DNA of 41,879 nt from a virus. Made by a program: the position numbers and the translations under genes. Every line of letters begins with the position of its first letter. Position 1 is the stretch's first letter. Positions 1 through 41,879 of this stretch are shown in pieces. The stretch spans positions 1 through 41,879 of IMG/VR virus record IMGVR_UViG_3300025096_002860; one strand, 5' to 3'. The notes under the pieces were generated by a model that was not told the origin of the DNA, ran no database searches, and saw nothing but the letters and a program-made list of their open reading frames with translations.

Positions 1-126
1 TAACTGATCGGCCAAGTCGGCAAGTGCCGTTATATCATTAAGCAATGCGCCGGGGCTGATGTCATCGTCTTCCTTAAGTAGCTCTTCCTTGATAATCTCT
101 TTGAGTCTTTGTTTGGTGATTTTCAT
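1..126 (-). CDS. Small protein with MKITK-type leader (3' end outside window)
   Basis: The ATG at 126-124 opens a frame that runs without a stop to the left edge, giving 42 residues, so the C-terminus is missing. The first 15 residues, MKITKQRLKEIIKEE, differ by one residue (K9 for N9) from those of the next gene upstream (128-535), and the DNA is also nearly identical over 47 bases. The rest is acidic and helical (LLKEDDD, then an Ala/Leu/Asp-rich stretch). The start lies one base after the stop of the upstream gene, so the two are probably translated together. The leader contains L-K-E and I-K-E, which match the [I/L]-x-E sites cut by T4-type prohead protease gp21. An internal capsid or core role is therefore possible, but this is inference. 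The function is unknown. Confidence 0.7.
   Translation of the reverse strand, partial: MKITKQRLKEIIKEELLKEDDDISPGALLNDITALADLADQL
80..126 (-). repeat. Leader-coding direct repeat, copy 1
   Basis: These are the first 47 coding bases of the gene at 1-126. By eye they match the first 47 bases of the gene at 128-535 at 43 positions. Two of the four differences are silent third-position changes, another is a silent ACG/ACC change, and one changes N to K. Confidence 0.8.
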
Positions 127-127
127 T

Positions 128-535
128 CTAGGTCACCAGCATCGCATACATGTTGCCGTCTTCATCACGGTCATGGGCCATCTTAAAATAATGAACGCGG
201 CGGCCTCCTTGTTCCAGAGTTTTCTGCGGCATTACAACGATTTCGCCGCCGGGGCCTTGGGTTGGACGGCTTACATACTTATCAAAGTATGCCCGGGAGC
301 GGTCTTGAGCTTCCATGCCGGCTTCACCGCTGGCATCGTATTGATACTCTACCACATAATAATCTGGGCCAAGGGCTTGTTGAATAAGCTGTTCGTCCTC
401 AACATTATAGACATCCCCGCGCATCCCACTTGGAGCCTGATTGTGCTTCGACCATTGAACTTCTAAGCTTTCGGAAAGAGTACGTTGAAGCTCTTCCTTG
501 ATAATCTCGTTAAGTCTTTGTTTCGTAATTTTCAT
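128..535 (-). CDS. Small phage protein with MKITK-type leader
   Basis: This is a 135-aa protein of unknown function. Residues 1-16 (MKITKQRLNEIIKEEL) form a charged amphipathic helix almost identical to the leader of the neighbouring gene at 1-126. A variable Gln/Asn-rich region and a body with mixed beta content follow (VVEYQYDASGEAGME near 60-75, then Arg/Tyr-rich segments). No catalytic motif, membrane segment or signal peptide is visible. The shared leader carries L-N-E and I-K-E, both consistent with the [I/L]-x-E rule of T4 gp21 prohead protease, so it could be a removable capsid-targeting sequence. The gene starts 2 bases after the stop of the gene at 538-972. The coding assignment is firm because it keeps the operon spacing; the role is inference. 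Confidence 0.75.
   Translation of the reverse strand: MKITKQRLNEIIKEELQRTLSESLEVQWSKHNQAPSGMRGDVYNVEDEQLIQQALGPDYYVVEYQYDASGEAGMEAQDRSRAYFDKYVSRPTQGPGGEIVVMPQKTLEQGGRRVHYFKMAHDRDEDGNMYAMLVT
489..535 (-). repeat. Leader-coding direct repeat, copy 2
   Basis: This is the second copy of the 47-base leader segment, at the start of the gene at 128-535. It has the same orientation as copy 1, and identity stops abruptly after the GAAGAGCT block. That pattern suits duplication of a leader module rather than of a whole gene. Confidence 0.8.
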
Positions 536-537
536 TG

Positions 538-972
538 TTATTCCTCTTCAAAGCCTACTACGCCCGGCTCTAGGGGTGCGCCAAAATCTGGTCGTGGAGA
601 GGCATCCTCGCCATCGTCAGCGAAGGCGCGTCGCAGTTGGCTTCTAAAGCACTCCAATTGGTCTGCCATATCAGAGCCTTCCAGAGCCTCGATTGCTGCA
701 TTAAGAATTTCTATATTTATCTCTTCGCTTTCCGGATCGCATGCCGGTACCTGAGGGGGTGCGGGCGGCTCTGCTTTGGCTCTTTCTCCGGCGCTCATAA
801 TGGCACGGACTTCATCCGCGGTATACTCTTCAAGCTTGTTCTGCCTCTTCATGCTGTGAGCAATGGCGACCGCTTGATCCTCTGGGTATCCCTCATCTTT
901 AAGGATCCCGATTTTATCCGAGACTTTGTCTTCGTTTAAAAACTTCTTCCAGTTTTCCATTATAAGCTTCAT
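538..972 (-). CDS. Small protein with MENWKKFLNE leader and SMKR motif
   Basis: This is a 144-aa acidic protein. Two adjacent ATGs lie at 975 and 972. AGGAG sits 3 bases from the first and 6 from the second, so 972 is preferred; a third ATG at 960 would give MENWKKFLNED directly. The segment MENWKKFLNE fits the pattern of T4 capsid-targeting sequences such as MKTYQEFIAE (aromatic at position 4, F-[IL]-x-E at positions 7-10). Next comes a helical segment around residues 18-45 (KVSDKIGILKDEGYPEDQA, ending HSMKRQNKL), a type I associate with many phage and environmental proteins. A Pro/Ala linker and an acidic tail follow. Function is unknown; packaging into the head is inference from the leader. 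Confidence 0.75.
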   Translation of the reverse strand: MKLIMENWKKFLNEDKVSDKIGILKDEGYPEDQAVAIAHSMKRQNKLEEYTADEVRAIMSAGERAKAEPPAPPQVPACDPESEEINIEILNAAIEALEGSDMADQLECFRSQLRRAFADDGEDASPRPDFGAPLEPGVVGFEEE

Positions 973-981
973 CATTTTCTC

Positions 982-1122
982 CTAAAGAAGCGATCCGACA
1001 ACAACACCGACAGCGGTGGCGGCGGCGCCGTTCAAAACCAAGAGAACATACATCTCGCGGGGGCCCTTCAATAACAAAAGGTCCTTGCCTAAAGCTAGGC
1101 TATCCAATAATAACTGTTTCAT
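982..1122 (-). CDS. 46-aa hydrophobic small protein, probable membrane protein
   Basis: An ATG at 1122-1120 opens a 46-codon frame ending with TAG at 984-982. The product starts MKQLLLDSLALGKDLLLLKG. Its C-terminal half (about residues 24-46, MYVLLVLNGAAATAVGVVVG) is one strongly hydrophobic stretch that could span a membrane. AAGGA lies 9 bases upstream of the start. The stop codon lies directly before the AGGAG of the downstream gene, so the frame fits the operon exactly. A small membrane protein in this place could act in lysis or at the envelope, but nothing in the sequence decides this. Confidence 0.65.
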   Translation of the reverse strand: MKQLLLDSLALGKDLLLLKGPREMYVLLVLNGAAATAVGVVVGSLL

Positions 1123-1135
1123 TTAAATGATTCCT

Positions 1136-2071
1136 TTATAGTGACATTGCTAGTGTCAACAATAAATAGTTGTCAGGAGTGATAAGGGTCGCATTTTCCA
1201 GGCATTTCTGAAATTGTCCCTTGTTCATCGACCCAACATCTTCGTTCTCGGCGAGATCAACTTTCCAAACCTCAATATCAAAATCCAGCAAAGTCTTGAT
1301 AATTTCAAGCTCTTTCTTCTTTGCGTCCGGATCAAGAGCCACATAAACGCCTGCATCTTCTTTCACGATCTTGCGGAGCAAAACAGAATTCTGATTTAAA
1401 GTAGAGCCCAAAATCGGTACCGCATTTCTGCCAGCAACAATAGCATCAAAAATTCCCTCGACCAAAACTATATCCGAACTCCAATCCACAAACAAGTCGT
1501 TGAAAATAATGTTCTTACTTGCAGGAGGGTTTTTATACTTGGGGTAGTAGCTGCGATCATACGATCGCGAAATAAAATAATTTAAATCTCCCTCATCGTC
1601 AAAGGAGGGAATGATCACCCTCCCTTCATATTCTCCGCCGCAACAATATCCCATCTTCCACCACACAACATCCTGTTTGGTTATTCCTCGTTTTCTTAGG
1701 TAATTCATTGCGGCAAAGCCAGTAGGAGGCATCTCGCTATTTGCCAGAGAGACAAATCCCTCCGGCATCTCCAGTATTTGTTTTTCTTCAACTTTTTCGG
1801 CAAACAAGTCTTCGAGCTTATTAAAATCAACCTCAGAAGTTAAATCTCTCCACTGAGATTTATCGTGGTGAGTACCAAATCGTCGCACGACGCGATAAAG
1901 ATTTTTCCCACGAGTGTCACACACCCAACATTTGTAATAACCTTTGACAAGATTTACAGAGAATTTGCGCTTATAGTGATCACAATAAGGACACCTAAAA
2001 AGATACTCATCATTCGTCCGATAGGGAGCGCCAAGTACATTAGTCAGTATCTTTAGCTTTTGCTCTTTCAT
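1136..2071 (-). CDS. DNA primase, T4 gp61 / DnaG type
   Basis: This 311-aa primase would make RNA primers for lagging-strand synthesis at the phage replisome. The N-terminal zinc ribbon is C27-P-Y-C30 and C48-W-V-C51. A TOPRIM domain follows, with the VEG motif at 204-206 (VEGIFDA) and the DPD motif at 247-249 (ALDPDA). A third acidic motif near 278-282 (EDVGSM) resembles the KDxGS element of primases. The length fits a small phage primase without a helicase-binding tail. The gene overlaps the end of the upstream RuvC gene by 32 bases, so the two are translationally linked. No replicative helicase lies in the window; it is presumably elsewhere in the genome. Its place among structural genes is unlike T4 itself. 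Confidence 0.92.
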   Translation of the reverse strand: MKEQKLKILTNVLGAPYRTNDEYLFRCPYCDHYKRKFSVNLVKGYYKCWVCDTRGKNLYRVVRRFGTHHDKSQWRDLTSEVDFNKLEDLFAEKVEEKQILEMPEGFVSLANSEMPPTGFAAMNYLRKRGITKQDVVWWKMGYCCGGEYEGRVIIPSFDDEGDLNYFISRSYDRSYYPKYKNPPASKNIIFNDLFVDWSSDIVLVEGIFDAIVAGRNAVPILGSTLNQNSVLLRKIVKEDAGVYVALDPDAKKKELEIIKTLLDFDIEVWKVDLAENEDVGSMNKGQFQKCLENATLITPDNYLLLTLAMSL

Positions 2072-2579
2072 TCAACCAGCCCGCCCTTGCAATAACATAG
2101 CTATCGGCCTGATCAGTATAACCGGCCTTAGGATTTCCATGCCTAGTGTATTGTACATCAAAACCCGCTAGGTTGTCAATAGTAAACTGAAGAACAACTT
2201 CTTTTGCTTTTTTTCCTCTGGGAACTTTAATTCCGGCTGTTTTTCTGGCAGAAGTTGCTGCGAGGAACTGGGGCTCTAGGTTATAAACGTCATAACAAAG
2301 CCAGGACACAACGCCATTAAACCGCGAAAGAAGAGAAAGAGTTTGGGCCGAAGAAAATCCGGAACGGAACGATTGAAGGGACTGCTCAATATAAACACGC
2401 TGAACCCATGATACGCTCTCTTTATCTATGTCCCTTAGAGTATCCTCGACGAGGCGCGCCTTTTTGAAAAAGTTTTTCTCTTTTCGAAGATCGATGTGGC
2501 CGATCTTGTTCAAAGTACCATCGTTTTCTAAAAGAGTGTAGCCCGTGATACTGGTTGAGATGTCCAACCCTAGAATCAT
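2040..2579 (-). CDS. RuvC-type Holliday junction resolvase
   Basis: This 179-aa nuclease has the RNase H fold of RuvC. Residues 2-8 (ILGLDIS) form the first beta strand with catalytic D6. VYIEQ at 62-66 gives acidic E65. The C-terminal TDQADSY at 155-161 supplies D156 and D159. This is the usual D-E-D-D arrangement of the family. It would cut four-way junctions in recombined or branched phage DNA before packaging, the job done in T4 by the unrelated endonuclease VII (gp49). The start ATG overlaps the stop of the upstream structural gene by one base (TAATG), and its 3' end overlaps the primase. An alternative role as a general phage RuvC-like nuclease without strict junction specificity is possible. 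Confidence 0.88.
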   Translation of the reverse strand: MILGLDISTSITGYTLLENDGTLNKIGHIDLRKEKNFFKKARLVEDTLRDIDKESVSWVQRVYIEQSLQSFRSGFSSAQTLSLLSRFNGVVSWLCYDVYNLEPQFLAATSARKTAGIKVPRGKKAKEVVLQFTIDNLAGFDVQYTRHGNPKAGYTDQADSYVIARAGWLNERAKAKDTD

Positions 2580-3880
2580 TAAGTATCCAGTTCTATCTTA
2601 AAAGTAAAATCTCGCGCAGCAACCTTTTTTATAGGAGTGGCTGGCTTGGCGATTGCAATAAGATTCATGTTCTTGTCATAGATGCCAACTTTAGAAATAT
2701 ATGTAGTTCTTTCAAAAGAGGCCGTAGGACTAGTATACGCGGAACTTACCACATTTTTAATGCCTATTAGCTGATTTTCGATGTATGCTTGGCTGCTACT
2801 CGGGGCCAGAGAACCCGTAAAATAGGACGGAAAAGTAGGATTATTAGAATGGTTGAGCTCTGCTTTAGGTGCTGTTGCAAACATGGTAAGTGTCTGGGTT
2901 GTTGTCGTGCCGCTCATTTCAAGTAAAAACGAAGAGGAAATAGCAGTAATGGACCCCGAGATGGACTGACCAAAATTTATCCAATTGGGGAAATTATTAG
3001 ATGTACCATACCCTGTCGCTTCTACATATTCGCCATTTGTAAGGTCCCACGCGCCAGTTAGAACCATAAACCCTTCGTTATAAAGAGTTACGCCAGCTAC
3101 ACTTCCAGATCCACCCGAACCTACGGGGGCCGTTTGAATAAGGACCCCATCTTGATTCTTATCTTCGAGACGGCCCACGAGGGCGCCGCTTACATAAAAG
3201 TCTAGCTTTACTGTTCCAGGCTTGATTTTGGATCCATAAAAAATTGTAGGCACACAAACCAAGCCAACTTCCACTGCTCCCAAGTCTCTTCCCAACAAAG
3301 AAGAAGAATATTCGTAATGAGGGCTTAGATAAGTGTAGTGATTTAAAGTATTTTTCAGTGCGTATAAATGCGTAACGGAACCTGATGCTGTAACATCAAG
3401 TCCCTGATCTTCGGTCTCAACAATAACCGGAGACGTATAGCGCTCTTGGGCTGCAGAATAGTACTCCTTAGTAATACGCGAAGTATAGGGAAGACTACCT
3501 GTAAAGACTTCTCCAATTATTCCCTTTGAAAAGGCCGTGGAAGATACCGAACTGAAGCCGAGCTTCGTTGCATCCTTAACCATAAATTGATAGATCATCC
3601 CTGTGTTTTTTACGGATTTGAGGGGCTCAATGTTGCCCAAAGGAAGATCTCGAACCTCAGTAATGTAACCTAAGTTCTCATCGTGTTTCCGGTCTACATT
3701 CAATTCAAATAAACTAATACTTCCGGCGTCGGTGCACCGAACCGAACCCGTAAAAGATCCGGACATGTCAGGCACATCATTATAATAGGCGGACCCATTA
3801 TACATGAAATATTTAATTTGCGGATATGTCTTTAAAGTATTGTGAAAGACATCATTCTGTTTAAACTTATAAACCGGCAT
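2579..3880 (-). CDS. Virion structural protein with VG-YD C-terminal module
   Basis: This 433-aa protein is rich in Ser, Thr, Gly and aromatic residues, with long beta-strand runs and no signal peptide or membrane segment. It contains the recurrent motif FTGS three times (near residues 43, 126 and 354). The last 50 residues (YISKVGIYDKNMNLIAIAKP ending IELDT) match in pattern the end of the next gene upstream (3934-5025), including the SNNPT/SSNPT element about 70-75 residues before the end in this gene. The two genes therefore share a C-terminal module and are probably paralogous tail or neck proteins. ATG 3880 has AGGGA seven bases upstream and follows a 53-base gap that holds a TATAAATAGT motif. 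The precise position in the virion is not known. Confidence 0.75.
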   Translation of the reverse strand: MPVYKFKQNDVFHNTLKTYPQIKYFMYNGSAYYNDVPDMSGSFTGSVRCTDAGSISLFELNVDRKHDENLGYITEVRDLPLGNIEPLKSVKNTGMIYQFMVKDATKLGFSSVSSTAFSKGIIGEVFTGSLPYTSRITKEYYSAAQERYTSPVIVETEDQGLDVTASGSVTHLYALKNTLNHYTYLSPHYEYSSSLLGRDLGAVEVGLVCVPTIFYGSKIKPGTVKLDFYVSGALVGRLEDKNQDGVLIQTAPVGSGGSGSVAGVTLYNEGFMVLTGAWDLTNGEYVEATGYGTSNNFPNWINFGQSISGSITAISSSFLLEMSGTTTTQTLTMFATAPKAELNHSNNPTFPSYFTGSLAPSSSQAYIENQLIGIKNVVSSAYTSPTASFERTTYISKVGIYDKNMNLIAIAKPATPIKKVAARDFTFKIELDT

Positions 3881-3896
3881 CTAAATTCCCTACTAT

Positions 3897-3906
3897 TATA
3901 AATAGT
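3897..3906. promoter_or_regulatory. TATAAATAGT motif, candidate late-promoter element
   Basis: The decamer TATAAATAGT (plus strand; ACTATTTATA on the coding strand) lies 16 bases before the ATG at 3880. The same decamer recurs in the other long gap, at 6040-6049. It contains the T4 late-promoter octamer TATAAATA, but in the orientation opposite to the genes, so its role and direction are unresolved. The coding strand also reads TATAAT just here. Confidence 0.35.
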
Positions 3907-3933
3907 TTGGTATTATTTTTAAGAATGCCGCAG

Positions 3934-5025
3934 CTAGTAGTCCAGACGAACCCGGAGTGTAAACTCGGATGAGGGGTCCTTACGTAACGGCTCTGACAAC
4001 TTGGCCACAGCAAGAAGTTCGTTGTCCGCCGAATAAAGACCAACCGCCGTAGCATAGCTGACCGGGGAGTCGGTCGACTTGTTCTTTACCACAAGTTTGC
4101 TAGCGCTCAGGTACGTAGGATTGGACGAATAATTAAAATCATTATGGCTTGCTCGGCAGAAGTAAATGGTCGAGTTCAGCTCAGTGGTATTATTAAATTG
4201 AACATTGTAAAGGCGGCGACGGAAAGCATCACAAGAACCCGAAATGGATGATCCGGTGAGCATCCCCTGAATATACTGGTATCCGACCTCATTGTTCTTA
4301 ACCATTTCGCAGCCTTTTGTCAACATACCACCAGCGCTGCCGGAAGTGGAAGAAAATACTGAGGCAGATAAGACTGCTATTCCTGCCTGATAGTAAACCA
4401 GCCCAGCGACGAAATCGGACGTAGGCATAGGAGTGCCGACCTTATTGGTCGCAAACAATAGGCCGTATTCTCCTGCGGGAGAATTCACCTTAAATCCTGA
4501 TGAACCACTAGCATCGGTTATGGAGATAACCTGGCCCATGCAGGGGCCAATGTCCTGCTCGACGCCCAACTCTATAGTAAAGCTTCCTTTTTTGATTTCA
4601 TCCTTAGCCAGAAGGCGTGAAAAGTTAACAAAGACTGCTTCATTAATCTTGCTGCCGCCGGTTAAATCGCCGTCTTCATCGAATTGGCGCACATTGCCGT
4701 TCTCATCAAAGCCAGCTAAAACTTGAGCCATCTCGTTATAAATGTTGATTTTCTTAGCATTTTGAACATTAGTAGAAGAAGAAAGAGCAGAACTATTTGA
4801 ATATCCCCACGTTACGTCAAAAATGTGATTGGCAGAAGAACTCAAATAAGGGTAATCGTAAACCGACTGAAACATACCGTGAGAATAGTTCTTGATGTTG
4901 GTCTCTCCGGTCGAGCCAGAGTAGGTTCCAGATACGATAGTGCCGGTAATGGGGATTGCTTCGTGTAACAGATTTCTAGTAGAGACTACATCTTTTGGAT
5001 CAATTGTTTTAAATGAAGTGGCCAT
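3934..5025 (-). CDS. Virion structural protein with VG-YS C-terminal module
   Basis: This 363-aa beta-rich protein starts MATSFKTIDPKDVVSTRNLL. Most of it is Ser/Gly/Tyr-rich strand and loop sequence without an enzyme motif. Its C-terminal 75 residues (FNYSSNPTYLSAS, then AVGLYSADNELLAVAKLSEP, ending RVRLDY) are the clearest version of the module shared with the gene at 2579-3880. In related marine T4-like phages this ending occurs on structural proteins; that is recall, not a search. The start is supported by AAGGA nine bases upstream, and the gap to the upstream gene is only 11 bases. It is likely a tail, collar or baseplate component; the exact location is unknown. Confidence 0.75.
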   Translation of the reverse strand: MATSFKTIDPKDVVSTRNLLHEAIPITGTIVSGTYSGSTGETNIKNYSHGMFQSVYDYPYLSSSANHIFDVTWGYSNSSALSSSTNVQNAKKINIYNEMAQVLAGFDENGNVRQFDEDGDLTGGSKINEAVFVNFSRLLAKDEIKKGSFTIELGVEQDIGPCMGQVISITDASGSSGFKVNSPAGEYGLLFATNKVGTPMPTSDFVAGLVYYQAGIAVLSASVFSSTSGSAGGMLTKGCEMVKNNEVGYQYIQGMLTGSSISGSCDAFRRRLYNVQFNNTTELNSTIYFCRASHNDFNYSSNPTYLSASKLVVKNKSTDSPVSYATAVGLYSADNELLAVAKLSEPLRKDPSSEFTLRVRLDY

Positions 5026-5036
5026 TATTTATTTCC

Positions 5037-6020
5037 TTATGATAACTTAACAAACCTAACAGGTATATCAACGCTGTATCCGGTGTTTACTCCAGCGACG
5101 CGGATCACCGAGTCGATAAAACGATAAGGGTTTGTACCAGGGACGAGATTTTGTCCCTTTGTCGCATCGTTAGTGATCGTCGCAGAGCCGACAGATCCCA
5201 GCTGCTCAAAAAGATAGCTGCTGTTTCTTAACTCCAGGCTAGCGCCGATTCGGAAGTCTAGCTTGGTTCCCCGAGGGCCATCGATGGAAGAGGCATCGGT
5301 GGCACCAAGATTATTAACATAGCCGCGACCCTCTTCTCCCCCAACAAAATAGTAATTAGCGATTCCATCATCATCCAAAAAGGCATAAGTGGCTGGAGCT
5401 AGCTGCACATTAGAGGCGGCATTCTGTGCGCGTACCGCAGATGAATTCGTAGCAGATGGAAAAACCTGGCCCAACCGATTATCAATTTGAATAATGTACT
5501 GATTTTCTACGAGTTGATCGCTCAGAGGATCTTCTTTCGCCAACTCTGTAGTGTTAAGGCCTTGTTGAAGTTCAACTCGTGCGCTATCGTCACTGGGGCG
5601 GTAACCGTTCAAAATACCGCTTCCTAGGGCAGTGCCAAAACCAGTTTCGACCGTGCTTTTGTCGACCGGAATCACATAAAACCCATTGGCATTAAGAGCA
5701 GACCCTAAGCCTGCCTGGGTGAACAACTTAATGACCGGAAGATATAAGAGGTCGTTATCGTTAACGCTTAAGAGGCGCGACTTCATGCTAGACATGTTGT
5801 TGGTAAATGCTTCTAAAACGGGGGTCTGTAGGATTGTCAAATCGTAATAGGCGGATCCGCTAGCGTTATTTTTGTCATAAAGACTATAATCTATCTCGTC
5901 GTCGCCTAAGGCAAATTTGTCTATCTTAAAACTGCCGTCGCCTTTTGCCAGGCGCATTCGGCCTGTATCTGTCAAAACTGCATCAAGTATGATGTCGCCT
6001 GAATTATCTAAGAAACTCAT
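5037..6020 (-). CDS. Virion structural protein with LT-G-L N-terminal module
   Basis: This 327-aa protein begins MSFLDNSGDIILDAVLTDTG and continues RMRLAKGDGSFKIDKFALGDDEIDY. The pattern D-x-x-LT-x-x-G-x-x-x-L-x-x-G followed by F-x-DDEI-Y is also found at the start of the gene at 12809-13807, so the two share an N-terminal domain. The remainder is mixed alpha/beta with many polar residues and no enzymatic motif. ATG 6020 is preceded by GAGAGG at 13 bases and by a 48-base gap containing the second TATAAATAGT motif. A role in the tail or baseplate is inferred from the shared domain and from the neighbours. Confidence 0.72.
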   Translation of the reverse strand: MSFLDNSGDIILDAVLTDTGRMRLAKGDGSFKIDKFALGDDEIDYSLYDKNNASGSAYYDLTILQTPVLEAFTNNMSSMKSRLLSVNDNDLLYLPVIKLFTQAGLGSALNANGFYVIPVDKSTVETGFGTALGSGILNGYRPSDDSARVELQQGLNTTELAKEDPLSDQLVENQYIIQIDNRLGQVFPSATNSSAVRAQNAASNVQLAPATYAFLDDDGIANYYFVGGEEGRGYVNNLGATDASSIDGPRGTKLDFRIGASLELRNSSYLFEQLGSVGSATITNDATKGQNLVPGTNPYRFIDSVIRVAGVNTGYSVDIPVRFVKLS

Positions 6021-6039
6021 TTTCTTTTAACCTCTCGAA

Positions 6040-6049
6040 TATAAATAGT
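6040..6049. promoter_or_regulatory. TATAAATAGT motif, second copy
   Basis: This is the same decamer as at 3897-3906, placed 19 bases before the ATG at 6020. These are the only two gaps longer than about 40 bases in the structural region, and both hold the motif at nearly the same distance from the start. That is the main evidence for a regulatory role. A related AATAAATAGT lies at 1161-1170 inside the primase end, 38 bases before the 46-aa gene. Confidence 0.35.
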
Positions 6050-6068
6050 GAATAAATAATTATTATTC

Positions 6069-7379
6069 CTATGGAATAACAACTCCATCGTTTTTAAACG
6101 TCAAATTTAAGTCAACTTTTCTACCTGTCTTCTTGCTCGTTACACGAACTTTAAACTTCTTCCCCCAAACCGAAGAGGTCTGGATCACTTCTTTGGTCCC
6201 CAAAATGTTAGGTTGCGGGGCTTCATTTATAGCAATAGTTCCCGGGGATGATTCGCTCGAATCATAAAAAGTTTGACTCATTCTGGGAACAATCGCCAAA
6301 AATCGGCGACCCTGTTTTTTATAGTTTAACATGTGTGGCTCAAACATAAAGACCTTATTTCGCAAAAACATTTGTCCCCGGTTGTCTACCATCTCAATCT
6401 CAAAAATGTAAGTAGGATTTGAGATGTTGTTATGGATGTCAATAGAGCGCGCGCAATACCAATACTTTCTATTAGGAACAATGCTATCAACGAACGCCAC
6501 AGCTGTAGAATACTTGTCGGGGCCGAGCTCTGCTTGAATCGGATCAGGCGTTACGTTAGTATTTCTGAATGCATCATAGCCCTCGGGCTTTGTGTCAATC
6601 CGAAATAATTCATATTTACGAATAGGATCATCATTACGATATTGCAATTTAAGCTCTGAAGCGGTTCCAAACGCAAGAAGATCCTCTTGTGTGATACTTA
6701 TTTGATGCTGTGAAAAATACTCGTCGATAACGAAGGAGACATCAGTGTCGCGGAGTACGATGGGTTTTGCCAGCTTTTCTCCTGCATTTGAATTAAACAA
6801 GACCATCACCTTATTATTAACTCCAACAAAGGGCACGAAAACAACATCCGGCGGGACCGGCGGACTATCTGTAATAGTGGCCTCCAACTGGCAATAGGGC
6901 GCCGCGAAGCCTCTAATGTCTGGTTGATTGTCAACCATCACCTCGGCGACCGGTGGGCCGCCAACAACTGCTTTTGGACCAGCGAGTAGGCCGCCGCTAG
7001 ATCCATGGGGGCCCGAGCGAAAGAGAAGAGTAAACCCTACATTCTCACTATTAAAAATCCTATATTCTACAATTAGCTCACGGCCATCTGTAACCGCAGT
7101 AACAAACCCAGCATCTTCCACTCCACCCGGTGCATAAGGACGAATACGGGCCTCTATTTCATATTGACGCGGGGCGACGCCTGTGGCATAAGCATTGTCA
7201 AAAGCATCTTGAAACTTCTGAATCAGCGCCCGCACTGACAGCTTTTCATTATCGGCTAGCTCAACGGGGCCAACTGAAAAGGCGCCACGGGCTGCAGCAT
7301 CATTAATCGGTACCTCATACTCCGAGGCGACTTCGACTCGTGAATCTTCTTCGATGTCTAAATACCAGTAAAACTTCAT
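6069..7379 (-). CDS. Virion structural protein with fibronectin-III-like segment
   Basis: This 436-aa protein opens MKFYWYLDIEEDSRVEVASE. Around residues 245-340 the sequence has fibronectin-type-III character: YRNDDPIRKYELFRIDTKP, then FVDSIVPNRKYWYCARSIDI with an aromatic-rich G-strand region. The C-terminal 100 residues are basic and contain a RGQMFLRNKVFMFEP segment. No signal peptide or membrane helix is present. Its ATG overlaps the stop of the upstream gene by four bases (ATGA), indicating translational coupling with the 794-aa protein, which has a similar FnIII-like patch. It is probably a tail or baseplate decoration protein; the exact T4 equivalent is not recognisable. Confidence 0.7.
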   Translation of the reverse strand: MKFYWYLDIEEDSRVEVASEYEVPINDAAARGAFSVGPVELADNEKLSVRALIQKFQDAFDNAYATGVAPRQYEIEARIRPYAPGGVEDAGFVTAVTDGRELIVEYRIFNSENVGFTLLFRSGPHGSSGGLLAGPKAVVGGPPVAEVMVDNQPDIRGFAAPYCQLEATITDSPPVPPDVVFVPFVGVNNKVMVLFNSNAGEKLAKPIVLRDTDVSFVIDEYFSQHQISITQEDLLAFGTASELKLQYRNDDPIRKYELFRIDTKPEGYDAFRNTNVTPDPIQAELGPDKYSTAVAFVDSIVPNRKYWYCARSIDIHNNISNPTYIFEIEMVDNRGQMFLRNKVFMFEPHMLNYKKQGRRFLAIVPRMSQTFYDSSESSPGTIAINEAPQPNILGTKEVIQTSSVWGKKFKVRVTSKKTGRKVDLNLTFKNDGVVIP

Positions 7380-9760
7380 TGGTTTCTATTTTTCCTCAGC
7401 AGGCGCCTCATAAGGCTTTGGCGCCCGGAAGTAAGCTGTTGCCTCTGGAGGCGCGCCTGTGCCAGCTCGCCAGGGGTCGTACCAGCAATCGGAACGACAG
7501 GTGTTTCGATTGCCGGCGCCCTCAAGTTCTTCGAGGGCTCGAATCCTGTCAGGTGGCCAGGCATGGCGCCACCCGACTCGTTCCCTGTAAGCCCAAACCC
7601 TTCTTTGATCATAACTTCCATTTTATTTAATAACTCCGCATCAGCGCCAGTATCCCTTGCACTGACGAAATCGGTCCCCACACGGCGGAGGTCCAAGAAA
7701 TCCGCCATCGGAATGCCTCGCGGATTGGACGGTTTAAAAATGTAATACCCCACCTGAGCAGATTCAGTTTCCGTGGTGCCCTCTATCCCCACTGCAGAAA
7801 AAGGTAAATCCTTATCCTTTGCCGCGTACTCCATCACTTGATTGTTTACATAATCATCCAGTTGAATGTCACTTCTTATCGGCCTGTAAAATCCCAAAGC
7901 ATTCCCCACTGCACGGCCGAGGCCAGCTGCAGTTGAGAAAAATACTTTCAAATCTTTATAACTGTATCGAGAGCCAAATACTATTCTTATTTCACTAATC
8001 TCGTACCGATAACGCGTACCGTACTTAACTTGCGAGTCTATGTAACGAATGTCCCTTCCCTTGAAAGATTTTCCAATATAGAATGTTTGTACGGGTGTTG
8101 AGCCCACATTTCCAGCAGAATCAATCACTCTCTTATCAATCTTGTACAAAAGGGTTTGATTATAACACCTTTTATTTTCTAGAATGATCTCGTCTGCAGA
8201 TCGAATCGGGTAGTTGATCCTATCATCATCGTTCAGCATTTTAAAGGTTTGTACAGTTTCGATGGTTGCCGGTTGAGGTGTTTGATTATAGTCTCGAATC
8301 AAAATAAAATTGTCATCAGTGGTCTCATTCTCATTAATTCTATCTAGAAGATTCGCCATCCTAGTGCTATTATAGTCTGCCAGAAATGCATCCATGTTAA
8401 AATTAAATGTTATAACTGAAGAGTCCACATTGGTTAGGTTAACCTGAGGATTTGTGGCGCTCCGGCGAGTAAGAGTTCGCCTGGTAAACGGAATTCCTGA
8501 AACATTCAGGGTCGGGTTTTCTAGGTTTTGTACAACATAGAGCTGCAAAACATCGATTAGGCTGCTCCCGGCGCCTTCGCCAAGTTCACTATTGAGATCA
8601 CTAATAAGGCGCCCGAAAAAAGAATTGCCATCCAAAATTTTATCAGGGTCCGAAACGCTACCGTCGTCTCTTCCAATGGTGATCTTATTATAAAATGGCA
8701 GATTTCTTAAACCAGAAGTCTGATCATCTCTTGTGACCAGGTTACTCATGGCCTCCAAGTCCGAATTTAAAATAACTATATTTTTATACTTGCGATTAAA
8801 AACGCTCTTAAGCTCCTCTAACCCCGTAGTATTTTGTATAATTTGCAAACCCTTGCTGTATAGTGTGTAAAGTTGCACAGTGTCACTCTCGGTAAAGCCG
8901 CCGGCAGGGCCTTCAACTTTCTGGAACCATGGATCCGGCTCCGGATCCCCATCAATGTTTAGCTCTTGGAGGCGCCCATCAAGTGTTAGCTGCCCAAAAT
9001 AGTCAGGAGAGTTAAGAGTCGAGCCCGTATTTCTTAGTTCCGATTCTAAACAATAAAAATTGGTCAGCATTGGCTCAGAGGCTTTCAGCGAAATTGTCTC
9101 ATACTCGGGCGTCGTATCTACAAAATAATTATAAACCGAATCTATCTTCAAATTAGCGTTGCTAGCCTGGCGAATTTTAGAATCCGAAGATGGAGCCAGA
9201 TAAAGCATTGTGTGGTCCAAATAGGAATTATTCGTATTTATGGCCGGCGGGGGCAAAATACCTGAGCGACGACCTAGGCTTCCTTGCGGAAACCCCTGTT
9301 TGATAAAGTATCCCCAATAAGGATCTCCCTCGTCCTCCCCTTCTGTGTCAATACTCTTACGGAGCAGATTTTGAGTAGTGCTTCGCCATGCCAGTGCATT
9401 CCAAGCAGTATTATCCAACCTTATTAAATATTTGCCGCTCTTGGGTCCCAAGTTGTCATCAATCGTGCTGAAGGGCGTTAAAGCTAAAGGAATGTTTTTA
9501 ACTTGTTTGCGGTGCCACGCATTGCGAAGCTTATCAGAAGCAAAATTATCTAGGGCACGCTGGTTGCCTCCGCTGCCGCGTCGAGTGGGATAATTAACGT
9601 AGTAACTTCCTAATATCCCACGCAGATTGTCGGCAATGCCCCATGATCTACGCAGAGCATAATTGCCGCGAGAGCCTCTCTTTTTCACACGATTCCTGAG
9701 GCCAATTAAATTAGAATTAACCAGCAAATAAGAATCTTTATAGTCTGGATTTTGTGGCAC
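7376..9760 (-). CDS. Large virion structural protein (794 aa), GTG start
   Basis: The start is a GTG at 9760-9758 that shares one base with the TAG stop of the upstream gene (TAGTG), so it is translationally coupled. The product begins MPQNPDYKDSYLLVNSNLIG. Its first 100 residues are strongly basic, with Arg/Asn-rich strands. Residues about 500-600 contain a FnIII-like patch (LLYKIDKRVIDSAGN, then YIDSQVKYGTRYRYEISEIR), matching in pattern the neighbouring 436-aa protein. The last 60 residues are Pro/Ala-rich and end in a basic helix (SLMRRLLRKNRNQ). No enzyme motif is visible. A large tail or baseplate structural role is inferred from size, composition and neighbours. Confidence 0.7.
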   Translation of the reverse strand: MPQNPDYKDSYLLVNSNLIGLRNRVKKRGSRGNYALRRSWGIADNLRGILGSYYVNYPTRRGSGGNQRALDNFASDKLRNAWHRKQVKNIPLALTPFSTIDDNLGPKSGKYLIRLDNTAWNALAWRSTTQNLLRKSIDTEGEDEGDPYWGYFIKQGFPQGSLGRRSGILPPPAINTNNSYLDHTMLYLAPSSDSKIRQASNANLKIDSVYNYFVDTTPEYETISLKASEPMLTNFYCLESELRNTGSTLNSPDYFGQLTLDGRLQELNIDGDPEPDPWFQKVEGPAGGFTESDTVQLYTLYSKGLQIIQNTTGLEELKSVFNRKYKNIVILNSDLEAMSNLVTRDDQTSGLRNLPFYNKITIGRDDGSVSDPDKILDGNSFFGRLISDLNSELGEGAGSSLIDVLQLYVVQNLENPTLNVSGIPFTRRTLTRRSATNPQVNLTNVDSSVITFNFNMDAFLADYNSTRMANLLDRINENETTDDNFILIRDYNQTPQPATIETVQTFKMLNDDDRINYPIRSADEIILENKRCYNQTLLYKIDKRVIDSAGNVGSTPVQTFYIGKSFKGRDIRYIDSQVKYGTRYRYEISEIRIVFGSRYSYKDLKVFFSTAAGLGRAVGNALGFYRPIRSDIQLDDYVNNQVMEYAAKDKDLPFSAVGIEGTTETESAQVGYYIFKPSNPRGIPMADFLDLRRVGTDFVSARDTGADAELLNKMEVMIKEGFGLTGNESGGAMPGHLTGFEPSKNLRAPAIETPVVPIAGTTPGELAQARLQRQQLTSGRQSLMRRLLRKNRNQ

Positions 9761-12700
9761 TAGTAAGATGCTCCCTCAGTGGGTGTAGATGATGAATCTT
9801 CTTCGCCGCGGCGTCGACGGGAAGGGCGGCGCACCCTTAAATAAGAACCGTCAACCGAGGCAGCGGCGCTCTCTAAGTTAAGGATTGGAAGTTTCATAGA
9901 GTTTTTCCGCTTTGCATACAAATTGTCAACATAATCTTCCCAGTCGCCTTCGCCAAGTTGGGCCGAGGTGGAGTCGCTCATTTGTGCTGATGAGCCTAAA
10001 GTAAATAGGGTGTCATAAGGTGGCAACACATAATGATTTGGTTCATCTAAGGTTTTATTAATCCGTACTAGTCGACAAAGTAACGGAGTGCCGGTATCTG
10101 CTACCGTCGCCATGGCCTGCAAAAACTCAGGGCGACGCAGAGTTTCCCAACGGGGGGCATTTAAATTTATTATTCCATCCGTGACATGATAACCATTGAA
10201 AAACTGGATTTGTACCAATGAATTGAAGTTGACCGCATTACCAAAAGAAGTATTTAAATTAACACTACCTGGCGCCTGCACAGCCGCTTCGGCGGCCAAG
10301 GAGCCCACAGCCACATCCGGAGCATCAAACGTAGCTGGCTCTCGGAAGCCGATGGCCTGAGCACCAATTAGATGCTTGACCACTTCGGAGCCTTTTATTT
10401 CTGTCTTACGAGATGCCAACTTCATTATTTGAGCATCAGTCATGGCAGATCCACTCACTTGCGCCTCCGCGGTCACATCCGGGTGGACAAAGGGGCTTTC
10501 TGCCGGTAAATAATCCGTGGAGACAAAAGTTTTATCTGTGAGCGGCTTTGGACTCTTTAGAATCTCTCTGAGGGGTTGCGCAAGGGGTTGAACTGAAAGG
10601 CCCCCGTAAGACAGCAAGTCATCTATTTCTCCGACGGCGACGACAGGATTTTCATTGCTGGTGATGAAAGGATTCGAAAATCGCGACGTATTAGGGGACA
10701 AAGCTGTGTTAAGGATGCCATTGCCTAATTCTTGCTCTAGACTACGAGTAGAGGTCTCAATTACACTTCCCTTGGTATTAAGTCTCCGTGGACTAAGAAA
10801 ACCAAATTTGTTGATTCCGGGATCGTTTGTATTAGGCACCGCATATTTTGTTACTTCTCCATCTAGACGCGTAAGAAATCCCTCTTGAGGCATCCACGTA
10901 AAAGTATCATCTTCAAAGACTTGGGTTACATCCAAATAATCACTCCCTTCATTGGCAGAGCCGGGCTGCTCCCAATTTGTTCTAAAAACATGCTCTAAAA
11001 CAATTTTTCTTTTTGCACTGTTCTGAGCCTGGACTTTGGACTTATTGTTAGTGGTGGTTGCGCTCGTGGGCGCTGTGGGTGGTCGCAGTGCTTGAGAGAG
11101 GTTGCTAGTAAAACCTTCGATTATCTCTGCGACTCTTCTCATCTCCCCGATGTCTCCGTTCATAGGATTTGTCATGGCCAAAAGATTTTTGTGCCAGCTT
11201 AATAAAGGAAATCTCTCAAATGCGATGTCGCCGAAGATAAATTCTACAGACGTAAGAAACGAATTAATAAGGCGCGCCCACTGTTCGTTGAGTGCTTTTA
11301 ATTTGATGGAATCTCGCTTTAGCATCGCCTTGATGTCAACGCCTTTCTGGCCGTTGCGATCCGCGGCAGCTAAAAACTTATTATAGTAGGACAAAAAACG
11401 TCGGAGCTCAGAAATACTATTCTGTACCGCAGTGGCAGTCAAATCTGTCATATCAAAAATCGCACGATATTCGTACATTCCAGTACCGTGGCTCTTTATA
11501 TCTTCGTCGGTAGCGACAAAAGCCATTAAAATTCCAGAATCGGAACTCAAACCTTGAACTCCCACCTGTCGGAGGCCTCCGTTGCCTAGGCTAGCTACGA
11601 GCTTCTCGGTATTGCCTGGTTCGCGTACACTGCTTCCACAAATGTTCATTTTACCTGGCGTTAGCGCGTTCGGCTGAACGTTTGCTTTGATGCGCGTTCT
11701 GTAGATACGTATGTTCTCTATTCTATAGCAAGATGCCAGGGCGTCTTCATTTTGAAAAAGATGCCCTAACTGAGAGTTTTCTCGGACAAGGCGACCGTAA
11801 TCCAATTCAAAGAAAATCTTCAAAGCATTAGAGGGAGTCCGGGAAAACTTACAATCTGATACCTTAGAGGGAAGTTTTACCACCTTTGCAGCTTTTTCTA
11901 AATCCTTCCTTTCACGAGGCGAAAGAACTTGTCCTTTATTTTCGGAGTTTGTAAACTGTAAAGAATTAAGAGAATCTAAAAATCTTAAATCTATAATTTT
12001 TTGATTGGAAACAGTCTCAACTACTAAAGGAAGCGGACTGGGGTAATCGGATCCGGGAGCCGGGATGCCGACAAGCTTATTGTCTCCCAGGAGTGCAGTT
12101 CGTCCGGTCCAAATCTGCTTTTGATAGCCCGGCGCATCCACTCTAAAAATACGTGCCGCGGCTGAGGACCACCCTTCGCCCATGGGACCCGGGAGCATTA
12201 TAGTTTCACTAACGGCAAGACCGGTTCTCATTGCTTTAATTTTTCTATCCACGCCAGATGTGCTAACAGACTGCAAATCCACCCCATATGCAACTGCATA
12301 AACGTAAATTCTGGAAGAACTCTTAATGGGGCAACGGTAAGTAAAAGTGATAGACTTTTTCAGCGCGCCCAGGCCCTCTATGGGTGACCGAAATTTCTCC
12401 GGGGCATTCACCAGAATAGAAGGCCGAAGCTGAGCGCTAGGGTAGCGCCGCATAGATTGGGCTTTTTGCGGAAGTGGTGGTGGGGCCAAATAAAATTTCT
12501 TGAGGCGCCCCTTTTTGCCTAAAGCTTTATTTGGGTTGCGAATCAGGTCTTTAACCAACAGGTCGTTATTCTCCATCTTGATTATCGAGTCTTCGGAATG
12601 ACAAACTCCAGCGAAAACTCTATAAGGATGTTTATATAAAGACTCCCACGCCAAATTGGAGCGACCCACTTTCTGCAGGGATAACGTAATTTCTATGGGT

Positions 12701-12807
12701 TGTTCATCATTCGTAAAATCAGTAGGTAAAATTTTTACTTTTTCTACGAATACAGCCGGCAATGGATCTTGGGCTGGCTCATCGAATCCAAGGGGACACA
12801 GTTTCAT
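9760..12807 (-). CDS. Large virion structural protein (1015 aa)
   Basis: Two starts are possible. An ATG at 12828 lies inside the upstream gene and has no ribosome binding site. The ATG at 12807 lies one base after that gene's TAA, with AGGAG ten bases upstream; 12807 is preferred. The product begins MKLCPLGFDEPAQDPLPAVF. Beta-rich segments appear early (YRCPIKSSSRIYVYAVAYGV near 165-180), a helical middle region about 470-600 includes SELRRFLSYYNKFLAA, and polar linkers follow. The C-terminus carries an Arg cluster (RVRRPSRRRRG) before an acidic/Ser tail. No catalytic motif is seen. Its setting among tail genes supports a baseplate or tail structural role; no specific T4 homologue is claimed. 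Confidence 0.7.
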   Translation of the reverse strand: MKLCPLGFDEPAQDPLPAVFVEKVKILPTDFTNDEQPIEITLSLQKVGRSNLAWESLYKHPYRVFAGVCHSEDSIIKMENNDLLVKDLIRNPNKALGKKGRLKKFYLAPPPLPQKAQSMRRYPSAQLRPSILVNAPEKFRSPIEGLGALKKSITFTYRCPIKSSSRIYVYAVAYGVDLQSVSTSGVDRKIKAMRTGLAVSETIMLPGPMGEGWSSAAARIFRVDAPGYQKQIWTGRTALLGDNKLVGIPAPGSDYPSPLPLVVETVSNQKIIDLRFLDSLNSLQFTNSENKGQVLSPRERKDLEKAAKVVKLPSKVSDCKFSRTPSNALKIFFELDYGRLVRENSQLGHLFQNEDALASCYRIENIRIYRTRIKANVQPNALTPGKMNICGSSVREPGNTEKLVASLGNGGLRQVGVQGLSSDSGILMAFVATDEDIKSHGTGMYEYRAIFDMTDLTATAVQNSISELRRFLSYYNKFLAAADRNGQKGVDIKAMLKRDSIKLKALNEQWARLINSFLTSVEFIFGDIAFERFPLLSWHKNLLAMTNPMNGDIGEMRRVAEIIEGFTSNLSQALRPPTAPTSATTTNNKSKVQAQNSAKRKIVLEHVFRTNWEQPGSANEGSDYLDVTQVFEDDTFTWMPQEGFLTRLDGEVTKYAVPNTNDPGINKFGFLSPRRLNTKGSVIETSTRSLEQELGNGILNTALSPNTSRFSNPFITSNENPVVAVGEIDDLLSYGGLSVQPLAQPLREILKSPKPLTDKTFVSTDYLPAESPFVHPDVTAEAQVSGSAMTDAQIMKLASRKTEIKGSEVVKHLIGAQAIGFREPATFDAPDVAVGSLAAEAAVQAPGSVNLNTSFGNAVNFNSLVQIQFFNGYHVTDGIINLNAPRWETLRRPEFLQAMATVADTGTPLLCRLVRINKTLDEPNHYVLPPYDTLFTLGSSAQMSDSTSAQLGEGDWEDYVDNLYAKRKNSMKLPILNLESAAASVDGSYLRVRRPSRRRRGEEDSSSTPTEGASY

Positions 12808-12808
12808 T

Positions 12809-13807
12809 TTAACACGGCTCCTCATCATCTGTCGTTACGTACAGATCGCGATTAAAACTAAACCTACTTGCATTTGCGACGATGTCTCGTTGTGTGAGAT
12901 TCAATTCCTCTAAAATGTCTGCAGGTATCTCATCATCTAAATATAAGTTGAAATAATATTCTACATCGCCAACATTAGTTTCTGTATTTCCTAGTGGCTT
13001 TGGTGCCACCAGTTGAGTGGTGTCCTCTTTTATAAAGGCCATGGCCTCAAGACTAGTTGCCGGAGTGCCAGACGAGCCTGTCATTTGAGACTGAAAGAAC
13101 ACTTCGACATCATAATTTTCTTTATCGAAATTTGTGTTTCCCTCTAAAATGTCCAACACTAAATAATCCTTTTTAAGCGCCAAATACAAATCGGCGCCAA
13201 TGTCTGGGCCCGTGAAATAGCCACTTATTGCATCATCACCTAACAGTCCCTTTCGATAAAAGGTCTGATAGTCAATCTCAATGTTTAGCTGAGGGATTCT
13301 CGTGATCACTCCATTGTTGATGGTTGCATAACTACTCGATGGATTGGTGATGATGTATTCTTCTACTGAATCTATCTTATTGGATAGGGCACTGATAGAC
13401 CATGCGGCCATTTTGTCAGTCGTCATGTCAGCTGTACCAAGTGGATAAGAAGAAAAATTAACTGTCTCAATAAACGATTCCTGATGAAGAGCCTCGGTAT
13501 TGTTGGCAGGGTCTGAATTGTCTGCGCCCAGGGCGCCTTCAAGATTGGCAATAAAGCGGGCTACTCTAGTTTCGGCGCCGGTGCGGGTGGGTACCACCTT
13601 AAGATTGGGCGTCTCATAGCGTATGCGACGGTCCGCATCATTCTGAATTTCGCTTGTGAGGCCTGCGCTTTGGACATCATATAAAATCTCGTCATCGAAG
13701 AAGGCATAGTAAACAGGGTCTAGCTTTCCTAATGACAACAGATATTTGCCATACTCGGTCAGTTGGACTTCTAGAATCTCTTCTTTTTTATTGAAAAATT
13801 CTACCAC
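12809..13807 (-). CDS. Virion structural protein with LT-G-L N-terminal module, GTG start
   Basis: This 332-aa protein starts at GTG 13807-13805, just after the stop of the giant gene and 6 bases from AGGAGGAGG, a very strong ribosome binding site. It begins MVEFFNKKEEILEVQLTEYG and continues KYLLSLGKLDPVYYAFFDDEILYD. This repeats the D/E-x-x-LT-x-x-G-x-x-x-L-x-x-G and F-x-DDEI-YD pattern at the start of the gene at 5037-6020. The body is acidic with no catalytic motif. It overlaps or abuts the 1015-aa gene downstream. I recall N-terminal modules of this kind on structural proteins of T4-like marine phages. Its place in the virion is unknown. Confidence 0.72.
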   Translation of the reverse strand: MVEFFNKKEEILEVQLTEYGKYLLSLGKLDPVYYAFFDDEILYDVQSAGLTSEIQNDADRRIRYETPNLKVVPTRTGAETRVARFIANLEGALGADNSDPANNTEALHQESFIETVNFSSYPLGTADMTTDKMAAWSISALSNKIDSVEEYIITNPSSSYATINNGVITRIPQLNIEIDYQTFYRKGLLGDDAISGYFTGPDIGADLYLALKKDYLVLDILEGNTNFDKENYDVEVFFQSQMTGSSGTPATSLEAMAFIKEDTTQLVAPKPLGNTETNVGDVEYYFNLYLDDEIPADILEELNLTQRDIVANASRFSFNRDLYVTTDDEEPC

Positions 13808-13810
13808 CTT

Positions 13811-16800
13811 CTACCTCCTCCTTCTTCGACGTCGGCGACGGGGGGTGAACAGACCCAGAGGATCAAAAATTCTCCTCAGTGTCTCTGCTACGCGGCGACG
13901 CTGACGGCGCCGTGTGGTACGCTGCCGCGCTCTTTGTCGAAGCTGTGCCCTTTCTGCACGAGATGTGCGCCTAGGCGGGCGTTGAGTGCGGCGAGGGACT
14001 CTGGTGGTGGCTGGCCTGGGGCGCCTATTGCGCACCGACTGTGCACGTCGTCGGCGCTGCGTTACGTTGGCGCGAGGTCGGACTGTAGGCACCCTCAAAA
14101 CACCCCTTGGCCGTGGACGCTGCGAGGGCTGTGGCAACGCCATAGCAGTCATGGCTCCGATCACAATTCCTTCGCTGGCTTCTTCTAACAGTGCTGTGCC
14201 AGGTGTCATTGTGAGATCCATGTCTTCAGGTGCGGGGATAAATCTCCGCAAGTCTGGCGGAACTGGGTCTTCCGCATCATCCTCAGGTATAATATCTTCA
14301 GTGGCATACACCACAGTCTGATCCACACTAACTAGCTCCACCATAGAGAAGTAATCATAAGGCCAGTTATAGGAGTATTTGGTCCGAAGAGACGGTTGCA
14401 CTATCGGAGTCTCCGGTGTAAGATTAGTTCGCGTATAAATGTTATAGTCTTTTTCTGCCTTTCGTTTAACTTTAAAAACCATCCACTGAAGCTCACTCGT
14501 TTCAAGATTCCCCTCAAGGAGCTCGTTTACCAGCCTCTTAATCTTAATAGTGGCGGTTGATTTTTTAAATTGGGAAGCTGCCTCTGGGGGTAGGTTCTGC
14601 CACATGTTATAGAGATCCACTTGTGACACTTCCATACTAAACTCAAAGGCATAGAAAGCGAAGGGGGTTACACTCGGGTTGGTTAAGAAATCAAAAGTAG
14701 GGGGGAAAACATATTTATTGAGTAAAGCAATCTGACTTACATATTCATGTGACTGCCTCTGAATGTCAAAGAATCTCCTCTCTCCATTTTGTACTACAAA
14801 AGGAACCGCAACAACGGCTTCTTCAAGTTTTTTGCTAAACGGACAAATTCCCAACTGTGTCTCTTTCCTCTCAAATCCCACGACATCCACCAAAGACTTG
14901 GGCCGGATGAGACCGTAGGTTGAAGAACTTACTTTTTGAGGTAAGTCAGTGAGACTCACAAAGCTTCCTTCACCGCCCTCTAAGGGCTTACCGTGCTGGT
15001 GCCACATGCCGCGAATCTGGAAGCCGGCGGTGGCGGCGGATCCGTATGGATGAAGAGTTCCCGTCGCTTGAGTATACCTCTGAGTATCGACGTTGTAAAA
15101 ATTCTGTATCGGGGTCTCAAATTTAGGCCGAATCAGCCATCGGCTCTTGGTTTCATTGGTGCCTTCTGGAACTGATAGCACTTTTTCAAACACTTCTAGG
15201 CTTGAAGTTATCTGTTGAATGATCGTTGCTCGATCCGCTACATCATAGTTATGAATTATTGGGGAGTACAGCTTATTCTTCACCGAGGGGTCCCGCTCGG
15301 GGTCGCCCCACTGCGTGGCTTTGCTATACTCTACTACTGAATTGCCAATAATGTCGTCTAAGCTAGCGCGGCCGGTCCAGGGAGCTTTGAAAATTATGGT
15401 AGCGTGACTAGATCCATAAAAATGGGAAGGCAGTACGTGTTCGAAACTAGGATATCGAATGGCGCCGAGGCCGGACCCAGTGCCGTAGTTGCTGGAGTTG
15501 GTGCCCGAAAGTATACAAGGAGGACCAAAAGCAGACGCACGACTATACATCCCGAACCCCTTTAAAATGTCGTTCGTAGCCAGGTCGCTGAGTTGTTGGT
15601 CGGTGTAGCCATGGGTGCCGCTGATGGCTGTTCGGTTGGATAAACTGATTTTCATAGCATAATAATCATCTTTTGTAACCGGAGCAAAAGCACCTTCATC
15701 GGCAGATAACAACGACGATTCAGAGGGCGAGCCCAAAAAGAAATTATAAGTCTCGCACAAAAAGTTATCCACCGCATACTTGAAAAGGGGCGATCGCTCG
15801 CCCTTATAAGCAACGCCATTCTGACACCCGGCCCACTCGGATGAGAGGTCGTCCTGGTCTGAGCCATAACTCACATCTGTGCCAGCATGGAGGCTAGCAA
15901 AACTACTGCTGTAAAGACCTGAATCAAAAATTCGACCATTAGGAATGTTATCGGAATTCAAATATCTTTCTGGATCCCGAATGGCTTCAAACGGAATCAT
16001 GTGCATAAAATATCCATTAAACATGTTTTCTCCGGCTGAACTGGAGCCGGCCACGTTTATACAAGGAAAGAAGCCCGGGTTCGGCTTGGTCGCAGAGGGT
16101 GATCCCCATTTACAACTAACAGGGCTCGTGCCTAAGCAATATTCCTCAAGGTAATCGATGTTCCCGGAGTGGTTACTCTCTAGATACATCATACTTGGAG
16201 ACTGATACAGGTTGTAAGGTACCGCACCGTCATAGCCGGCCGGTGGCCCAATGTCGCTAGCCGCGATTGACTGAGAATGGCAGATAACAAAGTTACCCAC
16301 TGCGACGCCGGCTTTAATGGTATTAAATAAAATTCCGGGAGCCATCAGAGGCGCAAAGACATTGCGCTTAAAGGCATTAATGTCATAATCGCCCTGTTGG
16401 GTGTCGGCCTTAGCGATGCCTCCCATCGATTTGGAAAACAGCGTCGATAGCTCCATAGTTCTTTCCACGGGATAAAATCCTTTATAAGGCAAGAACTGAA
16501 GTATTGCATCGCATGTAAGTTCGATAGACTGCCGACGAATAGTGCTCGTAGCAGTATTCTGGTTGGCTAAATTATCATCGACGACCCGGAAATTCTGCAA
16601 AAAGTCGGTGGTAGAGTAGGTCTTAAAGAATTCACTATCTGAGCTATTCGGGGGAGTTCCTCCGCTAAGTGAAAACATGTTATCGAATTTTTGCAAAAAG
16701 TCGCCACCATAATTTTCTACTACAGATTCTACATGCTCACTAATTCTGAATTCTGGAAGTATGGTCATATGTCGCCCAAGTCTATCAATCAGGTTAGAAT

Positions 16801-19800
16801 AATCTACATAAGGCTGATAAGGCTGAATGCCAGCTTGAGCCGGGGCTTCCCACTGCGGCGCCGTAATAATGACATACTCGGCATCTGTAGGATTGGCAGT
16901 AAAATAACTGGCAGTTTGAAAGCTTCTCTGGCCTACACGCAGGGGCATGACATACGTCGCTGTGGTCGACCCTGAGCAGTATCCCCGAGCGCCGCTGCCA
17001 TCGCCGAAGCCGGACGTTCCCCTAGGGGCGAACCACATATAATTATTTATTAAGTCTCCGGCGCCGGAACCGGTGCCCGGCATGTTCATGGTTGAACCGA
17101 TACCACTAGAATTTGCGAACCTCATGTTCGGACCTGCCATGACAAGAGGGGCATCCAAGGGCCACACGCTGGCGCTAGGGTCGGTATGAACGCCCCACGA
17201 ATTTATTGCACCAGTGGCAGGGCTTCGAAATTCTCTCACAGTATTCCAAATGTCTGAGATGTCATAGTTTTCTCTCTTGCGAACCTTCGCAAGGCCCTCG
17301 TTTAAGGCGGTGGGGAGAATCTTCTGACCAGTTCTAATCACCACACTTAAATCTGAGTTGCGGCTAAAATCGACCACAGACGTAAATGCGTTCTCTTCAG
17401 CAGCAGACTTGCGGGCCGTAAGACCTAAACGACTATTCAATCCGTGACTATCAAAGTACTGTAGATCATTGCCGTAACTCACCTTCAAAGACAGATTGTT
17501 AATTGGAGCATCCGGATTATCAGTATTGTCCTCGAAAGCAAAAGTGATGGGCTTCGACCGAGCATAAGAAACTGGGGATTCGATGTAATCGGTGAAGCCA
17601 TTTGACTTAAGGGCACGGCTCTCGCCCTGTCCGGGGCCATTGGAAATCATTGGGGGTCCGTGTACAAGTGTAATCTTGTTCTCTTTTCTTAGGGTCCGGG
17701 CAACTGGGTGGTCACCGCCGCGGATCTGTTTCCATGTTGGCCAGCCGTATGGGCCCTGGCGTTTAAGTATAATGGCGTTAAGAACTGCGGCCTTTCCTGG
17801 GTAAGTCGGGACGACGGTGTGGACGAGGCCGCCAATGACGAACCCTTGGGACGAGGGATTCAGGCTGTATTGATGCGTAAACGGATTAATATAGTTAACG
17901 CGAGACCAGAGTTCCTGATCTGTAGCACTGGGATCCCAGTTATCGACGGTCATCTCCGGGAAGCCAAGAATGTGCTCAGAACTACTAACGGGCTCGTAAA
18001 CTGTAGTATTCATTCCTGCAAAGGATACCCCAAAGCTGGTATATTCGGCCATAGCGAATGACGAGCCGGCATCGAGCCCGAAGAATGCCCAATTGTGGAT
18101 GACATCGAGATGCCGGTATTGGGATGTGTTCACGCCAGTCTGAATGTCGCTGCTGGTAATCAACATGTCCAGAACAGAAGAACTGATACAGGAAGGTCGA
18201 TCCAATCCGATAGGATTAAACGTGGTTTGCTTATCTAAGGAAGCCGTCATCCAAGCATACTGTAACTCTGAACGCGGTATTTGATGCTGGACAAACAAGT
18301 TATCATAGGTCGACGCTGTTCCAATAGCGCCGGCTTGTTTGATTTCCAGGCGACTCAAGGCATTGCGATTGGTCTTGTGCCAGGACGGAAGAACATCATA
18401 AGTGAAGGCTGACACGGAGCCGTAAGCGGCGTCTGTGCCAAAGCGGCCAGAGTGCAACGTTGCGCGTTGGTTTAGACCCCGATTCTTCCCAATTTGGTCC
18501 ACCACGGTAATGGTTTTTGCCGCAAGAGGATCTACAGATGCCGATCCCGACAAGCCATAGTTTATGACTGAGAGGTTATGGTAAGGAAGAGCACTATACA
18601 CCGACATCTCTTCATGTGCGGGGCCCAAGTAGCCTCGGGACATGACTTCATAGCCACTACCGGCAAAACGATTTACAATAACAGTTTGATTTGAATTGAT
18701 GCCACTACGATCGGGGAGTGCATAATCCAAAACTCCAGAACAATTACTATTATACCCACTGTATGTTTTAGTGTAAGTTCCGCCGCCATATATGGCCAAG
18801 TCGCTGCTCGACAATGGTTGGAAATAGAATTCACTGCCGACGCTGGTCTCGGTGACAAGTACATCTGCTTCGGGAATTGGCTCGGTTGACCAGCAGATTC
18901 CCTTCCCGGCGGTGATGTAGGCCATGCCTTCATCACTGAAATTGTACCAAGACGCCAAATTAACTTTATACTCTACAGATGCGGTAAGGTCGACCATTCC
19001 AACATTGGCGCCGGCGAGAGCCTCCGAACCCACTGGACAATTACCTGGAGAGCCCGCCTCCGTAATAGTACTACCACTCGCAATAAGCTGATCAGCCCAC
19101 GCCGAAGATCCAGTGGTATTAACCGATCCGGTCCAATACGCGACGCTGATAATCGCTGTATTGGGACAGCCTTGGGCGGCGGTGAATTCGCCCGGGTTAT
19201 ACCATTGATTTAACAGGCACACACCACCACAAAGATTAATGCTATTAACGGTAGTCGTGGAAGAACCGGTCGGAGCAGACCCAGATCCTGGGCCCGGGCG
19301 ATAATAAGATCCAGTGCCAGCAATATTAACCGCAAAAGAGCCGGATGAGATATAGATGGGATTAAAATCTCCCAAAGTAACGAAGTCGGTCGGAACTCCC
19401 GGGCCCGGGCCTAGGTCATCATCGATGATTGTCGGCATCGGATAAGAAGCATTGTTGTCCGGGTATCCATTATAAACAGCCCCAGTAAGCGCCGTGTTAA
19501 GAAACCATGGGCCGCGGGAATTATCATTCATGATAGAACTGCTATCATCAGGATCTGCGCCGAGGAGCAACCATTGAAGTATGTTGTTTTTCAGAGATGT
19601 GTTCGTTAATTCAACACGCTTGCCTCCACCATATATCTCTTCCACCTCTGCCTGAACAAGGCATTTGTCATAAACTGCATAATCACACATCGAGCCGGTG
19701 AAATTTTGCTGATTGGCGTTGGCCGCGCCGATGTGAGAATTGTATCCAGTGATCGTAGTCGGGCTGCTAGTCGTCGTTGTTGCGCTAGTATCATCCGCCG

Positions 19801-22800
19801 CATTTACATAGAGGGTCGTTGGATCTGAGGCTCCCCCCGAAAAGGCCACGACCACGTGGTACCAGGTCTCGGCAGTGAAAGTCGTGGTTCCCACGGCGCG
19901 GTTGGTGATGGCGCCGCCCTGGAACTGCAATACGGAAGACCCTAGGGTAGTGCCATTGAGGTAAAGCTGGCGACCGTTGATGGAATAGCTGAACAGCCGC
20001 GGGTAGGTATCGCCAAACGTAGCAGCAGGCCGCATCCAAAAAGAAACCGAAAAGGCTTTCGCAGACGCCCCTGATCCACCAATCAAAGATTCCCAAACAG
20101 CTGGGGCGCCTAGATCTACATTGGTCGTAGTACCATTAAAGGCGGCGTACTTGTTGCTGCGCTGGGTTTGTTGACGTAGATAATCGCCATACTCTTTATC
20201 TTGATTGTCCAACGTAAAGACAAGATGTTTCCATCCAGGCTCAGTGCCTATCAACCCGGGCCCCGAGAGCCAATACATGTCCTCCAGAGTGTTCCCGCGC
20301 GCGACGCTGAGTCCGAGCATTGGGCCATCTTGGTTGGAGCCGGACTTTAAAAACACGTGGCGCACCATGTCATTGCTATCGGTACCGCCCCAACCAAGTA
20401 GCGTTTGCTCCTGGCCCTGGTACTCGGAGGGTGCGCCGCCGGCGCTGTAGCCGGTTGCAGACCACACTGTCCCGCCTTGCTGTAAGGTATTATCAGAAGC
20501 ATTGAACAGAATAGAAAAAGTAGATCCACTTCCCGAGAGAGCAGTCCACGCTTGCTCCAGGTCCTGGCCGATCCAACCCACGTTATCACCGTCAATAATC
20601 GCCTCAGTAGCGGCGATACCTCGATAAAACTTATAAACGTACGAGTCTTCTGATGTCTGAACGGTGAGGGGGAATCGGCCGCGAGTAGCCAGGGTTTCAG
20701 GATACAGGGCGAAATCAAACGTCTGCTTCCTAAAATAAGGATCATTCTTGCGTCGAGCTGCGGTTTGTACCACTTCATAATTTTTTTGATAATTTCCTAT
20801 CGGCCCATGAGCCAGCACTCCCGACAAGGTAGTGCCGACAGAAGCCGTCGTCATTTTAATGTTCTGTATGTTGACGGGGCGCTTGGTACCCACATTTCGC
20901 AGTTTATCTCCTCGGGGAAGAGCAGCGTCGTAAAACACCGTACTATTGGGATCATAATTGGGAGAGACCACGCTAATCTCAGTCGCTCCGTTTTCGCCAG
21001 CAACATGAGCAAAACGAATTTTGAAGCCCTCTGCCCGACTATCAGCAGTATCTGGGGTTGAGGTGTCGCTCTGATTCAGGGGTACATGGCGATAGGCACG
21101 GCCGCCGACAAACTTCTCAGTAAAGGGGCCCTGAGCAGGGATGTCAGCATTATAAACCAAATCATGATGGAGATTGGTAAGCAGCGTACCGCTCGCATAA
21201 TTTTCAACAACTTCTCTATTATATCCCGTCTCAACCGAACTAGAGTACAGACTAAAGGGCACCAGAAGGTTACCATTGGCCCTCTGAAGCACTTCACCGC
21301 GAGCGTCGTCGGGGTCAAGTTGGAATCCTAGTCTTTGCTTAAACGCCGGATGAAACACATCTGTAGTGTTTAGCAATTTCTCAACTTGGCTGCCGCGGCC
21401 AACTAAGCGATTAAGCGCCTTTCCGGCGCGGACCGACCCAAAAGGAGTAGTCGCGGTAAATACATAATTGACTCTCTTGTTTTGATTAAAGCCAACGCCT
21501 CCTAGCGTATAATTACCACTTCCCCCAAACCTAAAGGGAGACTGTCTTGCGCGTTTGTTTCCCTTCTCGATGGCCTTTAGATAAACCTGTTTGTTGGTAT
21601 TGACGGGCCCCGTAGATGAAGATAAAACGACATTTCCTCTTTCAGCGCGGGAACGCCACCAAATTGACTTCGCGTCTTGCTCCCCATCAACTGGCGCATG
21701 AATCAATTTCCACGCACTGAAATTGATGGGCTGCGAGGAGCCAATCTGTCTTTTGGAGACCGCATTTGCCGAATAAAATCCTGTACCTTGTGGGTCGCCT
21801 TCGGGCGATGTCTGCATTTCGGCCTGCTCTTCAGCGCCAACTGCAGTACCCTCGATCTGTGGGTCTTGCTTTTTAACGTTTTGAAATTTATGCTGATATT
21901 TGCTTCTCTCAAACATGTGGCTTTCGATAATGGTGCGCACATTGTCGGAGAAATCAGCTGAGGCAGGAACTAGCTGTTCTAGCATTACAGTAAGCGATGA
22001 ATCAAACCACTTATAAAACTCATAGAACTTTTCAAAATCCACTTCATTGTTGCTGACGCGCTGGAAGAATCTCTCTCGCAAAACTCGAAGGCCCTTATAT
22101 TCAGGACGATAGCGATTGACTGGCGCGCCGATGATTGTATGCATGTCTTTGAGGGTGGCAAAGTAGTTGATCATCTCAACCGAAAGAGCTTGGGCCATAC
22201 TCTTTTCGAAAGCAAAAAAGTAATTAATTGGCCGAGAATTACGAGTAAAAATGTTTTGCTCTTGAGCGCCAAGAACCGTAACCATGTCACTTGACTGAAC
22301 ATTTTCGGGAAGCTGCAACTTTGAAGAAACCACAAAATCTTTATCAATACTTCCAGTTGTAGAGGCCGGGAAGCCATATCCGAGGGCGGTGTTCTGCTGA
22401 CATAAAATGTCTCCCAACCAATCGAAACGGGAGGCTGCAGTAGCAGCACTTCCTGAATATTCATCGGCAACTACAAATTGTCCACTAGCGTTCGACCCTG
22501 TATTGTTGGAAAACTCCCAGTTAAATACTAGCGTGTCGGCCTGGAGCACCTCGCCATTTGGCGCCGAATAATCAAAGGGGAACGCATAGAAATGAGGCTG
22601 CAGCGATCCGTAGTTCTGTGTGTCAGCAGCATGAGCCTCCAATACGGCGTCATCCAAATAATTCAACCAATAACGGCATGCACTAACCTTAACATCAGAC
22701 GTGTTCAAGATGGAGCCCGTAAAGTTGGTTCTATTAGCGCCCACGAAGAATCGTTTACTGCCGGTTACAAATTGAGAAACAGGACCCGCAATTGTTCCGC

Positions 22801-25276
22801 TAACAGTAAACTTATTGCGCAAAAGGCCAGCGTCGTACTGAACGCCGTGTAGTTCAATGATGTAGTTGCCACTATCGGCGCCGGCGACACCGGCGCCGGA
22901 TCCGGGACCAGCAGCAGCGTATGGATATCTTTCAGGCTTGATTCGTACAGCTAAATTCCAGTGAGTATTGTCGTACACCTCCTCAAATAGTGGTGATCGC
23001 AACAACGGTACAACGCCAACACCGCTCCCCGTAAGAACAAAGCGGCAGTTATCCGAGGTAATGTCTTCCCTTTCAGTAAAAACTTGATAGTTAACAAAAT
23101 CATCAATTTCCCATGTAGTATCAGTCTGAGATCCCTGAGTGCCATAAACCCCAAACAAAGAAGAGCTTATCGCATTTGTATCAAAATAAAACGAAGCAGC
23201 TGGGTCAGGCTTTTTCGGGAAAAGGATCTGTGTCTCTAGCGTCTGGGCATATCCGCCTGTAAGTCGCGTATCCGCGGGTATAAACCCAGTGGTATTTGTC
23301 GAGCTGTTGGAGTCTTGATATTGAAAAACGGTCGCTGTATAGTTATCTTCTTTATTAAAGTCGACGTACCTATCAGTTACCGACACAATGCGTCGGTTGT
23401 TCTCCATCTCATACTCGATGCCGGCGCCGTACATGTTGAGCTTTATCAGGTCGTCATCAATACCAAAACATCGAATCAAATTACGGAAAGATTTCTCGGT
23501 ACCCTTTGATTTATAAATGTAAACTAAGTTATTATAAATGTTTTGATAAATGGTGTTTTTAACATCCTGGAGGGATTTTTCATAAACTTTATCTTCGCTT
23601 CGGTCTGCTAGTTTTTCTAGGATGTCGGCATCTATAAATAAATCGGGAGCGATGAGGCCGGACGAATTCAAAAGGCGCTCGGCAAAAGGAAGGGGCTTGG
23701 CGCTGCTTGAAGGATAGGTAACATTTTTTAGAGTTGATACCGATTCTATCTGAAGCTGCAGGGTGTCGAAATAGCTCGACATTATTTGGGTCAAATACTT
23801 AAGTTGTTTTTGACCTTCCGCGTCAGCCTCGGTAATCCATGAAGGGATCGAATTATACATCGAAGCATTATTGTCAACATCGTGCTCTGAGCCGGTAAGC
23901 TCCAGTTTGTCACCAAGAGCTATGACTTCCGGATGAAAAGAGTAAATAATGGGATCTTTATATTCGCGTACTGCTGCGGCCGACTCAACAATAGCAGAGT
24001 CTGTAGAACGGGCGCCGTCGACATAACCGGTCCAAGCTCCGTTAGTAACGCGGCCGGAATAGTCCAACACGATAGAATCAGTTGCTGCAACCCCGGTGAT
24101 TCCTTCATTAAACTTATAATAAACTCCGAGGGTGGTATTAACATCCTCCGTAGTTTCCACAAACGGTTTTGGATCGACATTGGACCCACCACCGACTTGA
24201 GTAAACCAATGTCTACCAATGTTCTTGGCGCTGCGCTCAGTTTTCCAATAGCGAAATTCATCCAAAGATGCGGAGAGTTTTCCTGCATAGGCCGGTGCAC
24301 CGGAAGCGCTCGGAGATGTAATCAGCGCTCCGACTGTCGCGCGCAGGGCGCCGGTTACTTCATTAATACTAGAAGTGCCCAAGGTCGCCTGGTTTTCGGG
24401 ACTCCCGTCCACATAGAAAACGCTCTTAAAGCCGGTCGAGGATGACATAAGAGTCAACGCATAATGATGCCACTTACTATCGGCAAGAGATGAGGTGGTA
24501 AAGCCACTCGAAGCGATGGGGCTTTCGAAAACACCTTTGGTGCCAGACATGGCTGTCAAAATAAAAGGATTTGCGCCATCCACAGTGGCGGTGAGCTCTA
24601 GCCGAAGGCGCCCATAGTTATCCGCAGAAGAAGTAATACCGTTCCACAGGTCGAAAACAACCTCTTTCCTGGTCTTGTTGATGTCGAACGCATCCTTCTT
24701 GAGCCAAAACTCCAAAGAAACACCCTTATTTTGCACATCATATTTAAGATTGCTCTCCCGATTCTTTGAAGGTTCATAATAATTGGACCCAGTAAACTGA
24801 ACATCGATGGGCGTCATTCCGCCCGCATTAATGTGAGGGCCGCCTTCTAAATAAATGTATTCTAAGCTCGACGGGAGGCCGTATCCATCGACGATAGTTG
24901 TGCCGTCGGCTAACGCGCCCCAGCCACTTGGGGAAAATAATGCATAACCATTTGTTCGAGGATACTCATTGTTGTATAGATAAAGATCTAAATAGGTTGA
25001 CTCATTTTCCCATTTAACGCGCTCGCGAAGGGAACCATCATAGGGAAAATAATCATAAATTCGCTTTAGAGACTGCTTATAATAATCAACAGCAGACCCA
25101 TAGCGGGCGAAGTTTCTTGGAAGCGAAAAATCTACAGAAGGGATAAAACGCTCTTCGCGAATTATGTCTTCTTGATGGTAGCCAACAGATTCTACTTCAG
25201 CCCCAATTTCTTCGGCTGATTTGTTGGCCAGAGCTTGAATAGATTTTGCTTTATTATAATAATCCTTTAAACTCAT
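13811..25276 (-). CDS. Giant LamG-containing tail/baseplate protein with Arg-rich tail
   Basis: This single uninterrupted 3821-aa frame takes up over a quarter of the window. Residues 185-350 form a LamG/concanavalin-like domain (VSLEFWLKKD, DSKWHHYALTL, FYVDGS). Residues 480-620 are helical, with YKSKGTEKSFRNLIRCFGI, a pattern recalling tail protein I/gp7-type wedge subunits. A second LamG-like region covers about 1540-1700 (GWKHLVFTLDN) and a third, clear one about 1710-1885 (FSVSFWMRP, ETWYHVVVAF, LYVNA). A Cys-containing Gly/Ser/Thr-rich stretch follows at 1990-2200. Residues 3490-3680 form a compact C-terminal domain before 106 residues with 43 Arg and no Lys. Following gp25 and gp6, it probably forms the baseplate periphery and receptor-binding part. 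The LamG calls are by pattern; the wedge-like segment is inference. Confidence 0.8.
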   Translation of the reverse strand: MSLKDYYNKAKSIQALANKSAEEIGAEVESVGYHQEDIIREERFIPSVDFSLPRNFARYGSAVDYYKQSLKRIYDYFPYDGSLRERVKWENESTYLDLYLYNNEYPRTNGYALFSPSGWGALADGTTIVDGYGLPSSLEYIYLEGGPHINAGGMTPIDVQFTGSNYYEPSKNRESNLKYDVQNKGVSLEFWLKKDAFDINKTRKEVVFDLWNGITSSADNYGRLRLELTATVDGANPFILTAMSGTKGVFESPIASSGFTTSSLADSKWHHYALTLMSSSTGFKSVFYVDGSPENQATLGTSSINEVTGALRATVGALITSPSASGAPAYAGKLSASLDEFRYWKTERSAKNIGRHWFTQVGGGSNVDPKPFVETTEDVNTTLGVYYKFNEGITGVAATDSIVLDYSGRVTNGAWTGYVDGARSTDSAIVESAAAVREYKDPIIYSFHPEVIALGDKLELTGSEHDVDNNASMYNSIPSWITEADAEGQKQLKYLTQIMSSYFDTLQLQIESVSTLKNVTYPSSSAKPLPFAERLLNSSGLIAPDLFIDADILEKLADRSEDKVYEKSLQDVKNTIYQNIYNNLVYIYKSKGTEKSFRNLIRCFGIDDDLIKLNMYGAGIEYEMENNRRIVSVTDRYVDFNKEDNYTATVFQYQDSNSSTNTTGFIPADTRLTGGYAQTLETQILFPKKPDPAASFYFDTNAISSSLFGVYGTQGSQTDTTWEIDDFVNYQVFTEREDITSDNCRFVLTGSGVGVVPLLRSPLFEEVYDNTHWNLAVRIKPERYPYAAAGPGSGAGVAGADSGNYIIELHGVQYDAGLLRNKFTVSGTIAGPVSQFVTGSKRFFVGANRTNFTGSILNTSDVKVSACRYWLNYLDDAVLEAHAADTQNYGSLQPHFYAFPFDYSAPNGEVLQADTLVFNWEFSNNTGSNASGQFVVADEYSGSAATAASRFDWLGDILCQQNTALGYGFPASTTGSIDKDFVVSSKLQLPENVQSSDMVTVLGAQEQNIFTRNSRPINYFFAFEKSMAQALSVEMINYFATLKDMHTIIGAPVNRYRPEYKGLRVLRERFFQRVSNNEVDFEKFYEFYKWFDSSLTVMLEQLVPASADFSDNVRTIIESHMFERSKYQHKFQNVKKQDPQIEGTAVGAEEQAEMQTSPEGDPQGTGFYSANAVSKRQIGSSQPINFSAWKLIHAPVDGEQDAKSIWWRSRAERGNVVLSSSTGPVNTNKQVYLKAIEKGNKRARQSPFRFGGSGNYTLGGVGFNQNKRVNYVFTATTPFGSVRAGKALNRLVGRGSQVEKLLNTTDVFHPAFKQRLGFQLDPDDARGEVLQRANGNLLVPFSLYSSSVETGYNREVVENYASGTLLTNLHHDLVYNADIPAQGPFTEKFVGGRAYRHVPLNQSDTSTPDTADSRAEGFKIRFAHVAGENGATEISVVSPNYDPNSTVFYDAALPRGDKLRNVGTKRPVNIQNIKMTTASVGTTLSGVLAHGPIGNYQKNYEVVQTAARRKNDPYFRKQTFDFALYPETLATRGRFPLTVQTSEDSYVYKFYRGIAATEAIIDGDNVGWIGQDLEQAWTALSGSGSTFSILFNASDNTLQQGGTVWSATGYSAGGAPSEYQGQEQTLLGWGGTDSNDMVRHVFLKSGSNQDGPMLGLSVARGNTLEDMYWLSGPGLIGTEPGWKHLVFTLDNQDKEYGDYLRQQTQRSNKYAAFNGTTTNVDLGAPAVWESLIGGSGASAKAFSVSFWMRPAATFGDTYPRLFSYSINGRQLYLNGTTLGSSVLQFQGGAITNRAVGTTTFTAETWYHVVVAFSGGASDPTTLYVNAADDTSATTTTSSPTTITGYNSHIGAANANQQNFTGSMCDYAVYDKCLVQAEVEEIYGGGKRVELTNTSLKNNILQWLLLGADPDDSSSIMNDNSRGPWFLNTALTGAVYNGYPDNNASYPMPTIIDDDLGPGPGVPTDFVTLGDFNPIYISSGSFAVNIAGTGSYYRPGPGSGSAPTGSSTTTVNSINLCGGVCLLNQWYNPGEFTAAQGCPNTAIISVAYWTGSVNTTGSSAWADQLIASGSTITEAGSPGNCPVGSEALAGANVGMVDLTASVEYKVNLASWYNFSDEGMAYITAGKGICWSTEPIPEADVLVTETSVGSEFYFQPLSSSDLAIYGGGTYTKTYSGYNSNCSGVLDYALPDRSGINSNQTVIVNRFAGSGYEVMSRGYLGPAHEEMSVYSALPYHNLSVINYGLSGSASVDPLAAKTITVVDQIGKNRGLNQRATLHSGRFGTDAAYGSVSAFTYDVLPSWHKTNRNALSRLEIKQAGAIGTASTYDNLFVQHQIPRSELQYAWMTASLDKQTTFNPIGLDRPSCISSSVLDMLITSSDIQTGVNTSQYRHLDVIHNWAFFGLDAGSSFAMAEYTSFGVSFAGMNTTVYEPVSSSEHILGFPEMTVDNWDPSATDQELWSRVNYINPFTHQYSLNPSSQGFVIGGLVHTVVPTYPGKAAVLNAIILKRQGPYGWPTWKQIRGGDHPVARTLRKENKITLVHGPPMISNGPGQGESRALKSNGFTDYIESPVSYARSKPITFAFEDNTDNPDAPINNLSLKVSYGNDLQYFDSHGLNSRLGLTARKSAAEENAFTSVVDFSRNSDLSVVIRTGQKILPTALNEGLAKVRKRENYDISDIWNTVREFRSPATGAINSWGVHTDPSASVWPLDAPLVMAGPNMRFANSSGIGSTMNMPGTGSGAGDLINNYMWFAPRGTSGFGDGSGARGYCSGSTTATYVMPLRVGQRSFQTASYFTANPTDAEYVIITAPQWEAPAQAGIQPYQPYVDYSNLIDRLGRHMTILPEFRISEHVESVVENYGGDFLQKFDNMFSLSGGTPPNSSDSEFFKTYSTTDFLQNFRVVDDNLANQNTATSTIRRQSIELTCDAILQFLPYKGFYPVERTMELSTLFSKSMGGIAKADTQQGDYDINAFKRNVFAPLMAPGILFNTIKAGVAVGNFVICHSQSIAASDIGPPAGYDGAVPYNLYQSPSMMYLESNHSGNIDYLEEYCLGTSPVSCKWGSPSATKPNPGFFPCINVAGSSSAGENMFNGYFMHMIPFEAIRDPERYLNSDNIPNGRIFDSGLYSSSFASLHAGTDVSYGSDQDDLSSEWAGCQNGVAYKGERSPLFKYAVDNFLCETYNFFLGSPSESSLLSADEGAFAPVTKDDYYAMKISLSNRTAISGTHGYTDQQLSDLATNDILKGFGMYSRASAFGPPCILSGTNSSNYGTGSGLGAIRYPSFEHVLPSHFYGSSHATIIFKAPWTGRASLDDIIGNSVVEYSKATQWGDPERDPSVKNKLYSPIIHNYDVADRATIIQQITSSLEVFEKVLSVPEGTNETKSRWLIRPKFETPIQNFYNVDTQRYTQATGTLHPYGSAATAGFQIRGMWHQHGKPLEGGEGSFVSLTDLPQKVSSSTYGLIRPKSLVDVVGFERKETQLGICPFSKKLEEAVVAVPFVVQNGERRFFDIQRQSHEYVSQIALLNKYVFPPTFDFLTNPSVTPFAFYAFEFSMEVSQVDLYNMWQNLPPEAASQFKKSTATIKIKRLVNELLEGNLETSELQWMVFKVKRKAEKDYNIYTRTNLTPETPIVQPSLRTKYSYNWPYDYFSMVELVSVDQTVVYATEDIIPEDDAEDPVPPDLRRFIPAPEDMDLTMTPGTALLEEASEGIVIGAMTAMALPQPSQRPRPRGVLRVPTVRPRANVTQRRRRAQSVRNRRPRPATTRVPRRTQRPPRRTSRAERAQLRQRARQRTTRRRQRRRVAETLRRIFDPLGLFTPRRRRRRRRR
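13814..13822 (-). promoter_or_regulatory. AGGAGGAGG ribosome binding site inside poly-Arg codons
   Basis: The last three sense codons of the giant gene are AGG AGG AGG. They form an ideal Shine-Dalgarno sequence 6 bases before the GTG start at 13807. The same bases therefore encode the terminal arginines and drive translation of the next structural gene, and they decide its non-ATG start. Confidence 0.8.
13814..14131 (-). other. Arginine-only basic tail of the giant protein
   Basis: These bases encode residues 3716-3821. By direct count 43 of 106 residues are Arg and none is Lys, with Pro, Thr and Gln filling most of the rest, and the protein ends in nine consecutive Arg. A short hydrophobic segment (RRIFDPLGLF) interrupts the run near residues 3801-3810. 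The segment is likely disordered and could bind nucleic acid, lipopolysaccharide or an acidic virion partner; none of these can be chosen from sequence. Confidence 0.85.
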
Positions 25277-25286
25277 GTCCTAATTA

Positions 25287-26792
25287 TCAATCAACTCTAA
25301 ATTTCCATGTTTGAGGCTGTACTTGCCAGTCCGCTATGCTATCGTTATAATAGGCTAAACTAATTTGATACATGTATCCCGATTCTAGAAGCGACATGTC
25401 AAGATCAAAATAGTTTCCATCCTTATCGTACGACGTATATGTACTCAAATGGGACCCTGTACCAAATGGAATCGCCGGATAATTATCCGTGACACGCGTA
25501 ATAGAATAAGATGCGCTGGTTATAATGTCTGTGGGATTATTGGCAGTCGCCTTAACATAGATTGTTGGATTCCAGTTGCGATCTCGAATAAAAAACCTAA
25601 ACCGGGCCTTTTCTGATGGTAAATATGATTTTTTAAGGTTCGAACATGTCGTGACCTTAGTAAACGTCGGCGCAGCAGAATAAGTTGGCATCTTCTCGGG
25701 GTAGATCGATCCGGTGAAATATTGTACGCTAGAACTGTGCCACATGTCAAACACTACTAAAAGAGGAGTGGCTGCAGCAGTGAGCGCGACGGATGCCGAA
25801 TAAATCCCGGTGCTTACATGGCCACCGGTGATGTTGGTGTTGCCATCATACAGGGTTAATTTCGATCCTGTGGGTGCCGTCGAGCCAGAATAAATGGACA
25901 CCAGAATGTTGTTGGTACCGACAGCTGGGATATCTACCAATCGTCCTCTAATGTAGTTATACAAATAGAGAGTATTAAGGTTATCGTCGGCCGGCGCCAA
26001 AGAACTAGAATAATAGAAGTTCTCCCTGTCATCTTGAACTCGCGAGTCCCAGCGGGCTTCAATGTGTGGCCGCTTAAAGAAAAATTGACTGGATCGAGCG
26101 AAAAATTTCTTAGTATAATAAGAATCTTTAGCCCCACCGGTATTGTCGATTAAGACAGAAGTATCGGCGCCAGTAGAACTAGAAAAGTAGGCTTCTTGAC
26201 TTGCTGTTAGATGAACTCCAAAACCATGATTAGAGTGTGTTCCTGCAATCCACTGCTCCACGGTATGAGTAACGTCGAGATCGATGTCTTCCCAGCCCTG
26301 CCCAAAGTATACATTATAATCGACAGCTCCATTTGCCGCAGAAAGATAATCCCCGCCAATAGAATCCCAGGGAACCCCACTACTAGCAGAAATCCAATTG
26401 GCAGTTCCTAAATCTTGATACTCATCCATGTCGAGGCCGGTGCCTTCGTTCCAGGACATCGAGACAGGGGTGACCACTAGATTAAAATCTTGAGGAAGCG
26501 TAAAAGGGTGCTGTGCGTTGTGCATGCGTAAATAAAATGCAACGCTGCCGCTAGCGGGTAGCGTACCAGCCGTGCGATCTGCACTAATCTGAGATATCGG
26601 AAACTTAATTAACGCACGGGATAGTTCTTGAGACTGGCCTAGGCTGGATCCTGAGGTCTGGCCATAAATAGAAAAAATCTCCAGGGAGTCGGCATAGCCC
26701 ATGTTGGAGCCGGTGCCACGCGTGGAAAGGTCGGCCTCAAAAGCATTTGTAATAGTTGTATCTGCGCTAGCGCTATATCTTGCAATTGCCAT
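25287..26792 (-). CDS. DNRLRE-like beta protein of the tail
   Basis: This 501-aa protein begins MAIARYSASADTTITNAFEA. Residues 5-210 fit the general pattern of DNRLRE/disaggregatase-like beta domains (ADTTIT, GYADSLEIFSIYG, then SRALIKFPIS and later TVEQWIAGTHSNHGFGVHL), which act as carbohydrate-binding or adhesive modules elsewhere. The C-terminal half is further beta sandwich sequence, with one FTGS motif (YFTGSIYPE). Its ATG shares one base with the stop of gp6 (TAATG), and 10 bases separate it from the giant gene. This places it in the baseplate periphery or fibre assembly. The domain assignment is by pattern only and an unrelated beta sandwich is possible. Confidence 0.7.
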   Translation of the reverse strand: MAIARYSASADTTITNAFEADLSTRGTGSNMGYADSLEIFSIYGQTSGSSLGQSQELSRALIKFPISQISADRTAGTLPASGSVAFYLRMHNAQHPFTLPQDFNLVVTPVSMSWNEGTGLDMDEYQDLGTANWISASSGVPWDSIGGDYLSAANGAVDYNVYFGQGWEDIDLDVTHTVEQWIAGTHSNHGFGVHLTASQEAYFSSSTGADTSVLIDNTGGAKDSYYTKKFFARSSQFFFKRPHIEARWDSRVQDDRENFYYSSSLAPADDNLNTLYLYNYIRGRLVDIPAVGTNNILVSIYSGSTAPTGSKLTLYDGNTNITGGHVSTGIYSASVALTAAATPLLVVFDMWHSSSVQYFTGSIYPEKMPTYSAAPTFTKVTTCSNLKKSYLPSEKARFRFFIRDRNWNPTIYVKATANNPTDIITSASYSITRVTDNYPAIPFGTGSHLSTYTSYDKDGNYFDLDMSLLESGYMYQISLAYYNDSIADWQVQPQTWKFRVD

Positions 26793-28588
26793 TACCTGAT
26801 CGTTCCTTGAATGTCAACGTTGGGAAACTTTAATTCAAAAATTGTTGTCTGTGCTGCCTTGATCATGCTTCCATCAGCCGAGAGGTTACTATCAAAATCA
26901 TAATTGCTCTCCGAATAATTTCCGCCCTGCTTGGGGACAATCTGTACGTCATATACATCCAAAATGCCCTTCACCTTTAACAACTCCCTATACACGTCCG
27001 AAATTAATATCCCCTCGCCAATGTCATAAGCATTCGACGCATAAAACTTGGCTAGGCGCTGATTGGCCCTACTGATTACGGAAAAGCGATTAGCATTTGC
27101 TTGCAGAGTCACTTGATACTTTATTCCAAAATTTACTATCTCAGCGTCTAAAATGTCGATGGTGTCATTAATCATTTTATACTGCATTAGCCAATTTTTA
27201 ACATTTGTTTTTAGGGTTGTGTTGCTCGCAATCAATTTTCCGCTTGTATTAGTAGAGATCACATACAAATTTAAATTACGCTTAAACTCATCAAAATCTT
27301 TAATAATACGTGCTCGGTGTACCGCGCCGAACTTCCCGGGCATGCCGTAAACAATTGCCTGATAATCTTGTGCCGTAACCGCCCGATTTTGCGTTGCGAA
27401 GAAACTTCGGGAGCGCTCTTTGATCTCTGTTGATGTTGGGAGGGCAATGCTCCCCACAAACGGCTCCTCGTTAGTTACCTCTAAACTATTGATGACGCTG
27501 TTTCGTGTCGTATTCAACAAAGCGTTCGGGTTGATAAAACGAAAAGTAGGATTCTGAACACTGATGACAGTGTTAACTGCTGCATTAACGTCCCTATTAC
27601 TATTGAGACGATAAGAAATAGTAAGCTTAGTATTGCTGGGTGCAACGCCGAACTTATCAGTGCTAATCAATTGAGTGGGATCAAAATCTAAATCTGTAAT
27701 GTAGTCTCTACCATTAAGGTCGAGCATCAGATGAGTGGGGTCCAAGACCGAGTTGCTCATAAGTTCTGAGTCTGATCCGTATCCAAACTGTAAGAAAGAC
27801 TCTGTACTAGTTTGCTCTAGAACAAATCGGCGCGCGACCGGTACGGCCTTCAGAATACTGGCAACAGTGGAGCGGTTTGTGTCTGTGTTGCGGATTGCTT
27901 TATAAATCACATTTTGGGATAGATTATCAACCTCAACATATTCGTGCCCTTCGGCATCGACCACGCTCAAAATTTCTGCAACATTAGCCACTCGAAGTGG
28001 AATCTTTAAAAACCGTTCGAAATCTCCAACATTAACTTCTTCTATAGCAGCATGACCGGACACGGCGCGGCCGAGGGCCCTGATGATGTATGAAGTGGCA
28101 TCACCGGTGTTTGTGCTTACTTCGCCTGCCACAACCTGATTGGTCGCCACTGAAAAATCAACATCTTCCAATAGCGTATACGAGCCACCACCAGAAGATC
28201 CAAAGACGGAGCCGGCTTTAAGAACTGGGGCATAGTCCAGATCTGGGCCCGCGCCGACGCTTGTAGATGGAACCTTAATATAAAATGTCAGCGTGCCATA
28301 AGAAGAGGGGCTGGCTGGGAGACGAAACCCAAATTGTCGAGCATGACGAACCACATTGCTATATTGAATAGCAGAATCCATAAAGCTCTCGTTAGCCTGA
28401 TAATCTACATAGAAAGATAAGATGTCGCCAATGTAGGCAACCGTGTCCAACATAAGGGCGCCGAAAGATGCTTCACTGAAATCTTTGATTGTATCTGGAT
28501 AGTACCTTTTGGCGTATTCTTCCAGGTCTTTTCGAATTGAATCAAAGTCTCGGCTTGTATAGTCTATAGCTTGTTGTTTTTTTGGCAT
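26792..28588 (-). CDS. Baseplate wedge protein, T4 gp6 / baseplate J family
   Basis: This 598-aa protein starts MPKKQQAIDYTSRDFDSIRK. The opening 90 residues carry the hallmark signature of the family: YTSRDFDSI, YYPDTIKDFSEASFGALMLD and GDILSFYVDYQANESF. The C-terminal 200 residues contain the RNRAVTAQDYQAIVYGMPG type segment (near 405-425) seen in baseplate J-like proteins. Two copies of gp6 with one gp7 form the heterotrimer at the core of each T4 baseplate wedge, where they link wedges into a ring that transmits the contraction signal. The gene follows gp25 by 19 bases, the same order as gpW-gpJ in P2-like phages. Length is close to T4 gp6 (660 aa). This is one of the most secure calls in the window. 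Confidence 0.93.
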   Translation of the reverse strand: MPKKQQAIDYTSRDFDSIRKDLEEYAKRYYPDTIKDFSEASFGALMLDTVAYIGDILSFYVDYQANESFMDSAIQYSNVVRHARQFGFRLPASPSSYGTLTFYIKVPSTSVGAGPDLDYAPVLKAGSVFGSSGGGSYTLLEDVDFSVATNQVVAGEVSTNTGDATSYIIRALGRAVSGHAAIEEVNVGDFERFLKIPLRVANVAEILSVVDAEGHEYVEVDNLSQNVIYKAIRNTDTNRSTVASILKAVPVARRFVLEQTSTESFLQFGYGSDSELMSNSVLDPTHLMLDLNGRDYITDLDFDPTQLISTDKFGVAPSNTKLTISYRLNSNRDVNAAVNTVISVQNPTFRFINPNALLNTTRNSVINSLEVTNEEPFVGSIALPTSTEIKERSRSFFATQNRAVTAQDYQAIVYGMPGKFGAVHRARIIKDFDEFKRNLNLYVISTNTSGKLIASNTTLKTNVKNWLMQYKMINDTIDILDAEIVNFGIKYQVTLQANANRFSVISRANQRLAKFYASNAYDIGEGILISDVYRELLKVKGILDVYDVQIVPKQGGNYSESNYDFDSNLSADGSMIKAAQTTIFELKFPNVDIQGTIR

Positions 28589-28607
28589 TGCGCAGGTCCG
28601 TTAATAA

Positions 28608-28997
28608 TTAGTCGCCAACCTCAATTTGAAGCGTTTGAGAAGTCTGTAGCGGTACAATTGTGAAATGTATTGTAAGAGAAAGGGTGTGAGGATACACATC
28701 TGGGCTATTTTCAGGTACTGAAAAATCTACCCTGTCTATGTGTAAATAATTTAGATATCGACTAACTTGGGACATGATCCGGTCGTTAATCGCCGCATGG
28801 AGGTCAGGGGTGTTTTGTTCGAACAAATAACTTTTTAGGCCGACCCCAAAATCCGGGTTCATCATTCTCTCCCCGGGGTTCGTCAGCATAAGCATCTTCA
28901 GGTTTTGTGTGGCCAGCTCTGTATAACTTGTAATAAGACCATATGGCCCATCAACACTGTCTAACATCAGGGGCAATCTTGGTGCGATTCCTGTCAT
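28608..28997 (-). CDS. Baseplate wedge protein, T4 gp25 / GPW family
   Basis: This 129-aa protein begins MTGIAPRLPLMLDSVDGPYG. The family pattern is clear: N-terminal strand with GLITSYTELATQNLKMLML, then NPGERMMNPDFGVGLKSYLF, the conserved NP-GE-x-x-x-x-P-x-FG loop, and a C-terminal beta sheet (LSLTIHFTIVPLQTSQTLQI). In T4, gp25 sits at the sheath-proximal end of the wedge and helps start sheath polymerisation. The ATG is well placed, with AGGAG nine bases upstream. It lies directly before gp6 and after the 1969-aa protein. Length is the family norm (T4 gp25 is 132 aa). Confidence 0.95.
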   Translation of the reverse strand: MTGIAPRLPLMLDSVDGPYGLITSYTELATQNLKMLMLTNPGERMMNPDFGVGLKSYLFEQNTPDLHAAINDRIMSQVSRYLNYLHIDRVDFSVPENSPDVYPHTLSLTIHFTIVPLQTSQTLQIEVGD

Positions 28998-29018
28998 TAT
29001 CTTTTCTCCTCTCTATAA

Positions 29019-32000
29019 TTAACACTCACTTGCGCTTTCTTCCTCAGAAACATCGGTTGTATTGGCCCCGGCTTCGGTGCCCTCTTCGTCGAGAAGATCT
29101 TCGAGTTCTTTTCCAAGTAACATTAACAGCAGATATATAATTCCAAACGGACCTGGAGGGGCCATTAAGATACCCAATAACGTACCAGTAAAATCAACTC
29201 CCTTAATAGTAATCTTCGGCAACACCTTATCTTTTAGTTCTTCGGGAATCTTGTTTCTAAGATCTCGCGGGTCGTTTTGGCCCTCGCTATAGCGCAGCCT
29301 AATGTGGTCTCCAGTTTCAAATGGTCCTGCTAATCTATTAGCATCATGATTCCACATGGGGTTGCCGATAACCATTGCGCCGCCTACCCCAAGGGGTCCT
29401 GTGCCCAAAAAGTTATCTGAATCAGGCGCTGGCAAGCGCAAGGCGTCGTCCTGAGATCGGTTTCCTGTTCCCAGTATAAATCCAGAATTGGCTGCTTTTG
29501 TGACGACCGCCAACAGACAAAACAGTAATTTTAATACGTTCTCTCCCGACAACCCGGGCGCTAGCGGCGGAGGCATCGGGGGCCCCGAGCCAGGTTCGCC
29601 GTCCGGCGGAGTAGAGGGTGGGCCTCCTTCCCGGATCAAAACGATTGGGGGTGCCTGGTCAAGAAACTGAGCAGCTATCTGAAAAGCGAACGCACTAACT
29701 TGACGTATGATTTCTGAGATACCCACATGGGGATCCATAGTTTTGGCAACACCTTTCAAAATTTCAATAGGTGTCTCAATTAGCATCTTCAAAATGAAGT
29801 CCATTATAGATGTCTTGAAGTCTCCTAAATCAAGATCTTGAGCGGGTCCTCGGAGGGCTGCAGCCTCCGCTTGAGGTGATTGGCGAGGCTCTTTTACTAT
29901 AGCATTTTCGCTAAGGGTGGCGTCCATAAAAATTTCAATACATCGAAATTTGGGTCCTCTAAGAATGTCTTCCATTTTAGGGAAAGTTTTCGTGGTAAGA
30001 TAAAAGTTATACATAATGGGAACCAAAGTGGTTAAGGTCCGATCAAACGTTTTATCAAAATAGTCCTTAAACACACCGTCCCCAACAATTAAATCAAGCT
30101 CACTGTCGGTTACGCGAGATGAGGGGCCCATGTATTGTTCAAGCTGGCTCTGAAGTGCTATCTGGTCACCGACGCGATGATTGGTATGAATGTGGCCCGC
30201 TAGAGGCAATTCCCCATCTAATGTCGCCAAAACGAAACGGCGCAAAGTACGATGACTGTCCAGTGTCAAAGATTGGTGCTTATAGGCATGTCTACGTATG
30301 CCGCGGCCGTTAAAAGATATAATCTCATCTTCTTCTCCGCGCGCAGAGGTCATGCTCTCGGGGGCATAATAAACTATGTCATATTTAACGCGCAAATTTG
30401 TAAACTCTAGCTCAGGAAAGAGTTCCGTATAATTAATAGACTTGCGCCAGTAGGGATTATAAATTACATTTGCAAACAAGTTAAGTTCTAGTCCAGCTTG
30501 CTTACCGGTGGTGTTATCAATAATCCTCGGCGTCGGCATCCGGCTGCTTCTGTTCCGAACTGCATCCCACACCACCCTTCTTTCCAATACTAGTTTGCCA
30601 TAACTCAGCGTCTGCGCACCCAAATTACGTGCGACCGCATCTGAATGTGCCTGGACCCGGGCTTTGGCTGAGCGCCCACGCGGGTTGCCTCCTCGATAGA
30701 TCAGTTCACCCCACGGAGACCGGTAAGTTCCAAGGCTGCCGTCACTATGCTTAACTGTAATTGGACGATTCTCGGAGGCTGCGCCGTCGGCGCCCAGGGC
30801 CCAGCCATTAAACCATGCTGGCTGTACCGTAAGGACGTCTTCCACGAAAGCGCGGTCGAAGCTTTTAGGGTTAGTAAGATCTGAAGATCTCTTTACTGCA
30901 TTGGATACAGTACCCCGAGATCGAAGAATGCGTTCGCCAGCAAGAAATTCCACAATAGCGTCAAAATCAGTACCATCAAATACTGTTCCAGCCGGAAAAA
31001 CAACTTCGCCCAAAACATTTGTGATGCCTCCAGCAGCTACAACCGTGCGTCTTTTGATTTTCTTATTAAAGAACTCTACCATTTTGGTGCGTACCATCGG
31101 ATAGGACTGAACTATGCGTATGGTTTCGTCACGAATAGTGGTGGCCATAAAAGCCTTGACAGTAGGGAGCTCTAAAATTTCATCAATTTCAAAAGCAGCG
31201 AAAACAAAAATGTTTTTAATTATGAACTGGGCCACGTGAATTTGAATCAGGAGCAAAAACATGCCATACCGAATTACATCTCTTATTTTCGAGCCCATGG
31301 GATTAGGACCTGCGTCATCGTCATAACATAAAGAATCTAACATTTCTTTTTGCAGGTCGGCCAAAATCATGTCAACATCTAATAAATCCGCTACATTTTC
31401 CGGAAGACAATTGGTATTATCATAAAAGAAATTTAACGAGTCGAGGCGCTCGGTGTTGAAAATTCCATTTTGTGAAATAAAATTAAAAGTCGCCTCCACT
31501 TGGCCCGCATAAGCGGACGGAAATAAAACAGTATCAAAGAGTCGCTTCATGCGGTTGTCTATTGTCCTCGGCTCCTGCTCTCGCAGAAGCGCTTCGCTGA
31601 ACATGGCAACACAAGGATTACAATCCCGATTATTTGAAGGCTCGTTCACTGGGCCCGGCACATCTAGGTGGGTAGAAGCAGGCTCTGCAGGAAGCAGCGA
31701 CGACTTTAAAGTCACATCTGCCAACTTCATGGTATCGGAAGAAACTATAGTGGATTTCTTTGGGAAAGTAATATTTAAAGAATCTCCCGACTGTGTTGTA
31801 CTTTGAAGCAAGTAACGAGGGATTGCACGGGGGCCAAGGACCGCCCCGGCAGGATCAGCAATCCACTGAGTAGTTACTGGCATTGGGAACTCGAACTTGA
31901 GAGTTATGGGCTCATATCTGCCGCTGCGAGATGAGGGATACTGCACTGAGGTGAAATTATTTGACACCACTTGTTTTATCCATCTTCTTCGTTCAGTTTG

Positions 32001-34928
32001 AAACTTGGGCCGCGGCCAAAGGAAGGCATCAAATTTATCTTTAAAAGATTGAGGAAAAACATACGTAGTGGATACCGAAGTAGATCCGCCTGGGCCCGTC
32101 GTGGCAGTAGAAAGATCCGAAATGCGTGTCTCTATCTCACTTATTGCATCTTGGAATTCAGGATTGTTTAGCAACTCTTTTAGGACATCCACGACAGTCT
32201 CGAAAATATCTTGAGCGACGCCTGCTTCAACACCTAAGATGTCTGCCAAGTCACAATGCTCATCTAAGTCGTCCAGAACATCACCAATGCCGGTGAAAGT
32301 ATCCTTCACTGTGCCTAAAATTGCCCGCTGTACATTACTCAGGCCCTCGGATTCAGGGCTCTGCTGCAGAACGCCTGTCTCTTCAAGCATCTTGCGCATC
32401 TTCTGGGTTTCTGGGTCTGTGGTGACGCGAGGCTCTTTAAGAATTTGCTGCGCTGCATCAATTCCTAAGACAAAATCCTGCTCTATCACCGAAACGAGCT
32501 GATCAAACATTGCAGGGATTTCATCACTTACCAGAGGATTAGAAATATAATCATCTCTTAAAGGACACGTCAAATTAATTCGATCGCCCGGATGGTCGAG
32601 TTCGAGGCCTTCGGCAACTTTCTCCAACAAATCCGTTAAACGATCGGGTATCGCTTCCTCCAATAAACAAATGTTATCCACATTAGCGCGGAAAAGCTCC
32701 GTAGCTATTTTATTACAAAAATCAGTCAAATCTACAAACCGGTTGAGATTATAGAAGAATCCGAGAATTGCGCTTCTCGTATTCAAACTGTCTCGAATTG
32801 TGCTATCCGAATAGGCCAAATTAAATTCTAAAATTTTAACAATAGTTTCATCAGTTACCTCAACTTGATTTGTAAAAAGAAAACAAATCTCCATTGAACT
32901 CAGAATCTTTGACCCATCCTGTAAATATAACCACATTTGCTGTTGTGTAAGGCCTGCGGCGGAGTTGTCGAGCATTTGATCCAAAGCCGATTTGTTTGAA
33001 ATATTGGGGAGGTCTTGGGCGCCCGAGGTTAGGTTATCTTGCACCAAGTCTGACATGTTTGTGTCTCCATAGTCTTCGGCACGAGGATTATTAAGTTTGC
33101 ACAATTCTTTAAGGATGTCTGCCAGAGCTTTAACAATCTCCAGAACCCCTTCCATCAAGGTATCGAGCATAACTTTTAATACTTTATCCCATAATTTTCC
33201 ATCCAGCGTAAAAGGTGCGAAGTCAAGTTCTGGTGGTTTCGGAACCGTAAGACCGCCTCCGGCGCTAGGAGGTGATGGGGGTTCATAGATCTGTGATCCG
33301 ACAGTGCTGATGGCATTGCCCACCGCTCCCGAAATGCGGCCAAATGCTGGCGCCAGACCGAAAGTAGCACAAATCATTGCTTCTTTAGCCAATTCATCAA
33401 TTCCGATGTTGCGCAATAAAATGCCCAATTTAGAATTTCCCTTCAGGCCTGGAATTTGTCCATTCAAAATTTGTGTGATTACTTTTGTGACTTCAACTGC
33501 CGTGTTCACACTTCTTGCTTTGGCCGCCATTCGTAACTTGCGATAAACTTCAGGATTTTCTCTAATCTTTGTTTTCCATTCACGGGCCTCTTCGGGCGTA
33601 AGAGCAAGAACAAATCCCTTTTCCAGAGCCTCTGTTTCGCCCAAATCAATAATTCCCTGTTGTACCGCTTCGCGAAGGATTGGATTCTTAACCGGAGGAG
33701 GAGGAGGCGGCAAGTCATCCCACACAAAATTGGAAGGCATCCCGAATTCGCCCGGGCCTGATGATTTCATAAACTCCATAAATGAGAAATTCGGCGCATC
33801 ATAGTTAGCAAAATCTCGCATGCCCCGAATCAACGCATCATAATTTTTTAAAGTACTAAGAACCAATGGATCATTCATTTGAGGATTATAAAGCACATTT
33901 GTCAAATAACCCGTCTTTAGGTGACGCGTGGTTTGTGAAATATGATTCACCACATATGTTATACCCGCTATAGCTTTATTGCCGTTTGCGCGTTTACCAA
34001 AAGATAACGTAAGGGTATCGGCCTGAGAAAAATCGAGGAAGGGGCCCCCAACCGTAAGATTTTCTCCCGGGGCGGTGTTCTGTACATCCGTCAAATCCTT
34101 CATTAGACCCTGAACAACCACCATGTTAAGAACCTTGAGAACCGTACTCTGTGCTGAGTTAAAATCTAAATTGATTGGTAGTGTTCCCTCAAACCCAAGA
34201 AGCTGAGTTTGGAACATGGACATACCTTCTGTGGCTGTCGCATTGTCTTCCATCAGATTAGCAATTTGCAGCACCGTGCTTCCGCCTATAATAGAAATTC
34301 CTTCATCCTCGTTAAACAATTCCAAAGAAGTATTTACATCCGGAAGGAGATCAAGCGCCTCAAGAACGCCGCTAAGTTCTTTGGGGGAAGAGGCACTATA
34401 GAAAATGGTTTCAGATCCTATGGGATCCTCTAGTCTCATTACTTTATTATAATTGACATCCTCAGATGTAACGTAAGCTTTCAATGCTGCCACTTCTTCA
34501 GCATTCAGCCTTAAATCAAGAAGAGGACGCATAGAAGCCAAAACCACATCTTTGGTGCGCCTTAAAATTAAATCATGCGGACGATAGTAAACCACATTCA
34601 GCGCTGCTTTGATTGCCTGGCGTACCTGATAATATGCTTCTAGTTGTCTTCCGGCGTTGGTATACTGGACCTCAAGGTCGCGGATGTCGCTGCGATAGAA
34701 AATGTAAAAATCAGGAAAATAATGCAAAAGTATCCTATTGGTGCAACGATTCTTTATCCGCTCCAATTGGCTTTCGAAGTCTGCGACATCCTCGAACTTA
34801 TCAAATAAAGTTTTAACCTTAACGCTGCCGTCATCTGGAATATAAAATGGAATGTTATCTTTTTTAGAACGATACCCCGTGCTGTCTGCGGCGATGGCGC
34901 TTAAATAAAAGTCAGATGCATTTGCCAT
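29019..34928 (-). CDS. Very large structural protein (1969 aa), function unknown
   Basis: The product begins MANASDFYLSAIAADSTGYR. Residues 40-120 form a charged helical region (FDKFEDVADFESQLERIKNR, then QLEAYYQVRQAIK). Six consecutive prolines occur at 407-412, and a second Pro/Gly-rich linker lies near 1760-1800. Leu-rich helices are common between about 570 and 1000, and the C-terminus has a hydrophobic patch (GPFGIIYLLLMLLGKEL) before an acidic end. No catalytic motif or signal peptide is visible. It lies between a spike-like protein and gp25, so a baseplate or hub role is likely. A tape-measure role is less likely, because the protein is rich in prolines and beta segments rather than continuous coiled coil. 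The ribosome binding site is weak (AAGAAA). Confidence 0.7.
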   Translation of the reverse strand: MANASDFYLSAIAADSTGYRSKKDNIPFYIPDDGSVKVKTLFDKFEDVADFESQLERIKNRCTNRILLHYFPDFYIFYRSDIRDLEVQYTNAGRQLEAYYQVRQAIKAALNVVYYRPHDLILRRTKDVVLASMRPLLDLRLNAEEVAALKAYVTSEDVNYNKVMRLEDPIGSETIFYSASSPKELSGVLEALDLLPDVNTSLELFNEDEGISIIGGSTVLQIANLMEDNATATEGMSMFQTQLLGFEGTLPINLDFNSAQSTVLKVLNMVVVQGLMKDLTDVQNTAPGENLTVGGPFLDFSQADTLTLSFGKRANGNKAIAGITYVVNHISQTTRHLKTGYLTNVLYNPQMNDPLVLSTLKNYDALIRGMRDFANYDAPNFSFMEFMKSSGPGEFGMPSNFVWDDLPPPPPPVKNPILREAVQQGIIDLGETEALEKGFVLALTPEEAREWKTKIRENPEVYRKLRMAAKARSVNTAVEVTKVITQILNGQIPGLKGNSKLGILLRNIGIDELAKEAMICATFGLAPAFGRISGAVGNAISTVGSQIYEPPSPPSAGGGLTVPKPPELDFAPFTLDGKLWDKVLKVMLDTLMEGVLEIVKALADILKELCKLNNPRAEDYGDTNMSDLVQDNLTSGAQDLPNISNKSALDQMLDNSAAGLTQQQMWLYLQDGSKILSSMEICFLFTNQVEVTDETIVKILEFNLAYSDSTIRDSLNTRSAILGFFYNLNRFVDLTDFCNKIATELFRANVDNICLLEEAIPDRLTDLLEKVAEGLELDHPGDRINLTCPLRDDYISNPLVSDEIPAMFDQLVSVIEQDFVLGIDAAQQILKEPRVTTDPETQKMRKMLEETGVLQQSPESEGLSNVQRAILGTVKDTFTGIGDVLDDLDEHCDLADILGVEAGVAQDIFETVVDVLKELLNNPEFQDAISEIETRISDLSTATTGPGGSTSVSTTYVFPQSFKDKFDAFLWPRPKFQTERRRWIKQVVSNNFTSVQYPSSRSGRYEPITLKFEFPMPVTTQWIADPAGAVLGPRAIPRYLLQSTTQSGDSLNITFPKKSTIVSSDTMKLADVTLKSSLLPAEPASTHLDVPGPVNEPSNNRDCNPCVAMFSEALLREQEPRTIDNRMKRLFDTVLFPSAYAGQVEATFNFISQNGIFNTERLDSLNFFYDNTNCLPENVADLLDVDMILADLQKEMLDSLCYDDDAGPNPMGSKIRDVIRYGMFLLLIQIHVAQFIIKNIFVFAAFEIDEILELPTVKAFMATTIRDETIRIVQSYPMVRTKMVEFFNKKIKRRTVVAAGGITNVLGEVVFPAGTVFDGTDFDAIVEFLAGERILRSRGTVSNAVKRSSDLTNPKSFDRAFVEDVLTVQPAWFNGWALGADGAASENRPITVKHSDGSLGTYRSPWGELIYRGGNPRGRSAKARVQAHSDAVARNLGAQTLSYGKLVLERRVVWDAVRNRSSRMPTPRIIDNTTGKQAGLELNLFANVIYNPYWRKSINYTELFPELEFTNLRVKYDIVYYAPESMTSARGEEDEIISFNGRGIRRHAYKHQSLTLDSHRTLRRFVLATLDGELPLAGHIHTNHRVGDQIALQSQLEQYMGPSSRVTDSELDLIVGDGVFKDYFDKTFDRTLTTLVPIMYNFYLTTKTFPKMEDILRGPKFRCIEIFMDATLSENAIVKEPRQSPQAEAAALRGPAQDLDLGDFKTSIMDFILKMLIETPIEILKGVAKTMDPHVGISEIIRQVSAFAFQIAAQFLDQAPPIVLIREGGPPSTPPDGEPGSGPPMPPPLAPGLSGENVLKLLFCLLAVVTKAANSGFILGTGNRSQDDALRLPAPDSDNFLGTGPLGVGGAMVIGNPMWNHDANRLAGPFETGDHIRLRYSEGQNDPRDLRNKIPEELKDKVLPKITIKGVDFTGTLLGILMAPPGPFGIIYLLLMLLGKELEDLLDEEGTEAGANTTDVSEEESASEC

Positions 34929-34939
34929 AATAAAATTTC

Positions 34940-35950
34940 TTAATTGTTGCTGTTATAGGGACTCAAAATGTGCAACCCCTTCTTATCCTCATCAACAGTT
35001 TCGGCGCCCTTATATTCTAGATAATCTGCTTTAATGTCCTGAAAGCCTTTCTGTGTTAGAAACGATCCGACTTCCACTTTTGTAATGTTGTCGATCTTGG
35101 TTCTAATGCCAACTGGCTGTGAGGTCAGCAAGTCTGGGGATGTCTGGTTGGCGTAAAAGGGGGAAAAATGCGTATGTTTAGCCAAGGCGTCTAGAAATTT
35201 GCCCGTTTGGCTAGTGTACGTAGTAAATGATGAAACGGTCTTAGAAAGCTGATCCAGTATAATGAGCAACAGTTGGCGCAAGTTTTCTCCCTTCACCATC
35301 GGCTGGAGCTCTTCTTCTGCCATACATGCTATAAGATCAATTCCGTACTGCCGAGTTAGTGCCTTTGTCAGCCTGCCGCCCAACGCATTCAGTTCATCTG
35401 TACGAGTCACCAGCTTTATATTTTCGCGAGCGATTACTCGAACATTGTCAGCTTTTATAGCGACTGCAGATTTTGGATCCTCGTCGGTACTGTTGCCAAC
35501 TTTCCCGGGAGGTAAGCGAAAGTGCTGATCAACGCCTGTCTTTTGGCTTAAATAGATACGAGCTGCATCCGCAGTGAGGTCATTATCAACAAGATTTGGC
35601 TTTCCAGACCGCCAGGCGCGGCTTTTAGCAAAGAAGCCCTTGCGGCCGGCGACGATGTCAATTGCTGCGCAATGAGTTGCGCCGGGGTATGCTCCAAAAC
35701 CAGTCGCAGGGCCTGCGGGCCGGTCTAAGCCCAACACTATAAATGCATTACCTTTCTGGTATACCTTCTCATTATCAAGTTGTTGATAGCGAGGAACATC
35801 AAAATTGGGGCGAGGTGCGCCGCCAGAGCCTAAAAAAATGTCCTGCATTGGCTCAGGCAGTAAATCAAAATGGGCGCGCTCTGTTCTGCACATTGCATCC
35901 AGCTGTATTATCGGGCTGGATTTGCGTGGTACTGCTTTTAATTCTGGCAT
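34940..35950 (-). CDS. Baseplate spike-like structural protein
   Basis: This 336-aa protein begins MPELKAVPRKSSPIIQLDAM. Residues 160-195 (SAVAIKADNVRVIARENIKL then VTRTDELNALGG) have the repeated AI-KAD-xRxIARE-IKL pattern typical of gp5/VgrG-like beta-helix or OB-fold spike segments. The C-terminal half is helical (QLLLIILDQLSKTVSSFTTY) and may anchor the protein. The start has AGGAG 11 bases upstream. Its neighbours are the DUF2272 lysin candidate immediately upstream and the 1969-aa structural protein downstream. In T4 the spike and lysozyme are joined in gp5; here they may be separate. The assignment is moderate: the KAD-type segment is clear, the position in the spike is inference. Confidence 0.6.
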   Translation of the reverse strand: MPELKAVPRKSSPIIQLDAMCRTERAHFDLLPEPMQDIFLGSGGAPRPNFDVPRYQQLDNEKVYQKGNAFIVLGLDRPAGPATGFGAYPGATHCAAIDIVAGRKGFFAKSRAWRSGKPNLVDNDLTADAARIYLSQKTGVDQHFRLPPGKVGNSTDEDPKSAVAIKADNVRVIARENIKLVTRTDELNALGGRLTKALTRQYGIDLIACMAEEELQPMVKGENLRQLLLIILDQLSKTVSSFTTYTSQTGKFLDALAKHTHFSPFYANQTSPDLLTSQPVGIRTKIDNITKVEVGSFLTQKGFQDIKADYLEYKGAETVDEDKKGLHILSPYNSNN

Positions 35951-35968
35951 TTTATTTTGCTCCTTTCT

Positions 35969-37396
35969 TTATCCAGGGGAATCTGTAGCTGAGGATCCAG
36001 AGCTGTCGTCGGGGTCCGGATCGGTTGCGGTTACTGCCTGATTTGCTAGAATTACTTTGCCGGCTTTCTTGACGATCAACTCATAAGCGCCGAAGCCAAG
36101 ATAGTTACCGGCTGCATCTAGTTTTATTGTCTCAGCAACCTTTGCAGTATTGCCTAGGTTTCCTCCGGCTAGGTACGCCGTTTTATTTTCAATCTTATAG
36201 ACCACATCTCCGTGAGAATATATCTCCTTAGCTTTTGGCCCTACCAAGCGTGCGCCTGTAGGGGGCTTAATAAGAACGTCGCCAACATTAGCTTTGATTT
36301 GCGCATTCGAGCGAAGCGATTTATCTCCATGAGCAGGTATGGTTGTAGTCATCCATAAGGACCAGTTGCCCTTCCCTTCTTTGGCTCCTTTGGCGTAAAG
36401 AGTATGAGCACCAGCCTTGGGAAATGAAGAGTCTACTTTTCCAATTACATATGAAACAAAGGCAGCCGACCAAGCGGGCGAGCCTGGTTTATTAGCATCG
36501 GGAGTAATTCCGACGTTTCTATAATAATCTCCAAGTCGCGACTGAACCGAGTCAAGAGACTCCACCTTATAGGTCTTTGTATATCCGGCAGGAGCGAATC
36601 TTTTGTGAGGAGGGGAGCCCCAATAATTTAATTCCTTTTCAACAGCGTCCTTAAAAGTTTGCTTATTGAGATCCTCACCAACAACTAGATCCCCTGGCTC
36701 CAATGTGGGCAGCGCGCTACCCCCCAGGCGCTCTCCTTTAAGTTGATAAACATAATTATCAACTGCCCTATTCACGGCAGGCGTTCCTGGTATCCCCTTA
36801 CCGAATTGGCCTTCGAGAGTGCCTCCAGCACAAGGGTCTTGTACCGCCATAAAAGATGGCGGAATGCTTCCTTCTACGCTAACAATCGTTGGATCCAATA
36901 AGTTTTGAAAGTCACCATATTCCACCTTTACAATAGCACCAATCGGCAAGCCGCCGGCATGTTCTGATGAAACAGAATCTAAAATGTTAACGCGCTGGTA
37001 AGTATACAGTATTGGGTCATGGGTAGAGCGCGGGATCGGTCTAGGCTCGATTTCAGGAATGTAAACTTTATAATAGAGGCTATACCCCTCATAGCGATTA
37101 GTCGACTCCTCGCTGGTCTTGTTATACTCGGCCTGCTTTAGAAAACTTTCACGAGACCCTCCCCCAACGTAGGTCGTGGTTTCATTAAGCACTTGCACCA
37201 CAATTCCGTATAAAGCGTTAACTGAGGTTAATGCATCTTTGGCATAAGCTGCAGCCAGAGCGCTGTTTACATAATCCTGGCCGCTACTACGGCGGCGAGA
37301 AGCTGAGTTATGCACCCCCGATTCTTGAAAGTTATTAAGGACCCCGTACGACAAGTCTGTAAGAGTAAATGCGGAAGAGTCCATTTTGTCATTCAT
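35969..37396 (-). CDS. Tail-associated peptidoglycan hydrolase candidate, DUF2272 domain
   Basis: Residues about 280-445 match DUF2272 (NlpC/P60-CHAP superfamily) in pattern: PAWSAAFVSYVI at 307-318, FPKAGAHTLYAKGA with H331, GDVLIKPP near 372, SHGDVVYKI with H395 and D397, and LAGGNLGNT near 409. Ser310 stands where CHAP enzymes have catalytic Cys, as is usual in DUF2272. Upstream is a roughly 250-residue N-terminal part, including a beta-rich region with GAIVKVEYGD that may dock to the baseplate. It would cleave peptidoglycan during tail penetration, replacing T4 gp5 lysozyme. There is no signal peptide. ATGs lie at 37414, 37396 and 37384; 37396 is preferred because AAGGA lies ten bases upstream. 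The end is an Asp/Ser-rich tail. Confidence 0.75.
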   Translation of the reverse strand: MNDKMDSSAFTLTDLSYGVLNNFQESGVHNSASRRRSSGQDYVNSALAAAYAKDALTSVNALYGIVVQVLNETTTYVGGGSRESFLKQAEYNKTSEESTNRYEGYSLYYKVYIPEIEPRPIPRSTHDPILYTYQRVNILDSVSSEHAGGLPIGAIVKVEYGDFQNLLDPTIVSVEGSIPPSFMAVQDPCAGGTLEGQFGKGIPGTPAVNRAVDNYVYQLKGERLGGSALPTLEPGDLVVGEDLNKQTFKDAVEKELNYWGSPPHKRFAPAGYTKTYKVESLDSVQSRLGDYYRNVGITPDANKPGSPAWSAAFVSYVIGKVDSSFPKAGAHTLYAKGAKEGKGNWSLWMTTTIPAHGDKSLRSNAQIKANVGDVLIKPPTGARLVGPKAKEIYSHGDVVYKIENKTAYLAGGNLGNTAKVAETIKLDAAGNYLGFGAYELIVKKAGKVILANQAVTATDPDPDDSSGSSATDSPG

Positions 37397-37700
37397 CTTC
37401 TGATTGTCCTTCATTCAGAAGATCGAACAACTCTTCCTTGTCTTGAGCTGACAATCCAAATTGTTGAACGTTTTGTTTTTGCAGAAGATTCGCCAATTTT
37501 ACCATCTGCTCGTTCGATCGCTGCAAATTTTCGACGTATTTGGCGGCTATGGGGCCTAACTCCTTGCGAGCCGAATCAGATACCTTCATGTCATTTACGG
37601 CGTCCATCAATAAAGATTTTGCCATAGCGCGATCTTCGCGAATGTTGGTAGTGGTTTCTTCGATGTAGTCGTCTAAATTTAGATTTCGCCGCTTTCCCAT
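37389..37700 (-). CDS. 103-aa protein after the late sigma factor, unknown function
   Basis: This small protein begins MGKRRNLNLDDYIEETTTNI and is almost entirely helical. It has a KYVENLQRSNEQMVKLANLL stretch at about 54-73 and an acidic C-terminus (KEELFDLLNEGQSEDE). Similar small proteins occur in marine T4-like phages in my recollection, without assigned function. It overlaps the end of the gp55-like gene by 22 bases and the start of the lysin gene by several bases, so all three are translationally coupled. The hydrophobic-acidic ELFDLL near the C-terminus loosely resembles sliding-clamp-binding tails of late-transcription proteins such as T4 gp33. That is a weak resemblance only. Confidence 0.7.
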   Translation of the reverse strand: MGKRRNLNLDDYIEETTTNIREDRAMAKSLLMDAVNDMKVSDSARKELGPIAAKYVENLQRSNEQMVKLANLLQKQNVQQFGLSAQDKEELFDLLNEGQSEDE

Positions 37701-38380
37701 TTGTCTTTAAATACCTTATACCTTTTTCTCAACTTATTTAAGTTATTCACCACTTGTTTAGTGTTGAGTCCTGTAATCTCCCGCAGGTATAAATAAATAG
37801 CTTTTTTGTTGAAAATTTCTATAGTATCGGCAGAGTCTAACAAAATTCGGACTGCCATTAATACCTTCTTTTCATTTTCCTTGAGCATAAAAGAGCTCCA
37901 GGTATCTATTTCATTGTTCAACGAAGACCAAAACTCCATCTCGCAGCGTACCGCTTCATAGGTCGGTTCTTCTGACACCAGATCTTCATCCAGCTCGTTG
38001 AGAACGTCCTCCATAAAAACTTCTGTTTGGTTCCTCTTTTGGGTTCTTTTAACTTTATGAATAAACCAATTTTTAGTAACAACGCTAAAATATGAAAAAG
38101 CTTTTGAACCCTTGTTGGGATCATACTTATTTAAGATGGTAGTAAGCCAGACCTTGCAATCTTCTTTAAGATAATTAATGTTTGGAAGCGACGTGAATCG
38201 ATAAGTATAGATTATCTTATCCACCATCTGATCAAAAGCAGGCTGAATGTATTCAACATACAACTGTGTTCTTAACTCTAAATCGTTAGAGTTGGCATAT
38301 TTTACGATGGCATCTTCATGCACTTGCGTAAAATAATGATTTTTAGAGCGGCTGCGGCGCTTCCTCTTCTTCGGCGGCAT
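37679..38380 (-). CDS. Late-transcription sigma factor, T4 gp55 type
   Basis: This 233-aa protein begins with a basic stretch (MPPKKRKRRSRSKNHYFTQV). Residues 16-110 carry the family core: NHYFTQVHEDAIVKYANSND, YIQPAFDQMVDKIIYTYRF, and the region-2-like NKYDPNKGSKAFSYFSVVTK followed by NWFIHKVK. This corresponds to the core-binding and promoter-melting region of sigma-70 factors. T4 gp55 replaces the host sigma on RNA polymerase and reads TATAAATA late promoters with gp33 and the sliding clamp. The C-terminal region is helical (LREITGLNTKQVVNNLNKLR), unlike T4 gp55, and may be a region-4-like or extra DNA-binding segment. GAGGA lies eight bases before the start. It probably controls the structural genes downstream. 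Confidence 0.9.
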   Translation of the reverse strand: MPPKKRKRRSRSKNHYFTQVHEDAIVKYANSNDLELRTQLYVEYIQPAFDQMVDKIIYTYRFTSLPNINYLKEDCKVWLTTILNKYDPNKGSKAFSYFSVVTKNWFIHKVKRTQKRNQTEVFMEDVLNELDEDLVSEEPTYEAVRCEMEFWSSLNNEIDTWSSFMLKENEKKVLMAVRILLDSADTIEIFNKKAIYLYLREITGLNTKQVVNNLNKLRKRYKVFKDKWESGEI

Positions 38381-38672
38381 TTAATTCTTCCTCTATTTCT
38401 TCATCCAGCGTAAATTCAAAAATTTCCCTAAATCTCTCCATCTCCGCGGTTACATCACGAATGCGTAAAATCAACTCTTCAACCATCGGCTCACCACTAT
38501 AATTATCCATACTGTATAAAGCTTTGACAAATACCTGAAAGGCCTTGGTCGTTAAGTACAGATCTGATAAGTTCTCCGAAATAAAAAGAAACTTTTTCAA
38601 TAATTTTGCGATGTACCACATCAGCAAAACATTTAATAATAGTGATACGCATAAGGATGTAATTAACATCAT
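38343..38672 (-). CDS. Single-pass membrane protein, unknown function
   Basis: This 109-aa protein begins MMLITSLCVSLLLNVLLMWY. Residues 3-22 form one hydrophobic segment, so it is probably a type III or N-in single-pass membrane protein or a small lipobox-free anchored protein. The rest is a charged helix (RIRDVTAEMERFREIFEF) and an acidic tail (EEIEEELNAAEEEEA). It starts in a four-base overlap with the FmdB gene (ATGA) and overlaps the start of the sigma gene by 38 bases. Two ATGs in a row leave the exact start open by one codon. No family with known function is recognised. Confidence 0.72.
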   Translation of the reverse strand: MMLITSLCVSLLLNVLLMWYIAKLLKKFLFISENLSDLYLTTKAFQVFVKALYSMDNYSGEPMVEELILRIRDVTAEMERFREIFEFTLDEEIEEELNAAEEEEAPQPL

Positions 38673-38920
38673 CGAGCTTTATCCAAATCTTTTCGTTGTT
38701 GCCTCAATTCTTCCCGGGAATTTTCAATAAATTCTTCGGTGATTTGCCCTACTTTTTGTTTTCGAGCCTTAGCGCCCGTAGAGGTGCTGAAGGATGTTAA
38801 AACCTTCTTAAAGCCCTCTGCGGAGGAGCACTCGGGACATTGAGTTTGAGTTTCGTCGGATAAGTGCGAGATAACTAAAGTTTTTTCGCACTTATCGCAA
38901 TGATAGACGTATCTAGCCAC
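38669..38920 (-). CDS. FmdB-type zinc-ribbon protein
   Basis: This 83-aa protein begins MARYVYHCDKCEKTLVISHL. C8-D-K-C11 and C28-P-E-C31 form a zinc ribbon of the FmdB/CxxC regulatory type, with the conserved Y-x-Y/C opening. The second half is a charged helix (EEFIENSREELRQQRKDL). The start is a GTG at 38920-38918 that overlaps the last codons of the 57-aa gene by 8 bases and has no strong ribosome binding site, so expression probably depends on coupling. Such proteins in phages are assumed to be regulators or zinc-binding adaptors; the target is unknown. Its place directly upstream of the membrane protein and the late sigma gene is consistent with regulation but proves nothing. Confidence 0.75.
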   Translation of the reverse strand: MARYVYHCDKCEKTLVISHLSDETQTQCPECSSAEGFKKVLTSFSTSTGAKARKQKVGQITEEFIENSREELRQQRKDLDKAR

Positions 38921-39086
38921 GACGTGGCTGAGATTCCACCTTGACTAAACGCTTATGAATGTCGTTAAGGTGTTTTTCCAAGTCTCTTGCTTGTTCGCTG
39001 AGCGCGTTGCGAAGCAAGTTCTCCACCATCTCTCTAACTTCTATTTCGGTAAGAGGGGTGGGAGTAGTCTTTTTAGTTGGTGCCAT
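38913..39086 (-). CDS. 57-aa small helical protein
   Basis: An ATG at 39086-39084 opens 57 codons ending with TAG at 38915-38913. The product begins MAPTKKTTPTPLTEIEVREM. A charged amphipathic helix fills most of it (VENLLRNALSEQARDLEKHL, then NDIHKRLVKVE), suggesting a coiled coil. AGGAG lies nine bases before the start, and the end overlaps the GTG of the FmdB gene by 8 bases, which supports a real gene. The function is unknown. Confidence 0.65.
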   Translation of the reverse strand: MAPTKKTTPTPLTEIEVREMVENLLRNALSEQARDLEKHLNDIHKRLVKVESQPRRG

Positions 39087-39103
39087 GTGTTGATTCTCCT
39101 TTC

Positions 39104-39325
39104 TTATTCTTCTTCTTCTTCCGGAAAGGCCATCGTTACGCCCTCCAGAGAGACGACGGGCGGGTTAGCTACCACAAGTTCGGACGCTTTTCCTCCCCAT
39201 CGCTTAGTTCCGGGTGCCTTTTCAAAGTCCATCCCGCTTAACAGTGGAACAATGTCGGTTTGTTCCATCAGTGATTTTTGTAATGCCATCATTAATGCTC
39301 CGATGGCCTGATTTGATAATTTCAT
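39104..39325 (-). CDS. MKLSNQAIG-type small phage protein
   Basis: This 73-aa protein begins MKLSNQAIGALMMALQKSLM. An N-terminal helix is followed by EQTDIVPLLSGMDF and an ELVVANPPVV strand, and it ends in an acidic PEEEEE tail. In my recollection small proteins with this opening and the NPP element are common in marine T4-like phages, without a known function. A very strong ribosome binding site (AGGAGGATAAG then ATG) overlaps the end of the epimerase gene, and the gap to that gene is one base. It is therefore well translated and likely made in quantity; no biochemical role is claimed. Confidence 0.75.
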   Translation of the reverse strand: MKLSNQAIGALMMALQKSLMEQTDIVPLLSGMDFEKAPGTKRWGGKASELVVANPPVVSLEGVTMAFPEEEEE

Positions 39326-39326
39326 C

Positions 39327-40184
39327 TTATCCTCCTATAAAATTTAATATGTATTCTTCTAATTTAACTTGCGGCGTCCATGTCGTCATCTCCGTCGTTT
39401 TAGAAATGTCAGCCAAAGTGTTGCGTGCTTCGCCCGGGCGACCGGGGATGTATTCCGCAGTGCCACCGAACATGGCAGCGAGTTCATTGATTGAGTGGTT
39501 TGTGCCGGTTCCTAAATTAAAGACGTCCCCGACAAACTCATGCTTAGAAATAGCCAGCAAGCCAGCGCAAATGTCCCCTACGTGTGTAAAGTCTCGTCTC
39601 TGCTCTCCATCGCCTGTGATACTCAAAGGTTCGTTCTCTCGATGCTTCTTTTCAAAAATGCCCACAACCGTGGCATAATCCCCCATTTCAGGCTGTCGCG
39701 GGCCGTATACATTGAAGAAACGAGCGATCGCCGTAGATACCCCAAAACACTTTGCATATAGCTGACAGATTTCTTCTCCGTGCCACTTAGCAAATGCATA
39801 AGGATTTAAATAAGGGCCCCCGTAAAATGAACTTGAGCCGGCATAAACGACTTTTGCGCCGGATTGCCGGGCAAACTCGCAGACCTCAGCAGTGCCGTAT
39901 GAGTCAATACTTATCGTCTCAAGAGGCTTTTTAAAGCTGGGCTGGATCCTGGCTAAGGCTGCCAAATGAAAAACGACATCAAATTTTTCGCCGCCTCTTT
40001 TCTCATTGATGGTGCGGATGTCTTCAATCCAATAGGTAACATCTGGTCGACGATAGTTTTCACTACTAGAGTCTGAGATCAGGTTGTCTATTACTGTCAC
40101 CTCATGATCGCCAGTGCTCATTACTAAATCGACCAAATTCGACCCAATAAACCCAAGCCCACCAGTTACTAAAACTTTTCGCAT
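39327..40184 (-). CDS. NAD-dependent nucleotide-sugar epimerase/dehydratase (extended SDR)
   Basis: This 285-aa Rossmann enzyme begins MRKVLVTGGLGFIGSNLVDL. The NAD-binding loop TGGLGFIGS is at residues 7-15, an acidic residue follows beta-2 (VIDN at 31-34), SSS occurs at 117-119 and the catalytic YxxxK is Y129-x-x-x-K133. FFNVYGPRQP near 152 and RRDFTHVGD near 190 are typical of UDP-glucose 4-epimerase-like enzymes, which invert or dehydrate the sugar of a nucleotide sugar. Substrate cannot be fixed from sequence. GAGAGG lies nine bases before its start, and 1 base separates it from the fucose synthase gene. It would supply an extra sugar to the same glycan as the fucosyltransferase. Confidence 0.88.
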   Translation of the reverse strand: MRKVLVTGGLGFIGSNLVDLVMSTGDHEVTVIDNLISDSSSENYRRPDVTYWIEDIRTINEKRGGEKFDVVFHLAALARIQPSFKKPLETISIDSYGTAEVCEFARQSGAKVVYAGSSSFYGGPYLNPYAFAKWHGEEICQLYAKCFGVSTAIARFFNVYGPRQPEMGDYATVVGIFEKKHRENEPLSITGDGEQRRDFTHVGDICAGLLAISKHEFVGDVFNLGTGTNHSINELAAMFGGTAEYIPGRPGEARNTLADISKTTEMTTWTPQVKLEEYILNFIGG

Positions 40185-40185
40185 G

Positions 40186-41103
40186 CTATTTGCCTCTCAA
40201 AACGCTATAATTGTCTTCAAACCATTTACAAGTATTAGACAAGCCTTCTTCAAAAGAAGTATAACTTATTGAACTAAAAGATTTAAGTCTCTCTCCATCG
40301 GAGGGCTTTTTCACTTGACCCTTAGGCATTGAGGTGTCCCACACTATTTCATTAGTGAAATCAAAAATCTCTGCGATTTTTTCGGCCACATCTTTAATTA
40401 GGTGTTCTTGTGTATTTCCCACGTTAAGAGGTTCCGCCCCATCGTACTCATTCAATAACTGTACCAGTATGGTCGCAAGATCCAATGCATAGGTAAATTC
40501 TCTATAAACCTGGCCATCGCCCCACAACACCGCATTAGTATCGTTTTGTCTGGCTTCATAAATTTTTCTGATCATGGCAGGAATGACGTGAGAATTATCT
40601 AAGTCGAAATAATCATTTTCACCGAACAAATTGTTGGGTATAACAGTGATAAAGTTGCAATCGTATTGTGCTCGATAGGCGCGAGACTGGACGTCCAGCA
40701 TCCTTTTGGCGTACGCGTACCCGTAATTAGACTGGTGGGGTGGCCCTATATGCATCGATTCTTCTCTGAGAGGGTAGGGTGCCTCGCGCGGGTACACGCA
40801 TGTACTCAACAAAGACAAAACCTTTTCCACTTTCGCGATGCGGGCGCCCTCTAGAACGTTGGTATTAATCAGTATGTTATCGCAATAAAACGACCCCAAA
40901 TTCTCCATGTTGGCCTTTACGCCGCCGACGCGGGCTGCCAAGTGAATTACCCGAGAAGGATTAAAACGAGAATAAAGCTCTTCCGTTTGATAGGGACAGC
41001 GCAAATCCGCATCCCGAGAAGACACATAAACAGCATCAGCCAGAACGGCCTGTAACGCCGTTCCAACCATACCAGTGCCTCCAGTAACCAGTGTGGTCCC
41101 CAT
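40186..41103 (-). CDS. fcl: GDP-L-fucose synthase
   Basis: This 305-aa enzyme converts GDP-4-keto-6-deoxy-D-mannose to GDP-L-fucose by 3,5-epimerisation and NADPH reduction. It begins MGTTLVTGGTGMVGTALQAV, with the dinucleotide loop at 7-15. AARVGGVKAN at 56-65 is a family hallmark. The catalytic set is present: S100, C102 in LLSTCVYP, Y129 and K133 in YGYAYAKRM, and H172 in DLDNSHVIPA, matching E. coli S107, C109, Y136, K140 and H179. The usual length is about 310-320, so it is complete. A GDP-mannose 4,6-dehydratase (gmd) would be the previous step; it is not in the window and may lie beyond the right edge or come from the host. AGGA precedes its start by seven bases. Confidence 0.93.
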   Translation of the reverse strand: MGTTLVTGGTGMVGTALQAVLADAVYVSSRDADLRCPYQTEELYSRFNPSRVIHLAARVGGVKANMENLGSFYCDNILINTNVLEGARIAKVEKVLSLLSTCVYPREAPYPLREESMHIGPPHQSNYGYAYAKRMLDVQSRAYRAQYDCNFITVIPNNLFGENDYFDLDNSHVIPAMIRKIYEARQNDTNAVLWGDGQVYREFTYALDLATILVQLLNEYDGAEPLNVGNTQEHLIKDVAEKIAEIFDFTNEIVWDTSMPKGQVKKPSDGERLKSFSSISYTSFEEGLSNTCKWFEDNYSVLRGK

Positions 41104-41104
41104 C

Positions 41105-41879
41105 TTAGATCCTCGTCCATGTGGGGGGCATTAAATCGGCTGTTTCGCGGGCATTATCTTGTGTGCGGGCCGGTCCGAACCACTCCAGAGGGCAAACCAC
41201 TTTTTTGTTTGGGTTTTCGTTTAAGAGTGCGCCCCACCAAGAAAAGGTTGAATTTGCAATTACATTATGTTTCATTCTGCTCATTAAAAATAAATCAATG
41301 ATGTCCATTTCGCCTCGCACCAAAACAACATTTTCTTCTAGAAGAGGCGCCAGGGTGCTCTCGCACCACTCTATGTCATCACTAAAAAGTACAACCTTAG
41401 AGTCCTCCCCAATTTCATCTAAGGCGCGGCGATAATAGTCGGCAGTAAGAGTGGCATAATTAGATTGGAGATTCATATAATCGCCGCGGCGCACATGCAC
41501 GGCGACAGTGTTATCCAAACTCAATACATCTGCATACTTATTTCGAGCAACCTCCGTTAGCTCGGCCGGTATTCTAAACGCATCCCTAATTTTTTTAAGA
41601 TTATGATAGAAATACTTGTAGGATTGGTAGTGGCCCCTTAGGCACATGTTGTCTCGAAACGGAATCTCATTATAAATCGTGCTCGTAAACGGAGTCTCTT
41701 GATGGACACACTCAACAAAGGACTTGCTGCCCCATGTCTTCAGGTTTGAAAAAATAGTATTTCCATAAAAGACATAGGGCGGAAAAGCGAGATCTGGAAA
41801 TACCGCCTCCACATCATTGTCGATCGCGAGCGACAGGGTGGCTGCTATAACACACATCTGATTTCCAAGGCCCGGGTTT
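41105..41879 (-). CDS. Alpha-1,2-fucosyltransferase, GT11 family (5' end outside window)
   Basis: The frame is open to the right edge. The seven codons before the internal ATG at 41857 read PGLGNQM-type sequence (codons for P, G, L, G, N, Q then M), matching the N-terminal GGLGNQMF motif of GT11 fucosyltransferases. The gene therefore starts outside the window and the internal ATG is not the start. HVRRGDY (residues 120-126 counted from that ATG) is the GDP-fucose-binding HxRRxDY motif, and NSTFSWWGA near 202-210 is the second hallmark. It transfers L-fucose in alpha-1,2 linkage to an acceptor glycan. Its product donor is made by the fcl gene one base downstream. The target may be host lipopolysaccharide or virion protein. 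Confidence 0.9.
   Translation of the reverse strand, partial: NPGLGNQMCVIAATLSLAIDNDVEAVFPDLAFPPYVFYGNTIFSNLKTWGSKSFVECVHQETPFTSTIYNEIPFRDNMCLRGHYQSYKYFYHNLKKIRDAFRIPAELTEVARNKYADVLSLDNTVAVHVRRGDYMNLQSNYATLTADYYRRALDEIGEDSKVVLFSDDIEWCESTLAPLLEENVVLVRGEMDIIDLFLMSRMKHNVIANSTFSWWGALLNENPNKKVVCPLEWFGPARTQDNARETADLMPPTWTRI

Follow-up and report, generated by a model that had tools for sequence, protein, structure and literature searches.

Short N-terminal signals which direct phage proteins to the head are of a known kind, as exemplified by the capsid targeting sequence (CTS) of T4 and the signal of the phage P1 Dar proteins. The N-terminus of T4 IPIII, MKTYQEFIAE, was verified in T4 entries that bear the annotation internal head protein. 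As described in PMC9026906, residues 4 and 7 of the T4 CTS serve targeting and residues 8 and 10 serve processing, and the cleavage motif of gp21 is L/I-x-E; the same paper reports for phiKZ and SPN3US many head proteins with removable propeptides, which are cut after Glu at redundant sites. The T-even internal proteins form a diverse set in which the CTS alone is conserved (PMC3012670). In phage P1, Dar proteins carry an N-terminal capsid targeting sequence and the first 30 residues of DarB are sufficient (PMC9024508).

In our study, a stretch of 41,879 nucleotides from the IMG/VR virus record IMGVR_UViG_3300025096_002860 (the window) has been analysed, which begins with three consecutive minus-strand genes carrying N-terminal leaders of two families, T1 and T2. 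Gene A (1..126) is truncated by the window edge with 42 aa visible, its full-length form of 84 aa being found at L015:7406-7660, and it joins the T1 leader MKITKQRLKEIIKEEL (79..126) to an unrelated body. Gene B (128..535, 135 aa) has the T1 leader MKITKQRLNEIIKEEL at 488..535. Directly after gene B lies gene C (538..975, 145 aa), whose second type of leader, the T2 leader MKLIMENWKKFLNE at 931..972, was missed by the first-pass annotation; its body (DQAVAIAHSM region) is related to T1-leader proteins of loci L005 and L020. Neither gene A nor gene B has a match in Pfam or PHROG families, and structure prediction from the gene B alignment was of low confidence (pLDDT 39.8), the helix at residues 5-21 alone standing out near pLDDT 60. 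Elsewhere in the window, a gene beside the baseplate genes (13811-25276) encodes a protein of 3821 aa whose C-terminus is extremely rich in Arg, and the late sigma factor is adjoined at 39327-41878 by what appear, by eye from the translations, to be a fucosyltransferase-like gene and two genes of the NDP-sugar epimerase/reductase type. From the comparisons given below, we consider it probable (about 0.8) that the leaders are cleavable capsid-targeting tags on a large swappable cargo set of Far-T4-like marine phages; the first-pass interpretation as a whole is partly supported.

The T1 leader, MKITKQRL[KN]EIIKEEL, was found at the N-terminus of at least 357 distinct proteins encoded by IMG/VR loci, the genes being arranged in tandem. 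Its exact DNA pattern occurs in 19 IMG/VR stretches, several of them with two to three exact copies, and these loci show tandem runs of 3-6 genes having nothing in common except the leader. A looser T1 pattern is present in at least 120 IMG/VR stretches, and matches to the T2 pattern (consensus MKLLxENWRxYLxE) likewise in at least 120. Among bacterial and archaeal genomes (257 Gb), the looser T1 pattern was found in only seven stretches, all in metagenome-assembled genomes, and several of these are marine and are probably viral contigs. The search patterns fix some residues, and only tests on free positions count as tests. In loci fetched otherwise, the anchor MK[IL][TS]xxxL alone gave 26 matches against 0-1 in codon shuffles, so the recurrence of T1 is not due to chance. 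At the level of whole records, the T1 pattern was present in all 16 leader records with 1-18 copies each (18 in the 293-kb G022) and the T2 pattern in 13 of the 16, whereas neither was found in 12 random long contigs (habitat-unmatched) or in five T4-superfamily isolates; all six records selected by T2 alone also carry T1. Annotated phage isolates queried with 20-23-residue leaders showed no clear T1 or T2 leader. Four T1-like starts were observed in LR756508, an uncultured 484-kb phage record, in which several genes (locus L296) start with M[VA]xxxxLLxE, which may represent a third type of leader. Around nine T2-leader genes lie nearly back to back at G043:1500-9500 (L375) and around five at G051:12500-23500 (L374), with unrelated bodies in both. 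T1-like helices were also seen in internal or C-terminal positions of leader proteins (L097:484-1611, L049:4972-5514, L050:1518-2267, L135:3986-4885 and others), 10 in 333 bodies against a mean of 0.9 and a maximum of 6 in shuffles, and these recall the C-terminal propeptide of T4 Alt.

The bodies behind the leaders are highly diverse, as 511 leader proteins fell into 363 body clusters (BLAST E 1e-4), nine of which contain both leaders. The clearest swap is that of gene B, which has homologs with the T2 leader in L022 and L020; the body at L022:10004-10396 is 88% identical, yet this protein starts with the T2 leader MKLIMENWKKFINEEE. Similarly, a P-loop polynucleotide-kinase-like protein (AAA_33, E 1.4e-12) has T1 in L118 and L085 and T2 in L235 at 64% identity, a 2H-phosphoesterase-like protein has T1 at L118:297-797 and T2 at L163:12063-12728 (both near the tRNA_lig_CPD cut-off), and L003 and L074 provide a further swap pair. 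Many T2 proteins show the start of a recognisable domain core a few residues past the leader, for instance of the HAD phosphatase-like, P-loop kinase or GDSL lipase type. Pfam gave no family for most of the leader-protein bodies, and the matches obtained were single and varied. YHGT motifs in several T2 proteins suggested an ADP-ribosyltransferase, which was unsupported by Pfam (best E 0.11) or PDB sequences and remains a lead; structure prediction for one such T2 protein was of low confidence (pLDDT 36.6). The number of body clusters, the leader swaps and the common tandem arrays bear out the earlier suggestion of an address tag copied onto unrelated cargo, and the sequences make a strong case for a tag.

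The coding starts of genes A and B are identical at 43 of 47 bases, as had been reported, and are 92% alike over 48 nt; the complete divergence after the shared MKITKQRL[NK]EIIKEE was also confirmed, with 15 of the next 52 bases and 9 of the 20 upstream bases being identical. The adjacency of the two genes and the likeness of their starts would fit a recent duplication with diverged bodies and no tag function, but the occurrence of the same leader on hundreds of unrelated bodies already contradicts this, and the exchange of one leader for the other on the same body also speaks against it, making duplication scarcely credible. As a second alternative, the leader might act at the level of DNA or RNA, as a promoter, translation enhancer or recombination site, and be coding by accident, to which the nearly identical gene-start DNA and the apparent shuffling of blocks between genes would correspond. 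However, only 5 of the 16 leader codons differ between genes A and B, and four of these differences are synonymous, which indicates that conservation acts on the protein. Moreover, the upstream DNA is not in common, leader copies within one genome vary at many third positions, and two leaders unrelated in DNA swap on one body, and hence an accidentally coding element is very unlikely.

The leaders were compared with the T4 CTS in an ungapped alignment with an offset of four. In this alignment, W8, F/Y11, L12 and E14 of T2 correspond to Y4, F7, I8 and E10 of T4, and T1 has L8, I11, I12 and E14 at these positions, which is aliphatic where T4 has Tyr and Phe. With residues 9-16 left free and loci fetched otherwise, T1 showed Ile/Leu at position 12 in 26/26 and Glu at position 14 in 24/26, and T2 showed a hydrophobic residue at position 12 in 25/27 and Glu at position 14 in 18/27.

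A further signal lies behind T1. In residues 17-25, [L/I] two positions before Glu was seen 132 times against 62.3 expected (z 12.6, column-wise shuffles), in 280 proteins kept after removal of related bodies, with common leader ancestry left in, the leader viruses being related and not independent samples and the shuffles ignoring phylogeny. The spacings of 1, 3, 4 and 5 showed no excess in the same 280 proteins (z -1.2 to 0.7), and residues 30-45 of T1 proteins had no [L/I]-x-E excess at spacing 2. An excess confined to spacing 2, in any register, points to a protease motif, since spacings 3 and 4 would be expected to prevail in an amphipathic helix. A second [L/I]-x-E within residues 18-25 is present in 155 of the 280 T1 proteins against 27 of 280 for the control residues 40-47; its register floats (commonest E22, E21, E18 and E19), Asn is enriched 6.8-fold at P2, and Ala, Gly or Ser is frequent at P1'. 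The T2 site shows the same P2 preference, with Asn enriched 13-fold. This second site is missing in about 42% of T1 proteins, and 50 of these 119 have [VMFY]-x-E instead. Behind T2, an extra [L/I]-x-E was found in only 12 of 128 proteins, which fits E14 of T2 as the cut. The internal I-x-E of T1 (E14) was given less weight as the cut, as Glu almost invariably follows it at P1' and the EEL block belongs to the conserved helix.

The cut had earlier been placed within the leader itself, at L-x-E or I-x-E; in this detail our reading differs, and the second [L/I]-x-E at residues 17-26 is the likelier position. Cleavage in T1 proteins is therefore likely at L17-K-E19 in gene A (70..78) and at L20-S-E22 in gene B (470..478), where the mature N-terminus would be SLEVQW, and in gene C it is predicted at L12-N-E14 in leader numbering (931..939). 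The evidence for cutting is statistical. T1 (MKITxxxLxxIIKEEL) is best read as a docking helix which keeps its cut site in a short linker behind, and T2 as a leader that would combine docking and cut site in 14 residues.

The assignment of the tag to the capsid gained indirect support from the protease, from gene placement and from the [L/I]-x-E motif behind the leader. A gp21-type protease had been named as something to look for; no PF03420-type protease lies inside the window, and one is present in an abutting contig. Positions 53077-53203 of IMGVR_UViG_3300025096_000026 (G010) equal window positions 1-127, exact over 127 bases at both contig ends; this resembles a k=127 assembly-graph junction, and G010 is probably a neighbouring piece of the same viral population, a link which rests on these 127 bases. 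G010 has the protease at 37087-37524 together with portal and gp23. It also supplies further leader-bearing proteins, which had been another object of the proposed search, namely three more T1 genes, one of them being gene A in the overlap, and a T2 gene for a 176-aa protein, MKLIMEGWREFLQEQ, which is flanked by the portal and protease genes. The same interval holds a T2-type gene in G018 and in G020, accompanied in G020 by two T1 genes.

Among the 30 T1-chosen records, 18 have a PF03420 protease above the curated cut-off and 21 a portal (PF07230). In the three portal-positive, protease-negative records, the portal is about 2-3 kb from the contig end on the protease side, and in leader records with an intact head block (portal plus downstream block) the protease was found in 18 of 18. 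Among T2-chosen records, 8 of 12 exceed 80 bits for PF03420 against 1 of 12 random long contigs (habitat-unmatched); some other random contigs gave about 46-51 bits in frames of 646-736 aa. gp23 was detected in 13 of 20 leader records, and its pro-region terminates at L-[RK]-E, directly ahead of the mature part, in all 12 leader-bearing head regions that were read. The nearest isolate gp23s are those of Microcystis phage Mel-JY01, Flavobacterium phage immuto and Rhodothermus phage RM378. As head genes mark the viral lineage, the co-occurrence of leader and protease could reflect common ancestry. A gene near the protease was also seen to start with a T1-like helix, MKKTELKKILKPLIKECIKEVIFEEG at L280:11042-11494 and MKKEQIKETLKPIIKQCIKEVLFEEG at L282:2313-2735, and it may possibly encode a prohead core protein; a gp22-like scaffold is encoded at L280:3419-4573.

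The leaders could instead be docking helices that stay uncut and serve either a phage complex in the cytoplasm or a virion part other than the head, for instance the tail or the baseplate. Matches to cell-wall enzymes (M23, YkuD, endolysin-like) or to tape-measure families, which are usually tail-borne, were obtained for some of the tagged bodies, and some, such as the guanylate kinase and endolysin-like bodies, are not obvious head cargo. Further, the window neighbours of the leader genes are primase and tail genes, with no head genes adjoining. On the other hand, the floating [L/I]-x-E directly behind T1, free of helix-like spacing, fits a protease site, the P2 Asn preference is common to T1 and T2 sites, leader genes lie inside the portal-to-protease block, and T2 matches the T4 CTS position by position. 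Docking of uncut leaders outside the head is consequently regarded as unlikely, though far from negligible.

If the leaders are capsid-targeting tags, the amphipathic N-terminal helix would dock a newly made cargo protein on the scaffold core of the assembling prohead, and the phage gp21-type protease would cut after [L/I]-x-E, releasing the cargo inside the head, from which it would be ejected along with the DNA. We infer docking and cutting from the sequence patterns, and packaging and injection by analogy with T4, as treated in PMC3012670 and PMC9026906. More tentatively, and with somewhat less than an even chance, Far-T4-like marine phages may possess a plug-in delivery arrangement with two exchangeable capsid-address leaders, hundreds of cargo families and, in a single virus, as many as eighteen cargo genes or more, each virion bringing a mixture of proteins for early host takeover and counter-defence; the cargo would include 2H phosphoesterases, polynucleotide-kinase-like proteins, and NUDIX and GDSL hydrolases. 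Proteins that enter along with the DNA act ahead of all phage gene expression, as is the case for the anti-restriction proteins T4 IPI and P1 Dar. Nearly all tagged bodies are without a known family, and if the tag reading is true, a 16-residue signature would read off the head-packed proteins of an abundant uncultured phage group from sequence alone, and the tagged proteins could be taken directly as candidates for counter-defence and takeover. With the leader-swap pairs, docking and cut residues of such signals could also be dissected by reporter fusions. The literature searched contained no description of the leader sequences, of the exchangeable pair, of a separate linker for the cut or of a repertoire of this size, and neither leader was printed there in a phage context.

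In comparison to the known systems, the P1 Dar proteins share an N-terminal signal leading to the capsid, with anti-restriction cargo in P1 (PMC9024508), whereas their signal, protease and head type are different and only six proteins are involved. The ejection proteins of phiKZ and SPN3US are alike in that a gp21-like protease cuts removable propeptides; in phiKZ the cut motif is S/A-x-E, and the text read notes no common short leader on tandem small genes. The T4 CTS of IPI-III and Alt is similar in being a short N-terminal leader on diverse bodies with an [L/I]-x-E motif, and gp21 (PF03420), gp20 and gp23 are present in the same viruses as the leaders, whereas no tagged body here was matched to IPI-III. 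The T4 CTS joins docking and cut in 10 residues and T2 would do likewise in 14, whereas T1 is without equivalents of Tyr4 and Phe7 and would probably be cut in a linker of its own. Moreover, unlike T4, these marine phages have two exchangeable leaders, with up to 18 T1 genes per record.
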